A stretch of 64,000 bases of DNA from positions 124,001 through 188,000 of the forward strand of contig CP040678.1 of NCBI GenBank assembly GCA_005954745.1, in the 5' to 3' direction. The position numbers and the translations under genes were made by a program. The notes under the pieces are model-generated. The model made no database searches. It saw only the letters and a list, made by a program, of their open reading frames with translations, and was not told the DNA's origin. This document shows, piece after piece, positions 1-64,000 of this stretch (position 1 is its first letter; each line of letters begins with the position of its first letter). Source of the stretch: Halostella pelagica. Its GTDB lineage: Archaea; Halobacteriota; Halobacteria; Halobacteriales; Natronoarchaeaceae.

Positions 1-1682
1 ACGTGGGGACCGGCGCGCTGATGGGCGTCCCCGGTCACGACGACCGCGACCACGAGTTCGCCTCGAAGATGGGCGTCGACATCGCGCCCGTCGTCGCGCC
101 CGATACGGGCGAGGACGACGGGCCCGAAGCGCCCGACGTCTCCGAGTCGGCGTTCACCGACGACGGCGTCCTCGTCAACTCCGGGGAGTACTCCGGTCTG
201 GACAGCGAGAGCGCCCGCGAGGCGATCACTGCGGACACTGCGGGAGCCGAGGAGGCGACCCAGTACCGCCTGCGCGACTGGGGCATCTCCCGGCAGCGCT
301 ACTGGGGCACGCCGATCCCCGTTATCCACTGCGACGACTGCGGCCCTGTGATGGTGCCCGAGGAGGACCTGCCGGTGGAGTTACCGGAGTTCATCAACAC
401 CACCGGCAACCCGCTCGACGAGGCCGAAGAGTGGAAACAGACGACCTGTCCCGACTGCGGCGCGGACGCGGTCCGCGAGACGGATACGATGGACACCTTC
501 GTCGACTCCTCGTGGTACTTCCTGCGGTACGTCTCCCCGGACCTGCCGGACGCGCCGTTCGACCCGGCACGGACCAACGACTGGATGCCGGTCGACCAGT
601 ACGTCGGCGGCATCGAACACGCCGTGATGCATCTGCTTTACTCTCGCTTCTTCACGAAGGCACTCGCCGACTACGAGGGATTAGAGCACCGCGAGCCCTT
701 CACCAACCTGCTCGCGCAGGGGATGGTTCAGTTAGAGGGAGAGGCGATGTCGAAGTCGAAAGGGAACACGGTCTCGCCCCAGCGCATCGTCGAGGAGTAC
801 GGTGCCGACACCGCTCGCCTGTTCATGATGCAGGCGGCCCAGCCCGAACGCGACTTCGACTGGACCGAGGAGGGTGTCCGCTCGACGTACCGGTTCCTCG
901 GCCGACTGAAAGACCTGGTGCAGTCGTTCGACCCCGACGCCGGCGGGTCGGGAGACGACCCGATAACCGACTACGTCGCCGACGAGATAGACGCCTCCGT
1001 CGCCGTCGCGACCGAGGAGTACGACGACCTGACGTTCAACGTCGCGCTCCGCGAGGCGCAGGAACTGGTCGGAACGCTGCGACAGTACCGCGACTACGCC
1101 GACCCTCACCCCGAGACGTTCGAGCGCGGACTGGCTGTCGCCGTCCGATTGCTGGCCCCGGTGACGCCGCACCTGGCCGAGGAACTGTACGACGAACTCG
1201 GCGGCGACGGGTTCGTCGCCGAGGCCGAGTGGCCGAGCGCTGACGTCGACCGAGAGACGGCCGAAAAGCGCCGGCAACTGGTGGAAAACACCCGCGAAGA
1301 TGTCCGTCAGATCGTCGAGGTCGCGGGCATCGAAAACCCCGAGCGCATCGACATCGTCGTCACGCCCGAGTGGAAGTTCGACGCACTCGGCATCGCGGTC
1401 GAGAGCGACGCCGACAACCTCATCTCCGAACTGATGGGCGAGTCCCACATCCGCGAGCAGGGCGACGCGGCGGCCTCTTACGGGCAGGACCTTCAGGCGG
1501 AGCGCGAGGCGCTGTCGATGACGCTCGCTCCCGAGGACGAGTACGAGTCTCTCGTGGCCGCGGCGTGGCTCGTCGAGCGCGAGTTCGACGCCTCGGCCCG
1601 CGTCGTCCGCGCCGACGAGGCGGACGACGACGTCGCGAACACGGCCGAACCGGGCCGTCCCGCCATCGACATCGTGGAGTAA
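1..1682 (+). CDS. leuS: Leucyl-tRNA synthetase, C-terminal part (5' end outside window)
   Basis: Charges tRNA-Leu with leucine. The fragment is open from the window edge in the frame of base 3. It begins in the CP1 editing domain with the [15 protein letters not shown] motif, then [19 protein letters not shown], a Cys-rich insert (CDDCG and CPDCG), the catalytic segment around [13 protein letters not shown], the class I signature AMSKSKGN near base 745 (the first Lys of KMSKS is Ala here) and an alpha-helical anticodon-binding domain. The order editing domain, then [12 protein letters not shown], then the Cys insert matches bacterial-type LeuRS, which is known for haloarchaea. Only the N-terminal catalytic part is missing, because of the window boundary rather than truncation. 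Confidence 0.97.
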
Positions 1683-1692
1683 CTCTCCCGCG

Positions 1693-1881
1693 TCACCGAT
1701 ATCTGATCGCCCAGGTGGTGGCCGTCCCGGCGAGAAATGCCGCGACGCCGGAGAGAACGGCCGTCACCGCGCGCGAAACCGGGTCCAGCGAAGCGCTGAA
1801 CCAAGCGAACACGGTTAGTATCACTGCGACCGCCAGGATCGATGCCCACTCCGTATCGGAGAACTTAGTGACACCCGACAT
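1693..1881 (-). CDS. Small two-helix membrane protein, unknown function
   Basis: 62 residues with two hydrophobic segments (about residues 13-32 and 36-59) joined by a short polar turn, so probably a small integral membrane protein. I do not recognise a family. It converges on leuS with an 10-base gap. A TATA-like AGTATTTAGTAC on the minus strand (1903-1914) is centred about 27 bases before the ATG, the spacing expected for a leaderless haloarchaeal transcript, which supports both the gene and its start. Confidence 0.65.
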   Translation of the reverse strand: MSGVTKFSDTEWASILAVAVILTVFAWFSASLDPVSRAVTAVLSGVAAFLAGTATTWAIRYR

Positions 1882-1929
1882 ACGTTCAGGCTTACCTATC
1901 CCGTACTAAATACTGGGCGTTCGAACCCG

Positions 1930-2361
1930 TCACTCGATATCGATCTGGCGTCCCTCGGTCGACCCCTCCCGCTTGGGGAGACTCACCGTCAGAACGCCGT
2001 TGGCGTACGACGCCGAGACGGCGTCCTCGTCCACTTCCCCGGGCAGCGTTAGCGTTCGGCTGACCGACTTCTGGCGTCGCTCGCGGCGGTGGTACTGCAT
2101 CCCGTCGCTTTCGCTCTCCTGTTCGTGCTCTCGTGCCGTGCTCGCCTCCAGTTTGAGGCGGTCACCCGCGACGGTGAGGTCTATCTCGTCGGTGCCGTAC
2201 CCTGGCAGATCCGCGGTCACGACGAACTCCTCGTCGTCCTCCGCTACGTCGACCGCGATACCCTGTAACTCCGCCCCTGCGCCGCGGAGCAGTCCTTCCT
2301 CGGCCTGCCGACTCATCCGGTCTAGCATCTCCTGAACGTCGTCGAATGGATTGTGTTGCAT
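1930..2361 (-). CDS. Hsp20 / alpha-crystallin family small heat shock protein
   Basis: Cytoplasmic ATP-independent holdase chaperone, forming oligomers that bind unfolding proteins. 143 residues: a short N-terminal arm (MQHNPFDDVQEMLDRMSRQ), then an alpha-crystallin domain from about residue 45 to 135 with the signatures DLPGYGTDEIDLTV and YANGVLTVSLPK. Length and domain order match archaeal Hsp20. A purine-rich GAGGGGG lies just before the ATG. It is monocistronic between two membrane-protein genes. Haloarchaea usually encode several Hsp20 paralogues, so no specific symbol is assigned. Confidence 0.93.
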   Translation of the reverse strand: MQHNPFDDVQEMLDRMSRQAEEGLLRGAGAELQGIAVDVAEDDEEFVVTADLPGYGTDEIDLTVAGDRLKLEASTAREHEQESESDGMQYHRRERRQKSVSRTLTLPGEVDEDAVSASYANGVLTVSLPKREGSTEGRQIDIE

Positions 2362-2488
2362 GGTCCCCCTCGTGATTCAGTAGCACGCTAGCGGGCTTAA
2401 AGTTCGTCCCTGCGACGCCGCCCGGGAGATATTTTCCCGCTCTGAAGCCGAGAGAATGCTTTATTACGATCTGGGCGGTACTGTACGT

Positions 2489-2899
2489 ATGAAACGCCGG
2501 TGGCTCACCGTACTCGGCTGTCTCATCGTCGCTGGCTGGACCGCCGTGGTTCTGGCGTTCGGATCGTTCCAGTCCCCCGACCCGCTGTTTCTGGTCGGCA
2601 CAGTGCCGTTTCTGCTCGCGGGCGTCATGTTCGCCCTCGCAGGAACGACCGAGAGCCTCGGCGGCATCGAGTGGTATCAGCTCTCCGGCCTCGGCGACGT
2701 ACTGATAGGACTATCCATGTCCGCCCAGTTCCTGTGGACCGCGACGCGGAGCGGTAGCGTTCCCGGGGACGCGCTCGTCGTCGACGCGATCATGGCGGTC
2801 GGCGGCCTCTCGCTCGTGTTCATCGGGATCGACTGGATACGCGGCGGCAAGCACTTCGACCTCTCGACGTACGAGTCCGGGCCGATATTCGACGGGTGA
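2489..2899 (+). CDS. Four-helix membrane protein, unknown function
   Basis: About 136 residues starting MKRRWLTVLG. Four hydrophobic segments: WLTVLGCLIVAGWTAVVL, PLFLVGTVPFLLAGVMFALA, a third around LGDVLIGLSMSAQFLW, and ALVVDAIMAVGGLSLVFIGI. A start 33 bases upstream is possible in frame, but a TATA-like TTTATTA at about 2459-2465 lies near -27 of the ATG at 2489, arguing for a leaderless start there. No family recognised. Its TGA stop is the first part of the inverted-repeat element that follows. Confidence 0.7.
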   Translation: MKRRWLTVLGCLIVAGWTAVVLAFGSFQSPDPLFLVGTVPFLLAGVMFALAGTTESLGGIEWYQLSGLGDVLIGLSMSAQFLWTATRSGSVPGDALVVDAIMAVGGLSLVFIGIDWIRGGKHFDLSTYESGPIFDG

Positions 2900-2978
2900 T
2901 ACTGACGGACAGAAGTCAGTGACGAATTTCGCGGGGACGTTCCCGCGAAATATCTGAAACAGTTACGTCCGACAGTAT
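2897..2978. repeat. 80-bp inverted-repeat element with internal hairpin
   Basis: The ends ATACTGACGGAC (2899-2910) and GTCCGACAGTAT (2967-2978) are inverted copies with one mismatch. Inside is a perfect 10-bp stem, ATTTCGCGGG (2926-2935) against CCCGCGAAAT (2942-2951). The left end overlaps the TGA of the upstream gene. It codes for nothing. It may be a small non-autonomous mobile element or a structured 3' end. Single ends of the same sequence recur elsewhere in the window. Confidence 0.6.
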
Positions 2979-3003
2979 AAGCGCCGTCGGTGCCGGCCGG
3001 TCC

Positions 3004-3085
3004 ATAAGAACTACTGTAACTGTGTACCGCTACGACCGCACGCACTCGTGCGGTCGATGCCGAAATGACTTACAGCAGTCCCTAT
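3004..3085. mobile_element. MITE-like inverted-repeat element, copy 1 (diverged)
   Basis: Left end ATAAGAACTACTGTAA (3004-3019) and the complement of the right end, ATAGGGACTGCTGTAA (3070-3085), agree at 13 of 16 positions. The core carries a perfect 10-bp hairpin, CGACCGCACG (3033-3042) with CGTGCGGTCG (3047-3056). Its left half aligns with the copy at 30684-30772 (shared AACTGT, TAC and a CGA(T/C)CGCACG core) and the right halves share ATGACTT. The right edge touches the stop codon of the peroxiredoxin gene. No transposase is present. Confidence 0.55.
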
Positions 3086-3534
3086 CAGAGCGCCGCGAGA
3101 CCGTCGTCCAGCAGGTCGCGGAGCACCTCGCGAGCGTGACCGTCCGGGGCCACGTCCTCGTAAACCGCGTACACCTCGCCGTCCGCGAGGACGAACGTCG
3201 TTCGGTCGGTCACGCCGCCGGTCCGGTCGACGTCGAACGCGTCGGCGACGTCGCCGTCGGGGTCCGCTAATAGGTCGAAATCGAGCCCCTCGGCCTCGCA
3301 GAACGCGCGGTGGTCGTCGACGGTGTCAGTGGAGACGCCGTACACCGTGATTCCGGCGTCGCGATAGCTCTCCAGTTCGGCCTGGAACTGCCGGGCTTCG
3401 GTCGTACAGCCGGGTGTGGCGTCTTTCGGATAGAAGTAAAGCACCGTCGGAGCGTCGCCGTCGATGCGGACCGTTCCGTCGTCCTGGTTGCGGGCGGCGA
3501 TCTCGGGCGCGTCGTCGCCGGGCGCGAGTGTCAT
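3085..3534 (-). CDS. bcp: Peroxiredoxin, BCP/PrxQ type
   Basis: Thiol peroxidase that reduces hydrogen peroxide and organic hydroperoxides. 149 residues, AhpC/TSA thioredoxin fold. The peroxidatic cysteine is Cys43 in FYPKDATPGCTTEA. The resolving cysteine usual in PrxQ five residues later (TPGCTxEAC) is replaced by Arg48, so the enzyme is either of 1-Cys type or uses Cys79 (RAFCEAEG). WG/TGGVTDRTTFVL is the usual C-terminal loop. Monocistronic, transcribed towards the MITE-like element and convergent with the four-helix protein gene. Confidence 0.92.
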   Translation of the reverse strand: MTLAPGDDAPEIAARNQDDGTVRIDGDAPTVLYFYPKDATPGCTTEARQFQAELESYRDAGITVYGVSTDTVDDHRAFCEAEGLDFDLLADPDGDVADAFDVDRTGGVTDRTTFVLADGEVYAVYEDVAPDGHAREVLRDLLDDGLAAL

Positions 3535-3591
3535 ACGCCGTCTTCGGCCCGGAGTGGAAAAGGCCCTCCGCCCGAGCGTCGGCGGCGGGTC

Positions 3592-3608
3592 TCCGTCCGA
3601 CAGTATCA
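3592..3608 (-). repeat. TGATACTG-CGGAC-GA motif at the pheA stop
   Basis: On the minus strand the pheA stop codon opens the 17-base sequence TGATACTGTCGGACGGA. The same sequence with one or two substitutions begins at the stop codons of the genes ending at 2899 and 15978. This could be a shared transcription-end signal or the remains of an inverted-repeat element. Confidence 0.5.
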
Positions 3609-4457
3609 GTAGAGGACGTGTTCGCTGTCGTAGGAGCCGAGGCGGCGGACCCAGCCGTTCTCGGCGATGTCTTCGATGACTTCCAGAGCGTCCTGCGTGC
3701 GGTCCTCGTACAGACCGGCGGCGATGTCGATGTGGAAGACGTAGTCCCCGAGACGCTCGCCGCTGGGTCGGGATTCGGCGCGCGTGAGGTTGATGTCCCG
3801 CTCCGCGAACGGTTCGAGCAGTTCGAGCAGGAGACCGGGGTAGTTCGCGTTGGGGTAGACGATGATCGACGTTTTGCCGCCGGCCGGCGAGCGGTCGCCA
3901 ACTGGCGCGAGGACGAAAAACCGCGTGGCGTTAGAGGTGCGGTCCTGGATGTCTTCGGCGAGGACCTGCAGTTCGCCTGCTGCGTCGTCAGACCGCGACT
4001 GACTGCTCGCGGAACTCGGTCCCGCGGCGTTTTCCGGGTGGCCGATAGCGGCAACAGCGGCGTCCTCGCGAGCGCGCTGGACGCCGCGAGCGGTGCTGGC
4101 GACGGCCTCTAGCTTCGCTGTCGGGTACTCCGCTTCCAGATAGTCCCGACACTGTGCCAGCGCCTGCGAGTGGCTGGCGACGACGGAGAACTCCGTTTCC
4201 TGGGCGAGGAGTGCGTGTCGGATCGGCGTAACTATCTCCTTGACGACGGCGATGTCGTGGGCGGCGAGCGCGTCTAACGTCTCCGTGACGCTGCCCTCGA
4301 TGCTGTTCTCGATGGGGACGATACCGCGGGGATACGTCCCGTCCGCCACCGCCTCGACGATTCCGGCGACCGACTCGCGGAACTCCACCGCGTCGGCGAC
4401 GGCGCTGGCCGCGCGGTGCGAGTAGGTCCCCTCGGGTCCGAGCGTAACTGCCTTCAT
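3606..4457 (-). CDS. pheA: Prephenate dehydratase
   Basis: Converts prephenate to phenylpyruvate in phenylalanine synthesis. 283 residues: periplasmic-binding-like catalytic domain (about 1-185) with LGPEGTYSHRAA at the N-terminus and the catalytic NATRFFVL (TRF) motif, followed by a C-terminal ACT domain (about 195-275) with YPGLLLELL and ESRPSGERLGDYVFHID, the phenylalanine-binding signature used for feedback inhibition. Standalone enzyme without a chorismate mutase domain, as usual in haloarchaea. The TGA stop is the start of the TACTGTCGGACGGA motif described in the findings. Confidence 0.96.
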   Translation of the reverse strand: MKAVTLGPEGTYSHRAASAVADAVEFRESVAGIVEAVADGTYPRGIVPIENSIEGSVTETLDALAAHDIAVVKEIVTPIRHALLAQETEFSVVASHSQALAQCRDYLEAEYPTAKLEAVASTARGVQRAREDAAVAAIGHPENAAGPSSASSQSRSDDAAGELQVLAEDIQDRTSNATRFFVLAPVGDRSPAGGKTSIIVYPNANYPGLLLELLEPFAERDINLTRAESRPSGERLGDYVFHIDIAAGLYEDRTQDALEVIEDIAENGWVRRLGSYDSEHVLY

Positions 4458-4537
4458 CGCTCGGGGTATCGCCCGTCACCGTCAAAAGGACTCTGATGTG
4501 ACCGGGACGCCGGTTCATGCCAGAGGCTGGTCCTGTC

Positions 4538-5308
4538 TCACGAGCGCGAGGGTATCGTCTTCAGGAACCGCTCGGGGTCCTCGTGGAAGCAGTCTCCGAC
4601 CACGATGGCGTCGGCACCGGCGTCTATGATCTCGTCCGCTCGCTGTTTCCTGTCGATACCACCGCCGTAGAGAAACACCGTGTCGTCGAGATACGTCGCC
4701 GCCGCCTCCACGTCGGCGGGACCGCCGTAGGTTCCGGAGTATTCGAGATAGAAGACGGGAAACCCGTAGAAGGATTCGGTCGCCAGCGCGGCCCCCGCTA
4801 CCTGCTCACTCGAATAGGCCGCGTCGACGCCCGACACTTCCGCTGCCGTCGATTCCAGGTTCTGGATCACGTACCCCTCGCCGATGATCTTGTTGGCCAT
4901 CCGTGAGACGACGTCGAGACCTTTCGACGCGATCAGGTCCCCGAGAACGGGCAGACCGGTCCCGAAGATCTCGTCCGGTTTGCTTCCGACCTCCGTGAAG
5001 AGGTCGACGTGCTTTTCGACGAAATGTTCCTTGTCGCCGTTGTACACCGCGGGTATCGCGACGAAGTCCGCTTCCTCGACCGTGTCCGTGGAGACGTGAC
5101 TCGAACTGTACGGCTCCTGTAACACCGGTTTCTCCGGGAACCGCCGCTTGATCGCCCGGATCGTATCGAGCGTGTTCTCCGCAGTGACGCCGTCCGACCC
5201 TCCGACTAACACCGCGTCCGTGCGATCGAGGACGTCGATATCGGGCGGAAGTTCCTTTGCCGGGTCCGCTTTCGTGACGTGAGTGATATCGCTCCAGTTC
5301 AGGTTCAT
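4538..5308 (-). CDS. Geranylgeranylglyceryl phosphate synthase family (PcrB/GGGPS)
   Basis: Predicted to join geranylgeranyl diphosphate to sn-glycerol-1-phosphate, the first committed step of archaeal ether-lipid synthesis. TIM-barrel of about 256 residues. Motifs seen: WSDITHVTKADPAK near the N-terminus, AVLVGGSDGVTAENT, GTGLPVLGD, EYSGTYGGPADVE, FLYGGGI and ADAIVVGDCFHED (phosphate-binding loop). An in-frame extension to 5404 exists, but its hydrophobic, Ser/Leu-rich translation is not family-like, so I chose the ATG at 5308. Members differ in prenyl chain length preference, which cannot be read here. Confidence 0.9.
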   Translation of the reverse strand: MNLNWSDITHVTKADPAKELPPDIDVLDRTDAVLVGGSDGVTAENTLDTIRAIKRRFPEKPVLQEPYSSSHVSTDTVEEADFVAIPAVYNGDKEHFVEKHVDLFTEVGSKPDEIFGTGLPVLGDLIASKGLDVVSRMANKIIGEGYVIQNLESTAAEVSGVDAAYSSEQVAGAALATESFYGFPVFYLEYSGTYGGPADVEAAATYLDDTVFLYGGGIDRKQRADEIIDAGADAIVVGDCFHEDPERFLKTIPSRS

Positions 5309-5400
5309 ATACGCCGAGACAGACAAGAGCAGTAAATAGCTGTTTTTCTTCCAGCGATGCCGATCGCTGGAGAGGCCTGTGACGGCCCGTCCCGACCGAA

Positions 5401-5649
5401 TCACTCGGATTCGCCGACCGGGTCGTACACGTTCTCCATCGCGGGGAACTCCCGGTTTTCGACCTCGTACCCCAGATGGTTGTGTCCCGCTGAGTCCCCG
5501 ACGAGGATCATGTCGACGCCGCCCGCGTCGACCTGTCGCGCGATGGGCGCGTCGTACGCCGTCAACATCGTCAGCGGTTCGCCGCTCTCGTACTTCTCAC
5601 GAACGTCCCGTATCGAAACCCGCGACAGATAGTAGTCACTGAAAGTCAA
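5401..5649 (-). pseudogene. panB: panB remnant: ketopantoate hydroxymethyltransferase with internal deletion
   Basis: The 82-aa frame begins with a clear PanB N-terminus ([40 protein letters not shown]), then runs directly into what looks like the family's C-terminal tail ([15 protein letters not shown], compare the ...ESGEFPADEH-like ends of haloarchaeal PanB). About 200 central residues, holding most of the TIM barrel and the catalytic Glu, are absent; the junction is near base 5466. The first codons (TFSDYYL) come from the inverted-repeat element at 5628-5711. It cannot be an active enzyme. An intact panB may lie elsewhere. Confidence 0.75.
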
Positions 5650-5711
5650 TGCATACCTGATCGCACGACTGCGATGCGATCAGCGTGAGGGCCGTTTCAG
5701 TGACTACTATC
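5628..5711. mobile_element. MITE-like inverted-repeat element, copy 2
   Basis: Perfect 17-bp terminal inverted repeat: GATAGTAGTCACTGAAA (5628-5644) and its complement at 5695-5711. An inner perfect 9-bp stem, CTGATCGCA (5657-5665) with TGCGATCAG (5675-5683). The core contains GATCGCACGA, also present in the copy at 30684-30772. It has no coding capacity and lies over the first codons of the panB remnant, consistent with insertion there. Confidence 0.65.
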
Positions 5712-5774
5712 GTTCGACCAGACGGACGAACGCACCGTAACTCTGTAGTTTGGCCGATAGCAGTCTGATCTCCC

Positions 5775-6518
5775 CTACTCGCCGCATCCGCCCGCCGAGA
5801 TCGTGACCGTCTCGGAGAGCGAGAGCGCGATCCGCTCGGGGTCGTCACGGGGTCCCGAAAGCGCCGTCCAGTTCTCGACCGTCCCGTCGTAGAACTCGCC
5901 GTACAGCGCCGCGTCCTCGTTGAACGCTGGCGCGATCGTGACGGAGAAGTCGTCGCCGAGTCCGGAGTACGCGCCCCCGTCGGTACGTCTCTCGTCCCAC
6001 GTCCAGTCGATCCGGTGAGTTTCGCCCTCGGTGGTCCAGTTGTCGTAGTTGTTTGTGTCGTTGTACTGGTCGTCTTGGACAGTCCACTCCCCGCTATCCG
6101 ACAGACCGGTGATGGTGAACGTGGCCGCGCCGCCGGCAGACGTGGTGTTGTTCGCCCCGTGGATACTCACCAGACTGAGAGTTCCATTGGGGTCTTCGTA
6201 CAGGAACAGCGTACTCGAATTCGGCTCCTGAAGGTCGTTCGTTCCGTCCGATCTGTACGAGGCGTTGGTATCGTTCCCTGTCGTATCGGGACTCCCGTAG
6301 TCGTAGAACTCCGCAACCGATCCGTTACCAGCGATCGGCGTAACTGTGTAACACTCACCGCCCTGCTCGACGGAGTACGGTTCGTCCTCCTGTGCCGCGA
6401 CGGTCCCGACCGTCATCGACAGCGCGGCAGCAATAACCACGAGTACGGTGATGACCCGCGTCGCTGTCTGCCGATCCACGTTTTCGGACGATCCGTACAG
6501 TAGAGCCCTTATTTGCAT
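5775..6518 (-). CDS. Secreted protein with signal peptide, unknown function
   Basis: Up to 247 residues. A hydrophobic signal segment, VITVLVVIAAALSMTVGTVAA, is followed by an acidic exported region rich in Asn-X-Ser/Thr sequons (GNGS, NDTN, NNTT, NWTT, NWTA), expected to be N-glycosylated on the cell surface. Two cysteines (GECYTV near the mature N-terminus, GGCGE at the C-terminus) could pair. No C-terminal anchor is seen. The ATG at 6518 gives 13 residues before a GTG at 6479; a TATA-like AAATAAGG near 6511 would make the GTG the leaderless start, so 6479 is quite possible. No family recognised. Confidence 0.75.
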   Translation of the reverse strand: MQIRALLYGSSENVDRQTATRVITVLVVIAAALSMTVGTVAAQEDEPYSVEQGGECYTVTPIAGNGSVAEFYDYGSPDTTGNDTNASYRSDGTNDLQEPNSSTLFLYEDPNGTLSLVSIHGANNTTSAGGAATFTITGLSDSGEWTVQDDQYNDTNNYDNWTTEGETHRIDWTWDERRTDGGAYSGLGDDFSVTIAPAFNEDAALYGEFYDGTVENWTALSGPRDDPERIALSLSETVTISAGGCGE

Positions 6519-6709
6519 GCAGTCCCGCTTGCCCGACGGTCCCTATTGTAATGATTGGAGTAGCGGGTCCGTGACGAAGCAAAACCGTCCCTATTCGCGG
6601 ACAAGTGTAGGTTACTGAACTGCTCGCGAGAAGCGAACGGTCAGCGCGGCGTCCGTCGTTCAGGCGTCGGCCCCGCTCGGACCGGCCGACAGGAGTACCG
6701 GAAGCCGCG

Positions 6710-8161
6710 CTATCGGTTCAGCGTGTGTATCGCCTGTCCTAGCGCGTTCTCGCAGGCCTCCATCACGGCCTCCGCGAGCGTCGGATGGGTGTGAATAGTC
6801 GCGGCAACGTCCTCCAACGTCGCACCCATCTCGACCGCGAGAGTGAGTTCGGCGACCAGTTCCGAGGCCTCCGGGCCCGCTATCTGCGCGCCGAGGATGA
6901 AGCCGCTCTCCTCGTCGGCGACGACGCGGACGAACCCCTCGCTGTCGCCTGTCGTCAGGGCGCGGCCGCTTGCACGGAACGGGAACTCGCCGACGACGGG
7001 GTCGAAGCCGTCCGCTTCGGCCTCCTCCTCGGTGAGACCGACGGTGGCGATCTCCGGGTCGGTAAACACCGCGGCGGGGACGGCCTGGTAATCGAGCGCG
7101 GCCGGTTCCCCGGCGATGACCTCCGCGGCGACTTCGCCCTCCTTGCTCCCCTTGTGGGCGAGCATCGGTTCGCCGGCGACGTCGCCGACGGCGAAGATGT
7201 GGTCTTTCTCGGTCCGGGCGCGGTCGTCCGTCTCGATGAAGCCGTTGTCGTTCGTCTCGATGCCCGCTGCTTCCAGGTTGAGCGTATCCGTCACCGGCTG
7301 GCGGCCGACGGCGACGAGTACGTTGTCGGCGTCGAACGTCTCCGCCGCACCGCCGTCGGCTTCCGCGGCGACTTCCTCCTCCATCGCTTCCGTCGAAACG
7401 CGGATGCCGTCGTCGGTCTCCTCCCACCCGGTCGCCGTCCGGCCGAAGTGGAAGTCGATGCCGAGTTCTTCTGCGCGCTTTTTCACGGGCCGAGTGAGGT
7501 CCGACTCGTAGGCCGGAAGCACGGAATCAAGCATCTCGATGACGGTGACGTCAGTCCCGAGTTTCGCGAAGACGGTCGAGAGTTCCATGCCGATGTAGCC
7601 CGCACCGATGACGACCAGGCGTTCGGGGACCGAGTCGAGAGCGAGCGCCTGTCGAGAGTCGAGCACCGGTTCGTCGTCGAACGAGAAGCCCGGAATCTCG
7701 ATGGGGCGCGACCCCGTCGCGATGATCGCGTGCTCGAACTCGACGGATTCGCTCCCCTGTCCCTCGCCGGAGTGACCGACGCGGACGCTGTTCTCGTCGG
7801 CGAACTCCGCCTGCCCCTCGATGAGGTTGACGCCGTTTGCCTTGTTCAGTTTCTCGACGCCGCCGGTCAACTGGTCGACCACGCTGTCTTTCCACTCGAC
7901 CATCTGGGCCATGTCGACCGCGGGGTCGGCGTGGATCCCCATCTCCTCGGCGTTGCCCGCCTCGTGGGCCACGTCGGCGGCGGTTATCATCGCCTTCGAG
8001 GGGATACAGCCGTGGTTGAGGCAGGTCCCGCCGTAGGCGTTCTTCTCGACGAGCGTCACGTCGAGGTCTAACTGGCCGGCGCGGATAGCGGCGGTGTACC
8101 CGCCGGGCCCCGCGCCGATGACCAGCACGTCCGTTCCAGTTGCGATGTCTCCAACGACCAT
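6710..8161 (-). CDS. lpdA: Dihydrolipoyl dehydrogenase (E3)
   Basis: Flavoprotein that reoxidises dihydrolipoyl groups on E2 with NAD. 483 residues. FAD-binding GAGPGGYTAA at 16-25, redox-active disulfide Cys47-Cys52 in GGTCLNHGCIPSKAM, NAD-binding VIGAGYIGMELS, second FAD motif FAVGDVAGEPMLAHKG, and the C-terminal dimerisation domain with the catalytic HTHPTLAEA. Last gene of the E1a-E1b-E2-E3 operon; its ATG overlaps the E2 stop by one base. Haloarchaea carry dihydrolipoyl dehydrogenase even though pyruvate oxidation runs through ferredoxin oxidoreductases. Confidence 0.97.
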   Translation of the reverse strand: MVVGDIATGTDVLVIGAGPGGYTAAIRAGQLDLDVTLVEKNAYGGTCLNHGCIPSKAMITAADVAHEAGNAEEMGIHADPAVDMAQMVEWKDSVVDQLTGGVEKLNKANGVNLIEGQAEFADENSVRVGHSGEGQGSESVEFEHAIIATGSRPIEIPGFSFDDEPVLDSRQALALDSVPERLVVIGAGYIGMELSTVFAKLGTDVTVIEMLDSVLPAYESDLTRPVKKRAEELGIDFHFGRTATGWEETDDGIRVSTEAMEEEVAAEADGGAAETFDADNVLVAVGRQPVTDTLNLEAAGIETNDNGFIETDDRARTEKDHIFAVGDVAGEPMLAHKGSKEGEVAAEVIAGEPAALDYQAVPAAVFTDPEIATVGLTEEEAEADGFDPVVGEFPFRASGRALTTGDSEGFVRVVADEESGFILGAQIAGPEASELVAELTLAVEMGATLEDVAATIHTHPTLAEAVMEACENALGQAIHTLNR

Positions 8162-9687
8162 TATTCTAGTAGCAGTAGCTCCGGGTCCTTCAGGTATTCC
8201 TTCACGCGATTCGTAAAGCGGGCGGCGTCCGCCCCGTCGACGAGTCGGTGGTCGACCGACAGCGACAGCGGCAGCGTGTGTCGCGCGACGACCTCGCCGT
8301 CCTCGACGACCGGACGCTCTTCGATGGCTCCCAGCGCGAGGATACCGGCCTCGGGGTAGTTGATGATCGGCGTCGCGTATTCGCCGCCGATGCCGCCGAC
8401 GTTCGTGACCGTGAACGTCCCGCCCTGCATCTCCTCACGGGCGATAGAGCGGTCGCGGGCCTTCTGGACCAGTTCGTTCATCTCGGAGGCTATCTGGAGC
8501 AGGCCCTTGTGGTCGACGTCGTCGACGACGGGGACCATCAGTCCCGCGTCCGTCGCCGCGGCGACGCCGATGTTGTAGTAGTTCTTCTCGACTATCTCCT
8601 CGTTCTCCTCGTCGAGGCTGGAGTTCACCATCGGGAAGTCCTTCAGCGCCGCCGTGACCGCCTTCATGATGAGCGGCATGTAGGTGAGCTGAATGCCGCG
8701 TTCCTCGGCGCGTCCCTTGAGCCGCTCGCGGATCTCGACGAGGTTAGTCACCTCGACCGAGTCGTGGTGGGTGATATGCGGCGCGGAGTATTTCGAGCGC
8801 TCCATCTGGTCCCCGATGGACTTGCGGATGCCGCGATACGGCGTGCGCTCTTCCCGTTCCGCGGGCTCCTCCCGCAGACCGAGCGCCTCGGTGTCGGCCT
8901 TCTGGGCCTCCTGCTGGGCCTGGGCGTACTCGCGGACCGCCTCGGGCGTGACGAACGGTTCGCCGTCCCGTTTTTCGGTCGCCGGCACCGCATTCAGGTC
9001 CACGCCCTCCTCGTCTGCGAGACGGCGCGTGGCGGGCGCGGCGAGCGTCTTCTCCCTGTCGGCGGATTCGACCTGCTGCGGGGCTCCGCCGGCGGTCGAG
9101 CCGCCACTGGCCGCTCCGGCGCTTTCGGCGGACGCCTCGGCCGCGGATGCGGACTCGCTCGCTTCCGCGGTCGCGGTCTCCGGTTCGGATCCGCCGCTGT
9201 CGGCGGCGGCGCGTACGTCGTGTTCCGAGATGCGACCGCTCGGGCCGCTGCCGTCGACTTCGGCGATGTCGACGCCGAGTTCTCGGGCCAGACGGCGTGC
9301 GCTCGGTGCGGCGAACACACGGCCTTCGGGTGTTTCGGCCGCTTCGCCCGCCGTCTCCGTCCCCTCGTCGCCGGCGGGTTCGGCGTCGGCTCCGTCGGCC
9401 TCGGCCGCGTCCGCAGCCTCTAGATCGGTCGTCTCCTCGACCGGTTCGCCCTCGACGTCGAAGGTGATGATCACGTTACCGACGGGGACCATCTCCCCTT
9501 CGTCCGCCCGGATCTGCCGGACGGTCCCGTCTACGGGGGCCGGGACCTCTACGACGGCCTTGTCGGTCTCGACCTCGGCGACCGGTTGGTCCTCTTCGAC
9601 GGTGTCGCCTTCCTCGACTAACCACTGTACTATTTCGCCTTCGCTGACGCCCTCTCCGACGTCCGGAAGCTTGAATTCGCGTACCAT
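8161..9687 (-). CDS. pdhC: 2-oxoacid dehydrogenase E2, dihydrolipoamide acyltransferase
   Basis: Core subunit that carries the acyl group on lipoyl-lysine and transfers it to CoA. 508 residues: lipoyl domain (1-80) with the modified lysine at position 43 in EVETDKAVVEVP; an acidic Ala/Glu linker; a first E3-binding domain (about 122-160, FAAPSARRLARELGVD...GSGPSGRI); a second Ala/Ser-rich linker; a second, less canonical E3-binding-like domain (about 214-257, LAAPATRRLADEEGVD...VTPEAVREYA); and the catalytic domain ending in VDHRLVDGADAARF with the active-site His and Asp. Substrate cannot be deduced; in haloarchaea related complexes have been linked to branched-chain oxoacids rather than pyruvate. 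Confidence 0.96.
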   Translation of the reverse strand: MVREFKLPDVGEGVSEGEIVQWLVEEGDTVEEDQPVAEVETDKAVVEVPAPVDGTVRQIRADEGEMVPVGNVIITFDVEGEPVEETTDLEAADAAEADGADAEPAGDEGTETAGEAAETPEGRVFAAPSARRLARELGVDIAEVDGSGPSGRISEHDVRAAADSGGSEPETATAEASESASAAEASAESAGAASGGSTAGGAPQQVESADREKTLAAPATRRLADEEGVDLNAVPATEKRDGEPFVTPEAVREYAQAQQEAQKADTEALGLREEPAEREERTPYRGIRKSIGDQMERSKYSAPHITHHDSVEVTNLVEIRERLKGRAEERGIQLTYMPLIMKAVTAALKDFPMVNSSLDEENEEIVEKNYYNIGVAAATDAGLMVPVVDDVDHKGLLQIASEMNELVQKARDRSIAREEMQGGTFTVTNVGGIGGEYATPIINYPEAGILALGAIEERPVVEDGEVVARHTLPLSLSVDHRLVDGADAARFTNRVKEYLKDPELLLLE

Positions 9688-9707
9688 GTTGGGTTATCGT
9701 CTATCGT

Positions 9708-10700
9708 TCAGAACTCCACCGCGTCGCGGATACCGTTTTTGATACGTGCAGGTTCGGGTAGGTAGTAGTCTTCTAACGCATACAGCGGGAACGGCGTGTC
9801 GAAGCCAGTGATCCGCTCGACCGGTGCCTCCTGGTACAGGAGAGACTCCTCCTGAATGATGCTCGTTATCTCCGCGCCGAGGCCGCCCGTCTTGGGCGCT
9901 TCGTGGACGACGGCGGCGCGGCCGGTTTTCTCGAACGACTCGACGATGGCGTCGCGGTCGAGCGGGGAGAGAGTGCGCAGGTCGACGACCTCGACGTCGA
10001 TGTCACCGTCGAGTTCCTCGGCCGCCTCCAGCGTCGGTCGTGTCATCGCACCCCAGGTAAACACCGAGATGTCGCTGCCCTCGCGGCGGACCGCGGCCTC
10101 GCCGAGCGGTACTTCGTACGACTCCTCCGGCACCTCGCCGCGGAACGCGCGGTAGATGAGTTTCGGTTCGAAGAACATCACCGGGTCGGGGTCGCGGATG
10201 GCAGCGGTTAGCATCCCCTTCGCGTCGTACGGCGTCGAGGGGATGGCGACCTTGAGCCCCGGCTGGTGGACGAAGAAGGCCTCCGTCGACTCCGAGTGGT
10301 GTTCCGGCGCGCGGATGCCGCCGCCGTACGGCGCGCGGATGACCATCGGGCAGGTGTACCGCCCGCGGCTTCGGGTGCGGAGGCGCGCGGCGTGGCTGAC
10401 GATCTGGTCGAACCCGGGGTAGATGAATCCGAGGAACTGGATCTCGGTCACCGGACGCAGGCCGTAGGCGGCCATGCCGACCGCGGTGCCGATGATGCCG
10501 GATTCGGCGAGGGGGGTGTCGATGACGCGCTGGTCACCGAACTCGTCGTACAACCCTTCGGTGGCGCGGAACACGCCGCCGTTTTTCCCGACGTCCTCGC
10601 CCATGACGAGCACGTCGTCGTCTTGGCCCATCTCCGTCTCCAGTCCGTCTCTGACCGCCTGTACGAGTGTAAGATCCTGAGCTTGAGATTCTGCTGCCAT
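9708..10700 (-). CDS. pdhB: 2-oxoacid dehydrogenase E1 beta subunit
   Basis: Thiamine-diphosphate-dependent decarboxylase, beta chain; pairs with the alpha subunit encoded just upstream. 330 residues with the transketolase pyrimidine-binding domain (VLVMGEDVGKNGGVFRAT, DTPLAESGIIGTAVGMA, EIQFLGFIYPGFDQIVSHAARLR) and C-terminal transketolase domain (DISVFTWGAMTRPTLEAAEEL, EVVDLRTLSPLDRDAI, VHEAPKTGGLGAEI). Full family length. Only three bases separate it from E1 alpha and 20 from E2, so it is cotranscribed. Confidence 0.96.
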   Translation of the reverse strand: MAAESQAQDLTLVQAVRDGLETEMGQDDDVLVMGEDVGKNGGVFRATEGLYDEFGDQRVIDTPLAESGIIGTAVGMAAYGLRPVTEIQFLGFIYPGFDQIVSHAARLRTRSRGRYTCPMVIRAPYGGGIRAPEHHSESTEAFFVHQPGLKVAIPSTPYDAKGMLTAAIRDPDPVMFFEPKLIYRAFRGEVPEESYEVPLGEAAVRREGSDISVFTWGAMTRPTLEAAEELDGDIDVEVVDLRTLSPLDRDAIVESFEKTGRAAVVHEAPKTGGLGAEITSIIQEESLLYQEAPVERITGFDTPFPLYALEDYYLPEPARIKNGIRDAVEF

Positions 10701-10703
10701 AGT

Positions 10704-11813
10704 TTACTCCTCCAGTAGTGCGTCGTCGCCGTGCGTTTCGCGTAGTCGCTGTAACCACTGCATCTGCTCTTCGAGCCGTTTCGGCATGTCCGCGTAGACG
10801 TGTGCGAATATCTCCTCCGGGTCCGGCCGTTCGACCGATTCGGCGGCGTCGATAGCGTCCGCGACGTCTTCCTCTATCGACGCCTCGATAGCGTCGACCC
10901 GTTCGTCGTCGAGACGGCCCGACTCCCGTAGGAACGTCTCCATCCGCGGGATCGGGTCCTTTTGCTTCCAGCGCTCGACCTCTTCCTCGTCGCGATACAC
11001 CGAGGGGTCGTCCGCCGTCGTGTGTGCGCCGAAGCGGTACTGCACCGCCTCGATGAGCGTCGGTCGCAGTTCCTCGTCTCCGGGGTTTTTCGTCTTTTCG
11101 ACCGCTTCGCGGGTGACCTTATACACGGCGAGCGGGTCCATCCCGTCGACCTGTACGCCCTCGAACCCGTAGGCGTTGGCCTTCTGCGCCAGCGTCTCGC
11201 TGGCCGTCTGGCGCTCGCGGGGGACCGAGATGGCCCACTGATTGTTGTTACAGAAAAACACCGTCGGAGTGTCGAACACGCCGGCGAAGTTCAGCCCTTC
11301 GTGGAAGTCGCCCTCGCTCGTCGCTCCGTCGCCGAAGTAACAGAGGAACGACTTCTTCTCGTCCCGAAGCTTCGACGCCCACGCCGCACCCGTCGCGTGC
11401 GGTATCTGCGTGGCGATGGGGACGGCGGCGCTGAAGATGTTGGCGTCGTCTGGAATGTCCATTCCCTCCTCGCTGCCCATCCAGTACAGCAGCGTCTGCT
11501 TCAGCGAAAACCCGTGAACCAGCGCGGCCCCGTGTTCACGGTAACTCGGGAACAGCCAGTCCTCCTCGTCCAGGGCGTGCGCGCTTCCGATCTGCGCGCC
11601 TTCCTGTCCCGACAGCGGCGGGTACGTCCCCATCCGCCCCTGTCGTTGAAGGCTGACCGCTCGCTGGTCGAAATGTCGCGCGAGACGCATCTCGCGGTAC
11701 ATCTCGACCAACTCTTCGTCCGATAGGTCGGGCACTTCTGCGTCGTCAAGTACCCGGCCCGTGTCGTCCAGCACCTGTACGCGGTCCTGGGGATCGTGCT
11801 GTAGCGTACTCAC
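10704..11813 (-). CDS. pdhA: 2-oxoacid dehydrogenase E1 alpha subunit
   Basis: First gene of the oxoacid dehydrogenase operon. About 369 residues from a GTG start at 11813 ([13 protein letters not shown]). A GGAGG (11826-11822 on the minus strand) eight bases upstream supports this start; the longer frame to 11996 adds a non-homologous stretch. Thiamine-diphosphate binding motif [17 protein letters not shown]...[11 protein letters not shown], and the phosphorylation-loop region [21 protein letters not shown] that contacts E2. The AT-rich stretch upstream (11856-11890, TTTACGAAAATC and ATATAA on the minus strand) probably holds the operon promoter. Confidence 0.95.
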
Positions 11814-11821
11814 GGTCGGAC

Positions 11822-11890
11822 CCTCCGTACCATACTCCCATGGACAATCGCTCGGGTTATATGATTTTCGTAAATACTTTACTATCAACT
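11822..11890 (-). promoter_or_regulatory. Promoter region and RBS of the oxoacid dehydrogenase operon
   Basis: The most AT-rich stretch in this intergenic region lies at about 11856-11890 and contains TATA-like sequences on the minus strand. A GGAGG Shine-Dalgarno sequence at 11822-11826 precedes the GTG start of pdhA by eight bases, so this transcript probably has a real 5' leader, unlike many genes here. Confidence 0.5.
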
Positions 11891-12077
11891 CTATTCTTGC
11901 CTCGGTCTCGTAAGGACGTACGCCCGAGGCGGGAGATACACGACGCACGAATAACTGTTGGGTGAAGAACTGAAAATATCGGCACTTGCCACTCACGTCG
12001 AACGCGTTCTCTGGACGGACGGTCAGCGCCTCGGTGACAGTTTCCCGTCCGAGACGAACGGGCCCATCCGAACGCGG

Positions 12078-13307
12078 TCACGGGACGGCGAACGCGCCGA
12101 GCGTGACCTCGGAGTTCGGGTCGACGGAGGCTGTCCACCGGACGCGGACGGTCGTGGCGCGCTCTACGTCGACGGTGACGGAGTCACCCTCGGTGACGTG
12201 CCGCCGCTCGAACGTCTCGTGGAACCCGCCCGGTAACGGCCGGCCGCCGGCGGTGACGGTCAGGTTCGTCCCCAGGATACGCTCGTCGCCGTCGTGCGTG
12301 ACCGTCACCGACCCGTCGCCGTACTCGAAGACGAACGTCGCGTCCGGTTGTACTGGGTTCCCGTGGTGGAGCAGGTCGAACTGCCCCGTCGCTATCTCTC
12401 CCTGGACGCTGAGCGTCCGGTCGTCGGCGCGTACTGTGCGGTCGACGAACTCCTCGACGCCGCCGACGTATCTGTCGCCGGACCCGTCGCCGTAGCGGTC
12501 TTCGACGGCTTCGACCTCGGGTGTCCCGTCCGGATAGTCGAAGACGATCCTGCCGGCGGTCGCTCGTTCGCCGACGGTCCACCCGACGCCGGTCGCCGCC
12601 GGCGTTCCGATCGGTGCGGTCGGACGGTGTGGGTCGAGACCGGGGTTGCTGTCGAGTGGACTGCCGACCGTGGCGACCGGCGGCGCGCCGACCGCCTCGG
12701 CGACGCGCTGGACCGCGGGCGGGAGCGACTCGTCGCGTTCGAGCGCCTCGACCGACCCGTCCCAGTTCCCGTACCGCGAGTGGACGATCCCCCGTTCGTC
12801 CGGACGGTCCTCTCGGGCGTCCGCGACCGCAGGTATGGAGACGATGACGCGGTCACTGAACAGAACCGGCGACATCGGCGTTCCGTACACGACCTCGAAC
12901 TCGCCGTCGTTGACCCCCTCGGGCGTCCCTTGCGCGTCCGCGAGTGCGGTCCTGGCCGTCGACCGGCGGAAGTTGCCGACGACGAACATCGACCGCCCGG
13001 TTGCGACGAAGTGGTCGATGTCTTCGAACGGGAGACCGGTCCACGCGGTGTTTTGCCGCAGTCCGTCGGCAACCGGCGCGGCGACGGACGGGAGCGCGTC
13101 CGCTACCCTGCTCGGTGCGAGATAGTACGCCGCCCGCCCTGGCGCGTCGGTCGACCCCATGAATCTGACGTACGGGTCCGGGTCGCGGTCCTCGTACTCA
13201 GGAGCGTCGGCGCGAAACGCCGCGGACTCGGCCGTACAGCCGGCGACCGCTCCGACTGCACCGACTGCTGTCGCCCGGAGCGCGTCGCGGCGCGTCCACT
13301 CGTCCAT
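12078..13307 (-). CDS. Tat-type lipoprotein, unknown function
   Basis: About 409 residues starting MDEWTRRDALRATAVGAVGAVAGCT: twin arginines, a short hydrophobic stretch and a lipobox ending in AGC, so predicted to be exported folded by Tat and lipid-anchored outside the cell. The mature part is acidic, with no recognised domain; it contains repeated beta-rich segments (GRIVFDYPDG, FVFEYGDGSVTVTHDGDE, HVTEGDSVTVDVERATTVRVRW). A nine-residue longer start at 13334 is less likely. It sits between the oxoacid dehydrogenase operon and lipA on the same strand, but with a 264-base gap to the operon, so a functional tie is only a guess. Confidence 0.8.
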   Translation of the reverse strand: MDEWTRRDALRATAVGAVGAVAGCTAESAAFRADAPEYEDRDPDPYVRFMGSTDAPGRAAYYLAPSRVADALPSVAAPVADGLRQNTAWTGLPFEDIDHFVATGRSMFVVGNFRRSTARTALADAQGTPEGVNDGEFEVVYGTPMSPVLFSDRVIVSIPAVADAREDRPDERGIVHSRYGNWDGSVEALERDESLPPAVQRVAEAVGAPPVATVGSPLDSNPGLDPHRPTAPIGTPAATGVGWTVGERATAGRIVFDYPDGTPEVEAVEDRYGDGSGDRYVGGVEEFVDRTVRADDRTLSVQGEIATGQFDLLHHGNPVQPDATFVFEYGDGSVTVTHDGDERILGTNLTVTAGGRPLPGGFHETFERRHVTEGDSVTVDVERATTVRVRWTASVDPNSEVTLGAFAVP

Positions 13308-13383
13308 ACGCTGCGGTACTTCGACTGAACACAAAATAGTCGGGTGGTGAGATGTCAGCCGTCGTCCATCTCCGCGCCGTGGG

Positions 13384-14361
13384 TCAGTCGTCGCTCGCTT
13401 CCGGCGCGACGCTCTCGCGGGCGCGCTTGCGGGCCTGCTCGACGGATTTCCCGTCGCGCAGGACGGCGTCGACGAACAGTTCGCCGGCCTTGTACGAGGA
13501 CCGCACCATCGGCCCGCTGGCGCAGTAGAGAAAGCCGAGTTCCTCCTCGGCGACGCGCCGCCAGGTTTCGTACTTGTCGGGATGGCTGTACGCCTTCACG
13601 GGGAGGTGGTCCCGCGAGGGTCGGAGATACTGGCCGAGCGTCACGACGTCGACGTTCGCCTCCCGCAGGTCTGCGAGGGTCTGGTACACCTCGTGGTCGT
13701 ACTCGCCGTGGCCGAGCATGATCGACGTCTTGGTGTAGATATCCGACTCGCGGTCGACCTGTTCGAGGACGCCGAGGCTCTGTTCGTACCCGGCGCGCGG
13801 GTCTCGGACGGGCCGCTGGAGGCGCTCGACCGTTTCGATGTTGTGTGCGATCACGTCCGGTTCTGCCTCGATAATTTTCCGAACTAGCCGTTTTTCGCCC
13901 TGGAAATCCGGGATCAGCACCTCAACGAGAATGCCGGGGTGGCGGCGCTTTATCTCGCGGATGGTTTCGGCGAAGTGACCAGCACCCTGGCCCGTCAGGT
14001 CGTCCCGGTCGACCGAGGTCAACACGACGTAATCGAGACCGATCTCCGCGACGGCGCTCGCCACGTTCGACGGTTCGTCCGGGTCGAGCGGTTGCCCTCC
14101 GCCGGTGTCGACGTCGCAGAACCCGCAGTTTCTGGTACAGGAGTCCCCCATAAGCATGAACGTCGCTGTGCCGCCGCGGTCCCCCGAGGCCCCGCCGGAC
14201 GGCTTGTTTCGACCGCTCCAGCACTCCCCGAGGTTCGGGCAGTTCGCCTCCTCACAGACGGTGTTCAAGTCGTGGTCCCGCAGCGTCTCCTTGATCCCGG
14301 TGAACTCCTGACCCGCTGGCGGTTGCATCTTCAGCCAGTCGGGTTTTCGCGGGCGACTCAT
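13384..14361 (-). CDS. lipA: Lipoyl synthase
   Basis: Radical-SAM enzyme that inserts two sulfur atoms into octanoyl groups bound to lipoyl domains. 325 residues. The auxiliary 4Fe-4S cluster ligands are in CEEANCPNLGECW, the radical-SAM cluster motif is CTRNCGFC (C-x3-C-x2-C), followed by DPDEPSNVA, HNIETVERLQRPVRDPRAGYEQSL and a C-terminal SYKAGELF with the conserved RSSY serine that ligates the auxiliary cluster. Its substrate, the E2 lipoyl domain, is encoded 3.7 kb away on the same strand. No octanoyl- or lipoate-transferase is seen in the window. Confidence 0.97.
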   Translation of the reverse strand: MSRPRKPDWLKMQPPAGQEFTGIKETLRDHDLNTVCEEANCPNLGECWSGRNKPSGGASGDRGGTATFMLMGDSCTRNCGFCDVDTGGGQPLDPDEPSNVASAVAEIGLDYVVLTSVDRDDLTGQGAGHFAETIREIKRRHPGILVEVLIPDFQGEKRLVRKIIEAEPDVIAHNIETVERLQRPVRDPRAGYEQSLGVLEQVDRESDIYTKTSIMLGHGEYDHEVYQTLADLREANVDVVTLGQYLRPSRDHLPVKAYSHPDKYETWRRVAEEELGFLYCASGPMVRSSYKAGELFVDAVLRDGKSVEQARKRARESVAPEASDD

Positions 14362-14536
14362 GGACGGTACTGATGATTCGTCGGGTGAAAAACGTGGGGT
14401 TTTTGCGACAGTGACGACCGTAGGGCGTCTCCGTCCGGAGAGCGTCGACGCCGTCCGAGGGCGCGATGCCGTCGCGACGTTCGACGAGTCGCCGGACCGA
14501 CACTAATGACAACGTGCTGATTTTTCCGACTCCAAA

Positions 14537-14549
14537 ACTATAAAAAGAT
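14537..14549 (+). promoter_or_regulatory. TATA box of the MATE transporter gene
   Basis: ACTATAAAAA (14538-14547) is a strong archaeal TATA box. The expected transcription start about 26 bases downstream (near 14570) falls after the ATG at 14548 and ten or so bases before the ATG at 14581, so it decides the start of the following gene. Confidence 0.6.
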
Positions 14550-14580
14550 GTCTCTATTCGGGGTTGAATATCAAAAGACC

Positions 14581-15978
14581 ATGTGGGAAACTAGCCCGGA
14601 GGACATCACGGAGGGGTCGATCGCCCGGGTACTGGTGGTCCTCGCCGCACCGCTCGTCGTCCAGAACCTCGTACAGGTAGTTCAGCAGGTCGTCGACACC
14701 TTCTGGCTCGGCCGGATCGGCGAGGACGCCGTTGCGGCTGTCGGCCTGAACTACCCGGTGGTGGCGATGCTCGCTTCCGTCGTAATCATGGCTCCGTTCG
14801 TCGGGACCCAGGTGATCGTCTCGCAGCGAGTCGGCGCGGAGGAGTACTCCCGCGCCCGGCGAATCGCCGTTCACGGGTTAGCGGTCGGGCTCGTCCTCGC
14901 TCTCGTCGTGGGCGCAGTCGTCGCCGTTGGGGCGGACACCGTCGTCGAGGCTCTGGGCGCGGGCGACGACGTCGCACCGCTTGCCGCGACGTACCTCGCG
15001 ACGTACGTCATCGGCCTCCCGGCGATGGCGTTGAGCGACGTGCTCGAAGGGGGGTTCATCGGCTGGGGCGACTCCCGCGCGGCGCTGTACATCAACGTCG
15101 TCGCCGTCGTGGTCAACATCGGTCTCGACCCGATCCTCATCTTCGGGTGGGGGCCGGTCGACGCCTACGGGATCCGGGGTGCGGCCTTGGCGACGGTGAT
15201 CGGTTACACCGCGGGGTTCGCCCTCGCCCTCGCCATGGCTCTCGGCCTCCGGAACACGTTCACGTTGAGCCGCGACGCGGTGACGTTTCGGGTGGACGAG
15301 TTCCGGGAACTGCTCGACGTCGGTATCCCGTCGGCCGGCCGTCGGATCGCACAGGACGGCGTCAGAGTGGTGATCGTCGGCATCGTCGCGGCAGTCAGCG
15401 GCGCGGCCGGCCTCGCTGCGTACACCGTCGGCGCACGTATCGCAAGCGTCGCGTTCATCCCGGCAAGCGGGTTGAGTCAGGCGGCACAGAGCGTCATCGG
15501 CCAGAACATCGGGGCGGAGCGTCCCGCGCGGGCGCGAAAGACGACATGGATCGGCGTCGGCATCGGGGCCGGCGCGCTCTCGGTCGTCGGTGCCCTGCAG
15601 TGGGTGTTCCCCGTCGGTCTGACGCAGTTGTTCGTCCCCGACATCTCGACGGACGCGCTCTCGCTGACAGTCGATTACCTCCGGATCCTTGCGTACGGAT
15701 ACTGGGCCATCGGGGCAACGTACGTTCTGCGAGCCGGGTTCAACGGCGCGCGGCGCACCCGGACCAGCATGGTCGCCTCGCTCCTCCAGTACTGGGGGGT
15801 TCGACTCCCCATCGCCGTCGGTGGCATCGCGCTGTTTGGCATGGGCGTCCACGCCGTCTTCTGGGCGGTGACGCTGTCGAACGTGGCCGTCGCGGTCGGC
15901 CTGGGCGCGTACTACTACTACAGCACCGAGTCCGGGATGTTAGACCGCGCCGTCACGCAGGCCGTCGCGGACGACTGA
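14581..15978 (+). CDS. MATE family multidrug/sodium antiporter
   Basis: Integral membrane exporter, 465 residues with about 12 transmembrane helices in two homologous halves. Each half starts with a MATE-type segment (SIARVLVVLAAPLVVQNLVQ; LLDVGIPSAGRRIAQDG). VDTFWLGRIGEDAVAAVGLNYPV is a typical MatE signature. I start at the ATG at 14581 because the TATA box at 14538-14547 places the transcript start near 14570, downstream of the in-frame ATG at 14548. Substrate cannot be deduced. The stop codon opens a TGATACTGCCGGACGGA motif. Confidence 0.93.
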   Translation: MWETSPEDITEGSIARVLVVLAAPLVVQNLVQVVQQVVDTFWLGRIGEDAVAAVGLNYPVVAMLASVVIMAPFVGTQVIVSQRVGAEEYSRARRIAVHGLAVGLVLALVVGAVVAVGADTVVEALGAGDDVAPLAATYLATYVIGLPAMALSDVLEGGFIGWGDSRAALYINVVAVVVNIGLDPILIFGWGPVDAYGIRGAALATVIGYTAGFALALAMALGLRNTFTLSRDAVTFRVDEFRELLDVGIPSAGRRIAQDGVRVVIVGIVAAVSGAAGLAAYTVGARIASVAFIPASGLSQAAQSVIGQNIGAERPARARKTTWIGVGIGAGALSVVGALQWVFPVGLTQLFVPDISTDALSLTVDYLRILAYGYWAIGATYVLRAGFNGARRTRTSMVASLLQYWGVRLPIAVGGIALFGMGVHAVFWAVTLSNVAVAVGLGAYYYYSTESGMLDRAVTQAVADD

Positions 15979-15992
15979 TACTGCCGGACGGA
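15976..15992 (+). repeat. TGATACTG-CGGAC-GA motif at the MATE gene stop
   Basis: TGATACTGCCGGACGGA begins with the TGA of the MATE gene and matches the motif at the pheA stop (3592-3608) and at 2897-2913. The adjacent CGGAGT/ACTCCG pair (from 15989) could form a small hairpin. Confidence 0.5.
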
Positions 15993-16155
15993 GTCCCGCG
16001 ACGAACTCCGGCACATCGGGGTGTCGGATCTCGTTACGACGGTCTGTCGACAGTGTGGCTGTGCCGGCCGCCGGCTCGGGGTCTGTGGACCCGCCGCTAC
16101 ACGATCGACCGCTACGGAAACGCCTTTGACCCCCGGACCCCCCGAACCACACGAG

Positions 16156-18546
16156 ATGGAAGTCGCCGAGGTGGTTCCGGAGTTCGCCGACGCGTTCTCG
16201 TTCGAGGAGTTCAACGACATGCAACGCGAGGCGCTGCCAGCGATCGTCGACGGCGACGAGAACGTCGTCGCCAGCGCCCCCACCGCAAGCGGGAAGACGG
16301 CGCTCGCGGAACTCGCTATCTGCAAGACGCTCGCGGAGGGCGGCACCGCGCTGTTTATCGCCCCGATGCGCGCGCTCACTAACGAGAAAGAAGACGAGTG
16401 GGAACGCTTCGAGGACATGGGCTACTCCGTGTACGTCGTCACCGGCGAACGCGACCTGAACCCGCGACGCGCCCGGCGCGCGGACATCCTCGTAATGACA
16501 CCGGAGAAGGCCGACTCAGCGACCCGGAAACACGACACGCCCCGGTACTCGTTCATCGCGGACGTCGACTGCTGCGTCATCGACGAGGTACACCTGCTGG
16601 ACTCGGACCGCCGGGGGAGCGTCCTCGAAGTGACGGTGTCGCGCCTGCGCCGCCTCTGTGACCCGCGGACCGTCGCCCTTTCGGCGACGATGCCGAACGT
16701 CGAGGACGTCGCCGCGTGGCTCGACGCTCCGCCCGAGACCACCTTCCAGTTCGGTGACGAGTACCGCCCCGTCGACCTCAACGCCGGCGTGAAGACGTAC
16801 ACCCACGGTGACAACGCCTTCGCCGACAAGTACCGACGGCTCTATCGCTCGCTCGACCTCGTGGAGCCGCACATCCGCGACGGCGGGCAGGCGCTGGTGT
16901 TCGTCTCCTCGCGACAAGACACCGTCCAGGCGGCGAAGAAGGCACGCGACGAGATCGGCGAACGCGACATACCCGTCGGCGCGCGCGGCGACTACGACTT
17001 CCACACCGAGACGAAGCAACTCGAAAACGACACGCTCCGGAAATCCGTGTTAGACGGCGTCGCCTTCCACCACGCGGGACTTTCGAAAAACGACAAGGAC
17101 CTGATCGAGGAGTGGTTCCGCCAGGACCGCATCAAGATCCTCTTTTCCACCTCCACGCTCGCGTGGGGGGTCAACCTCCCCGCCCGCTGTGTCGTCATCC
17201 GCGACACGAAGCTCCACGATCCCCTCGAAGGCGAGGTGGACATGAGCCCGCTCGACGTCCTCCAGATGCTCGGCCGCGCGGGGCGGCCTGGGTACGACGA
17301 CGTGGGCTACGGCTGGGTGGTCTGTGACCGCTCCGACGCCGACAAGTACCGACGCCTGCTCCGGGAGGGCAAGGAGATCGAATCGCGGCTCGCAGGGGTC
17401 CCCGACTCGTCCGACTCGGGCGCTCGTCAGCGCAACTCCGACGGCGACCTCGACGCCCACCTCAACGCCGAAATCGCGATGGGCACTATCCAGGACTTAG
17501 ACGACGTGATGGAGTGGCTCGAAACCACGTTCTACTACGTCCGCGCCCAGAGCAAACCGGCCGAGTACGACTTCGAGAACCTCCGCGACCGCGTGCGGAC
17601 CGAACTCGAACGGCTGGTCGACCGCGGCTTCGTCGAGACGGACGCGAACCTCGGCGTCGAGGCGACGGGGCTCGGCCTGCTCGCCTCGAAGTTCTACCTC
17701 CGCCTGGAAACCGCCGAGCGGTTCCACGACCTCGCCGTGCGTGACTCCATCACGACGGACGCCATCCTCGAAGCGGTGGCGAGCGCGACTGAGTTCGACA
17801 GCGTCAGCGCCCGGCAGTCCGAGCGGGACGCGGTGGAGGCGGTTCTTTCGAGTCAGAACGCCGGCGACCTAGACCACGGCCCGCGGAAAGTGCTCGCCAT
17901 CCTCCGCTCGTCGATGACGGGGTCGACCCCCGCGGAACTGCGCAGCGACGCCTGGGTCATCCGCCAGAACGCGTTGCGTCTCGTCTCCGCGCTCCGGGGC
18001 TTTCTCGATCGCTTCGCGGACCCGCACGACGCCAACCTCGCGCGCCGCGTCGAGGCCCGCATCGAGAACGGCGTCAGCGACGACGCCGTCGGCCTCACCG
18101 CCATCGACGGCGTCGGCTCTGGCCGCGCGAGCAAACTCGCCTCCGAGGGGATCGAGACGCCCGGCGACGTGGTCGACGCCGGCGTCGCTGGACTGGCCGA
18201 CGCCGGCCTCTCCGAGGGCGTCGCCGAACGCGTCGTCGAGAGCGCTCGCGACCTCCCCGCCGTCGCAGTCGAGTGGGGCGACTTCCCCTCGACCGTCGCC
18301 CCCGGCGAGAACGACATGCGCGAGGTGACAGTTCGGAACTCGGGTGCCGCGGCACAGGCGGGCGTCCGCGTCACGGTAAACGGCGTCGAGATGACGACGT
18401 CCGACGGCTATCTCGACGACACGCTGACCGCGCCCGTCGGCGTGTTCGGCGGGAGCGACGACGAAATGACGTTCACTGTCAGCGTCGCGTTTCCGGACCT
18501 GCCGCTGTTGCCGGTGAGCGAGAACAGGAGCGTCAGCGTACAATGA
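16156..18546 (+). CDS. Ski2-like superfamily 2 helicase (Hel308/Brr2-like)
   Basis: ATP-dependent nucleic-acid unwinding enzyme, about 796 residues from MEVAEVVPEF. Motif I APTASGKT (about residue 40), motif II CCVIDEVHLL (DEVH), motif III ALSATMPNVED, motif IV LVFVSSRQ, motif V STSTLAWGVNLPA, motif VI QMLGRAGRPGYD. Then a winged helix and ratchet-like helical domain (Sec63-type), a helix-hairpin-helix (GLTAIDGVGSGRASKLASEGI) and a C-terminal beta-rich domain (SENRSVSVQ end) that resembles the FN3-like Sec63 end of Brr2/ASCC3 helicases. Upstream in-frame starts back to 16021 give a Pro/Thr-rich, non-homologous leader and are rejected. Role is probably DNA repair or fork processing. Confidence 0.9.
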   Translation: MEVAEVVPEFADAFSFEEFNDMQREALPAIVDGDENVVASAPTASGKTALAELAICKTLAEGGTALFIAPMRALTNEKEDEWERFEDMGYSVYVVTGERDLNPRRARRADILVMTPEKADSATRKHDTPRYSFIADVDCCVIDEVHLLDSDRRGSVLEVTVSRLRRLCDPRTVALSATMPNVEDVAAWLDAPPETTFQFGDEYRPVDLNAGVKTYTHGDNAFADKYRRLYRSLDLVEPHIRDGGQALVFVSSRQDTVQAAKKARDEIGERDIPVGARGDYDFHTETKQLENDTLRKSVLDGVAFHHAGLSKNDKDLIEEWFRQDRIKILFSTSTLAWGVNLPARCVVIRDTKLHDPLEGEVDMSPLDVLQMLGRAGRPGYDDVGYGWVVCDRSDADKYRRLLREGKEIESRLAGVPDSSDSGARQRNSDGDLDAHLNAEIAMGTIQDLDDVMEWLETTFYYVRAQSKPAEYDFENLRDRVRTELERLVDRGFVETDANLGVEATGLGLLASKFYLRLETAERFHDLAVRDSITTDAILEAVASATEFDSVSARQSERDAVEAVLSSQNAGDLDHGPRKVLAILRSSMTGSTPAELRSDAWVIRQNALRLVSALRGFLDRFADPHDANLARRVEARIENGVSDDAVGLTAIDGVGSGRASKLASEGIETPGDVVDAGVAGLADAGLSEGVAERVVESARDLPAVAVEWGDFPSTVAPGENDMREVTVRNSGAAAQAGVRVTVNGVEMTTSDGYLDDTLTAPVGVFGGSDDEMTFTVSVAFPDLPLLPVSENRSVSVQ

Positions 18547-18572
18547 GGGTCTCGACGGACGGGGGGAGTGAG

Positions 18573-19256
18573 TTACGACGTCCGCGCCAGTAATTCCTCG
18601 CGCAGTTCCTCCGCGCCGTCCGCGACGGCGTCGGCCTCGTCGAGGTCCATATCGGCGTTCGTCTCCGTCCGGTAGCCGACGGCGGTCATCCCGGCCGCCT
18701 TGGCCGATTTGACGCCGTTTTTCGAGTCCTCGACGGCGATGCAGTCGGCGGGGTCGACGCCGACCTGCCGCGCGGCGTGTTCGAACACGTCCGGGGCGGG
18801 CTTGCTGTCGGCGTCGATATCGTCGGCGCTGACGACTGCCTCGAAGAGATCCGTCAGGCCGAACCGCTCGGTGACCATCCCGATCCACTCCTGCGGCGAC
18901 GACGACACGACGGCGACCCTGCACCCGCGGTCGCGGAGCGTCTCGACTAGATCGCGGAAGCCGGGCATCAGGTCAACCTTCTCCGCGTAGATCCCTTCGG
19001 CGGCGGACTCGTACCGCCGTTCCCACTCTTCGCTGTCTATCGCCACGTCGTAATGCTCGTCCAGATAGTCGTAGATCTCCCGGTAGTTGATCCCGGTTAT
19101 CTCGTCCTCCGAGATATCCCCGTCGGGGACCGCCGCGGGCAGTATCTCTTCGGTTTCCAGTTCCACCCAGAAGTCCTCGGAGTTGACGATCACGCCGTCC
19201 ATATCGAACAGTACAGCCGTCGGTGACACGTCTCGACCGACGGCGCGACGCGTCAA
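18573..19256 (-). CDS. HAD family hydrolase (beta-phosphoglucomutase-like)
   Basis: Phosphatase or phosphomutase of the haloacid dehalogenase superfamily. 227 residues. Motif I AVLFDMDGVIVNSE with the nucleophilic Asp and acid/base Asp, a four-helix cap domain (about 30-95), motif II VVSSSP, motif III/IV SKPAPDVF and AVEDSKNGVKSAKAAG. The internal GTG at 19229 (VSPTAVLFDMDG) would give a typical N-terminus and may be the true start. Substrate unknown. Convergent with the helicase and divergent from the next gene. Confidence 0.9.
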   Translation of the reverse strand: MTRRAVGRDVSPTAVLFDMDGVIVNSEDFWVELETEEILPAAVPDGDISEDEITGINYREIYDYLDEHYDVAIDSEEWERRYESAAEGIYAEKVDLMPGFRDLVETLRDRGCRVAVVSSSPQEWIGMVTERFGLTDLFEAVVSADDIDADSKPAPDVFEHAARQVGVDPADCIAVEDSKNGVKSAKAAGMTAVGYRTETNADMDLDEADAVADGAEELREELLARTS

Positions 19257-19304
19257 ATGTTCTGCCCCGCAGGTTTAAGGCCGAAACCGGGACCAGCCCG
19301 GGCC

Positions 19305-20045
19305 ATGTCCGCGACCGACTCCCCCGACGCTCCGATCCGCGTTCTCGCCGGCGACTGTACCGTCGTCTACGACGGCGACCGTCGCGAGGAACACCGCGGC
19401 CGCGTCACCGTGGTCGTCAAGCCCGACAACACCGTCCTTGTCCACGATGCCGACGGCTATCAGCCCGTCGCGTGGCTGACCCGGGCCGACGCCGTCGCCT
19501 GCTCGCGCGACGGTAGCTTCGCCGTCGACGCGCACGCCGGCGACCAGCGACTTCGAGTCGTCGCCCACGCCGAGGACGGTTTCGCGCGGTATCCCTCTAG
19601 CGAGGCGGGGACGCCCGTCGGCGACTGTCCCGACTGCGACGGCACGCTCGTTCGGACCGGCGGCGCGGTGTCGTGTCTCGACTGCAGCGAGCGCTACGGC
19701 CTCCCGTCCGGAGCGATCGTCACAGACGAGCGCTGCGACTGCGGTCGCCCCCGACTTCGGGTCGAACGCGGCCAGCCGTTCGACGTCTGTCTCGACCGCG
19801 AGTGCGAGTCACTGGACGCCGCCGTACAGGAGGCGTTCGACGGTGTCTGGAACTGCCCGGACTGCGGTGACGACCTGCGTGTCCTCCGCCGCGGCGGTCT
19901 CCTGGCGGGTTGTGACTCGTATCCCGACTGCGACGCGAGTTTCTCGCTTCCGGCGGGCACGGTCGTCGGAGAGTGCGACTGCGGGCTACCGCTGTTCGAC
20001 ACGGGGACCCGAAAGCGGTGTCTCGACGGGACCTGCGAGGCATGA
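19305..20045 (+). CDS. NucS-N-like domain fused to topoisomerase-type zinc ribbons
   Basis: 246 residues from MSATDSPDAPIRVLAGDC. Residues about 8-70 (VVYDGD, GRVTVVVKPDNTVLVHDADGYQPVAWL) resemble the N-terminal DNA-binding domain of the mismatch endonuclease NucS/EndoMS, but no RecB-like nuclease domain follows. Instead come several C4 zinc ribbons: CPDCDGTLV...CLDC, CDCGRPRLRV...CLDREC, CPDCGDDLRVLRRGGLLAGCDSYPDC and CDCGLPLFDTGTRKRCLDGTC, of topoisomerase I type. Probably a DNA-binding accessory protein. It ends 69 bases before endA on the same strand; haloarchaeal gene neighbourhoods often pair such genes, but cofunction is inference. Confidence 0.8.
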   Translation: MSATDSPDAPIRVLAGDCTVVYDGDRREEHRGRVTVVVKPDNTVLVHDADGYQPVAWLTRADAVACSRDGSFAVDAHAGDQRLRVVAHAEDGFARYPSSEAGTPVGDCPDCDGTLVRTGGAVSCLDCSERYGLPSGAIVTDERCDCGRPRLRVERGQPFDVCLDRECESLDAAVQEAFDGVWNCPDCGDDLRVLRRGGLLAGCDSYPDCDASFSLPAGTVVGECDCGLPLFDTGTRKRCLDGTCEA

Positions 20046-20114
20046 GTGGCTCCCTTCGTTCGTGCCGCGCTCCCGACCACAGCCCCTTTGCCCTCGCGCC
20101 GTCCACCGACGAGT

Positions 20115-21134
20115 ATGGACGGACACCTTCGGGACGGCGTCGTCAGAGTCGGCGGCGACGCCCGCCAGCGGTTCTACGATTCGCGGGGCTACGGCCGGCC
20201 GCTCGGCGGGAACGAGATTGCCCTCGCGCGCACCGAGGCGGCCCACCTCCTGTTCCGGGGGGACCTCGACGCCGTCGACGGAATGAGCTTCCGCGAGTTC
20301 CTCACCTCAGTCGACGACCCACGCTTCGGCGTCCGCTTTCTCGTGTACGCCGACCTCCGCGAACGCGGGTTCTACCTCTCGCCCGCCAGGGAGGACTGGG
20401 TTCCGGACCCGGACGACACCGACTTTCACGTCTACCCGCGCGGGAAAGGTCCCGGCGACGGCGAGGTGGCCTACCGGGTGCGAGCCGTGGGCGAGCGTGC
20501 GTCCGTCCCCGCCGCGACGCTCGGCGACCGCGTGCTCGCCATCGTCGACGAGGAAAGCGAGATAACGTACTTCGAGACGGGCCGGCCGGACGTCGGCGGC
20601 ACCAGCGGCATCGACCTTCCCGATAGCGTCCCCGCCGACCTGCTCTCGGACCGCGTCGTCTGCTGGGAGTCGCCGGCCCGCCTCCACGAGCAGGGATTCT
20701 ACGGACAACCGCTTGCCGGCCGCGACGGCGACCGCGAAGCGCTCCAGCTATCGCTCGTCGAGGCCGCGTACCTCGTGGAACGCGAGGTACTAACTCTCCC
20801 CCGTGAGGCGGTCGTCGACCGCGGCCGTGCCGTCGAGGGCGAACGGTTCGACCGCCGTCTCCTGGTGTATGCGGACCTTCGGGACCGCGGCGTCGTCCCC
20901 AAGACCGGTTTCAAGTTCGGCGCTGACTTCCGGACGTACGCCGACGTCGAGAGCGTCGACGACCTGGGCCACTCCGAACTACTCGTTCGCGTCCTGCCGT
21001 CGGAGTACGCGTTCGCGCCGCGGGACCTGGCGCTCGACGTGCGCCTCGCCCACGGCGTCCGCAAGACGATGACGTTCGCGCAGGTCGACGGCGAAACGGT
21101 GCAGTGGCGGTCGGTCGAACGGCTGACGCCCTGA
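20115..21134 (+). CDS. endA: tRNA-splicing endonuclease
   Basis: Cuts introns from pre-tRNAs and also pre-rRNA at bulge-helix-bulge motifs. 339 residues from MDGHLRDGVVRVG. The protein is a tandem duplication: an N-terminal half that has lost the active site (about 1-165) and an active C-terminal half. The catalytic triad reads as Tyr275 (GADFRTY), His286 (LGHSELLVRV) and Lys317 (HGVRKTMTF). This fits the known two-repeat euryarchaeal enzyme that works as a homodimer. Its likely rRNA targets are in this same window: the BHB motifs around 16S and 23S. Confidence 0.95.
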   Translation: MDGHLRDGVVRVGGDARQRFYDSRGYGRPLGGNEIALARTEAAHLLFRGDLDAVDGMSFREFLTSVDDPRFGVRFLVYADLRERGFYLSPAREDWVPDPDDTDFHVYPRGKGPGDGEVAYRVRAVGERASVPAATLGDRVLAIVDEESEITYFETGRPDVGGTSGIDLPDSVPADLLSDRVVCWESPARLHEQGFYGQPLAGRDGDREALQLSLVEAAYLVEREVLTLPREAVVDRGRAVEGERFDRRLLVYADLRDRGVVPKTGFKFGADFRTYADVESVDDLGHSELLVRVLPSEYAFAPRDLALDVRLAHGVRKTMTFAQVDGETVQWRSVERLTP

Positions 21135-21138
21135 GGAC

Positions 21139-21822
21139 TCACTCCGCGGGCCGGCAAGTCGCGACAGCGGTGTAGTTCACTCCCGCGAAGTACGTCTCCA
21201 CGACGTCGCAGTCGCCGAACGTGCGCTCGACGGCGGTCGTGACGTTCGAATCGACGTTCCAGTTCGCGACCAGATGCAAGGCCCGCGCGAGAAGCGGGTT
21301 GACGATCCGGAGCGGACCGGACGGGACTCGTCGGATGTCGAAGACCGCGAACCGTCCCCCGGGGACGAGCGCGTCGCGGACCCGCTCGACGGCCTCTTCC
21401 GGCGACGGCATCACGCTGAGCGAGAGGGTCGCTATCGCCGCGTCGTACGCCGACGGTTCGAGGTCCGCCCTCGTCGCATCCGCGCGACGGACCTCCACGT
21501 TCTCCCAGCCGCGCTCGGCGACCCGCTTGCGGGCCCGGTCGACCATCTTCGGACTGTAATCGATCGCGACGATGCGCCCTTCGGGACCGACAGCCTCCCG
21601 GAGCAGTTCGAAGTTCACGCCCGGCCCACAGCCGATATCGAGCACGGCATCCCCCGGTTCGAGGTCGAGATAGCGGACCGCGGTTTCACGCATCGGCTCG
21701 TAGTCCGACTCACTTCGTTCGTAGTGGTCGCTCCACCAGTTCCAGACGCGGCGGCTCCGTTCCAGATGTCCTCCGTCCGGGTCGCTCCTGCTCTCACCCG
21801 CCGGTCGTATCGTTTCGCTCAT
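21139..21822 (-). CDS. SAM-dependent class I methyltransferase (UbiE/Methyltransf_11-like)
   Basis: 227 residues, cytoplasmic. SAM-binding motif I DAVLDIGCGPGVNFELL, motif II IVAIDYSPKMVDRARKR, acidic loop RADATR and motif IV AIATLSLSVMPSPEEA. The C-terminal VETYFAGVNYTAVATCRP is of the type found in UbiE/COQ5-related enzymes. Substrate unknown. Convergent with endA (four-base gap) and divergent from the bat-type regulator, with the shared intergenic region only about 80 bases. Confidence 0.88.
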   Translation of the reverse strand: MSETIRPAGESRSDPDGGHLERSRRVWNWWSDHYERSESDYEPMRETAVRYLDLEPGDAVLDIGCGPGVNFELLREAVGPEGRIVAIDYSPKMVDRARKRVAERGWENVEVRRADATRADLEPSAYDAAIATLSLSVMPSPEEAVERVRDALVPGGRFAVFDIRRVPSGPLRIVNPLLARALHLVANWNVDSNVTTAVERTFGDCDVVETYFAGVNYTAVATCRPAE

Positions 21823-21905
21823 ACTCTGTTATCGAACGCCGAGCGGGAGGGTTCTATCCCCGATACTTTTCGGAGGTTTAAGTATTCGCCCGCAGTACGC
21901 CCGCT

Positions 21906-22556
21906 GTGAAGTCGCTGGAACTCGTCATCGAATACACGGCCGAGACGATCCATCCGATGCACGCGTTCGTCTGCGAATCCCCTGCAGTCGAGCAGGAGGT
22001 GCTGCTAGAGGGGAAGACAGAGGGCGGCAAGCGGACACTGCTGTTCTACGTCGAGGGCGACCCCCGGGTCTACGAAGCGATGCTCTCCGCGCGGGATTCG
22101 ATCACCGAGTACGATATCCGGCCCGACGGCGACGGCGGGTTCTTCCTGTACATCCGCGCGCCGAACGGCGAGGGCGAGGAGTTGCTGCTCGATGCATTCA
22201 GCCGGGACACCGTCGTGGTCGTCCCGCCGGTCGAGTTCCGTGCCGACCGGACGATGCGTCTGACCGCCGTCGGCCACGGCACGGACCTGCGAGAGCTACT
22301 GGACGCGATCCCGTCTGAGCTGAGCGTCGATATCCTCTCGGTCGGTCCGTTCACCCGCGGTTTCGGCCCGTCTCTCACCGACAGACAACGGGAGGCACTA
22401 GAGGCCGCCCAGTCGGTCGGATATTACGAGATTCCCCGGGAGGGCGGCGTCGAAGCCGTAGCCGCCGAACTCGACTGCGCCGTCTCGACGGCCTCGGCGT
22501 TGCTTCGGCGCGCGGAGTCGCAACTGGTCGCCGACACGCTCGGCGACCGCCCGTAA
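21906..22556 (+). CDS. bat-type helix-turn-helix transcription regulator
   Basis: 216 residues from a GTG start (MKSLELVIEYTAETIHPMHAFV). The N-terminal 150 residues are the bacterioopsin-activator-like sensor fold common in haloarchaea. The C-terminal HTH_10 domain is LTDRQREALEAAQSVGYYEIPREGG then VEAVAAELDCAVSTASALLRRAE (recognition helix). No other ligand-binding domain. A TTTAAG box near 21877 is about 27 bases upstream of the GTG, suggesting a leaderless mRNA. Targets unknown; it could act on the divergent methyltransferase gene. Confidence 0.9.
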   Translation: MKSLELVIEYTAETIHPMHAFVCESPAVEQEVLLEGKTEGGKRTLLFYVEGDPRVYEAMLSARDSITEYDIRPDGDGGFFLYIRAPNGEGEELLLDAFSRDTVVVVPPVEFRADRTMRLTAVGHGTDLRELLDAIPSELSVDILSVGPFTRGFGPSLTDRQREALEAAQSVGYYEIPREGGVEAVAAELDCAVSTASALLRRAESQLVADTLGDRP

Positions 22557-22604
22557 CGCTCCGAAGCGAACCCCTTTTGCCCATGTCGCCGCGATGCTAC
22601 GGTA

Positions 22605-24218
22605 ATGACTGACGAGACTCGCGACGCCGACGAGACGGTCCGCCAGGACGACGGCGGAACGGAGGCGGCGGGGGCCGACACCGAGGCGTCGAAGACGCCT
22701 CGAGCAGACGGTGGAACCGTCGACGACGTGGCTCTCGACCCGTGGGGCTCCTCCAGCGTTTCCGACTACCGCAAGCTGTTCGAGGAGTTCGGCATCGAGG
22801 AGTTCGACGAGGTGCTCCCCGAAGTGCCCGCTCCGCACTACCTGATGCGCCGCGGCGTCATCTTCGGTCACCGCGACTACCGGCCCGTGGCGGAGGCGAT
22901 GCGCAACGACGAGCCGTTCGCCGCGCTCTCGGGGTTCATGCCGACGGGCGACCCCCACATCGGCCACAAGCTAGTCTTCGACGAGATCATCTGGCACCAG
23001 CAACAGGGCGGCGACGCCCACGCGCTGATCGCTGACCTCGAAGCCCACAGCGCCCGCGGCCTGACGTGGAAAGAGATAGACGAGCACGCGCGGGACTACG
23101 TGCTCTCGCTGCTGGCGCTCGGCTTCGACCCTGAGGACGGGACGTTGTACCGCCAGTCGACCAACCGCGAGGTGCAGGACCTGGCGTTCGAACTCGGCAG
23201 CGAGGCGCGCTTCTCGGAGTTCCAGGGGATCTACGGCTTCGACGGCGAGACGGACGTTTCGCACATGCAAAGCGTCGTCACGCAGATGGCCGACATCCTC
23301 TACCCGCAACTCGACGAGCCGAAGCCGACCGTCATCCCGGTCGGCCCGGACCAGGACCCGCACGTCCGCCTCGCTCGTGACCTCGCCGCCCGGATGCGCT
23401 TTTTCAAGGTCACCGAGGCGTTCGCGAGCTTCGAGGCGGACGACGCCGAGCGCGTCCTCCTCCGGCAGGCGTACGACGCTCGCGAGGAGTACGCCGAGGA
23501 CCCCGACCGCCCGCGGTGCGGCGAGGCGGCCGACTGGCTCCGCGAGGCGGTCGCACCGTCGGACGCCCGAGAGTCCGCGGTGGAGAAACTGGCGTCGGCC
23601 GGGAAGGAACCGCTCCGCCCCCGCACCCGCTTTCTCGACCGGCAGGCGACCGACGAGGCGTTCGACGCCCTGATCGAAGCTATCGACGGCGAGAAGCGCG
23701 TCTACGACGAGCACGCCGACTCGTTCGACCTCGACCGCGACGAGGCGGAGGAGCTCGCCCGCGATGTCGAACTCGACAACGGCGGCTACGGTTTCGTGCC
23801 GCCCTCGTCCATCTACCACCGCTTCATGACCGGCCTCACCGGCGGGAAGATGTCCTCCTCCGTTCCGGCGAGCCACATCTCGTTGCTCGACGACCCCGAG
23901 GAGGGTTACGACAAGGTCAAGTCCGCGACGACCGGCGGCCGCGAGACCGCCGAGAAGCAGCGCGAACTCGGCGGGAAAGCAGACGAATGTCCCGTGTACG
24001 AACTGTACGCGTACCTGCTCTCCGGCGACGACGACGAGTTCGCCAAGGAGGTGTACGACGAGTGCGTCACCGGCGAGCGCCTCTGCGGCGGCTGCAAGGA
24101 GCAGGCCGCCGAACTGATGGAGGAGTTCTTAGAAGACCACCAGGACAAGCGCGAGGAGTGGGCGGAGAAGCTAGACGAGGTCGATATCGATCTGAACTCC
24201 GCCCGCAAGCGGGTGTAA
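22605..24218 (+). CDS. trpS: Tryptophanyl-tRNA synthetase
   Basis: Charges tRNA-Trp. 537 residues, longer than the family norm because of an acidic, disordered N-terminal extension of about 60 residues (Asp/Glu/Ala/Thr-rich), a haloarchaeal trait. Class I signatures: PTGDPHIGHK (HIGH, about residue 112) and GGKMSSSVPAS (KMSKS, about residue 413). Further blocks: VIPVGPDQDPHVRLARDLA and GYGFVPPSSIYHRFMTGLTGG. The region after KMSSS has CGGCKEQAAELMEEFL, the helical anticodon-binding end. The eukaryote/archaeal-type organisation is clear. Confidence 0.96.
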   Translation: MTDETRDADETVRQDDGGTEAAGADTEASKTPRADGGTVDDVALDPWGSSSVSDYRKLFEEFGIEEFDEVLPEVPAPHYLMRRGVIFGHRDYRPVAEAMRNDEPFAALSGFMPTGDPHIGHKLVFDEIIWHQQQGGDAHALIADLEAHSARGLTWKEIDEHARDYVLSLLALGFDPEDGTLYRQSTNREVQDLAFELGSEARFSEFQGIYGFDGETDVSHMQSVVTQMADILYPQLDEPKPTVIPVGPDQDPHVRLARDLAARMRFFKVTEAFASFEADDAERVLLRQAYDAREEYAEDPDRPRCGEAADWLREAVAPSDARESAVEKLASAGKEPLRPRTRFLDRQATDEAFDALIEAIDGEKRVYDEHADSFDLDRDEAEELARDVELDNGGYGFVPPSSIYHRFMTGLTGGKMSSSVPASHISLLDDPEEGYDKVKSATTGGRETAEKQRELGGKADECPVYELYAYLLSGDDDEFAKEVYDECVTGERLCGGCKEQAAELMEEFLEDHQDKREEWAEKLDEVDIDLNSARKRV

Positions 24219-24293
24219 CCGTTCCGCAGCCGAAACGGTCCGCTCCGGCCGCCGGAGACCACGGCGCGGTCGAACCGTCCGCCGCGCTCGCGG

Positions 24294-24941
24294 CTACTTC
24301 TCGACGTACACCGTCGGCCACTCGGGGTTCTCTTCGAGGACAGCCGTCGCGTCGACCGCGCTCCAGTAATCGTGCGGTTCTGCGCCCAGCACCTCTCCCA
24401 CGCGCTCGCGCGTGATCAGGTTCTCGCCGTCCCGGACGAGGTGAAACGCCTCGCGCTTTCGCTCGTCGAACTCCTCGCGGACGGCTCGCTGAAGTCGTTC
24501 GGTCGGGTAGTTGACGACCAGGTACCCGCCCTCGCGGACGAGGTCGAACAGTGCCCGCAGAGCTGATTCCGGGTCCGCGACGAAATACAGCGTGGCGACG
24601 CAGTAGACCACCTCGAACTCCCGGTCTGTCGCCAGGTTGGGGAGTTCGTCGACGGCGAAGTGGAGGTTCTCCAGTCCCCGCTCCGCGGCGAGGAGACGGT
24701 TGTCGCGGACGACTGTCTCCGAGAGGTCGTACCCGTAAACGTCCATCTCCGGGTAGCGCTCGGCTAGTTCGAACGGTACGACCGCGGGTCCGCAGCCGAC
24801 GGAGGACAGATCCCGGGGCATCGCTCCGTCGTCTCCGTCGACCGTCTCCAGAAACAGCGCGAGCAGATCGGCCATCTCCTCCCCCGCCAGATACGCGCAG
24901 CGGTCGTACTCGGCCTCGCGGTAGAACTCGTCCCAGTCCAT
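24294..24941 (-). CDS. SAM-dependent methyltransferase, small-molecule type
   Basis: 215 residues. Motif I is LSSVGCGPAVVPFELAERYP (a GCGPA variant of GxGxG), motif II MDVYGYDLSETVVRDNRLLA, and VVYCVATLYFVADPESALRALF follows motif IV. The N-terminus MDWDEFYREAEYDRCAYLAGEEMADLLALFL and the tail (YWSAVDATAVLEENPEWPTVYVEK) are recognisable from other haloarchaeal proteins of this type but give no substrate. Convergent with trpS. Confidence 0.85.
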   Translation of the reverse strand: MDWDEFYREAEYDRCAYLAGEEMADLLALFLETVDGDDGAMPRDLSSVGCGPAVVPFELAERYPEMDVYGYDLSETVVRDNRLLAAERGLENLHFAVDELPNLATDREFEVVYCVATLYFVADPESALRALFDLVREGGYLVVNYPTERLQRAVREEFDERKREAFHLVRDGENLITRERVGEVLGAEPHDYWSAVDATAVLEENPEWPTVYVEK

Positions 24942-25081
24942 CGCCGGCGGTTCGCCGCGGGAGCGATTAAAACGTCCGGTCCCGGCGACGAACGGAGCGG
25001 GTTCCAGCTAAGCGCCGCGCAGTTAGGGGGTCACGAAACGGGTCGCCCGCTTCCGCGTCGGTACCGAACTGCCCTCGCAAC

Positions 25082-25089
25082 GTTTTTAC
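25082..25089 (+). promoter_or_regulatory. Probable TATA box of the pheST leader transcript
   Basis: GTTTTTAC at 25082-25089 is the only T-rich box in an otherwise GC-rich stretch and is centred about 27 bases before the ATG at 25113. That spacing predicts transcription starting at or next to that ATG, so the small ORF would be read from a leaderless mRNA. Confidence 0.5.
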
Positions 25090-25112
25090 TCCGCGTGCGA
25101 CTATCCCTCACT

Positions 25113-25193
25113 ATGGCATCCGAACCCCACTGCCGGCGTTTCGCCCGCCAGTCGCAGGACGCTCCGGGGTTCGGCTTTTTCCTTTCCGGGTGA
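25113..25193 (+). CDS. Phe-rich 26-aa leader peptide upstream of pheST
   Basis: ATG to TGA gives 26 residues, beginning MASEPHCRRFARQSQ and ending DAPGFGFFLSG. Four residues are Phe, three of them (TTC, TTT, TTC) packed in the last seven codons (GFGFFLSG). The ORF starts where a leaderless transcript from the box at 25082-25089 would begin, and ends 117 bases before pheS, on the same strand. A GC hairpin follows within 18 bases. This is the layout of a bacterial-style Phe-sensing attenuation leader (such as E. coli pheST), but no terminator T-run is seen. No similar protein is known to me. Function is inference; the ORF itself and its Phe cluster are directly visible. Confidence 0.6.
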   Translation: MASEPHCRRFARQSQDAPGFGFFLSG

Positions 25194-25210
25194 TCACGGG
25201 CTGTGGACTG

Positions 25211-25242
25211 CGCGGCGACGCGCCGGGAACCCGGCCGCCGCG
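25211..25242 (+). promoter_or_regulatory. GC-rich hairpin between leader peptide and pheS
   Basis: Outer stem CGCGGCG (25211-25217) with CGCCGCG (25236-25242); inner stem GCCGGG (25222-25227) with CCCGGC (25230-25235), separated by a four-base bulge on the left strand. It starts 18 bases after the leader-peptide stop, within reach of a ribosome stalled on the Phe codons. No T-run follows, so a classical terminator is unlikely; sequestering or stability control is possible. Confidence 0.5.
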
Positions 25243-25310
25243 GACGAAACCGCCCACGTCGAACCGGAATCGGTAACTGACGACCCCAGAGTACGTGTAC
25301 CAACGAGCGA

Positions 25311-26819
25311 ATGAAGCTACCAGCATCACAGGTCGCGGTGTTAGAGACCGCGAGCGCGAACGAGGCACAGACAGTCGAGCAACTGGCCGAGGCGACCGAC
25401 CTCCCACCCGAGACGGTCACGGGTGCCGTCTTCGAACTGGCAGACGCAGAGCTCGTCTCCGTCGAGGAGGCCACCGAGGAGAGCGTCTCGCTGACCGACG
25501 AGGGCGCGACGTACGTCGACGGAGGCCTGCCCGAGATCCGCCTGTACGAGGCGGCCCTCGACGCCGGCGCGGACGAAGCGGCGGTAGAGATGGGTCGCGT
25601 CATCGGACAGTCCGGTCTGGAGGGCGCGGCGGTCGACATCGCGCTCTCGAACTACGCCCGCAAGGGGTACGGAAGCATAGAGAACGGTGAAATAACGGCC
25701 GACCCCGACGCGGACCCCGACAGCGACCCCGAGGCCGCGGCGCTGTCCGCGCTGTCCGCGGACGAATCAGTCGACGAGGACGGCGTTCTCGACCAGTTGG
25801 AACGCCGCGACCTCGTCGACCGGAGCGAGTCGACCGTTCGCTCGGTAACGTTGACCGGTGACGGCGTCACTGCGATGATGGAAGGCGTCGAGACGGCCGA
25901 GACGGTCGACCGGATAACGCCGGAACTGCTCACGTCCGGCGAGTGGGAAGACGTCGAGTTCGCCGAGTACAACGTCGAAGCCGACGCCGCCGAGATAAAC
26001 GGCGGGAAAGAGCATATCCTTCGACAGACCGCGAACCGCGTGAAAGACACGCTCGTCGGCATGGGGTTCGAGGAGATGGAAGGGCCGCACGCCGACGCCG
26101 AGTTCTGGATCAACGACTGTCTGTTCATGCCCCAGGACCATCCGGCGCGGACCCACTGGGACCAGTTCGCGCTGGAGAACCCGTCCGAGATCGCGGAACT
26201 CCCCGAGGACCTGGTCGAGCGCGTCCGCGACGCGCACCTAAACGGCGTCGGCGAGGACGGCGAGGGCTACCACTCGCCGTGGACCGAGGAGGTCGCGAAG
26301 GGGATCGACCTGCGCGGCCACACAACGTCGCTGTCAATGCGCTATCTCTCGGGGTACGCGCAGGGCGACCTGGAGCCCCCCGAGCGCTTCTTCAGCGTCG
26401 AGAAGGTGTACCGCAACGACACCCTCGACCCGACGCACCTGCTGGAGTTCTTCCAGATCGAGGGCTGGGTGATGGCCGACGACCTCTCCGTTCGCGACCT
26501 GATGGGGACGTTCACGGAGTTCTACGAGCAGTTCGGCATCACCGACCTGGAGTTCAAGCCGCACTACAACCCCTACACGGAACCGTCGTTCGAACTGTTC
26601 GGTACCCACCCCACGACGGGCGAACTCGTCGAGGTCGGCAACAGCGGGATGTTCCGCGAGGAAGTGCTCCGGCCGCTGGGCGTCGACTGCGACGTGATGG
26701 CCTGGGGGCTCTCGCTGGAGCGCCTGCTCATGCTGATGTACGGCTTCGAGGACATTCGGGACGTCCACGGGACGCTCGCTGACCTCGAACTGCTGCGGAA
26801 CACCGAGGTGATTCACTGA
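25311..26819 (+). CDS. pheS: Phenylalanyl-tRNA synthetase alpha subunit
   Basis: Catalytic subunit of the heterotetrameric PheRS. 502 residues, archaeal/eukaryote-type length. N-terminal winged-helix repeats (about 1-90 and 145-215) that bind tRNA or DNA-like structures, then the class II catalytic core: motif 2 region RFFSVEKVYRNDTLDPTHLLEF, FQIEGWVMADDLSVRDL, FKPHYNPYTEPSFELF, GNSGMFREEVLRPLG and motif 3 AWGLSLERLLMLMYG. Translation is coupled to pheT through a one-base TGATG overlap. The 5' region carries the Phe-rich leader ORF. Confidence 0.97.
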   Translation: MKLPASQVAVLETASANEAQTVEQLAEATDLPPETVTGAVFELADAELVSVEEATEESVSLTDEGATYVDGGLPEIRLYEAALDAGADEAAVEMGRVIGQSGLEGAAVDIALSNYARKGYGSIENGEITADPDADPDSDPEAAALSALSADESVDEDGVLDQLERRDLVDRSESTVRSVTLTGDGVTAMMEGVETAETVDRITPELLTSGEWEDVEFAEYNVEADAAEINGGKEHILRQTANRVKDTLVGMGFEEMEGPHADAEFWINDCLFMPQDHPARTHWDQFALENPSEIAELPEDLVERVRDAHLNGVGEDGEGYHSPWTEEVAKGIDLRGHTTSLSMRYLSGYAQGDLEPPERFFSVEKVYRNDTLDPTHLLEFFQIEGWVMADDLSVRDLMGTFTEFYEQFGITDLEFKPHYNPYTEPSFELFGTHPTTGELVEVGNSGMFREEVLRPLGVDCDVMAWGLSLERLLMLMYGFEDIRDVHGTLADLELLRNTEVIH

Positions 26820-28570
26820 TGCCAGTCGTCGACGTCGACCCCGAAGAACTGCGCGAGTTGACCGGCCACGACGAGAAAGACGACGAGGAACTGAAGACGG
26901 ACCTGTTCGGTCTCGGTTTAGAGTTCGAGGGCCGCACGGAAGAAGGCGAGTTCCAGTTAGAGTTCGCGCCGGACCGCCTGGACCGCCTCTCCGTCGAGGG
27001 GATCGCCCGCTCGCTGCGCTACCAGTACGGTGACGACCGCGGCGTGTACGTGCCGAACACGAACGACGCCGAGTGGACCATCGAGGTCGACGAGGACGTT
27101 CCGGACGAGCGGCCGTACGTCACCGGGGCCGTGATACGGGGCGTAGACCTGGACGAGGAGGCCCTCGAATCGCTGATCCAGTTGCAGGAGAAACTCCACG
27201 CGACGATGGGCCGCAAGCGCGCGAAAGGTGCCATCGGTATCCACGATCTGGCGATGCTCAAAGGCGCACCCGCACGGAAAGGCGAGGGCAACTCGATCCG
27301 TTACACCGGGATCGAACCCGACGGCGACCGGTTCGTCCCGCTCGACAGCAACAGCGAGATGACGCCAGCGGACGTGCTCACCGACCACCCGACAGGCGAG
27401 ACGTACGCCGACCTCGTCGGCGAGTACGAGCGTTACCCCGCTATCTACGACGACATCGGCCTGTTCTCGTTCCCGCCCGTTATCAACGGCAAGCGGACCG
27501 AGGTGTCGACGGACTCCCGCGAACTGCTCGTCGAGATGACCGGTACCGACCAGTGGACCGTCGACCGGATGCTCTCTATCGTCTGCTACGCGCTCGACGC
27601 CCGCGGAGCGACCGTCGAGACGGTCACCGTCGAGTATCCCGACCGGGAACTCGTCCGTCCCGACCTCTCTACGCGGGAGAAATCCGTCTCCCACGACCGC
27701 ATCGAGGGCCTCATCGGCGTCGACTTCGACCCCGAGGAGGTCGTCGACCTGTTCGAGCGGTCCGGACTCGACGCGGAGACGGCGGAGGGCGGCGTCGGGT
27801 CGCAGTCGTCGGATCGCCGGTCGGAGCCCGCCGACAGCCCCGTCTATGAGGTCGATGTCCCGTCTTATCGCGTTGACGTGCTCCACCCGCTCGACCTCGT
27901 GGACGACGTTGGACGCGCGTACGGCTTCAACGACCTCGAACCGAGCTATCCTGACGTTAGCACCGTCGGCGGTCGCCACGACCGCTCGCAACTCGAAGAC
28001 GCCGTCCGGGACCTGCTGGTCGGTCTCGGCTTCGAGGACCTGCTGAACTTCCACATGATCAGCGAAACGGAGAACTTCGAGCGGATGCGGATCGGCCCGG
28101 ACGACGACGCAGTGGGGGCGGCCGACCCGGCGACCATCCGCGAACCGTACAGCGAGGACTACACGATGCTTCGCACGTGGGCGCTCCCCTCGCTGCTGAT
28201 GGTGCTGGAGAACAACACACACCGGTCGTACCCGCAGGACCTGGCTGAGATCGGTCTCGCCGCGCACGTGGACGACTCCGAGAACACGGGCGTCGCCGAG
28301 CGACGCACCGTCGCCGGCGTTCTCGCGCGACACGACGCGTCCTACGAGGACGCCAAGGCACGTCTGCAGGCGGTCGCGCGGAACTTCGACGTCGACCTCG
28401 AAACGCCGCCGACCGACCACCCGACGTTCGTCGACGGTCGCACGGCCGCCGTGGTGATCGACGGCGAGTCGGTAGGCGTCATCGGCGAGGTCCACCCGTC
28501 GGTGCTCGTCGAACACGATCTGGAACTGCCCGTGGCCGGGTTCGAGTTCCGGATGGACGCGTTAGAATAG
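26819..28570 (+). CDS. pheT: Phenylalanyl-tRNA synthetase beta subunit
   Basis: 583 residues, the shorter archaeal-type beta subunit. N-terminal region with LEFEGRTEEGEFQLEFAPDRLDRLSVEGIARSLRYQ, B3/4 editing domain (IGIHDLAMLKGAP, FPPVINGKRTEVSTDSRELLVEMTGTD), B5 domain with VDFDPEEVVDLFERSGLDAE and a catalytic-like fold (PSYRVDVLHPLDLVDDVGRAYGFNDLEPSYP). Its ATG overlaps the pheS stop. Convergent with pyrD, 31 bases away. The insert after ETAEGGVGSQ (Ser/Asp-rich, about residues 322-338) looks like a disordered haloarchaeal loop. Confidence 0.97.
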   Translation: MPVVDVDPEELRELTGHDEKDDEELKTDLFGLGLEFEGRTEEGEFQLEFAPDRLDRLSVEGIARSLRYQYGDDRGVYVPNTNDAEWTIEVDEDVPDERPYVTGAVIRGVDLDEEALESLIQLQEKLHATMGRKRAKGAIGIHDLAMLKGAPARKGEGNSIRYTGIEPDGDRFVPLDSNSEMTPADVLTDHPTGETYADLVGEYERYPAIYDDIGLFSFPPVINGKRTEVSTDSRELLVEMTGTDQWTVDRMLSIVCYALDARGATVETVTVEYPDRELVRPDLSTREKSVSHDRIEGLIGVDFDPEEVVDLFERSGLDAETAEGGVGSQSSDRRSEPADSPVYEVDVPSYRVDVLHPLDLVDDVGRAYGFNDLEPSYPDVSTVGGRHDRSQLEDAVRDLLVGLGFEDLLNFHMISETENFERMRIGPDDDAVGAADPATIREPYSEDYTMLRTWALPSLLMVLENNTHRSYPQDLAEIGLAAHVDDSENTGVAERRTVAGVLARHDASYEDAKARLQAVARNFDVDLETPPTDHPTFVDGRTAAVVIDGESVGVIGEVHPSVLVEHDLELPVAGFEFRMDALE

Positions 28571-28601
28571 CTCTCCGCCTTTTCGCCCGCCCGTTTTCGC
28601 G

Positions 28602-29657
28602 TTACTCCAGGTCCGCCCCGACAGCGTCCTCCACGCTGTTGAACCCGTCTTCCTCCAGCAGTTCGAGTAGCCCCTCGTTGATCTCTCGGGCCAGCGATGG
28701 GCCTTCGTACACGAGGCCGGTGTACAGTTGAACGAGCGACGCGCCGGCCCGGATCTTCCGGTAGGCGCTCTCGGGGCCGGAGACGCCGCCGACGCCGATA
28801 ACGGGCACGTCGACGCGGTCGGCGACGAACCGAACCATCGCGGTGGCTTCGTGTTCGATGGGCTTGCCCGAGAGACCGCCCCCCTCGGCGCGGTTTGGGC
28901 TACGGAGCGACGCCGGACGGTCGGTCGTCGTGTTCGTGGCGACGACGCCGTCCAGACCGAGGTCGTTGACGATGTCCAGTGCGTCCTCCACCGCGGGACC
29001 GGGAAGGTCCGGCGAGAGTTTCACGAGGAGGGGGCTCGCGCCGGCATCGACGAGTTCGCCCAGAATGGCCTCCATGGACTCGCGGTTCTGGAGTTCCCGA
29101 AACCCCTCCGAGTTCGGGCACGAGACGTTGACGACGAAGAAATCGCCGCCGTCGGCGACGCGTTCGTACGTCTTGCGGTAGTCCTCGGGCGCGTTCTCGC
29201 TGTCGACGCGTTCGCTCTTTGCGATGTTGACGCCGATGGGCACGTCGGCGGCGGTCTCGCTCAGGCGCTCGCCGACGATGGCGGCCCCCTCGTTGTTCAA
29301 ACCCATACGGTTGATGAGCGCGCCGTCCTCCCGCAGTCGGAACATCCGCGGACGCGGGTTCCCTTCCTGCGGTTCGGCAGTGACGCCCCCGACTTCAACG
29401 TGTCCGAACCCCAGACTGGCGAGAGCGTTCGGGATCTCCGCGTTCTTGTCGAATCCAGCAGCCACGCCCACGGGGTTCGAGAAGGAACAGCCGAACGCTG
29501 ACACCGCGAGTCGGTCGTCGTCGACGGTGTACCGTCTGGAGAGGCTCTTTTCGACGGGAGTACCTAAAACACCCCGTAGCCCGCGGTAGACGAGGCCGTG
29601 TGCGGTTTCTGCCGGGAGACGAAACAGAAGCGGTTTCGCTACGTCGTACAGGTTCAT
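28602..29657 (-). CDS. pyrD: Dihydroorotate dehydrogenase (quinone), class 2
   Basis: Oxidises dihydroorotate to orotate in pyrimidine synthesis, passing electrons to membrane quinone. 351 residues. FMN barrel motifs: NPVGVAAGFDKNAEIPNAL, GHVEVGGVTAEPQEGNPRPRMFRL, NRMGLNNEGA, VNVSCPNSEGFRELQ (catalytic Ser rather than Cys), VKLSPDL, GVVATNTT and VIGVGGVSGPESAYRKIRAGASLVQLYTGLVYEGP. The N-terminal extension MNLYDVAKPLLFRLPAETAHGLVYRGL is the class 2 membrane-association helix pair. TATAA-like sequence lies about 25 bases upstream of the start. Confidence 0.96.
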   Translation of the reverse strand: MNLYDVAKPLLFRLPAETAHGLVYRGLRGVLGTPVEKSLSRRYTVDDDRLAVSAFGCSFSNPVGVAAGFDKNAEIPNALASLGFGHVEVGGVTAEPQEGNPRPRMFRLREDGALINRMGLNNEGAAIVGERLSETAADVPIGVNIAKSERVDSENAPEDYRKTYERVADGGDFFVVNVSCPNSEGFRELQNRESMEAILGELVDAGASPLLVKLSPDLPGPAVEDALDIVNDLGLDGVVATNTTTDRPASLRSPNRAEGGGLSGKPIEHEATAMVRFVADRVDVPVIGVGGVSGPESAYRKIRAGASLVQLYTGLVYEGPSLAREINEGLLELLEEDGFNSVEDAVGADLE

Positions 29658-29735
29658 TGTTCGTATCCTGGGGATAGAACCAGTATAAACCCCGCGAAGC
29701 GCCCAGTGATGCCACCGCGACGGGTACGGACCCCG

Positions 29736-29933
29736 TTAGAACTCGTGTTCGACCTCGTCTTTGTCTGCTTTTTGGATGATTATCTTGTCCTCGCGGACGC
29801 GGACGAACACCTCGTCCCCGATTTCCATGCCAGCCACCGCCAGTTCGTCCTCGTGTAGGTTGATGTGGACGTTGTGGTACTCGCCGTTTTCGTCTTTCGC
29901 ACCACTCGGGCTGAGCTTCTTTTTCCGTACCAT
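29736..29933 (-). CDS. AbrB-like swapped-hairpin DNA-binding protein (small)
   Basis: 65 residues, highly charged. NVHINLHEDELAVAGMEIGDEVFVRVREDKIIIQKAD has the SpoVT/AbrB pattern (lead strand, IGDEVFVRV, DKIIIQK), as found in transcription regulators and antitoxins. The basic MVRKKKLSPSG start could contact nucleic acid. No toxin-like partner lies beside it. It sits 78 bases upstream of pyrD on the same strand. A TATA-like AACACTTAAGTATG (minus strand, about 29965-29985) lies upstream. Confidence 0.75.
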   Translation of the reverse strand: MVRKKKLSPSGAKDENGEYHNVHINLHEDELAVAGMEIGDEVFVRVREDKIIIQKADKDEVEHEF

Positions 29934-30149
29934 CGCGGTATTCTATCTCGACAGTCGCCACACGACATACTTAAGTGTTTTCTACGATCCCGATCCCAGA
30001 CCCCTACGATATCCGTCTCTGTCGCTCGATTCGTCCGCGCGCGACGTCACAATCCACTGATATCCCCCGCTCGACCGGTGAATCCCCTTCGTTTTCGGCA
30101 TCTGGCTCGGAGTCCTTTATAAGACCGTGGTCCAATCCCCCTTCCGTCG

Positions 30150-30166
30150 GGGATATATTTATAATG
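30150..30166 (+). promoter_or_regulatory. Promoter of the MC1 gene
   Basis: GGATATATTTATAATG, a strong TATA-rich box, followed by a GGAGG Shine-Dalgarno sequence at 30188-30192, seven bases before the ATG. This gives a short leadered transcript and fits a highly expressed chromosomal protein. Confidence 0.55.
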
Positions 30167-30199
30167 AGGCATGTGCTGATTTGACACGGAGGCAAAACC

Positions 30200-30505
30200 A
30201 TGGTACGTGAAGACGGTAAACGAAATTTCGCGCTTCGAGACAGCGGTGACGAACCGAGCGTGTTCTCCGGGAACACGCCCAGGCAGGCCGCACTGAAGGC
30301 GGCGCGCCGACTCAGTCCGGCGTCTAGCGAGGACGCGGCGGACCGAACAGAACTCCGGCTACGGGAGAAAGGGACGGACAAAGTCCACATCTACGACGGT
30401 TGGGCCTGGGAAGAAGAGGCTCCCTCTGACAAGCCGGACTGGATGCCACAGGAGATAACCGAGGCAAACGTCTCGAAGAAAGGCATCGAACATCTCGACG
30501 AGTGA
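30200..30505 (+). CDS. MC1 family non-histone chromosomal protein
   Basis: Nucleoid architectural protein that bends DNA. 101 residues. The signatures match Methanosarcina MC1 through most of the length: KRNFALRD, GDEPSVFSGNTPRQAALKAARRL, ELRLREKGTDKVHIYDGWAWEEEAP and PDWMPQEITEANVSKKGIEHL. It is unusually acidic at the C-terminal half compared with methanogen MC1, in line with a halophilic cytoplasm. It has a strong promoter and RBS, is monocistronic, and its terminator-like TTTTT lies at 30530. The rRNA operon follows 800 bases downstream on the same strand. Confidence 0.92.
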   Translation: MVREDGKRNFALRDSGDEPSVFSGNTPRQAALKAARRLSPASSEDAADRTELRLREKGTDKVHIYDGWAWEEEAPSDKPDWMPQEITEANVSKKGIEHLDE

Positions 30506-30833
30506 CATCGGTCGCTCAGAACTGATTCCTTTTTAACACGCGTACGCGATAGTTGGTAAGTAAAATACTATTAGTCTCGGGTTCTCAGCGTCAGATGCGC
30601 GGTGACGCCCGGTCCGACCAGGCGCCAGTGGCGTGGGATGATCGGCCGGCCTCCTGCCGTGCGACATTCGATAATCGGACAGCTATAGTAGCGCTTGCAA
30701 CTGTTTACATATCCGATCGCACGAGTACGTAGGACCGAGTGTGTGATGACTTGCAAGTCATCAGCTACTATATGCGACCACAGCACCAACGAGCAACTGT
30801 GGAAAACCGTGGCACGGTAACGGGTTCCGGTGC
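30506..30833. other. Intergenic region between MC1 gene and rRNA promoters
   Basis: No credible gene. It holds a T-run after the MC1 gene (30530-30534), a stretch without clear signals, and the MITE-like element copy 3 at 30684-30772, then leads into the tandem rRNA promoters. Confidence 0.6.
30684..30772. mobile_element. MITE-like inverted-repeat element, copy 3
   Basis: Ends TATAGTAGC (30684-30692) and GCTACTATA (30764-30772) are perfect inverses. Near the right end is a perfect 18-bp palindrome, GATGACTTGCAAGTCATC (30745-30762). The core GATCGCACGA is identical to that of copy 2 (5628-5711), and the left half aligns with copy 1 (3004-3085). 89 bp, no coding capacity, between the MC1 gene and the first rRNA promoter. 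Confidence 0.6.
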
Positions 30834-30885
30834 CGGTTCGGTTCGACGGCCTTTTATGTAACCCGGCCATCCGAATGTAATGTGA
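30834..30885 (+). promoter_or_regulatory. rRNA promoter P1
   Basis: TTCGACGGCC followed by the TATA box TTTTATGTAA (30852-30861), then a downstream GAATGTAATG about 25 bases later. This is the layout of haloarchaeal rRNA promoters (TTCGA upstream element, TTTTATG box). Confidence 0.7.
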
Positions 30886-30971
30886 AGGCCCGACCGGTTC
30901 CGGTCGGGACCTGCCGACGCCCGCACAGGGTTATCGAGCGGTCGGCCGCCGGAACTATCCGGCGGCCGACC

Positions 30972-31017
30972 CGTTCCGATGCCCTTAAGTGTGTAAGGGT
31001 GTTCGGTTGTGATGCGG
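30972..31017 (+). promoter_or_regulatory. rRNA promoter P2
   Basis: TTCCGATGCCC followed by TATA-like CTTAAGTGTG (30984-30993) and GTTGTGATGCGG about 25 bases downstream, the same start-region pattern (GATG) as P1 and P3. It resembles the spacer promoter at 33001. Confidence 0.6.
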
Positions 31018-31059
31018 AAAGCACACGACGCGATTGGCGGGGCGTTCAACTCGCTCCGT

Positions 31060-31125
31060 CGTACCGGACTTCGAAGGCAGTTCGAAGGGTTTATGAACCC
31101 TTCCAGCCTTACAATGAAGTCCGAA
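31060..31125 (+). promoter_or_regulatory. rRNA promoter P3
   Basis: TTCGAAGGCAGTTCGAAGGG then GTTTATGAAC (31089-31098) and ACAATGAAG near 31112-31120. The repeated TTCGAAGG boxes upstream of the TATA element match the haloarchaeal rRNA promoter pattern. Confidence 0.65.
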
Positions 31126-31174
31126 GGACATGAGGATTCCACCCCTGCGGTCCGCCGTACACGATGGGATCTGA

Positions 31175-31207
31175 TGTTAGCCTTGGTAGTTCGGTGACAC
31201 CCGGCCG
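31175..31207 (+). promoter_or_regulatory. Pre-16S processing stem, 5' half (bulge-helix-bulge)
   Basis: TGTTAGCCTTGGTAGTTC (31175-31192) pairs with 32860-32877. It is followed by GGTG, pairing with CACC at 32853-32856, then a three-base bulge ACA, then CCCGGCCG (31200-31207), pairing with 32845-32852. On the opposite strand a three-base bulge TTA (32857-32859) lies between the helices. This is a textbook BHB, the cut site of EndA. Confidence 0.85.
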
Positions 31208-31304
31208 TTCAACGGTCTGGCGGTCACCGGACACGGACCACGCAAGATGGTGTACACTCGTCTGAGTGTACCCGCCACGCCCCCTGGCCCTTGTGGCCAG
31301 GTAC

Positions 31305-32775
<1,471 letters not shown>

Positions 32776-32844
32776 ACGACCCGAGACCACCCCGACGCGG
32801 GTGGCTCACCTTCGTCCGTTTCCGCGACCCGCCAGCCGAGTGAT

Positions 32845-32877
32845 CGGCCGGGCACCTTAGAACTACCAAGGCTAACA
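32845..32877 (+). promoter_or_regulatory. Pre-16S processing stem, 3' half (bulge-helix-bulge)
   Basis: CGGCCGGG, CACC, bulge TTA and GAACTACCAAGGCTAACA form the partner strand of 31175-31207, enclosing the 16S gene. Confidence 0.85.
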
Positions 32878-32896
32878 CTACTCCCGAGAGGGAGGT

Positions 32897-32968
32897 GGGC
32901 CCATAGCTCAGCGGTAGAGTGCCTCCTTTGCAAGGAGGACGCCCTGGGTTCGAATCCCAGTGGGTCCA
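32897..32968 (+). tRNA. tRNA-Ala (anticodon TGC) in the 16S-23S spacer
   Basis: 72 bases. Acceptor GGGCCCA pairs with TGGGTCC, including the G3-U70 pair that identifies tRNA-Ala. Anticodon loop CTTTGCAAG with anticodon TGC, T-arm CTGGGTTCGAATCCCAG, discriminator A. No CCA is encoded. Position in the spacer is standard for euryarchaeal rRNA operons. Confidence 0.97.
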
Positions 32969-32998
32969 TGCTGTTCGGATTCGCCGTACGGAACCGTT

Positions 32999-33035
32999 GC
33001 CCTTAAGTGGGTTACTCCGCTACGATTGAATCCGA
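32999..33035 (+). promoter_or_regulatory. Possible internal rRNA promoter in the spacer
   Basis: GCCCTTAAGTGGG (33000-33012) strongly resembles the TATA region of P2 (GCCCTTAAGTGTG at 30981). A start about 25 bases downstream would fall near CTACGATTG at 33020-33028. GTTCGGATTC (32973-32982) and GAATCCGAAC (33028-33037) flank it as a perfect inverted repeat. Spacer promoters are known in haloarchaeal rRNA operons. Confidence 0.5.
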
Positions 33036-33123
33036 ACGAACCGATGCACCATCCCGCGCAAGCGCGGTTGGGAAGGGTTGAATACGCCCCCGGTGACACC
33101 CAGGGGCGTGTGATGAGGCCGTG

Positions 33124-33157
33124 TGTACGTGCAATCCAGACGTCCACTGGACCCGTT
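33124..33157 (+). promoter_or_regulatory. Pre-23S processing stem, 5' half (bulge-helix-bulge)
   Basis: TGTACGTGCAATCCAG (33124-33139) pairs with 36157-36172; ACGT pairs with GCGT at 36150-36153 (one G-U); bulge CCA; CTGGACCCGTT (33147-33157) pairs with 36139-36149. The opposite bulge is TAC (36154-36156). Canonical four-base-pair BHB with two three-base bulges. Confidence 0.85.
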
Positions 33158-33210
33158 CCCGGGTCACAGTGACAATATATCGCACTACCACCATGGTAGT
33201 GCACCACAAC

Positions 33211-36118
<2,908 letters not shown>

Positions 36119-36138
36119 CTCATCGCACTGTACCCACG

Positions 36139-36172
36139 AACGGGTCCAGGCGTTACCTGGATTGCACGTACA
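36139..36172 (+). promoter_or_regulatory. Pre-23S processing stem, 3' half (bulge-helix-bulge)
   Basis: AACGGGTCCAG, GCGT, bulge TAC and CTGGATTGCACGTACA pair with 33124-33157, enclosing the 23S gene. Confidence 0.85.
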
Positions 36173-36231
36173 TTACGGTTTCATACCACCGATATCGGTA
36201 TACCACCACGGTTCGACTCCGTGGGTCGGCG

Positions 36232-36353
36232 TTACGGCGGCCATAGCAGTGGGGTTCCACCCGTACCCATCCCGAACACGGTCGTTAAGCCCACTAGCGT
36301 TCCGGCGAGTACTGGAGTACGCGAGTCTCTGGGAAATCCGGTTCGCCGCCACC
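36232..36353 (+). rRNA. 5S ribosomal RNA
   Basis: TTACGGCGGCCATAGCAGTG at the start, CCCGTACCCATCCCGAACAC in the middle and CCGGTTCGCCGCC at the end, about 122 bases. The terminal GGCGGC and GCCGCC pair. Last gene of the rRNA operon. Confidence 0.95.
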
Positions 36354-36367
36354 CACTCATACTACTA

Positions 36368-36398
36368 GCCCGTCCGGCTCCGCCGGATGGGCTTTTTT
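36368..36398 (+). terminator. rRNA operon terminator
   Basis: Hairpin GCCCGTCCGG (36368-36377) with CCGGATGGGC (36383-36392), one G-T pair, five-base loop, followed directly by six T (36393-36398). Confidence 0.75.
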
Positions 36399-36577
36399 CA
36401 TATCGACCGCGAGCGACGGCCACACCGCGTGTATGCGGTTGATTGATCGACCGTCGTTTTCCGTAGTCCGCCATCGACAGTGTCCTTTGTTAACGTACAA
36501 CAATCTCATCGTATTCGTGATGCTTCACGGTAAAGTTATGCTGTGGTGGTGAGAAGTATCGAACTGGAGGGGTGAAC

Positions 36578-37816
36578 ATGAGTATCGGCCTACAGCGGCT
36601 CGACCAGGCAGCACCGACTGAACTCGCGACGACGCTCCGGAACGCGGGCATCGCGGGTGCTGGGGGTGCCGGATTCCCTGCGCACGCGAAGTGGGGCCGT
36701 CTCGACGAGGTGGACTACCTGTTGGTAAACCACCAAGAAAGCGAACCGAACTACTACATCGACAAGCGGTTGGGTCGCGAGCGCGCGGACGCGTTCGGGG
36801 AACTGTTCGACGCACTCTTAGACCGAGCGTTCGAGACGATCGTGGTGGGGGCGAAGGCGAAAGACAGGGACGAGTGGATGGGACCGCTCGAATCTGCGAC
36901 CGACGCGACGGTGTACGAACCGGCGGATCTGCCGCTCGACCCGGCCGCTGAGGCCGGGATCGTCTTCGCGTACACGGACGACCAGTACGAGTACGGGATG
37001 GAGAGCGTCCTCCTGCGCCTCGTCGCGGGGACGGTCATCGGTGATGACCTCCCGATGGACCACGGGTGGATCGTCCAGAACACCGAGACACTGGATAACG
37101 TCTACCGGACGCTCGACCGCGACGAACCGGTGACGTACAAGCACGTTCACGTTGACGGGAACGTCCCCCGTCACCGTTTCTTGCGGGTTCCTGTCGGCAC
37201 ACCCGCGTCAACGCTCCTCGAAGCGGCGGGACGAGATCCCGAAGACCTTGACCGAGACGAGATACTTGCCGACGGCGGACCGGGCTGGTGTTTCGAGATC
37301 GAGGCGGATCCGGACGCTTTCGGAACGACCAAGCGAACGAACTGCCTGACAGTCATCGACGAGGACATCGCCGAGGAGAACACGCTCGGCGGTGACCGAA
37401 TCAACGTCCTGAACGCGATCGACTGGACCGCGGACCACGAGACGTCACCGACGACGTTGACTCCCAACCGCGTCCGGGTGCCACTGATCACGAACCCGGC
37501 GTTCGAGGGTGTCGTCTCGCCGAGTCGGCCCGTCGTCTCTGACGGTGCGGAAATATCTGCCGGTGAGATGATCGCGGTGCCCGCAGACGACGGGATCAGC
37601 AACGCGCAACACGCGCCGATCGGCGGCGAAGTGACGGCGGTGAGCGACCGCTATATCGAGATCCGCAGTCTATCGGACGAGAGCGGCCGGATGATGTCGG
37701 AAGCGGGACGCTCTATCTACTGGACCTGGTGCGTCGAGTGCGGAGAGTACGTCGCCCGGCCGAAGCGCGACCAGTTCATCGGAGAAACGGCGTACGTTTG
37801 CGAGGACTGTCAGTAG
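36578..37816 (+). CDS. RnfC/PduS/NuoF-like protein with C-terminal zinc ribbon
   Basis: 412 residues from an ATG preceded by GGAGGGG six bases upstream. The NuoF/RnfC-type glycine-rich FMN/NADH-binding start LRNAGIAGAGGAGFPAHAKW, LLVNHQESEPNYYIDKRL and a central SLBB-like region (HVHVDGNVPRHRFLRVPVGTPASTLLEAAG) identify the Complex I 51-kDa/RnfC/PduS fold; a barrel-sandwich-like segment (AGEMIAVPADDGISNAQHAPIGGEVTAV) follows. The 4Fe-4S ferredoxin cysteines of RnfC and PduS are missing; instead the C-terminus has CVECGEY...CEDCQ, a zinc ribbon. No Rnf, Nuo or Pdu partner genes are near. Probably a flavin-linked electron carrier or reductase of unknown partner. Confidence 0.75.
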   Translation: MSIGLQRLDQAAPTELATTLRNAGIAGAGGAGFPAHAKWGRLDEVDYLLVNHQESEPNYYIDKRLGRERADAFGELFDALLDRAFETIVVGAKAKDRDEWMGPLESATDATVYEPADLPLDPAAEAGIVFAYTDDQYEYGMESVLLRLVAGTVIGDDLPMDHGWIVQNTETLDNVYRTLDRDEPVTYKHVHVDGNVPRHRFLRVPVGTPASTLLEAAGRDPEDLDRDEILADGGPGWCFEIEADPDAFGTTKRTNCLTVIDEDIAEENTLGGDRINVLNAIDWTADHETSPTTLTPNRVRVPLITNPAFEGVVSPSRPVVSDGAEISAGEMIAVPADDGISNAQHAPIGGEVTAVSDRYIEIRSLSDESGRMMSEAGRSIYWTWCVECGEYVARPKRDQFIGETAYVCEDCQ

Positions 37817-37828
37817 GGGCTATCGGCG

Positions 37829-38566
37829 CTACGGCGTCGTGGCCATCATCACTTCGTCGATGTACGTGTCGTCGAGTTTGTAGTGGTCCTCGCGGACCGC
37901 CTCCACTTGCCAGCCGTTCTCTTCGAGGAACTCGATCGCCCGCTGGTTCGTCGACGGAACGCTCTGATAGAGCCGTTCGTACTCGTTCGCCCGCGCCCAT
38001 TCCGTTGCGCGGTCGAGCAGTTCGTTCCCAATGCCCTGCCCGCGATACTCCTCCAGAACGCCGACGGTCAGTTCGGCGGTGTGGTCGAGTTTCTCCAGTT
38101 CTGGCGCATTGAGATGAACCCAGCCGATCACTGTCTCGTCGACGGTCGCGACGAAGAACATGCGCGACTCGACAGTGTTGTGTCGCAACAGGACGTTCTC
38201 GTGGTCGAGTTCGTCGGCGACCGATTCCGCGACGATGTAGGTTTTCTCGGTGGCGACCTGCCGGATCGCGCCGACGATCCCGGTCAAGTCCGCTTGACGT
38301 GCCGGGCGGATAGTGACGGTGACGTCCGCTACGTCGAACTCCTCCTCGTCACCGTCTACCTCCAGTGCGGGTTCGAGTCGGCCGTCCTCCGTCTCTCGGA
38401 GGTACCCGTTGCGCTTGAGGATCGCGACGTGATGGCGCGCGGCGCGCTGTTTCTCGACTGTTCCGGTGATCACCTTGTCTTTCGGTAGCCCTCCATTGCG
38501 CTCTATCTCTTCGAATATCTGTTGCCGGTCGTCGTGCTCGATCGATACGGGGTCGGAGAGTTTCAT
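37829..38566 (-). CDS. Winged-helix domain fused to GNAT acetyltransferase
   Basis: 245 residues. Residues 1-75 form a winged-helix unit (IFEEIERNGGLPKDKVITGTVEKQ, HHVAILKRNGYLRETEDGRLEPALEV). Residues about 80-230 form a GNAT fold: VTIRPARQADLTGIVGAIRQVA, FFVATVDETVIGWVHL, ELTVGVLEEYRGQGIGNELLDRATEWA (acetyl-CoA Q/RxxGxG/A loop: RGQGIGNEL) and ERLYQSVPSTNQRAIEFLEENGW. Such fusions occur in haloarchaea, perhaps regulators sensing acetyl-CoA or modifying a target protein. Substrate unknown. Confidence 0.88.
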   Translation of the reverse strand: MKLSDPVSIEHDDRQQIFEEIERNGGLPKDKVITGTVEKQRAARHHVAILKRNGYLRETEDGRLEPALEVDGDEEEFDVADVTVTIRPARQADLTGIVGAIRQVATEKTYIVAESVADELDHENVLLRHNTVESRMFFVATVDETVIGWVHLNAPELEKLDHTAELTVGVLEEYRGQGIGNELLDRATEWARANEYERLYQSVPSTNQRAIEFLEENGWQVEAVREDHYKLDDTYIDEVMMATTP

Positions 38567-38655
38567 GTTTGTTGGTACCAGTTCACACGGTAAACTACTT
38601 TCGGCGCTGCTACCGGCTCGCGGTGAACTGCTCTCAGCGACCCAGTGACGGAGAA

Positions 38656-38817
38656 TTAGGGTTCGACGACGTCCAAGGCGTCGGATTTGATCCAGGCGCT
38701 TGGGTTCTCGCGGTCGCAGATGACGGTATCGTCGCCGTCGGAATAGCTCACGTACTGTTCGAGGTCGGGACGGTCCACGGATCCGCGGTCGCTCGTCTGG
38801 GCGATAGTGTCACGCAT
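38656..38817 (-). CDS. 53-aa haloarchaeal small protein (DUF7331-like)
   Basis: ATG at 38817 to TAA at 38656; reads MRDTIAQTSDRG, then EQYVSYSDGDDTVICDRENP and SAWIKSD. The block VSYSDGDDTVICDRENPxAWI(K/R)SD is the hallmark of a small haloarchaeal family I remember as DUF7331; the family number is from memory. No known function; small, acidic, with a single Cys. It lies upstream of the HTH-GNAT gene on the same strand, separated by 89 bases. Confidence 0.75.
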   Translation of the reverse strand: MRDTIAQTSDRGSVDRPDLEQYVSYSDGDDTVICDRENPSAWIKSDALDVVEP

Positions 38818-38977
38818 AATTTCGTCTTCTAAACGGCTCGTCTACCGGTCTGAACTGCTGTGAGCCCTAAAGGCTCTATGCTCAAGGAATATTATTGTCC
38901 TAGTGTCCCACGGACCGTCGCAGCGGAACAACGCGAAACGCTAGGCTTAAACGACGGCCGAAACTAGTGAAAACTGC

Positions 38978-39053
38978 GCCAAGGTGGCAGAGTCCGGCCG
39001 AACGCAGCGGCCTGCAGAGCCGCCCACCGCCGGTTCAAATCCGGCCCTTGGCT
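38978..39053 (+). tRNA. tRNA-Cys (anticodon GCA)
   Basis: 76 bases. Acceptor GCCAAGG pairs with CCTTGGC, discriminator T (U73 is the Cys identity base). Anticodon arm GCGGC CTGCAGA GCCGC with anticodon GCA; T-arm GCCGGTTCAAATCCGGC. A TATA-like GGCTTAAACG about 30 bases upstream (38944-38953). Haloarchaeal rRNA operons often end with tRNA-Cys; here it lies 2.6 kb after 5S with three genes between. Confidence 0.95.
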
Positions 39054-39106
39054 TTTCTCGGCTCGACAGACACGAGAGTCGTGTCTGCAACCAGGATCTA
39101 AAGAAG

Positions 39107-39157
39107 GGACCGACCGAAGCGGAGTAGTCGGGGTTCAAATCGGGCCCCGGCTTGACT
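39107..39157 (+). pseudogene. tRNA 3'-arm-like fragment downstream of tRNA-Cys
   Basis: GGGGTTCAAATCGGGCCCCGGCTTGA (39128-39153) contains a tRNA T-loop GGTTCAAATC and a following CCGGCT that echo the 3' end of the tRNA-Cys gene 80 bases upstream, but the stem pairs poorly and there is no 5' half. Probably a degenerate tRNA end, for example from an old integration at the tRNA gene. Confidence 0.35.
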
Positions 39158-39187
39158 TTCCGTTCCCGTAACTGATCTCCCCGTTCC

Positions 39188-39655
39188 TCAAACTGTGCCT
39201 TCCGAGACCTGTGCCCGTAACTCCTCGCAGGTTTCAACTGCACTGCGAAACTGCAGGTGTTCGTCGTACTCGTCCAATGGAACCCACTCCAGATCCGCGT
39301 ATCTCTCGCCATCTTCGACCGTGTAATCGGGCACTTCACCGCTCCACTCGGTTACGACGTACGAGTGAAACCAGATCGCGGGCTCCTCTACTTTGTGCTC
39401 GCAGAGTTTGTCCAGAGACTCCACCTCGACTTGGCCCGAAAACTCTTCGTCTACCTCGCGCTGGAGCGCAGCTAGGACGTAGTTGTCGTTGGACCCCGAG
39501 GATTTGTCCGCCTCCTCTATCGTCCCGTTTGGAATGAACGTCTCCGTCCCGCCGTCCGTCGGGCGATGCTCGATCAGAATCGATTCCCCGTCGTAGAACA
39601 AGAAGATAGCGCCTTCCTTGTATCCGTCCTCGTACGAGTCGACCATACTTACCAT
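39188..39655 (-). CDS. Nudix hydrolase
   Basis: Hydrolyses a nucleoside diphosphate linked to another group; substrate unknown. 155 residues. The Nudix box appears as GTIEEADKSSGSNDNYVLAALQREVDEEFSG: the core REVDEE is present but the spacing after the first Gly is longer than the usual G-x5-E-x7, with an inserted loop. Other parts: GAIFLFYDGESILIEHRP and YADLEWVPLDEYDEHLQF. A second in-frame ATG at 39646 is an equally likely start. Adjacent to the degenerate tRNA fragment. Confidence 0.8.
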   Translation of the reverse strand: MVSMVDSYEDGYKEGAIFLFYDGESILIEHRPTDGGTETFIPNGTIEEADKSSGSNDNYVLAALQREVDEEFSGQVEVESLDKLCEHKVEEPAIWFHSYVVTEWSGEVPDYTVEDGERYADLEWVPLDEYDEHLQFRSAVETCEELRAQVSEGTV

Positions 39656-39800
39656 TGACAGGTCACGGTGTTACTGTTTCTGGTCGTTATCTCCATCTCT
39701 GGGGGAGTCAACAGACGGAGTAACAGATTCTGCCGAAGCGGAGAGAAGGCTTCTCACGTCCAAGGGCAACGCGACTCGTGAGAGAACACCGCGACAGGGT

Positions 39801-42800
39801 TTAGCCGCGGTATCGGGTCGTGACGGTCGGGTTCGTGGTGGTCGTTTCGTTTTGGCCGACTGTCGTGTCGGTTTCGTTATCCGGTTCATCGTCGACTAGT
39901 CCACCCGTGTCGACGGTGTAGTTGATCGTCTCGCGGACGACCGGTTCCCCGATCTCGGCTCCGGAATCAGCGTGATGGATCGAGACGTTGAGCGTCGCAT
40001 CGGCGTCCAGAGCCGTGTCGAGAGCGACGGTAGTGCCCGTTTCTTCGCCGGTGAGCACCCCGGACTGGCCGAGTACCGTCCCGGCCTCGGTACGAACTTC
40101 GACGACGTACTCCTCGGCGAACACTGTCCGGTCGACGGTGACGGTGTCGCCGTCGCCAGTCTGGTCGCTGACGCTCACGAGGTCGAGATCGTCGACCGCG
40201 GCGTTTCGCTGTTCGAACTGTCCGTCGAGGTTGTCCTCGAACAGCCACGCGTACAGGCCGTAATGTTCGTTGAACTCGTCGGTGTGGGGCTGCAAGGGCC
40301 CGTCGAACGGTTCGTCGAACAGCACTGGACGGTCGTCAGCGTCCAGTTCGGGGACCACCCACTCGGCCCCGAGGAGTTCGTATTCTCCGGTGTCGTTAAT
40401 CGTGTACAGCAGCGCCTCGGGCTCACGCGGGTCGAGGTCTCCGTCGACGGCGTTCTCGTTCACGAACCGAATGCCGACGGCCCCGGACTCGTTGCTATCG
40501 AACCGGTGGGTGTCGACGTACCCGTCCCGGCGTGCGGCCTCGATGTCCTCGTACTCGCCGATCGCGTCGACGGTGTCACCGGTTACGGCGGGAGTGTAGC
40601 TGACGTTCGTGGCGTTCAGTTCCTCGTCGGTCTCGGCGTCGTGTACCGCCACGCGGACAGTGCTGGTTTCGCCGACCGGTGGCTCCATCGTGAGATTACC
40701 CTCGAACGACTCGCCGGCGTCGAAGGCTCCCGTCTCGTTGTACGACGTTCCGTCGACGCTGGCGTTGACGTAGAACGCCGTCTCCGCGGTGGCGTTGTCG
40801 ACGGTGAGGTTCGTGCCGTCGCGGGTCTGGTCCGCGGCTTCGACGGTCGCCGAAACCTCAGTCGTCTCCTCGATTACGGTGTAGCTGACGTTCGTCGCGT
40901 TCAACATCTCGCCGGTCGCCGCGTCGGTGACTGTCACGTTGACGGTCGCGTTCTCCTCCAGCGGCGGGGCGAGCGTGAGGTTCCCCTCGAACGTCTCGTC
41001 CGCACTGAACGCATCGGTTCCGTTTCGTGCGATCCCGTTCACGCTCGCAGAGACGGTGAAACCGACGGACGCGGAGGCGTTGTCGACGGAGAGGTTCGTG
41101 CCGTCACCCGTCTGGTCGGTGACGTTCAGGCTCGCCGTCGCACCGACGGGTTCCTCGACCACGGTGTAGCTGACGTTCGTCGTGTTCAGTTCCTCGTCGG
41201 TCTCCGCATCAACGAGAGCGACGCGGACGGTGTCGTTCGATTCGAGCGGCGGGTCGAGTGAGAGGTTCCCCTCGAAGGTTTCGCTCCCATCGAACGCGTC
41301 GGTTTCGTTCAGCGTGTCTCTCGTGGTCAGCGTGTCACCGTCCACGCTCGCGTTCAGGTAGAAGCCGGTGCTCGCCGTTGCGTTGTCGACCGAGAGATTC
41401 GTGCCGTTGCCGGCCTGGTCCGCCACGGAGAGGTTCGACGTGATATCGACGAGTTCCTCGTCGGGCGTGACGTTGTAGGTAACGTTCGTCGCGTTTAGTT
41501 CTTCGTCAGTTTCGGCGTCATGGACAGCCACGCGAAGCGTGGCGTTGCCCTCCAGCGGCGGCTCCATCGTGAGATCCCCCTCGAACGACTCGTCCGCAGC
41601 GAACGTCGCGGTTTCGTTGAGCGTCACACCGCTGTCGTCGTGTACGTCGACGTAGAAGTCGGTGCTCGCCGTCGCGTTGTCGACCGAGAGGTTCGTGCCG
41701 TTGCCGGTCTGGTTCGCAACGTCGATAGCCGCAGTGGGGGGTGAGATCTCCTCATCGGGCGTGACGTTGTAAGTCACGTTCGTCGCGTTCAGTTCCTCGC
41801 CGGTGTCCGAATCGTGGACCGCGACTCGGAGCGTGGCGTTGTCCTCCAGCGCCGGAGCGAGCGTGAGGTTCCCCTCGAACGACCCGTCCGCGGCGAAGTC
41901 GTTCGTCTCGTTGAGGACTGTCTCGTTTCGGTGGACGTCGACGTAGAATTCCGTGCTTGCGGAGGCGTTGTCGACGGTGAGGTTCGTCCCGTTACCGCTC
42001 TGGTTCGCGACGTCGAGCGTGGCGGTCGGTGCCGCGGGCTCCTCGGCGGGCGTGACGTTATAGCTGACGTTCGTCGCGTTCAGTATCTCGTCGGTCTCCG
42101 CATCAACGAGAGCGACGCGGACGGTGTCGTTCGATTCGAGCGGCGGCTCCATCGTGAGATTCCCTTCGAACGTCTCGTCGGCATCGAATGTCGCGGTCTC
42201 GTTGAGCATCGAACCGTTCGCGCTCGCGTTCAGGTAGAAGCTCGTGTCCGCGGAGGCGCTGTCGACGGTGAGGTTCGCCCCGTTACCGCTCTGGTTCGCG
42301 ACCTCGAGCGTGGTGGTCGGTGCCGCAGGCTCCTCGGCGGGCGTGACGTTGTAGGTGACGTTTGTATCCGCGAGTTCCTCGTCAGTCTCCGCATCGTAGA
42401 CAGCGACCTGGACAGTGCTGTTCTCCTCCAGCGGCGGAGCAAGCGTGAGGTTCCCCTCGAACGACTCGTCCGCGGCGAAGTCGTCCGTCTCGTTGAGCGT
42501 CGAACCGTTCGCGCTCGCGTTTAGATAGAACCCGACGTTCGCACTGGCGTTGTCGACGGTGAGGTTCGTGCCGTTGCCGGTCTGGTCCGAGACGGCGACA
42601 CTCGCCGTCGGCACCGCCGGTTCCTCCTCGGCTGTCACGTTGTACGTGACGTTCGTCGCGTTCAGCTCCTCGTCAGTCTCCGCATCGTGGATCGCTACGC
42701 GGAGGGTGCTGTTCTCCTCCAGTGCCGGCTCTAGCGTCAGGTCGCCAGCGAACGTCTCGTTCGGTCCGAACGTGCCGGTCTCGTTCAGCACCGTCTCGTT

Positions 42801-45800
42801 GTCGTGAACGTCGACGTAGAACTCGGTGTTCGCGGTTGCCTCGTCGATGGTGAGGTTCGTTCCGTCGTCGGTCTGGTCCGAGACGGTTACCGACGCGGTG
42901 ACGTTGTCCGGCGTCTCGTTATCGTCTGGCGTCTCGTTCCCGTCCGGCACGTCCCCGTCGTCTTCGGGAACCGTGAATCCGAACAGGTCGATGCCGTTCA
43001 CCGAGACGTTCTCGCCGCCCTCAGTTTCGGCGGTGACGGTGTAGTCGCCAGCCGTGAGATCCTCGACCTGCTCCGTCTCTCCGCCGGCGATAGTCACTGT
43101 CCGTTCGGTCTCGTTACTCGTCACCGTGGCGTCGACGGTCTCGTCGTTGCTGTTCGTCAGCAAGAGGACGTCGCCGCCCAGGTCGGCCCGCAACGACTCG
43201 ATGGTATCGGGGTCATCGACGATGAACGACCACGCCTCGTTGCCGTTGACACGAGCCGAGTCGCCGTCGTCGGTCTGGGCCGTGACGGTGTACTCCCCCG
43301 GCGAGAGGTCAGCGACCTCCTCGCTCGCGCCCGCGGCGACGTCGACGGTGCGCTCGTCGCCGGTCTCGTTCTCGACGGTCACGGTGACACCGATCTCGCC
43401 GGGGTTGCTAAGCGTGACCGTGCTGTTCTCGACGGTGCCCTCGATATCGGGCGGGCACGCATCGACGGCGATCTCGCGGGTCTCTTCGCCGCCGAGCGGC
43501 ACAGCCGTTCCGTTACTCTCGGCGGTGAGCGTCTGGTCGCCCGGCGCGACGTCGAGCGACAGCTGGCCGCGGGCCGGCACCGTCACGGTCGACTCGCCGG
43601 TGTCGTTCTCGACCGTCACGTTCACCGGGAAGACGTTGGGGTTCGAGACGGTCACTTCCTCGCAGTCGGTCGCGACGCCGAGGCTCTCGATTTCCGGCGG
43701 GTCGTTCGGGTCGAGCGGGTCAGTCCCTTGCCGGACCTCCGCGCCGTCCGTGATGCCGTCGCCGTCGGTGTCGGGGTCGCTCGGGTCCGTTCCGAGTTCC
43801 TCCTCGCGCTCGTCGATGAGACCGTCGTTGTCGCTGTCGCGCGGTTCGGGGTCGTTGGGATCCAGCGGGTCGGAGCCCTGTTCGACTTCCTCGCCGTCCG
43901 GCACGCCGTCACCGTCAGTGTCCGCCTCCGTCGGGTCGGTGTTCAGACGGAGTTCGCGGCTGTCCGATAGCCCGTCGTCGTCCGTGTCGGCGTTGTTCGG
44001 GTCCGTCTCGAGTTCCTCCTCCTCGTACGTGTCGCTCAGGCCGTCGCCGTCGCTGTCAGCACCGGGGAAGTCGCTCGGGTCCGTCGGGTCGGTTCCCTGT
44101 CGGACCTCTTCGCCGTCGGTGACGCCGTCACGGTCCGTATCGGGGTCTGCCGGATCGGTGTCCCGGTCCGCCTCCCGGCCGTCGGTGAGTCCGTCGTTGT
44201 CCGTGTCGACGTTGAGCGGATCCGTTCCGTACACGTCTACCTCTGTCCCGTCACTGAGGCCGTCGCCGTCGCTGTCGGGGTCGCTCGGGTCCGTCCCGAG
44301 TTCCTCCTCGCGCTCGTCGGTGAGGCCGTCGCCGTCGCTGTCACGTATCTCCGGGTCGTTGGGGTCAAGCGGGTCGCTCCCTTGGTCGACCTCCTCGCCG
44401 TCCGGCACGCCGTCACCGTCCGTGTCCGCGTCAGTCGGATCCGTACCGATGGTGACCTCGCGTCCGTCGTCGAGTCCGTCGTTGTCCGTATCGGTTTCGG
44501 TCGGATCGGTGTTGTAGGTGAGAACCTCCGCACCGTCGTTCAGTCCGTCACCGTCGGTGTCAGCCTCCGTCGGGTCGGTCCCGACCCGTCGTTCCTGCTT
44601 GTTTGTCAACCCGTCCCGGTCGTCGTCGTTCTGGGGGACGACGCGGTCGCGGCCCTGACTACGGGCGTCGATGTAGATGGTGGTCGACGACCGCAGGTCT
44701 CGCTGGGCCGCAGTCGCGGTTGCAGTCGACGCGCTTTCCCGAACGATGATCTGGATCTGCGTGATGTCGACGACCTGGACCTGGGTCACTTCCTGAAGCG
44801 CACCCGAACAGGCCCCCTCAGCGGCCGACTGGATCTGCACCACGCTGGCCTTCTGGCTCTGTGAAATCGCGCCGGAGGACGCTGCGCCGGTGGCGACCTG
44901 AACCTGTTCGACGCTCACGCGCTGGACCTGCCTCACGCTGGCACCGCAGGCCGCGCCGCCGTGGCTCGCTGCCTCGACCTGCGCGACGGTCGCGTGCTGA
45001 CTGCCAGTGAGCGATCCGGACGCGGCTCCGACCGCCGAGAACTGGATCTGCTTGACGTTTGCCTGTCCATGGTGCTTGAGGACGCCGAAGGCCGCGCCCC
45101 GGGCGGCCCCCTTGAGCTTCTCGACGTCCGCCGCATTGGGTCGCTCGAGCGCGCCGTACGCTGCGCCCTGTGCGGCCTGCTTGACTCGTTCGGGAGAGGT
45201 CACTCCGTACTGGGCTTGACCTCTGACCGCGCCCGCGGCAGCGCCGAGCGAGACCTTTCGCATCTGACGACCGCTCGCCCGCGCGTTCCGAGCGACCGCC
45301 CCGTGGCCTGCGCCGTACGCTGCGGCCTGTATCCCGGCCTCGGTGCTGCGCGGTGCGACGAGCGCGCCGTGGGTGCTTCCCTCGACGACCCACCGGACCT
45401 CGCCGGCGGTCGCGTCCTCGCTCTGTAGCAGGGTCCCGTGGGCAGCGCCGCGGGCCGCCCGCCTGACCTGCTCGACCGTCAGGTCGGTATCAGGGCCGCG
45501 TTCGAGAGTCTGTTCCACCGCGTTTCTCGCTCCCTGCTGTGCGGCCTCGACCTGTGCGTCACTGACGTTGGCTCCTTCCTCGCGCGCCATCTCCGCCCCC
45601 GCTTCGGCACCCGAGGCTGCCGCCTCAGCGTACTCGGCTTGCTCCTGTGTCGCCGCTTCCGACGCGGCTCCATGCGCCCTGCCCGTGTCGAGTACCTCAC
45701 TCTGGTCGGTTTCGGTCGCCGCGGTTGCGGTCGATGCAACGTCGTTCGTCTCCGCCGCGTCGCCGGTCCCCGCCGCGGCGAGGCCCGGGACGGCGATGGC

Positions 45801-45854
45801 GCTGACGACGAGGATAACCGCAACGGCGACGACGAGTCCGCGCTTCACGTTCAT
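39801..45854 (-). CDS. Giant secreted repeat protein with TSP3-like Ca-binding repeats (2017 aa)
   Basis: Signal peptide ([21 protein letters not shown]). Residues about 50-390: a dozen Ala/Gly-rich repeats of about 24 residues (V-x-Q-V-x-x-A-A-x-G-A-A-x-G-A-L). About 405-720: 13 DxDxDGxxD repeats of thrombospondin type 3 form ([18 protein letters not shown] and so on), expected to bind calcium. About 720-985: Ig-like beta segments. About 985-1755: eight near-identical repeats of about 96 residues ([49 protein letters not shown]), with a divergent ninth near 1893-1979. Many N-glycosylation sequons. It ends [14 protein letters not shown] without a PGF-CTERM or membrane anchor. Likely a surface or released adhesin-like protein; role not established. 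Confidence 0.9.
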
Positions 45855-46297
45855 CGGCCAACCCCCCGTGAAACCCGGTTTCGGTCACACCGGTTCGGGA
45901 TCGTTCGGCCCCCGGCCCAGCGACCCCGAGCTTTTCGACGGGTCGCTCGGCGCGGCCTGGCTGTTCGTCCAAACCGGTCCGCGAAACCCGACTCGCGCGT
46001 GCGTGCAGACGACGCGTGGCTCGCTCTCATGATACGGTCAGCGTCGCCGCTTCCGCCAATAAACGCGGGCTATCGTTTACGGGCGGTTCATATCAACGAG
46101 CGGTTGTTCTCGCGAGTCATCCCGAATTACCGCAGGACGGCGCGGTGTCGTCTTCGGTCGGTGACCTGTTCAGCGCCGTGGACGACGAACGGAGTAAGCA
46201 GAGGTTCGTCGGCGTTCATCGCGGCTTTCGATCTGTGTGCCGCTGTTCCTTCCCGTGAAAAGTAATCGTTTTACGGAGAGCGTGCGTCAGTCGGAAT
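45855..46297. other. Intergenic region between the giant surface protein and next gene
   Basis: About 440 bases with no credible gene on either strand: frames present have no family-like composition. It holds divergent promoters of the two flanking genes. A TTTTACGG box at about 46269-46277 lies near -25 of the ATG at 46298. Nothing else stands out. Confidence 0.5.
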
Positions 46298-47143
46298 ATG
46301 CAACGACGAGCAGCGGCGGTGTATATCGCGTTCTTCGTCGTACTCGCTGCCGGGTCGTACGCGTTCATCGCGACGGCGGACGGGCCGTCGATAACGGTCG
46401 ACGACCCCGAGTACCAACTGGAGAACGGTTCCGAAATCGACGCCGGCGAACGGACGTACACGGTGACGGCTATCGAGGAATCCGAGAGTAGCGGCGGTCA
46501 CGGCGGCGGCGGTGGAGTGACGCTCGAAGCCACCCTCTCCCGGACCAACAACTCCGCCGTCTTCGCGGAGACGTGGGAGCAAAACAGCACGGTGTCCATC
46601 GAGAGCGAGGACCGCCACCTGTTCATCCCCAACGCCACCGACCCCGACGAGGCGACGCTTCGCACCGTACCGGGGAACGGTTCCAACGCAAACCTGACCT
46701 ACGACGACCAGTGGTACGTCGTCCGTGAGAGCGAAGACGGAACCCGTACGCTAACGCCGTACCTCCAGGACGAGGCGTTCTCGAACACGACGATCAGCGA
46801 AGGCGACGAAATCGAGTTCCAGGGGAACGCGACGACCGTCGCGAACATCACTCAAGAGACCGTGCTTCTGGAGTGGCAGGGCGAGCGCACTGAATCGCTC
46901 ACAATCAGCGACGGCGAGGAGTTCATCCTCAACTCCACAGATACGGAGGGGACCGAGTACATCCCGCACTTCAGGTCCAGCGAGTCGTTCGTCCTGACGA
47001 CCGACGTCGAGGGGTATCACGAGCAGGTAGAGGAGCAACAACACTTCCACGAACGGATAAACGGCGTCTGGGGCATCGTCATCATAAGTAGCATCGCAAC
47101 GGTGCTTCTCACCGGACTCGCGTACCTGCCCCGGAAGGAGTAG
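46298..47143 (+). CDS. Membrane-anchored extracytoplasmic protein, two helices
   Basis: 281 residues. N-terminal helix AAAVYIAFFVVLAAGSYAFI, a large exported beta-rich domain with many NxS/T sequons (NNSA, NSTV, NATD, NLTY, NTTI, NATT, NITQ, NSTD) and a Gly/His-rich stretch GGHGGGGG (about residues 68-76), then a C-terminal helix WGIVIISSIATVLLTGLAYL and a short cytoplasmic PRKE. No domain recognised. A leaderless-type TATA box lies upstream. It runs divergently from the giant surface protein, so co-regulation is possible. Confidence 0.8.
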   Translation: MQRRAAAVYIAFFVVLAAGSYAFIATADGPSITVDDPEYQLENGSEIDAGERTYTVTAIEESESSGGHGGGGGVTLEATLSRTNNSAVFAETWEQNSTVSIESEDRHLFIPNATDPDEATLRTVPGNGSNANLTYDDQWYVVRESEDGTRTLTPYLQDEAFSNTTISEGDEIEFQGNATTVANITQETVLLEWQGERTESLTISDGEEFILNSTDTEGTEYIPHFRSSESFVLTTDVEGYHEQVEEQQHFHERINGVWGIVIISSIATVLLTGLAYLPRKE

Positions 47144-47440
47144 GTCGCGCCAAAACGTCGGTATTTCCGTCGTACACGCCGCTTTTCGCTGTTTCACCGC
47201 CTCGACTCCGAGACCGTACTCTCCCGAACGAGATTGTTCTCACCGTTCGCCACGGGCGTTCTCATCAGAACACTTTGCGTTCTGATTTGCTCACGAGACG
47301 CTGTGTATCTCGTGACCGTCGCAGAAACGGGCCGGGAGGGAATTGAACCACGCCTGGACGCGCCCGCTTCGCTGCGCGTCCGTTCTAATTCAATTCCTCC
47401 GGAGACGTTTCTCACCGCTCACTGTCGTTCTCGTGAGAAA
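47144..47440. other. Region with partial duplicate of the tRNA-Lys end and palindromes
   Basis: No gene. A 26-base copy of the tRNA-Lys 3' end lies at 47324-47349 (same orientation as the copy in the gene). It is followed by the hairpin GGACGCGC/GCGCGTCC (47356-47363 and 47374-47381) and then by AATTCAATTCCTCC (47388-47401), nearly the inverse of the tRNA fragment. A second pair, CGTTTCTCAC (47406-47415) and GTGAGAAACG (47433-47442), borders the tRNA. Confidence 0.6.
47324..47349. repeat. Duplicate of tRNA-Lys 3' end (possible att site)
   Basis: Identical over 26 bases to 47437-47462, which covers the 3' acceptor and T-loop side of the tRNA-Lys gene plus four bases beyond it. Direct repeats of this kind mark attachment sites of elements that integrate in tRNA genes. 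Confidence 0.6.
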
Positions 47441-47514
47441 CGGGCCGGGAGGGAATTGAACCCCCGACCATCTGGTTAAAAGCCAGACGCTCTGCCTGAC
47501 TGAGCTACCGGCCC
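47441..47514 (-). tRNA. tRNA-Lys (anticodon TTT)
   Basis: Minus strand, 74 bases. Acceptor GGGCCGG pairs with CCGGCCC, discriminator G. D-arm TAGCTCAGTCAGGCAGAGC; anticodon arm GTCTGGCTTTTAACCAGAT with anticodon TTT; T-arm GGGGGTTCAATTCCCTC. No intron, no encoded CCA. Confidence 0.95.
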
Positions 47515-47617
47515 GCGCAGTCATCAATTCGCAGTAGAACGGTTAAAGAGTTGTTGTTCGGGCCGGGCGAATACGACTATCGGCAACTTTTAGCTTCTAC
47601 CGTTATCGTCAATACTT

Positions 47618-48868
47618 ATGAACGAACTTCCCAACGCTCGCGAGGGGGATCTGCGAGCGTTTCTGGACGAACTACTGCGGTTCGACACCACCGACGGCGG
47701 GGAGGGTCCTGCGCAGAACTGGCTCCGCGAGCGCTTCGAGGAGTTCGGGTTCGACACGTACGAGTGGACTGCCGACGCCGCGGCACTCGCCGAACACCCC
47801 TCGTTTCCGGACGACCCGAGCGAGATATCGACGGCCGATCGGCCGTCCGTCGCGGGCGTCGTCGAGTTAGGTGACCCCGACGCCGGACCGACGCTGGTGC
47901 TGAACGGCCACGTCGACGTCGTACCGGCGACGCGGTCCGCGTGGACGAGCGACCCGTTCGATCCTGTCTGGGACGACAACCGCGTGACCGCCCGCGGTGC
48001 CGCGGACATGAAAGGGGGACTTGCGGCCTGCGTCTTCGCCGCGCGACAGATCGCCGAGACGGAGGCTGTCGACGGGCGAGTCGTCGTCGAGAGCGTCGCC
48101 GGCGAAGAGGAAGGCGGGATCGGAGCAGCCACGGCGGCACTGTCGAACCCGTACCCCTTCGAGCGCGACGCGGCTATCGTCGCCGAACCGACCGAACTCG
48201 GCGTCGTTACCGCAGTGGAAGGGAGCGTGATGAAGCGCCTGCGCCTCCGCGGGCGGTCCGCTCACGCGGCGACGAGTTGGCGAGGGGAGTCAGTGCTACC
48301 GCATTTCGACCGGATCCGGCGGGCCTTCGAGGAACTCGAGGCGGAGCGCGAAAAACGGGTCGACCATCCGCTCTACGAGGAGTTTCCGACGAAGTGGCCG
48401 GTCTGTTTCGGCACCGTCCGGGCGGGTAACTGGGCGTCGACGGTGCCGGACGACCTCGTCGCCGAACTCCGTATCGGCGTCGCGCCCGGCGAAACCGTCG
48501 CCGAGGTGGAGTCGGAGTTCCAGGAGCGACTCGACGCGGTCGTCGAGGAAAGCGAGTGGCTCCGCGACCACCCGCCGACGTTCGAGCGCTTCTCCATCCA
48601 GTTCGAGGCGGCGTCGGTTTCCCTCGACGCCGCGGTCGTCGAGGCCCTCGGCGAAGCCGTAACCGAAACGGGGTCAGACGCGACGCCGCGCGGCGCAACG
48701 TACGGCGCGGACAGCCGACATTATCAAGCGGCCGGGATCCCGACCGTCCTGTTCGGTCCGGGGAGTATCGACCAGGCGCATTTCCCCGACGAATCAGTCG
48801 ACGTGGGCGAGGTGGGGACGGCGAGCGCCGTTCTCGCGGACGCGGCGGAACGGTTCCTCCGTCAGTAG
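47618..48868 (+). CDS. M20 family metallopeptidase / deacylase
   Basis: ArgE/DapE/CPG2-type zinc hydrolase, 416 residues. Metal-binding blocks: TLVLNGHVDVVPA (His and Asp), TARGAADMKGGLAACV (bridging Asp), SVAGEEEGGIGAATA (catalytic Glu-Glu) and GPGSIDQAHFPDESV (C-terminal His). The dimerisation lid domain (about 190-310) is present. It could be an acetylornithine deacetylase, a succinyl-diaminopimelate desuccinylase-like enzyme or an aminoacylase; the sequence does not decide. Start: ATG with a weak upstream TATA (TACTTATG). Confidence 0.92.
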   Translation: MNELPNAREGDLRAFLDELLRFDTTDGGEGPAQNWLRERFEEFGFDTYEWTADAAALAEHPSFPDDPSEISTADRPSVAGVVELGDPDAGPTLVLNGHVDVVPATRSAWTSDPFDPVWDDNRVTARGAADMKGGLAACVFAARQIAETEAVDGRVVVESVAGEEEGGIGAATAALSNPYPFERDAAIVAEPTELGVVTAVEGSVMKRLRLRGRSAHAATSWRGESVLPHFDRIRRAFEELEAEREKRVDHPLYEEFPTKWPVCFGTVRAGNWASTVPDDLVAELRIGVAPGETVAEVESEFQERLDAVVEESEWLRDHPPTFERFSIQFEAASVSLDAAVVEALGEAVTETGSDATPRGATYGADSRHYQAAGIPTVLFGPGSIDQAHFPDESVDVGEVGTASAVLADAAERFLRQ

Positions 48869-48928
48869 GAGCGTTGTACGGTCGGCAGTCATTCGACGGG
48901 TTCGACCAATGGCGTCGGACGAGAGCGA

Positions 48929-49618
48929 TCAGAAATACTCGTCGAGCGCGTCGGACACGAGTTCGTCCGGGTCAGTGTTCTGGAGGGCGGCCTCGCGGCG
49001 GAGTTGCTGATAGGCGTCGGCCGGGAGCGTCACCGTGATCTCCCCGACCGTCACGCCGTGGTCGTCGAGGGCCGCCTCGATGGGTGTGCCGCCGTTTACG
49101 TCGCTGGCGATGGTGCGGACTTCGCGGACCGTCAGGTCGGCGTCGAGCACCGCGAACGCGAGGAGAAAGCGGGCGTTACCGGCGACTCGGGCGATGTGTT
49201 TGGCCGCGGTTGGCGCGACGTGACCCATGGCGACGTGGCGGCGGATCGACTGCGGCAGGTCGTGGACCCGCGCCCACTTCCGGATGAACGCGACCGTCGC
49301 CTCGCCGCCCGCCCGCTCCGCGGCGGCCTTGTACGACCCCTCGCCGCGGACGAGGGCGGCGCAGGCGGCCGCTCCGCGGAGCATATACACGTGGTCTTCG
49401 CCGCCGACGGTGTTGTCGGCGAACTTGCGGACCGTCTCGGCGGCGTCCGCGAGGCTCTCGGGGTCGTCGGGGTCGAACTGGACGGCCTCGCGTGCGCGTT
49501 GGCCGGTAACGTCGGCGTCGCCGCGAACGACCGGTTGGCCGACGGGCGACTCCCTGTCGGTCGGCAACTGCTCGTCGATGTTGGTCGCGTCGGAGTCGTC
49601 CGACCGGTCTGCAGTCAT
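48929..49618 (-). CDS. Haloarchaeal conserved protein (DUF7119-like)
   Basis: 229 residues from the ATG at 49618 (a GTG two codons upstream is possible). GEDHVYMLRGAAACAALVRGEGSYKAAAERAGGEATVAFIRKWARVHDLPQSIRRHVAMGHVAPTAAKHIARV has the look of a ParB/KorB-like helix-turn-helix region, and the C-terminal VTLPADAYQQLRREAALQNTDPDELVSDALDEYF looks like a ribbon-helix-helix-type tail. The combination is conserved in haloarchaea; I recall it as DUF7119, but that name is from memory. Possibly a DNA-binding protein. Convergent with the M20 gene. Confidence 0.8.
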   Translation of the reverse strand: MTADRSDDSDATNIDEQLPTDRESPVGQPVVRGDADVTGQRAREAVQFDPDDPESLADAAETVRKFADNTVGGEDHVYMLRGAAACAALVRGEGSYKAAAERAGGEATVAFIRKWARVHDLPQSIRRHVAMGHVAPTAAKHIARVAGNARFLLAFAVLDADLTVREVRTIASDVNGGTPIEAALDDHGVTVGEITVTLPADAYQQLRREAALQNTDPDELVSDALDEYF

Positions 49619-49754
49619 CAGCACCCCCTAGGGAAGGGACTATCAAAAAGCCCCGTTTTGGTCGTACTCGCCGTCTCGAAGCGAGGGCCGTGAGGAATCG
49701 AAGATCCGCTCCGCGTCGGTTTCGGAGACGTCCCGACCCGACCCTCTCTCACCA

Positions 49755-49883
49755 TCAATCGTCGTTGCGCCGCTCCGAGAGGTGCTCCCATATCTCCGTA
49801 CAGCCGGCACCCTCTTCGACGTCCGCCAGGTGGTCGTCGACCTGCTCTTCTTCCTCTTCGTCGGGTTCTTGAGTCGTGGTCAT
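49755..49883 (-). CDS. 42-aa acidic small protein, second gene of a two-gene unit
   Basis: Begins MTTTQEPDEEEEE, then HLADVEEGAGCTEIWEHLSERRNDD. Its ATG overlaps the TGA of the next upstream small ORF (ATGA), the usual sign of translational coupling. The GCTEIWEHLSERR ending is like other small haloarchaeal proteins. A single Cys. Function unknown. Confidence 0.65.
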   Translation of the reverse strand: MTTTQEPDEEEEEQVDDHLADVEEGAGCTEIWEHLSERRNDD

Positions 49884-49978
49884 TGTTCTGGCTCCGGATC
49901 GGCTTCGTATAGCTCGGGCGCGACGTCAGCGGACGTGTGTTGGCGCGGTTCGTCGCACCGGCGAGCGTCGTCAGTCAT
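49880..49978 (-). CDS. 32-aa small protein, first gene of a two-gene unit
   Basis: Begins MTDDARRCDEPRQ and ends APELYEADPEPEQ. A CCTTAAGG box (50003-50010) is centred about 27 bases before the ATG, placing a leaderless start precisely there. It overlaps the downstream 42-aa ORF by ATGA. No homologue is known to me; it could also be a short leader that couples translation of the second ORF. Confidence 0.5.
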   Translation of the reverse strand: MTDDARRCDEPRQHTSADVAPELYEADPEPEQ

Positions 49979-50194
49979 CAACAGTTCGTTACAGCGGTGT
50001 CCCCTTAAGGCCGCTTTAACTCACAAACGCTTCCCGGGCTCCCGCATACCAGAAACACTGGCCGGTACTCCGGTCACCGATGTCGCGATAAAATCCGGTT
50101 CCGTCTCCCGGTTTTGCCGACCCGACGCCGTCATTCCGCGGTAAGGCTTGTAGCAGTCGACGCGCTAAGGAGTGGTGAGCGAGTAGGGGGGCCA

Positions 50195-50509
50195 ATGACG
50201 GTTCCCGTTCGCACGCTCGACGACGGAGCGTGGATAAGCGTCAACAACGCTCGCGCGGTCAGTAACAGCGACATCTGGCCGCTCGCGAGCTACGACTTCT
50301 GTGACTGTGACGTTGCGCACGTCCTCTGCGAGTCCTTTTTCGATGTCTCAGTTCACCGCGACACTATCGCCGTTGGCGCTGTCGGCCAGTGCATCGACTG
50401 TGGGTCACAAGACACCATAGACGCGCTACCCGTCGGTCGCGTCATCGACGGCGAGTTCCGCGCGTTCGAGCCAGGAGCGCTTCAAGCGGTGAACGAGCCG
50501 CAGTCGTAA
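50195..50509 (+). CDS. Cys-rich 104-aa protein, unknown function
   Basis: Starts MTVPVRTLDDGAWISV. Cysteines YDFCDCDVAHVLCESFF and GQCIDCG could bind a metal. The remainder (LPVGRVIDGEFRAFEPGALQAV) gives no family. The upstream in-frame extension (from 50114) is Arg-rich and not protein-like, so the ATG at 50195 is chosen. Monocistronic, just upstream of the reductase gene on the same strand, with 144 bases between. Confidence 0.65.
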   Translation: MTVPVRTLDDGAWISVNNARAVSNSDIWPLASYDFCDCDVAHVLCESFFDVSVHRDTIAVGAVGQCIDCGSQDTIDALPVGRVIDGEFRAFEPGALQAVNEPQS

Positions 50510-50653
50510 ACTGTGTTCGTCACCGTTCGAGCGGACGACGCTCGTCCGTGACACGTGATGGCACGTCAGGCAAGCCTCTCCGGTAAGCGGGAGAGTAGGG
50601 GAGAACTGACGCGAGGAAGGGGGGTTTACGAGATACGCTCGTATCGAACGCAC

Positions 50654-52429
50654 ATGCCTACCGACGTCGAGGAATGGAAAGACGAGATCTACGGGACGGA
50701 CATCCGTGCCCACATGGAGCGCTTCGCCGAAGAGGGGTGGGAGGCCATACCCGAGGACGAACACGACGCCTGGTTCGAGCGGTTCAAGTGGTACGGTCTG
50801 TACCACCAGCGCGCCGGGCAGGAGAGCTACTTCATGATGCGGATCGGTCCCGCCAACGGCGTGCTGGAGCCGGGTCAGCTCCGCACCATCGGCGAGATAG
50901 CGAAGGAGTACTCGACCGGTCCCGCGGAGAACCCCGAGTTCGGCAACGGCTGGGCCGACGTGACCACGCGACAGGCGGTCCAGCTCCACTGGATCGAGAT
51001 CGAGGACGTCCCGGCGATCTGGGACGAACTGGAAGCGAACGGGCTCTCTACGCTGCAGGCGTGCGGTGACTCCTGGCGGAACATCGTCGGCTGCCCCGTC
51101 GCAGGCAAGGACAAGAACGAGCACGTCGACGCCCTAGACACCATCCACGAACTCCACGATACGTTCAAAGGGAACGAGGATCACGTGAATCTCCCCCGCA
51201 AGTGGAAGGTTTCGGTGACCGGCTGTCACGAGGGCTGCGGGCAGGGCGACATCAACGACCTCGCCTTAGAACCCGCCGAGAAGGAGATAGACGGCGAGAC
51301 CGTCGAGGGGTTCAACGTCCGCGTCGGCGGCGGTCTGGCCCGGAACGAACCTCGATTCGCCAAGAACGTCGACGTGTTCGTGACGCCCGAGCAGGCCGCG
51401 GACGTCGCCGGCGGCCTGTCGGCGCTGTTCCGCGACCACGGCGACCGCGAGAACCGCTACAACGCCCGGATCAAGTTCCTCGTCGACGAGTGGGGGCCCG
51501 AGAAGGTCCGCGAGACGCTCCAGGAGGAGTACGTCGACTTCGAGATGTACGCCGCGGGCGAGGACAAGCGCGACCAGTACTCCTACAACGCCGGCGTCGA
51601 CCACGGCCACGCCGACCACGTCGGCGTCCACGAGCAGAAAGACGGCAACTACTACGTCGGCCTGAACGTGCTCGTCGGTCGTATCGGCGCGGACGAGGTC
51701 ATCGAACTCGCGGACCTCGCCGACGAGTACGGTAGCGGCGAGGCCCGCCTCACCCAGCGCCAGAACATCATCCTCACGGACGTCCCCGAGGAGAACCTCG
51801 ACGCCCTTCTGGCCGAACCGCTGCTGGAGGAGTACAGCCCCGACCCGCACCCCTTCCAGCGCGGGTCCATCGCCTGTACCGGCACCGAGTTCTGCTCGCT
51901 CTCCATCGTCGAGACGAAGAACCGTCAGGTGCGGTTCTCGCGCTGGCTGAAGGAGAACGTCGACCTGCCCGACGACGTCCAGGACTTCCACATCCACCTC
52001 TCGGGCTGTACCGCCTCGTGCGCCCAGCCGCAGATCGCCGACATCAGCCTGCGCGGCATGAAGACGCGCAAGGACGGCGAACCGGTCGAGGCGCTCGACA
52101 TCGGTCTCGGCGGCGGCCTCGGCGAGAACCCGAACTTCGCGGACTGGGTCACCGAGCGCGTCCCCGCCGACGAGGTGCCCGGAGCCATCCAGAACCTCGT
52201 TCAGAACTACGACGAACTGCGCGACGACGGTGAGACGTTCCGCGAGTTCGTCGTCGACCGCGACGAGGAGGAACTCGCCGAACTCGTCGAACCCGAGGAG
52301 ACGGATTACGAGGACCCGTACATGCACAACACGAAGAAGACGTGGTACCCCTACGCAGAGGACGACGACATGGACGCAAGCCCCGCGCCGAACGCGGCCG
52401 ACGAGAGTCCCACGCCCGCGGACGACTGA
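50654..52429 (+). CDS. Siroheme ferredoxin-type nitrite/sulfite reductase
   Basis: Six-electron reduction of nitrite to ammonia, or sulfite to sulfide. 591 residues from MPTDVEEWKDE, haloarchaeal acidic. Two homologous halves: the first with KWKVSVTGCHEGCGQGDINDLALEP, the second with the siroheme/4Fe-4S ligands ACTGTEFC (about residue 407) and HLSGCTASCAQPQ (about 451). GGGLARNEPRF and GGGLGENPNF are flavin-free parvulin-like repeats of the family. No nitrate reductase or transporter is beside it, so nitrite is likely but not certain. The upstream start at 50555 gives an Arg/Ser-rich leader and is rejected. Confidence 0.9.
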   Translation: MPTDVEEWKDEIYGTDIRAHMERFAEEGWEAIPEDEHDAWFERFKWYGLYHQRAGQESYFMMRIGPANGVLEPGQLRTIGEIAKEYSTGPAENPEFGNGWADVTTRQAVQLHWIEIEDVPAIWDELEANGLSTLQACGDSWRNIVGCPVAGKDKNEHVDALDTIHELHDTFKGNEDHVNLPRKWKVSVTGCHEGCGQGDINDLALEPAEKEIDGETVEGFNVRVGGGLARNEPRFAKNVDVFVTPEQAADVAGGLSALFRDHGDRENRYNARIKFLVDEWGPEKVRETLQEEYVDFEMYAAGEDKRDQYSYNAGVDHGHADHVGVHEQKDGNYYVGLNVLVGRIGADEVIELADLADEYGSGEARLTQRQNIILTDVPEENLDALLAEPLLEEYSPDPHPFQRGSIACTGTEFCSLSIVETKNRQVRFSRWLKENVDLPDDVQDFHIHLSGCTASCAQPQIADISLRGMKTRKDGEPVEALDIGLGGGLGENPNFADWVTERVPADEVPGAIQNLVQNYDELRDDGETFREFVVDRDEEELAELVEPEETDYEDPYMHNTKKTWYPYAEDDDMDASPAPNAADESPTPADD

Positions 52430-52441
52430 CGACGCCGGCCG

Positions 52442-52455
52442 CGTCCGTCAGTATA
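52442..52455. repeat. Single copy of the inverted CGTCCG-CAGTATA end
   Basis: CGTCCGTCAGTATA matches, with one change, the right end of the element at 2899-2978. Here it is a solo end in the short gap upstream of the 94-aa gene; no left partner is seen. Confidence 0.35.
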
Positions 52456-52481
52456 AGTAGCTCCCTTTCCTGCCAACCCGT

Positions 52482-52766
52482 ATGGCCGACCGCTTGATGA
52501 AGGTCAACGCGTACACGACCTTCGACCTGATCGACGCGACCGTCACGGGACACGATTTCGAAGAGGAGACGTTCGCGGTGTTGAACGCCACGTCGCCGCG
52601 GAAAAACCCCGACCGCGTCCAGTTACAACTCGAACTCGACAACATGCAGGAGGAACACCTCCCGGCGCACATGGAGGAAGTATCACTCTCGCCCCAGGAA
52701 GCCCGCGAACTCGCGGCCGACCTTGAGAAACACGCGTCGAAAGTCGAGCGAACCGACGAGGAGTAA
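52482..52766 (+). CDS. 94-aa haloarchaeal protein (DUF6360-like)
   Basis: Starts MADRLMKVNAYTTFDLIDATVTGHDF and contains ELDNMQEEHLPAHMEEVSLSPQEARELAADLEKHA. I remember this pattern (MKVNAYTTFDLLDA, LPAHxxxVxLxPxxARELAxDLE) as DUF6360, often found beside the assimilatory nitrite reductase; name and association are from memory. Function unknown. The 52442-52455 motif CGTCCGTCAGTATA lies just upstream, with a TATAAG box that could be its promoter. Confidence 0.75.
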   Translation: MADRLMKVNAYTTFDLIDATVTGHDFEEETFAVLNATSPRKNPDRVQLQLELDNMQEEHLPAHMEEVSLSPQEARELAADLEKHASKVERTDEE

Positions 52767-53131
52767 CCCCGACGCGTTCTCTCGTTTGGACCGGTCCGAT
52801 ACGACACTCTCCTATTTTATTCCTCGGAAGGGAATACTCAAACAACACAGTCCCGGGCGTTATGCACCGTACAACTCCTGTCGGGCGAACCCAGGGGTCC
52901 TCGTAACCTCGGTTTCGTACCGTTGTCTACCCGGCCCCCGTGGGGGCTAAGCAGAGGTTAGACCGGACTCCCGCTTGTCGTATCACTCGCCGGATTCATG
53001 CCGGGTACGTCTCGCCGGCTGAACAGGTGCGAAATCGGACCGGAAATACGGATGAGACATCCGTAAACCTCGGTTTCCAGGTGCAAACGGTTTCCCCTGT
53101 TTATGAGAGCCAGCGGCGTGGAAACAGGCGT
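52767..53131. other. Intergenic region upstream of the DN-repeat protein
   Basis: About 365 bases, no credible gene. A TGTTTATGA box (53099-53107) lies about 28 bases before the ATG at 53132, and ACGGAT/ATCCGT (53048-53064) forms a six-bp stem around GAGAC just upstream, a possible operator. Nothing else seen. Confidence 0.5.
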
Positions 53132-54748
53132 ATGAATCGCAAAACAGCAACCGCGATCTTGATGGCAGTAGTAGTCACATTGACAGGTCCGGCGCTAGCC
53201 GCGCCGGCGATGGCAGACACAGGTGTACAGGAAGACGGCGACGACGGAGACGACGGCACAGTCGGTAACGCCACGACGATGCAGAACGTGACGGTCGACG
53301 AACTCGAACTCCAGAACGTCACGGTCGAGAACGCGACGATAGAATCACTCACGGTGGAGAACTTCACGGTAGAGAACCAGACGGGTGCGGACGAACTGAC
53401 CGACTCCGTGGACCCGAACGAGACGACGGTTCTTTCCAACGTCAGTTTCGACAACCTGACGCTGGAGTCCGTGACTCTCGAGGACCTCAACGTGAGCGTC
53501 GGTGACGACACGGAGATCGAGGACATCGGCGTTCTCAACGAGACTGAAGACAACGAGACCGCCGGTCTGACCGACAACGACACCAACGAAACCGACGGTG
53601 TTCTCGGCGACAACGACACCAACGAGACCGACGGCATTCTCGACGATAACGAATCCGACAACGAGTCGGACGACGGGATCCTCGGCGACAACGACACGAA
53701 CGTGACGAACGCGTTCAACGCACAGGAGGACAACGACACCAACGAGACCGACGGCATCCTCGACGATAACGAAACCGAGGACAACGAGACGGACACGCCG
53801 CTCAACGATAGCGGGTCCGACGTGACCGACACCGAGTCGGAACAGGTGACAGTCGAGAACCTCACTATCGAACAGATGACCGTCGAGACGCTCACTATCG
53901 AGGAACTCACCGTCTCTGACGGTGCCCTCGGCGACAACGAGTCGGACGACGGGATCCTCGGTGACAACGAATCGGACAACGAGACAGACGACGGCATCCT
54001 CGGTGACAACGAAACCGACGACAACGTGACTGCGGAGAACGACACCACGTTCGAACTGAACGATTCGAACCAGACGGTCCTTCAGGACGAGGGCGAGGAA
54101 CTCGGTAACGTGACGATCCGGACGGTCAACGTCACCGAGATGACGATCCAGAACATGACGGTCGATGAGATCGACGTGCAGGAAGGCGAGGAGACCGGCG
54201 GCGTCATGGGCGACAACGAATCCGACAACGAGACCGACGGGATCCTCGGCGACAACGAATCCGACAACGAGTCGGACGACGGGATCCTCGGCGACAACGA
54301 ATCCGACAACGAGTCGGACGACGGGATCCTCGGCGACAACGACACGAACGTGACGAGCGCGTTCAACGCACAGGAGGACAACGACACCAACGAGACCGAC
54401 GGCATCCTCGACGATAACGACACCAACGAGACGGACACCGGTCTCGTCGACAACGAAACCGAAGACGAGATAGTTATCGACACGCTCTCGGCCGAGAACG
54501 TGACGGTCGAGAACGCGTCGTCGGACTCGTGGTCGCTCCAGACCGGGAACGACACGACGACTGACGACGGTGTGCTGGGAGATAACGAGACTGACAACGA
54601 GACTGACGACGGTATCCTCGGCGACAACGAATCCGACAACGAGTCGGACAACGGCATGCTGGGCGACAACGAATCAGACGACAACGAGACTGACGGCGGC
54701 GTCCTCGACGACAACGAAACGTCGGCCGACGAGGCAGTCGTCGCGTAA
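53132..54748 (+). CDS. Secreted DN-rich repeat protein (538 aa)
   Basis: Signal peptide (AILMAVVVTLTGPALAAPA). An N-terminal half of short beta-prone repeats NVTVDELELQN, TIESLTVEN, FTVEN, like a beta-solenoid. A middle and C-terminal half built on LGDNESDNESDDGI units (GDN-E-S/T-D). Nearly every Asn is in a sequon or beside Asp. No membrane anchor, no PGF-CTERM, ending DDNETSADEAVVA. Very acidic and low in aromatic residues. Probably a surface or released protein, strongly glycosylated or calcium-binding; function unknown. Codons for repeats are themselves duplicated, as described separately. The upstream in-frame extension is non-coding in character. Confidence 0.85.
   Translation: MNRKTATAILMAVVVTLTGPALAAPAMADTGVQEDGDDGDDGTVGNATTMQNVTVDELELQNVTVENATIESLTVENFTVENQTGADELTDSVDPNETTVLSNVSFDNLTLESVTLEDLNVSVGDDTEIEDIGVLNETEDNETAGLTDNDTNETDGVLGDNDTNETDGILDDNESDNESDDGILGDNDTNVTNAFNAQEDNDTNETDGILDDNETEDNETDTPLNDSGSDVTDTESEQVTVENLTIEQMTVETLTIEELTVSDGALGDNESDDGILGDNESDNETDDGILGDNETDDNVTAENDTTFELNDSNQTVLQDEGEELGNVTIRTVNVTEMTIQNMTVDEIDVQEGEETGGVMGDNESDNETDGILGDNESDNESDDGILGDNESDNESDDGILGDNDTNVTSAFNAQEDNDTNETDGILDDNDTNETDTGLVDNETEDEIVIDTLSAENVTVENASSDSWSLQTGNDTTTDDGVLGDNETDNETDDGILGDNESDNESDNGMLGDNESDDNETDGGVLDDNETSADEAVVA
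54239..54324 (+). repeat. Tandem 42-bp repeat inside the DN-rich gene
   Basis: Two successive exact copies of a 42-base unit (54241-54282 and 54283-54324), each encoding ILGDNESDNESDDG, followed by a partial third. A separate pair of about 90 bases (53689-53780 and 54329-54420) differs at one position. The exact identity at DNA level argues for recent duplication. Confidence 0.8.
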
Positions 54749-54769
54749 CGGCCGTTACGACCGACCGGA

Positions 54770-54825
54770 TTTTTTCGGCGCTGACGGACGCCCAGTGGTG
54801 ACACTGGGTGACCGACGGGGTTTTT
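54770..54825. terminator. Bidirectional terminator region
   Basis: Six T at 54770-54775 follow the DN-rich gene; further on is a hairpin CCCAGTG (54791-54797) with CACTGGG (54802-54808) and TTTTT (54821-54825). It lies between convergent genes (DN-rich protein and EamA transporter). Confidence 0.5.
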
Positions 54826-54841
54826 CAGTCCCGGGTTCCCT

Positions 54842-55750
54842 TCATGGCCCTCTCGTCTCGCTTATTAGGTCGGCGATCGCACGGCGTTTGAGCATGATGA
54901 ACCCGGCGAAAACGACGATAAACCCGACGACAGTCACGGGCGTGATCGACTCCCCGAGAACCACGACGCCGACGACAGTCGCAACGACCGGCACCAGATA
55001 GGTGACCAGCGACGTTTCGAGTGCACCCCGTACTTCCAGAAGCGTGAAGTAGATGAAGAAGGCGATAGCGGTGGCGAAGATCCCCAGATACACGACAGCG
55101 ACCCCCGCCGGCACCGTAGTCGGGAGTGTGAACGACTCGCCGATGCCGGAACTGACGGCGTGAAGGATGACTCCGCCGATGAGCATCGACCACCCCGCGA
55201 GCGTTATCTTGTCGAGCGTCGGCCGCAAGCGCTGTATCAGAACGCCCCCCAGAGCGACGCCTGCGACCTGCAGCAGGATCATGAAGCGACCGACGACGTT
55301 CGCTCCGAGCAAGTTTGCGGGGTCCGGGCGGACGATAAGGCCGACGCCGGCGAAACCGAGGAGGATCCCAACGGCGTCCCGCGCCGAGATCTCCTCCTCC
55401 GGTAGAAGACCCAGCGCCCACAGCGACGTTACGATGGGAACGAGACTCTGCATGATAGCCGCCACCCCGCTGGGGACGGTCTGTTGCCCGATGAACAGAA
55501 ACGCGTTCGCGGCGATGAGAAAGACTCCGCCGACGACGACGGCCTTGACGTTCTGACGGGTTGTCGGCCGCCACGTGATGTCTGCGACGAGCGCGTAGCC
55601 GAGCAGGAGGACGGCGGCGATGTCGTATCGGAAAGCCGCAAAGAGCACCGGCTCGAGCGATTCGAGGCCGACGGCGATCGCGAGAAACGAGAGCCCCCAC
55701 AGGACAGCGAGGGATCCGAACAGTCCGACAGTGGCGAAACGGTAGTTCAC
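54842..55750 (-). CDS. EamA/DMT family transporter
   Basis: Integral membrane exporter of metabolites, 302 residues with ten transmembrane segments in two EamA repeats: ATVGLFGSLAVLWGLSFLAIAVGLESLEPVLFAAFRYD and VSSGIGESFTLPTTVPAGVAVVYLGIFATAIAFFIYFTLLEV. VPSGVAAIMQSLVPIVTSLWALGLLPEEEISARDAVGILLGFAGVGLIV is the typical first-repeat end. Substrate unknown. The ATG gives the right N-terminal helix. Confidence 0.92.
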   Translation of the reverse strand: MNYRFATVGLFGSLAVLWGLSFLAIAVGLESLEPVLFAAFRYDIAAVLLLGYALVADITWRPTTRQNVKAVVVGGVFLIAANAFLFIGQQTVPSGVAAIMQSLVPIVTSLWALGLLPEEEISARDAVGILLGFAGVGLIVRPDPANLLGANVVGRFMILLQVAGVALGGVLIQRLRPTLDKITLAGWSMLIGGVILHAVSSGIGESFTLPTTVPAGVAVVYLGIFATAIAFFIYFTLLEVRGALETSLVTYLVPVVATVVGVVVLGESITPVTVVGFIVVFAGFIMLKRRAIADLISETRGP

Positions 55751-55875
55751 GGATCGACAACGGAGTGCCGGACAATTACCGATCCCGGTTCCGGCCGGTG
55801 CGTCCGGATTCTCTCCGCGGCGCGGTCCCAGACGTTCGACCGTCGGGGCGCGAAGCGTTTCCGTACTCGATCGCT

Positions 55876-57168
55876 TTACTGCCTGCAGACGTCCCCGATT
55901 TCGGGCGCAACCGCATCGAACCCGTCGGCGGCGAGTTCGTCCGCGAAGGGTTCACACCTGTCGCCGTGGTTTACGAGGATCCGAGCGTCCCGGTATGAGA
56001 CGAGGAAATCCAGCAGCCCGGTACGGTCGGCGTGTGCCGAGAAGTCGTACGACTCGACCTGCGCGCTGACCGGCATCACGCGGCCGTCTATCTCGGCGCG
56101 GCCGGAGTCGAGCAGGTTCCGTCCGGGCGTCCCCTCGACCTGGTAGCCGGTGAGCGCTATCTTGTTCACCGGCAGGTTCCGTATCTCCGGGATGTACGTC
56201 ATGGCGGGCCCCCCTGAGAGCATCCCGCTCGTCGTGACGACGACGGTGTTTTTGTCAGCGATCCGCTTTCGTTGACCGTCCCGGCCCGTGACGAACCGGG
56301 CGTTGGACTGGGCGCGTTGCAGAGTCTCACCGTCGCGGACGAACTCCGGATACTGCGCCAGCATCTGCGTGACTCCCTTGCCCATCCCGTCGACGTAGCA
56401 GTCGATATCGTGCGCGTCACAGACCATGAGCATCTCCTGCGTGCGCCCGATGGCGAAGGCCGGGACGACGACGGTGCCGCCTTCCCACAGCGTCGTCCGG
56501 ACGCTCTCGGCGAACGCCGATTCGATGCGGTCGCGCGCTTCGTGGGTAACGTCCGAGTACGTGCTCTCGCAGACGACCACGTCGGCGTCCGGCCGCGCAG
56601 TCGATTCGGAGACAAGTCGCTGTCCGCGGATCGGTTCGCCCCGCCGGTCAGTTCGGTCCAGAGTGTCGCCGTCGCTTTCCGGGCCACCGGCGTGGAAATC
56701 CCCGGTGTACAGCAGTCGCGTGTCGCCGTCATCGACGAGTACGTGCGCGCTGCCGGGAATGTGGCCAGCGTTGTAGAACGTTATCTCGTGGTCGGCGGCC
56801 TCGAACGTGTCCGCGTAGCCGTGCGTTTCCGAGACCTGCGTGACGCGTTTGACTTCGGTTTCGGTGAAGGGGCATCTGTACGACCCACCGTGTAGCTTGA
56901 GCGTGTCGCGGGCGAGCGTAAGCGCCAGTTCCCGCGTCGGTGGCGTCCAGTGGATCGGCGGCCGTCGGTCCCCGGAGAGCAGCGAGGGGATCGCCCCGAC
57001 GTGGTCGAGGTGGCCGTGGCTGACGACGACGGCCTCGGGGTCGACCGAGTCAACCGGGAACTGCGGCGGGGTCCCCGTCTTCATCCCGTAATCGAGGAGA
57101 AGACGGTCGTTGACGAGGATGGCGCTCCGGCCGACCTCGCGAGCGCCGCCGAGAAACCGGATGTCCAT
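55876..57168 (-). CDS. Beta-CASP metallo-beta-lactamase-fold ribonuclease (aCPSF2/RNase J-like)
   Basis: 430 residues, cytosolic RNA processing or decay enzyme. Zinc-binding motif SHGHLDHVG (HxHxDH), HIPGSAHVLVDDGDTRLLYTGDFH (motifs 3-4), beta-CASP motif A VVCESTY, motif B region (AIGRTQEMLMVCDAHDIDCYVDGMGKGVTQML), motif C YSFSAHADR and VNHGD at the C-terminus. There are no N-terminal KH domains, so it is of the short archaeal class (aCPSF2-like) rather than aCPSF1. Its role as exo- or endonuclease is not decided by sequence. Upstream lies a long divergent gap; downstream the EamA gene on the same strand. Confidence 0.92.
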   Translation of the reverse strand: MDIRFLGGAREVGRSAILVNDRLLLDYGMKTGTPPQFPVDSVDPEAVVVSHGHLDHVGAIPSLLSGDRRPPIHWTPPTRELALTLARDTLKLHGGSYRCPFTETEVKRVTQVSETHGYADTFEAADHEITFYNAGHIPGSAHVLVDDGDTRLLYTGDFHAGGPESDGDTLDRTDRRGEPIRGQRLVSESTARPDADVVVCESTYSDVTHEARDRIESAFAESVRTTLWEGGTVVVPAFAIGRTQEMLMVCDAHDIDCYVDGMGKGVTQMLAQYPEFVRDGETLQRAQSNARFVTGRDGQRKRIADKNTVVVTTSGMLSGGPAMTYIPEIRNLPVNKIALTGYQVEGTPGRNLLDSGRAEIDGRVMPVSAQVESYDFSAHADRTGLLDFLVSYRDARILVNHGDRCEPFADELAADGFDAVAPEIGDVCRQ

Positions 57169-57332
57169 TGCCGAGAGATAGCCGCTCGGGGCGTTTGGGT
57201 TCGTCGGTTCCCCCGGACGGATCCGGATCGGTGGTCTGGTCCGGCTTTCTGTTCGAAGCGGTAGCCGTGCCGCTCACGCGGCGTCGATGCGGCCTCGTCT
57301 AGTCTGGGAACCGGGCGCTCCCCGGACCGGTA

Positions 57333-57992
57333 TCAGGCGCTACAAACCCTGTGAAGGTCGTCTAGGGAGTCGATGTCCCAGGTCGGATATACGTTGAAGT
57401 CCCAGTCTCGGCGGTGGGGCCGACGGATGAACGCCGAGTCGATGCCGGCGTTCTCGGCGGCTTTGATGTCGGACTCGTTGTCACCGACGAACAGCGCGGA
57501 CTCGGCGTCGAGGTCGGCGAGCGCGCGTTCGAGATAGTGGGGGTCGGGCTTCCGGAGGTCGAGGCTCTCGACGGTCGGCTCGCGGCCGTAGGCGGTGCCG
57601 AAGTGGTCCGAGATGTCGAAGTGGTCCAGAAGGAAATCGACCGTCTCCTGCTGGTTGGAGCTGACGATCCCCTTTGCGGTGTCGAGGTCGGCCAGCGTGT
57701 CGATGTCCCCGTAGGGCGTTTTCCGCCCAGCGCGGGCCTCTTCCTGCTGGGCACGGGACAGCGTGCGGTCGCGAGCGCGCCAGAACGTCTCCGGGTCGAG
57801 GCCGTACAGGTCGCAAATATCGCCGACTTGGGCGGGGGTCGCGCCGATAGTCATATCCTCTACGTGGTCCGGGTCCAGATCGGTAACATCGAACTGCGCG
57901 AACGTCTCCTGCGTGGCTTCACGAAGGACGTCGAAGCTCGTTCGACCGACGAGGACACCGTCGTTGTCGAAGATGACGGTATCGTAAGTCAT
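57333..57992 (-). CDS. HAD family hydrolase
   Basis: 219 residues. Motif I VIFDNDGVLVGR (Asp nucleophile; the usual Asp-x-Asp second Asp is present as DND), motif II GIVSSNQQETVDF, motif III RKPDPHYLERAL (Lys) and motif IV ALFVGDNESDIKAAENAG. Cap domain between residues 18 and 100. Substrate unknown; candidate phosphoglycolate-type phosphatase. Convergent with nothing; lies between the nuclease and ahcY genes on the same strand. Confidence 0.9.
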   Translation of the reverse strand: MTYDTVIFDNDGVLVGRTSFDVLREATQETFAQFDVTDLDPDHVEDMTIGATPAQVGDICDLYGLDPETFWRARDRTLSRAQQEEARAGRKTPYGDIDTLADLDTAKGIVSSNQQETVDFLLDHFDISDHFGTAYGREPTVESLDLRKPDPHYLERALADLDAESALFVGDNESDIKAAENAGIDSAFIRRPHRRDWDFNVYPTWDIDSLDDLHRVCSA

Positions 57993-58099
57993 ATTATGTA
58001 ATGTGCCGCCGCCGGTATAAGGGTTTCAGTCACCTGGCCGCAGGTCCGCAGGGATGGGTTCACCGGGACGGACGAGACGAATTGGCTCGGAGCAGCGCC

Positions 58100-59347
58100 T
58101 CAGAACGCGCTGTCGGAGTGTTCCCAGTCCTCGTAGTATTCGCGCTGGCGTTCGGTGAGGTCGTCGACCGCAACGTCCAGCGTGTCGAGTTTCCGGTAGG
58201 CTACCTCGCGGTCGAGGCGGTCTGGGATGGCGTACAGGCCCGGCGCGAGTTCCTCGCCACTCCCCCCCGCGAGCATGTCGCGGGCCGCCTCGAACATCAT
58301 CGCGAACGTCGTGTCCATCACCTCGGCGGGGTGGCCGTTACTGTGTGGACCGGTGAGGTTCACCAGACGCCCCTCCGCAAGCAGGTTGATCCGCCGCCCG
58401 TCGTCGAGGTGATACCGGGTGACGCCGTCGCGGGGTTCGGTCACGCGTTCGGCGGCGTCTTCGAGGTCTGCGATGCCTATCTCCACGTCGAAGTGGCCCG
58501 CGTTCGCGAGGATCACTCCGTCCTGTAGCTCGTCGAGATGCTCCTCGCGAACGACGTCGCGGTTGCCGGTGGAGGTGATGACGTAGTCGGCCTCGCTCGC
58601 GGCCGCTTCCATCGTCTCGATGCGGTGGCCGTCCATGTGCGCCTCTAGCGCCTTCCGCGGGTCGACCTCGGTGACTATCGTCTGTGCCCCCATGCCGCGG
58701 GCCTTGCGAGCGATCCCGCGTCCGCAGTAGCCGTAGCCGCCGACGACGACGGTCTTGCCCGAGAGCATCGTGTTGGTGGTGATCATCACGTTCGACAGCG
58801 AGGACTCGCCGGTGCCGTGGACGTTGTCGAAGAAGTGCTTCATCGGCGTGTCGTTGACGCCGTACACCGGGAATTCGAGCACGTCGTCGGCTTCCATCGC
58901 TTCGAGACGGGTGATCCCGGCGGTCGTCTGTTCGCCGCCGCCGACCACGTGACGGGCGATTTCGGGGTGGTCCGCGTGGACCTTCGCGATCAGTTCGCAC
59001 CCGTCGTCGAGGATGAAGTCCGGTTCCCGTTCGAGCAGGTCGTGCTGGCCCGCCTCCCACGCCTCCTCGCTCATCCCGGCCTCGACGAACGTTTCGATGC
59101 CGGGTTGGTCGCGGAGGGCATCGACTACCTCGGCCTTCGTACTGTGCGGTTCGCTTCCCGTGACGAGGACGTCCGCTCCCGCCTCGTTCAGCGTCTCGAC
59201 CAGTACACCGGTCTTCTGTTCGAGGTGCGACGCCAGCGCGACCGTGTAGTCGGAAAGCGGTTCGTCATCGCCGTACTCCTCGGCGAGCGAGCGAAGGATC
59301 GGTGTGTAGTCTCGCGTCCAGGCGAGCGGGTCGGTTTCGTCGGACAT
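58100..59347 (-). CDS. ahcY: Adenosylhomocysteinase
   Basis: Splits S-adenosylhomocysteine into adenosine and homocysteine, relieving product inhibition of methyltransferases. 415 residues. Blocks: LVTGSEPHSTKAEV, EPDFILDDGCELIAKVHADHPEI, GGGEQTTAGITRLEAME, NVMITTNTMLSGKTVVVGGYGYCGRGIARKARGMGAQTIVTEVDPRKALEAHMDG (NAD-binding GxGxxGxG) and TSTGNRDVV, with VNLTGPHSNGHPAEVMDTTFA at the end. Full-length haloarchaeal type. Two SAM-dependent methyltransferases elsewhere in the window are potential sources of its substrate. Confidence 0.97.
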   Translation of the reverse strand: MSDETDPLAWTRDYTPILRSLAEEYGDDEPLSDYTVALASHLEQKTGVLVETLNEAGADVLVTGSEPHSTKAEVVDALRDQPGIETFVEAGMSEEAWEAGQHDLLEREPDFILDDGCELIAKVHADHPEIARHVVGGGEQTTAGITRLEAMEADDVLEFPVYGVNDTPMKHFFDNVHGTGESSLSNVMITTNTMLSGKTVVVGGYGYCGRGIARKARGMGAQTIVTEVDPRKALEAHMDGHRIETMEAAASEADYVITSTGNRDVVREEHLDELQDGVILANAGHFDVEIGIADLEDAAERVTEPRDGVTRYHLDDGRRINLLAEGRLVNLTGPHSNGHPAEVMDTTFAMMFEAARDMLAGGSGEELAPGLYAIPDRLDREVAYRKLDTLDVAVDDLTERQREYYEDWEHSDSAF

Positions 59348-59422
59348 AGTGGGGTTCTCTACCGTGCATCCCCATAAACCCCGCCAAGGACCGTCTAATT
59401 TGCCCGTTTGACGGTTCGGGGA

Positions 59423-60208
59423 TCAGACTGTCCCGTACCCCTGTAGACGGAGGTATATCGACCCGACGACGAGCGCGAGGCCGAACGCGGCGACCGCCCA
59501 GTCGGTCGGGCCGAACGGCTGCCGGTCGTAGAAGGTCCGGTCGCCCCGCGTGTCGAACCCGCGGGCCTCCAGCGCCATCGCCTGCGTCTGGACGTTACGG
59601 ATCGCGGTCATGAACACCGGTATCAGGAGCGGGATGTAGCTCCGGAGCGTCTCGACGGGGTTGCCGCCGCCGACCTCGTGACCTCTCGCGGCCTGGGCCT
59701 GCCGGACGGTGTTCGCCGACCCCAGAAACGTCGGGAACAGACGCAGTGCGGTGCCGACGGCGAAACAGAACGCGTACGGGAATCCGAGCGACCGCATCCC
59801 GGCGACTATCTCCTCGTTGGAGGTGGTCGTCACGAACAGTAGCCCGCCGACGATGAACGCCGCTATCCGCTCGGAGCGGCCGAGCGCGAACAGCAGTTCC
59901 CGCTCGGTGAGCGTTCCGAGTGGGGTCTCTAGCAGCACTGGACCGCCGGACTCGGCGAACGCCGGCCAGACCGCGAAACCGACCAGAAACAGCGCCGCGA
60001 CGATAAACGATAGGCGCTTGAAGTTCGCCCACCCGCCGACCAGCAGTAGCGTGGCGAACGTCGCCGCCAGCGGGACGAACACCCACAGCGGGTCGCCGAA
60101 GACGTACACCGTCACGAACACCCCTACGAGCAGCGCCAACTTCGACCGAGCGTTCAGCCGGTGGAGGAACGTGTCCCGGTCCACGTACAGGGAGGGAGAG
60201 GAACTCAT
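59423..60208 (-). CDS. ecfT: ECF transporter transmembrane subunit (EcfT)
   Basis: Membrane coupling subunit of a vitamin or ion importer of the energy-coupling factor type. 261 residues, about five transmembrane helices. NARSKLALLVGVFVTVYVFGDPL is the typical N-terminus; the two Ala-Arg-Gly-type coupling motifs, AARGHEVG and EARGFDTRG, are the helices that contact the ATPases. Its ATG overlaps the end of the ATPase gene by four bases, so it is part of the S-A-T operon. Confidence 0.93.
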   Translation of the reverse strand: MSSSPSLYVDRDTFLHRLNARSKLALLVGVFVTVYVFGDPLWVFVPLAATFATLLLVGGWANFKRLSFIVAALFLVGFAVWPAFAESGGPVLLETPLGTLTERELLFALGRSERIAAFIVGGLLFVTTTSNEEIVAGMRSLGFPYAFCFAVGTALRLFPTFLGSANTVRQAQAARGHEVGGGNPVETLRSYIPLLIPVFMTAIRNVQTQAMALEARGFDTRGDRTFYDRQPFGPTDWAVAAFGLALVVGSIYLRLQGYGTV

Positions 60209-62184
60209 TCGTTCTCACCTCCGCTCGTCTGTCCGGTGTCGGACCCGCCGTCAGTCCGGCCGCCGCCACCGTAATCGGGGTCATTGCGCACTCCCGCCTC
60301 CTCCCCGCCGGCCTCCGCGTTTACGGACGAGGCGTCGGACCCCCCGAGCCCCTGAACGACCTCCGCGACCGAAAGCGCGGGGAGCGCGTCCTCTTGACCG
60401 GACACGCCGGCGAGCCGATTCGAGAGATCAACCGGCTGGGGCTGTTGGAGTTCCCACTGCTCTAAGGCCGACTCGTCAGCGAACAGCTCCCGCGTGGGTC
60501 GGTCGGCGACTTTCCGCCCGTCTGCCATCACGACGGTCCGCGGGGCGTACCGTGCGACCGTGCGCATGCTGTGCGTGACCATCACGACGGTCAGGCCCTC
60601 CTCGCGGTTGAGACGAGCGACGAGGTCCATGAACTGGTCGCGTTGGGTCGCGTCGAGGCCGGTCGTCGGCTCGTCGAAGACGATCACGTCGGGGTCGGTC
60701 GCGAGGATCGACGCGAGCGCGACCCGCTGTCGCTGTCCCTTCGAGAGGTTGAACGGGTCCGCCTCCTCCAGCCCGTCGAGTTCGACGGTTTCGACGGCCT
60801 CGCTCACGGCGCGTTCGAGCGCATCGCCCTCCATCCCGAAGTTCTCGGGACCGAAGGAGACCTCCTCGCGGATGGTGTCGGCGAAGATCTGGTGGTCCGG
60901 GTTCTGGAACACGTATCCGACCGACCGACCCACCTCCCCCATCGAGAGTTCGGAAACGTCCTGTCCTCGCCAGCGCGCGCTACCCGCGTCGGGTTCGAGC
61001 AGTCCGTTCAGCTGTTTGGCGAGCGTCGTCTTGCCGCTCCCGTTGTGCCCGACGATGGCGACGACTTCGCCCTCGCGGACGGTGAGGTCGACGTCGTCGA
61101 CCGCTCGCACCGACTCCCGGTCCGTCTCGTACTCGTAGACGATGCCGTCGAGTTCGAAGAGGGGGTCGCCGGGGTTCTCGCCGGTTCCTGCGGGGGTCCC
61201 CGGGAGCGTCTCCCCGCGGTGTGCGGGGGGCGTCCACGCGAGGTCGCTGTCCTCGACCGCCGTAACGGCCTCCGCCGGCGTAAGCGGGAGTTCCTCGCGA
61301 GACCAGCCGATGCGGTCGAACACGTCCACCACCGGCGGGACCGCTACGCGGGCGTTCCGGAGGGCCTCGACGTCAGTGAACACCTCTCGGGCTGGTCCCT
61401 GTCGGTACACCTGCCCCGCGCGCAACAGGACGGCGTGGTCTGCGAGCAGCGCTTCCTCGATATCGTGCGTGACCATCACGATCGTCTCGGGCCCCCGCCA
61501 GTCCTCCGGCGCGCTCGCCTCGTCGCTGTCGGCCAGCGAGCGGATCACTTCCAGCGTGTCGTGGCTCCCCGCGGGGTCGAGGTCGCTGGTCGGCTCGTCG
61601 AGGACGAGCAGTTCGGGGTGGTTCGCGACCACGCCAGCGAACACGAGGCGCTGCTTCTGGCCGCCAGACAGCGCTTCGGGTGGCCGTCGCCGGTCGAGGT
61701 CGCCGAGGCCGACGACTTCCAGCGCGTGGTCTATCCGGGGGTCGATGTCGGCCGGCGGGACCGCCAGGTTCTCCGGGCCGAACGCGACCTCGCTCGTCAC
61801 ACTGGTCCCGAACAGTTGGGCCTCGTAGTCCTGGAGAACCATCCCCACGACTTCGGCCATCTCCGGGACGCGAGCGTCGGTGGCGTCCCGTCCGAGTACG
61901 TCGACGTTCCCGTCGAACGACCCGGTGAGAAAGCTGGGAATGATCGAGTTGAACGTCCGCAGCAGCGTCGATTTACCGCCGCCGCTCGCTCCCATCATAA
62001 CGGTGAACGACCCGGCGGGGACGCCGAGGTCGATCCCGCGGAGGACCGGGCCGCCGCGTTCGTCCGGGTCGTAGTCAGCATCGTCGGCGAAACTGTCGGC
62101 CGGCGGGAGATCCGAACCCCGTTCGTAGGCGAATACGACCTCTTCGAGGGTCGCTGCATCCCCGCTGGCCGGGTCGTTGTCCAT
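60205..62184 (-). CDS. Fused two-domain ECF transporter ATPase
   Basis: EcfA1 and EcfA2 joined in one polypeptide of 659 residues. First ATPase domain: Walker A GASGGGKSTLLRT, signature LSGGQKQRLVFAG, Walker B LLVLDEPTSDLD, switch His in VTHDIEEALL. Second domain (from about residue 345): Walker A GHNGSGKTTLAKQL, signature LSKGQRQRVALAS, Walker B VIVFDEPTTGLD, switch His in VTHSMRTVARY. The last 80 residues are an unstructured Gly/Ser/Glu tail. The acidic insert after DADYDPDERG near residue 40 separates the first strand of the N-terminal domain. Cytoplasmic, couples ATP to EcfT and the S subunit. Confidence 0.93.
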   Translation of the reverse strand: MDNDPASGDAATLEEVVFAYERGSDLPPADSFADDADYDPDERGGPVLRGIDLGVPAGSFTVMMGASGGGKSTLLRTFNSIIPSFLTGSFDGNVDVLGRDATDARVPEMAEVVGMVLQDYEAQLFGTSVTSEVAFGPENLAVPPADIDPRIDHALEVVGLGDLDRRRPPEALSGGQKQRLVFAGVVANHPELLVLDEPTSDLDPAGSHDTLEVIRSLADSDEASAPEDWRGPETIVMVTHDIEEALLADHAVLLRAGQVYRQGPAREVFTDVEALRNARVAVPPVVDVFDRIGWSREELPLTPAEAVTAVEDSDLAWTPPAHRGETLPGTPAGTGENPGDPLFELDGIVYEYETDRESVRAVDDVDLTVREGEVVAIVGHNGSGKTTLAKQLNGLLEPDAGSARWRGQDVSELSMGEVGRSVGYVFQNPDHQIFADTIREEVSFGPENFGMEGDALERAVSEAVETVELDGLEEADPFNLSKGQRQRVALASILATDPDVIVFDEPTTGLDATQRDQFMDLVARLNREEGLTVVMVTHSMRTVARYAPRTVVMADGRKVADRPTRELFADESALEQWELQQPQPVDLSNRLAGVSGQEDALPALSVAEVVQGLGGSDASSVNAEAGGEEAGVRNDPDYGGGGRTDGGSDTGQTSGGENE

Positions 62185-62231
62185 CGTATTCTCGTCAAGT
62201 CCCGCCCGGGACTAAAAACTGAGCGATTCGG

Positions 62232-63077
62232 CTAATCGAGCAGCTTCGACAGCCGCTCGCCTGAGATCACTGTCAGACCGAGCACGGCCAGGAAGCTGAT
62301 AGCGCCGATGGCGATCTGGACCGTCGAACCGCCGGCACCGAACTGTTCGCCCTGAGACGCCCCGAACGGTACGTCCTGGATGCCCAGCGAGACGGCGATC
62401 CCGACGGCGGCCCAGACGACCGAGACGACGGCGAGACCGAACGCGGCGGTTTGGGCCCGCGAGGCCGAGGCGTCGGGCAGATCCTCGTCGCGCAGCAGGT
62501 CGGGGTAGAGAAGCCCCATGTCCTTGATTCGCGGGTACGTCAGGTAGAGAAGCGGCGGTCCGAGGACCACCGACGCGATCACGTTGTTCAGCAGGATGAT
62601 CGTGCCGAGCACCGAGAAGGGAAACAGTCCGAGTACCTCGAGCCCCCAGGCGATGATCGACGCACACAGCGCCGAACCGACGACGACGACGATAATGTAT
62701 TCGAGGAGCTGTCTGCCGGCGTTTTCACGGAAGTTGGGCTCGACACCGCTCGAAAGCGCACCGAGGTTGCCCCACAGCTTGTACCCGATCAACCCGAAGA
62801 AGAAGTTCCCGATAAACCCGAACAGGCTTCCCGGGCCGAAGGTACCGGCGAAGACGTCGTTGATCAGGTTCCCGATACCGGACCCCCAGGCCGCTGCCGG
62901 ACCGAACAGTATGCCAAATATCACGGGGATGACGTTCCCCGGACGAACAGCGGTGATTCCCGGAATTATCACGAGACCGGCAAAGGGTATCAGTAGCGCG
63001 GCGTACACAGCGGCGACGACGGCTACCAGCATTATCATTCGTGTATCCCGCCACATCGTGACCAGTTCTTTCATCAT
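62232..63077 (-). CDS. ECF transporter substrate-binding subunit (S component)
   Basis: 281 residues, about six transmembrane helices (IMLVAVVAAVYAALLIPF, VIPVIFGILFGPAAAWGSGIG, FGFIGNFFFGLIGYKLW, LLEYIIVVVVGSALCASIIAW, VLGTIILLNNVIASVVLGPPLLY, LAVVSVVWAAVGIAVSL). Operon position with A-A and T and the N-terminal pattern ITAVRPGNVIPV indicate an S component. The vitamin or metal is not recognisable. I choose the ATG at 63077: a TATA-like TTTTAAGTA centred near 63102 is 25 bases upstream, so the mRNA is probably leaderless, which makes a 5' riboswitch unlikely. Confidence 0.85.
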   Translation of the reverse strand: MMKELVTMWRDTRMIMLVAVVAAVYAALLIPFAGLVIIPGITAVRPGNVIPVIFGILFGPAAAWGSGIGNLINDVFAGTFGPGSLFGFIGNFFFGLIGYKLWGNLGALSSGVEPNFRENAGRQLLEYIIVVVVGSALCASIIAWGLEVLGLFPFSVLGTIILLNNVIASVVLGPPLLYLTYPRIKDMGLLYPDLLRDEDLPDASASRAQTAAFGLAVVSVVWAAVGIAVSLGIQDVPFGASQGEQFGAGGSTVQIAIGAISFLAVLGLTVISGERLSKLLD

Positions 63078-63232
63078 CGAAAACACTTCTCAACAGATAC
63101 TTAAAACTGATCGAAACTTGTCAAAGATCGGACTAGGGTGTGCCACACCGATGGTCTGACTCGATCCTCCGCGAGCGAGGTGGTGACGAACAGTTCTCGG
63201 TGTCGAACGCCGATCCCACCGACCCGATCCTA

Positions 63233-63523
63233 TCAGGCGTTCGGCGCGTCGTCTTCGTTCCAGCGCGTCACGACGAACTGCTCGTAGCCGCCGTAGGCCG
63301 CCTCCAGCGCACCCATCCACCAGTTCCACCGTTCGGCCGGCGTCCCCTCTCGGCAGTCTGCGAGGTTTTCGACGATGATCTCCGGGGTCAACTCGTCGCC
63401 GCGGTCTGCCTCGAACTGCTCGGAGTCCGTCAGGTCCGTGGCGGCGCGGGCGACGGCGCGGCGCTCCGCCGGCGTGCCGCCGAACGCCTGGCGCAAGTGG
63501 AGCATCAGGACCTCGCGTTCCAT
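63233..63523 (-). CDS. 96-aa conserved haloarchaeal protein, unknown function
   Basis: MEREVLMLHLRQAFGGTPAERRAVARAAT, then RGDELTPEIIVENLADCREG and PAERWNWWMGALEAAYGGYEQFVVTRWNED. The aromatic WNWW and YGGYEQF cluster is distinctive. A longer frame upstream to 63784 is Arg/Ser-rich and not coding. A CTCTTAAAGG box at about 63548-63557, roughly 29 bases upstream of the ATG, supports a leaderless start. Convergent neighbour none; upstream of the divergent rps6e gene. Confidence 0.75.
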   Translation of the reverse strand: MEREVLMLHLRQAFGGTPAERRAVARAATDLTDSEQFEADRGDELTPEIIVENLADCREGTPAERWNWWMGALEAAYGGYEQFVVTRWNEDDAPNA

Positions 63524-63695
63524 ATCTGGTACATTGTCGGCTGTATCTCCTTTAAGAGTTCGACGCTCCCGGCTGTGTCGACTCCGCACGCGAGTCCGAC
63601 CGCCAGCCCAGTCTCGGTCCGGCGGGTGATCGCGGCTCTCGCTCGGGACGGAACGTTTCGATGTCCTTTTGGGCCGCGACCGACTGGTTCGACGC

Positions 63696-64000
63696 ATGGC
63701 AAGCTTCACAATCGTCGTCTCGGACCCCGAGTCGGGCGAGACGTACCAGCGAGAGGCGGACGACCAGGACGCGAACCGATTCATCGGCCGGTCGATAGGA
63801 GAGACGGTCGACGGCGGCGCTGTCGGCTTCGACGGCTACACGCTTGAGATCACCGGCGGCTCCGACGACGCCGGCCGCCCGATGAGCGGTGACGTCCCCG
63901 GGCCGAACCTGCAGGAAGTCCTCTCCGACGGCGGGACGGGTTTCAACCCGACCCGCGACGGCGAGCGCAAGCGCGTCACCGTCCGCGGCGGCGAGGTCAG
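63696..64000 (+). CDS. rps6e: 30S ribosomal protein S6e, 5' part (continues past window)
   Basis: 101 residues seen: [20 protein letters not shown], then [42 protein letters not shown] and [27 protein letters not shown], LxITGGSDxxGxPM and GERxRxTVRG are the S6e signature. The gene is cut by the window end, so no stop codon is visible. Archaeal S6e binds the body of the small subunit. Confidence 0.95.

Follow-up and report, generated by a model that had tools for sequence, protein, structure and literature searches.

The region before pheST in this haloarchaeal chromosome raises the question of whether an archaeal leader can sense charged tRNA-Phe through the position of the ribosome that translates it. 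In bacteria, regulation through ribosomes that stall on leader codons is textbook knowledge; bacterial pheST and pheA use leader-peptide attenuation, and the E. coli pheM leader lies upstream of pheST. To our knowledge, there is no established archaeal case. We found no archaeal precedent in the open-access literature searched (subscription journals were outside the search), and two haloarchaeal transcriptome and ribosome-profiling papers (PMC12482152 and PMC8303175) contain no mention of pheS in their text. We consider it likely that the pheST 5' leader senses charged tRNA-Phe via the translating-ribosome position. The stalling, the response to Phe, the toggle between structures, its direction and its output are all inferred, without expression or ribosome data.

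The window, which is the whole stretch of 64,000 nucleotides that was analysed, is part of a haloarchaeal chromosome (C1:124001-188000 of genome G000). The original prediction had described a promoter box, a short Phe-rich ORF (uORF), and a GC hairpin without a following T-run at a given distance from pheS, and every one of these features was found in the sequence (Table 1). The Phe codons of the uORF start at 25140, 25170, 25176, and 25179, and three of them fall in the last seven codons. The hairpin lies 18 nt and the pheS start (25311) 117 nt downstream of the uORF stop, and a U-run is indeed absent after the hairpin. The hairpin was correct but incomplete: it forms the inner portion (P2) of a covarying element that is larger and spans about 25198-25255. 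A stem inside the ORF (P0) was missed, and a probable second promoter near pheS was beyond what the original prediction could see. The identity of the upstream neighbour, trpS, was confirmed with NCBIfam.

Table 1. Features of the pheST locus, in window positions (position 1 is the first nucleotide of the window)
Feature	Positions	Strand	Support
Distal promoter: BRE CGCAAC (25076-25081) and TATA box GTTTTTA (25082-25088)	25076-25088	+	Cross-genome alignment on the uORF ATG
Box CGCAACGTTTTTAC	25076-25089	+	Seen in the sequence
Leader-peptide ORF (uORF) MASEPHCRRFARQSQDAPGFGFFLSG, 26 codons, stop TGA at 25191-25193; leaderless (inferred)	25113-25193	+	Conserved in 105/132 genomes
Phe codon cluster TTC-GGC-TTT-TTC (FGFF), candidate sensor codons	25170-25181	+	Codon counts, 85 genomes
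P0 stem 5' arm CCGAACCCC, uORF codons 3-6	25120-25128	+	Covariation with 3' arm
P0 stem 3' arm GGGGTTCGG, including the first clustered Phe codon	25166-25174	+	Covariation
P1 stem 5' arm GGGCTG, one mismatch in this genome; begins 5 nt past the stop codon	25198-25203	+	Model R1 match
Internal loop strand TGGAC, conserved	25204-25208	+	G and A of GGA near-invariant, 46 genomes
P2 hairpin (the originally predicted hairpin)	25209-25244	+	6/6 P2 pairs with changes on both sides
Internal loop strand CGAAA, conserved, and P1 3' arm CCGCCC	25245-25255	+	GAAAC invariant across 46 genomes
Proximal promoter-like element ACCGGAATCGGTAACTG, probably a second pheS promoter	25263-25279	+	Cross-genome presence
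pheS, phenylalanine-tRNA ligase alpha subunit	25311-26819	+	NCBIfam NF003210, 583 bits
pheT, phenylalanine-tRNA ligase beta subunit	26819-28570	+	NCBIfam TIGR00471, 436 bits

We collected the pheS upstream regions of 114 genomes of the order and then of 18 more from outlying families (132 in total). The original prediction had named conservation of the ORF and its Phe codons in other haloarchaea as a check, and this check was passed strongly: the uORF precedes pheS in 105 of the 132 genomes and in 50 of 62 genera. It is absent from the other 27 and is therefore dispensable. The encoded peptide has the form M-x-[SP]-E-[PS], a middle that differs in sequence and in length between genomes, and GFGFF(F) with the stop 2-3 codons on. 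We screened loosely for ATG ORFs 15-45 codons long with at least three Phe among the last nine. Of 114 haloarchaeal regions upstream of pheS, 90 contained such an ORF, versus 2 of 2280 dinucleotide shuffles (0.09%); the same screen gave 0/114 on the reverse strand and 0/114 on regions further upstream. The Phe-ending ORF before pheS is thus real and far from chance. The peptide has no credible match in Pfam, and its one NCBIfam match (E 0.12, 12.3 bits) is far under the cut-off of 50 for that family.

An excess of synonymous substitutions had been proposed as a further check. Positions 1 and 2 of the Phe codons are near-invariant, and the third positions of the later ones switch between C and T. 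Clustered Phe codons number four in 58 of 85 genomes and three in 26. The rare codon TTT makes up 39% at the second and 35% at the third leader Phe codon, compared with 3.4% of Phe codons in pheS genes, which is an approximately tenfold enrichment. The leader therefore meets the criterion for leader-peptide attenuation of a short translatable ORF with clustered codons cognate to the downstream gene. Support for translation of the uORF is only indirect, coming from the codon-position pattern and frame conservation in the absence of ribosome profiling. When the Phe-codon and RNA-element patterns were combined and searched in 84,980 species genomes, all 56 listed haloarchaeal matches lay directly before pheS (Haloferax, Natrinema, Natronorubrum, Natronococcus, Haladaptatus, Halorussus, Haloarcula, Halorubrum, and other genera), and 23 of the 24 listed non-haloarchaeal matches were inside long frames.

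Two records deserve separate mention. In L004 (G004 contig 29, genome 89% complete), the uORF is frameshifted by one base with the RNA stems kept, possibly an assembly error. A contig labelled Pacearchaeota (L179, record PWGL01000012.1) carries a haloarchaeal pheS with the leader and is probably a binning error.

The promoter of the uORF is sharply defined. In an ungapped alignment of 94 genomes on the uORF ATG, a BRE (CGCAAC, -37 to -32) and a TATA element (GYTTTT, -31 to -26) stand at fixed positions, with C at 91% at -37, A at 93% and 89% at -34 and -33, and T at 91-99% from -29 to -26. From this fixed spacing we infer a start site on the ATG or immediately beside it, and hence a distal transcript that should be leaderless, although no start-site data support this directly. 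The proposal that a leaderless transcript carries a leader ORF rich in Phe is thus supported, with the ORF and the TATA-ATG spacing seen and the leaderless start inferred.

A second promoter-like motif, TCGGAACCGCTAACTG, is strongly conserved 40-60 nt before pheS in most genomes. It is present in 114 of 127 genomes (20 of 22 uORF-less and 94 of 105 uORF-bearing), and about eight uORF-bearing genomes are without it. Judged by sequence alone, this proximal element is likely a second promoter, with either promoter able to serve pheS, so much of the pheS mRNA may be without the leader. Its presence in most genomes, including uORF-less ones, speaks for a rival explanation in which the uORF and its distal promoter are a transcription unit of their own that interferes with or activates the proximal promoter and makes no pheS mRNA. 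However, six genomes (L310, L313, L312, L120, L316, and L114) keep the uORF with no detected proximal element, and in these the distal promoter probably makes the pheS mRNA. In genus g14 (L310 and L313), the uORF ends 35-37 nt before pheS and the proximal element is absent, so the uORF promoter should drive pheS. We regard the separate-unit explanation as very improbable. The g14 leader consists of promoter, uORF, and P0 only, a minimal natural form.

Two RNA structures, P0 and P1/P2, are supported by covariation. The 5' strand of P0 is formed by uORF codons 3-6 (CCGAAYCC) and its 3' strand by GGRUUCGG, the sequence around the first Phe codon of the cluster. The most variable pair has the counts C-G 38, U-A 27, U-G 17, and C-A 1, and the closing pair is found as C-G, G-C, and A-U. 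Pro/Ser swaps at codon 5 are compensated (TCC or CCC tracks GGA or GGG), and in some genomes (L023, L066, L053, and L078) changes at codon 3 compensate the rare variants GFD and GFA. When P0 partners were permuted within families, none of 5000 permutations reached the observed pairing. GAA makes up about 93% in the conserved start of the uORF, and silent sites there follow the RNA pairing.

These observations bear on the possibility that the uORF makes a functional microprotein that stands before pheS by chance, with the peptide and not the ribosome position under selection. The start, the N-terminal M-x-S-E-P/S, and the C-terminal GFGFF are kept over families, as this explanation would have it. 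However, the N-terminal conservation, silent sites included, is explained by P0 pairing, and the middle of the peptide varies. Moreover, three different synthetase genes have different peptides, each with the cognate codon (see below). A microprotein is therefore a very unlikely explanation.

P1/P2 follows the uORF stop and has the core GGYGGAC...CGAAACC. In 46 sequences, 10 of its 12 pairs show double changes, with a covariation score of 0.558 versus 0.186 in shuffles; 88% of cells are paired versus 66% in shuffles and 34-50% in slid controls. The internal loop, YGGAC with CGAAA, is near-invariant; a K-turn reading of it was ruled out, as the loop is symmetric. A model of the element (R1) matches this genome at 25193-25261 (34.0 bits, E 1.8e-5) and scores in most uORF-bearing genomes, and uORF-less genomes have no match or weak ones (L093 and L094). 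Over 40 genomes, R1 was convincing at pheS only; the 21 matches inspected were mostly secondary ones inside coding frames. Taken as a whole, the leader has an ordinary folding energy (z = 0.04), so both structures rest on covariation and not on stability. A search of the leader (25080-25330) against Rfam found no family match at E <= 1.

The structured RNA could itself be the regulator, for example a PheRS or ribosomal-protein site for autoregulation, with translation of the ORF incidental. The near-invariant purine-rich loop, often a trait of protein sites, and the restriction of P1/P2 to pheS favour this explanation. It does not account for the conservation of the frame, of the place of the stop, and of three or four Phe codons, for the free choice between TTC and TTT, or for the enrichment of the rare codon. 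In addition, three genomes (L310, L313, and L316) keep the uORF and P0 with P1/P2 apparently absent, indicating that P1/P2 is not always needed. We consider it unlikely that the RNA acts alone; the element could still be the output arm of a switch.

The reading that we prefer, sensing by ribosome position, is consistent with the strict spacing of the leader. The P0 3' arm ends 17 nt before the stop codon in 60 of 85 genomes, and P1 starts 5 nt after it (median). If the archaeal ribosome is assumed to occupy about 28-34 nt, one that sits on any Phe codon hides the P0 3' arm and leaves P1 mostly uncovered, and one at the stop codon does the reverse. In simulations by constrained folding with the ribosome on the Phe codons, P0 formed in 0 of 82 leaders and P1 in 29-39, and with the ribosome at the stop codon P0 formed in 44 and P1 in 1. 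The assumed footprint in part dictates this folding outcome, whereas the spacing is an observation. Without constraints, only half of the minimum-energy folds contain P1. We also considered whether the Phe segment GGGUUCGGC could pair with the P1 3' arm GACGAAACC, in the manner of the bacterial 2:3 antiterminator. The segments are complementary at 7 of 9 positions without covariation, and the Gly codon GGU that would perfect the pairing is avoided; this pairing remains speculation.

We propose that the mRNA would begin with the uORF ATG or immediately beside it and, being leaderless, would be translated at once. When Phe-tRNA is ample, the ribosome would reach the stop codon, P0 would re-form behind it, and the P1 5' arm would be masked. 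When Phe-tRNA is scarce, the ribosome would halt on the Phe codons, often the rare TTT, leaving P0 open and P1/P2 free to fold. The stalled state is presumed to raise PheRS synthesis, a direction that is inferred, and the second promoter would supply basal pheS expression. These steps remain inferences, as the original prediction had said of stalling, Phe dependence, and regulatory output.

The output is the least certain part. There is no U-tract after P1/P2, and inspection did not show the pheS start to be hidden (the region before its ATG is C/A-rich), so neither bacterial-type termination nor start hiding is supported. Read-through or mRNA fate of the distal transcript may be the output; we favour this over start hiding with low confidence. 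Another possibility is that P0 and the U-rich Phe codons form an intrinsic terminator inside the uORF, the Phe codons being kept as a U-tract. The TTT enrichment would fit, and L316, for example, has a hairpin followed by six U. However, in most genomes the Phe codons run TTC TTC and form no continuous U-tract, and such a terminator would act before the ribosome reaches the Phe codons and could not sense Phe. The rare codons enriched in the valS and thrS leaders described below are not U-rich either. An intrinsic terminator here is highly improbable. For the ribosome-position model, our claim, which rests on sequence alone, is that the leader works like ribosome-mediated attenuation, not that it is a bacterial-type attenuator.

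The same design is found at two other synthetase genes, which is our argument for a shared sensing logic. In this genome, both valS and thrS have leaderless-type uORFs. The valS uORF (C1 about 2131863-2131937, minus strand) lies 127-202 nt before valS. The valS leader was found in 19 of 27 genomes (L249-L256, L258, L260, L262-L265, L267, L268, L275, L276, and L278) and has one or two invariant GTA codons; GTA makes up 2% of Val codons in pheS genes. It occurs in two forms, one with the hairpin GTAGGGGC..TAGCCCC (VGAx-stop) and the other with GTAGTACG (VVR-stop), which go with different ValRS types, some about 45% identical. The thrS uORF (C1 about 2727139-2727183, minus strand) lies 63-108 nt before thrS. 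Its leader was found in 16 of 29 genomes (L279-L290, L292, L293, L299, and L308), encodes M[AV]G[VG]xFT..., and has the rare Thr codon ACA as an invariant. The start of the thrS uORF pairs with a segment after the stop, downstream of which several genomes have a pyrimidine-rich tract. A simple filter on other synthetase and aromatic genes of this genome (ileS, leuS, metS, serS, tyrS, trpS, chorismate-binding enzymes, and others) found no leaders. The covarying stems and the analogous valS and thrS leaders add weight to the originally predicted sensing. In a bolder reading, to which we lean only slightly, haloarchaea have independently evolved a general way of sensing amino acids, with synthetase genes controlled, without bacterial-type terminators, by covarying stems and by leaderless micro-ORFs that contain rare cognate codons (Phe TTT/TTC, Val GTA, Thr ACA).

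Among the closest known systems, bacterial pheST and pheA attenuation shares with the leader a short Phe-rich ORF directly before pheST, Phe codons within an RNA stem arm, and a sensing mode that is inferred from where the ribosome stands with respect to alternative structures. Unlike its bacterial counterparts, the archaeal leader has a BRE/TATA promoter and an inferred leaderless mRNA, its Phe codons pair with the start of their own ORF, and a conserved purine loop element lies past the stop, with no hairpin-plus-U terminator there. No sequence relation between the two was detected with Rfam. T-box riboswitches of bacterial synthetase genes share the theme of control by tRNA charging, but the haloarchaeal leader has a translatable ORF and no detected tRNA-binding architecture; the T-box family model (specifier loop and T-box sequence) was not matched in Rfam at 25080-25330 (E <= 1). 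TnaC- and Erm-type nascent-peptide stalling also involves a leader peptide and a ribosome near the stop codon, whereas haloarchaeal conservation lies in clustered cognate codons and RNA pairing and not in the peptide body. E. coli thrS is autoregulated by binding of the synthetase to its own mRNA. It likewise has a structured 5' region before a synthetase gene, but the haloarchaeal leader has a cognate-codon uORF and there is no evidence for PheRS binding.

If our reading is correct, the same logic as in bacteria would have evolved in archaea, whose RNA polymerase resembles that of eukaryotes and which use leaderless mRNAs. The leader would be directly testable in Haloferax, with many species carrying it, and the wider question of how archaea sense tRNA charging at synthetase genes would thereby become testable.

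Follow-up and report, generated by a model that had tools for sequence, protein, structure and literature searches.

A Halostella pelagica protein with five pentad boxes and hypervariable acidic linkers belongs to a widespread family of putatively secreted haloarchaeal proteins

We identified a widespread and previously undescribed family of putatively secreted haloarchaeal proteins, in which five short boxes of pentad repeats are separated by acidic linkers of very different lengths. One member is encoded in the window (i.e., the 64,000-nucleotide stretch of Halostella pelagica contig CP040678.1 analyzed here). On balance, we lean towards a reading in which this protein is secreted and forms a small β-solenoid bearing hypervariable, disordered, polyanionic loops, a design that would be the scaffold of the whole family.

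Composition and repeats of the window protein

The gene is a single open reading frame (ORF), at coordinates that agree with those first given for it (Table 1). The original prediction described its product as secreted, repeat-rich, acidic, and rich in glycosylation sequons, and this description agrees with the signal-like N-terminus, from which we infer export, with the excess of acidic residues (163 D+E versus 1 K+R in the mature part), and with the number of N-sequons (60 in the 509-aa mature part, compared to 12.5 after shuffling; SD 3.0, maximum 24; 2000 shuffles). Inspection of the mature part revealed neither Cys nor a lipobox. An earlier suggestion of calcium binding finds no support in the sequence; no DxDxDG loop of the type found in EF-hand and dockerin-type calcium repeats is present in the window protein, and while an EF-loop-like string (NESDDGILGDNE) occurs twice, its position 1 is N. 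In members from the genus, the acidic tail is followed by a short conserved hydrophobic C-terminus (EAVVA, TAVFA, TAAFVA, DAAVVA, or DGAIVA).

The five pentad boxes (roughly L-T-V-E-N) and the acidic linkers (18 residues between boxes 1 and 2; see Table 1 for the others) alternate along almost the whole length of the protein, with repeat linkers behind boxes two, three, four, and five; the two-part layout that had been proposed, with the solenoid in the N-terminal half and the repeats in the C-terminal half, was not confirmed. The short solenoid-like repeats themselves were borne out, as pentad boxes that are β in the AlphaFold models described below. Among 294 full pentads from 14 family members, hydrophobic residues follow a two-three spacing, occupying positions i−2 (L 37%, V 27%, M 14%) and i (V 39%, I 26%, L 14%); position i−1 is T or S, i+1 is mostly E (55% of box pentads), and i+2 is N, E, S, or Q. 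At most about six pentads are contiguous in any box. An N-x-T site in box 1 is kept in 14/14 members of the 14-member profile A1, in 27/27 rows of alignment A2, and, on visual reading, in 11 of 13 distant members (L101 and L102 being the exceptions). Conservation of this site is biased in the Natrialbaceae loci from the profile scan, where the search pattern required N-[AV]-T-I-E-x-L; the A1 members were found otherwise. A loose ORF filter passed 26 ORFs, several of them antisense; 17 of these had a pattern box 1, and 16 of the 17 had N-x-T.

The exact 42-base tandem duplication that had been reported at 54241–54324 is present as given, and exact identity at this 42-base offset extends over 66 bases (54235–54300 versus 54277–54342). 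A second duplication, at offset 648, covers 125 bases with one mismatch, at 53709, which separates perfect stretches of 61 and 63 bases. This duplication had been described as about 90 bases long (53689–53780 and 54329–54420); it is real and carries the single difference noted, but the first coordinate was out of register by 8 and the repeat is longer. All 40 same-residue codons of the 125-bp pair are identical, against an expectation of 27.2 from codon usage in this gene, and none of 500 shuffles among synonymous codons reached the longest exact repeat (66 bases; shuffle mean 28.2, maximum 50), which places the duplication at the DNA level, beyond repetition at the protein level. A second large repeat-built surface-type protein is also encoded in the window (39801–45854, minus strand); it has 2017 aa, with 13 bacterial TSP3 and 5 DUF7282 stretches, and its gene contains tandem repeats of 285–291 bp that are about 76% alike.

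Table 1. Coordinates, in the window, of the five-box gene and of its parts
Feature	Position	Strand	Evidence
Putatively secreted five-box protein gene, 538 aa	53132–54748	+	ORF; hydrophobic N-terminus MNRKTATAILMAVVVTLTGPALAAPAMA; start common to homologues
Signal-peptide-like region	53132–53218	+	Sequence; hydrophobic N-terminus also in A1 members; putative cleavage site
Box 1 (residues 50–80), pentads, with near-invariant N-A-T	53279–53371	+	Alignments; model β at residues 63–80
Box 2 (residues 99–121)	53426–53494	+	Alignment; model β at residues 104–122
Linker 2, 116 aa, contains copy 1 of the 125-bp duplication	53495–53842	+	Alignment; low pLDDT
125-bp duplication, copy 1 (within linker 2)	53648–53772	+	Self-comparison
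Box 3 (residues 238–261)	53843–53914	+	Alignment; model β at residues 239–261
Linker 3, 62 aa	53915–54100	+	Alignment
Box 4 (residues 324–349)	54101–54178	+	Alignment; model β at residues 322–351
Linker 4, 97 aa, contains the 42-bp tandem array and the second 125-bp copy	54179–54469	+	TRF, self-comparison, alignment
42-bp tandem array (3.3 copies, of which 54241–54282 and 54283–54324 are exact)	54209–54342	+	TRF and self-comparison
125-bp duplication, copy 2 (within linker 4)	54296–54420	+	Self-comparison
Box 5 (residues 447–469)	54470–54538	+	Alignment; model β at residues 446–471
C-terminal acidic tail, 69 aa, ending EAVVA	54539–54745	+	Sequence, box/linker alignment

Family distribution and divergence of boxes and linkers

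Matches to profile A1 were found in 126 of the 392 genomes of the order and in 35 of its 95 genera, the weakest of these matches (near E 1e-4) being possibly due to chance; A1 includes the window protein, whose own A1 score is therefore no independent test. The signal region, the five pentad boxes of fixed length, and the acidic linkers without K or R that characterize the family are all present in the window protein. A search with this single protein found relatives in 13/59 related genomes, and a single-protein scan of genome contigs gave 137 pattern matches, none of which was confirmed as a relative; scanning with the A1 alignment yielded 24 loci. Five regions matched by the profile (L100, L110, L111, L113, and L114) contained no family ORF under the filter used. 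Named members come from Natrinema, Haloterrigena, Halovivax, Halopiger, Natronorubrum, Halobiforma, Natrarchaeobius, Natrialba, and Halorussus, with Natrinema belonging to the Natrialbaceae, in which tandem pairs of the gene are frequent, and Halorussus to the Haladaptataceae. No Pfam or NCBIfam model matched the window protein over its cut-off; matches to Nucleoporin_FG (E 0.003) and Asp_protease_2 (E 0.07) fell below cut-off and were judged to be driven by composition. The original claim that the protein belongs to no known family thus stands as far as models in these two databases are concerned, but the protein is part of a broad haloarchaeal family. Neither a homologue of known function nor a stable repeat number in distant relatives, the two observations named beforehand as evidence against the prediction, was found. 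Literature searches, largely confined to papers outside subscription, found nothing relevant on haloarchaeal pentapeptide repeats (one unrelated paper) and, among the papers listed for haloarchaeal proteins with many sequons, disorder, or tandem repeats, no description of the family.

The genome that carries the window gene also encodes a 717-aa paralogue. In a tree built from the boxes only, the window gene groups with orthologues from two congeneric species (L029 and L030), beside the paralogue clade, and the window locus is syntenic in both species. The two other congeneric species searched (G003, 89% complete, and G004) presented the paralogue type only. The paralogue locus is probably the older of the two sites, since it is common to another genus of the family and to Halorussus. 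Comparison of gene neighborhoods revealed no functional link for the window copy, which adjoins a nitrite/sulfite-reductase-like gene, or for the paralogue; the genes flanking the latter we take, from reading their sequences, to be methionine-aminopeptidase-like and asparaginase-like. Several members (L028, at about 6103–8253, L032, L033, L057, L098, L102, L103, L104, and L109) end in a segment of about 100 residues that by eye looks CARDB/Ig-type, with no Pfam match over cut-off; members of the window clade and of the Natrialbaceae are without this segment. L109 also has a helix-rich-looking segment in place of the low-complexity linker ahead of box 5. In the metagenome assembly QS_9_68_17, the repeat gene contains a run of N (L031, 5833–7311, and L044), as expected for a collapsing repeat.

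Boxes and linkers evolve at two different speeds. The boxes are almost gap-free across the 14 aligned members, and their dN/dS values (0.14–0.45; seven pairs) indicate that they are under purifying selection; the linkers range from 7 to 195 residues. Identity across the 127 box columns amounts to 96, 93, and 81 columns for the three syntenic orthologues, and linkers 2–5 (the last being the tail) are 116/62/97/69 residues long in the window protein and 133/106/105/79 and 32/58/55/41 residues long in the others. Two Natrinema proteins that are 97% identical differ in length by a 4-residue insertion only, located in a linker, and among three other Natrinema proteins (86–88% identical) only linkers and tail vary in length, with the largest difference in linker 4 and none inside a box. 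The repeat expansion and contraction that had been proposed is thus seen in linker lengths among both syntenic orthologues and close Natrinema relatives. Linkers of one gene share 5-mers more (mean 0.17; 63 pairs) than linkers at equal position in different genes (0.05; 55 gene pairs), with values of 0.23–0.56 within the window gene, of zero in L035, and of zero for most pairs of L030, L036, and L038. Paralogues of one genome contain differing linker units (sharing 0.10), a pattern consistent with slippage or unequal recombination acting within individual genes.

Judged from the sequences, linker chemistry switches among clades, and sequons are not its constant feature. Linkers are rich in N-sequons in the window protein and in most Natrinema members, nearly pure Asp/Glu in Natronorubrum, Natrarchaeobius, and Natrialba, and rich in Thr/Glu/Pro in Halorussus and others. 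Of 43 members, a set that includes close relatives and for which the statistics ignore kinship, 27 are sequon-rich (>5 sequons per 100 residues; mean D+E 0.29) and at least 10 are sequon-poor (<1.5 per 100 residues; mean D+E 0.50); the sequon richness that had been predicted is therefore pronounced in the window protein but not family-wide. With N, S, and T left out, D+E is 0.58 in sequon-poor and 0.41 in sequon-rich members, and D+E correlates negatively with sequons (Spearman −0.66, or −0.60 without N, S, and T), a correlation among related members that is partly forced by composition. The median number of K+R after residue 30 is 1 (43 members). This set includes L034, shortened by an early frame end, and excludes L041 (the L057 gene), L043, L044 (run of N), and L056 (the L037 gene). 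Loss of the oligosaccharyltransferase AglB was rejected as the cause of sequon-poor linkers; AglB (TIGR04154 over cut-off) was found in 18/18 genomes tested, including those of L060–L063, L065, and L066. The linkers also contain hydrophobic islands that end in Q plus acidic residues (AFNAQEDN at 53710–53733 and 54358–54381 in the window; ALQDNE, AAAIQEDE, and AALQEET in relatives), which resemble a sticky spot in disorder. Across the 43 members, a motif of hydrophobics, Q, and two acidic residues or N was seen 61 times versus 31.4 expected and is absent in 20; because it is only about twofold enriched overall and uneven across members, we built no function on it.

Predicted fold and alternative readings

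AlphaFold models of two members, based on alignments of 27 rows, place β structure almost only in the boxes, both in the window protein (Table 1) and in a Natrinema thermotolerans member (residues 59–79, 111–132, 165–188, 223–251, and 300–322). By block, pLDDT is about 75–90 in boxes and <50 in linkers, and the mean over a whole model is 52–59. The pTM values are modest (0.50 and 0.45). At least half of each model is disordered, and that pTM reaches this level despite the disorder hints that the boxes may pack together, although their mutual stacking is not secure at such confidence. Foldseek returned four matches (E 5.7–9.6), none of them significant, including two tailspikes and the pentapeptide protein QnrB1; VIA-align gave no fold match at Z 2 or more, and a profile search of solved structures gave no match up to E 1.

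In the reading that we favor, each conserved box would contribute approximately one solenoid coil, and the five coils probably stack into a single small β-solenoid from which long disordered polyanionic loops emerge between coils, with a further such segment as the tail. Loops at box boundaries could lengthen or shorten through slippage or unequal recombination with the core left undisturbed, and they turn over fast, probably because they sit where insertions spare that core. In H. pelagica, the loops consist of DNES/DNET sequons, which AglB probably N-glycosylates; their counterparts in other clades are nearly pure Asp/Glu or Thr/Glu/Pro.

The pentad pattern resembles that of pentapeptide repeat proteins (PF00805, PF13599) in its five-residue period and in having inward positions two apart, and the family could consist of true pentapeptide-repeat proteins in which the solenoid face binds a partner and the loops are passive spacers. 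Four of the 14 members match Pentapeptide_4 at E up to 0.01 (best 0.00019, the strongest Pfam match in this set), and QnrB1 is among the non-significant fold matches; however, the best member listed scores 21.8 bits against a Pfam cut-off of 38, and for the window protein itself no Pfam pentapeptide family came up at E 1 or better. Known members have an L/F center, while the center here is V/I, with L/F in just 20% of 361 pentads (14 members), and no run of eight contiguous repeats occurs (about six at most). A check for a right-handed quadrilateral β-helix found β in all five boxes, low global model confidence, and non-significant fold matches. Inter-coil loops of 6–24 residues are given for pentapeptide repeat proteins in the available part of PMC8145042, and those of the window family, at up to about 195 residues between boxes, would be severalfold longer. 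This reading is very unlikely in our view. We also doubt strongly that the linkers are functionless low-complexity sequence that expands neutrally and owes its tolerance to the general acidity of secreted halophile proteins; sequence, length, and chemistry are all quick to change, as this would predict, but acidity, near-absence of K/R, and the sequon excess (60 versus 12.5) survive repeated turnover, and sequon-poor members are richer in D+E (0.50 versus 0.29), although the members are related and hence not independent evidence.

Because FapC of Pseudomonas is the closest known design, we consider the main rival to be a functional-amyloid-like fibre, in which the boxes would stack both within and between molecules into a cross-β biofilm-matrix fibril and the linkers would form a FapC-like outer coat. 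The accessible portions of two papers describe FapC homologues with a conserved repeat number and strongly variable linkers (PMC3792158) and FapC repeats that each form one β-solenoid layer, with disordered linkers between them (linker 2 of 35–259 residues; PMC12392863); the window family, with its constant repeat number and variable linkers, would share this secreted, layered design. According to the available text of PMC4180959, Haloferax volcanii biofilms are stained by Congo red as well as thioflavin T and have been termed putatively amyloid, which is in line with such a fibre. The likeness is one of design alone, as FapC is bacterial and has three Greek-key repeats with an Asn/Gln core instead of five pentad boxes, and no sequence relation to FapC is expected; moreover, E at i+1 would cause repulsion between stacked molecules at low salt. 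A fibre thus appears unlikely, if less so than the two readings above.

Possible role and implications

Under the solenoid-with-loops reading, the protein is probably part of a hydrated, charged cell-surface or extracellular-matrix layer, as suggested by its composition and by analogy with halomucin of Haloquadratum walsbyi, a secreted haloarchaeal protein proposed, in the part of PMC4378361 available, to hold water round the cell. Halomucin is likened here by description only; it is mucin-like, has 9159 aa, and its function is also a hypothesis in that source. We put forward only tentatively a more specific version, in which a new class of interrupted solenoid with one coil per box would carry a freely exchangeable polyanionic brush, selection would act on charge and hydration and not on glycans as such, and the protein would possibly be a subunit of an amyloid-like haloarchaeal matrix.

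Common as it is among haloarchaea, the family has no Pfam or NCBIfam model that covers it. Its members form a natural series, with loops rich in sugar sites, purely acidic, or rich in Thr/Glu/Pro on a single conserved core, and this series allows one to ask what glycans add to bare charge for extracellular proteins at high salt, as well as how protein loops can expand fast without breaking the fold. If the boxes do stack between molecules, the family would also offer a genetic candidate for the material in haloarchaeal biofilms that, as far as the available account goes, stains like amyloid.
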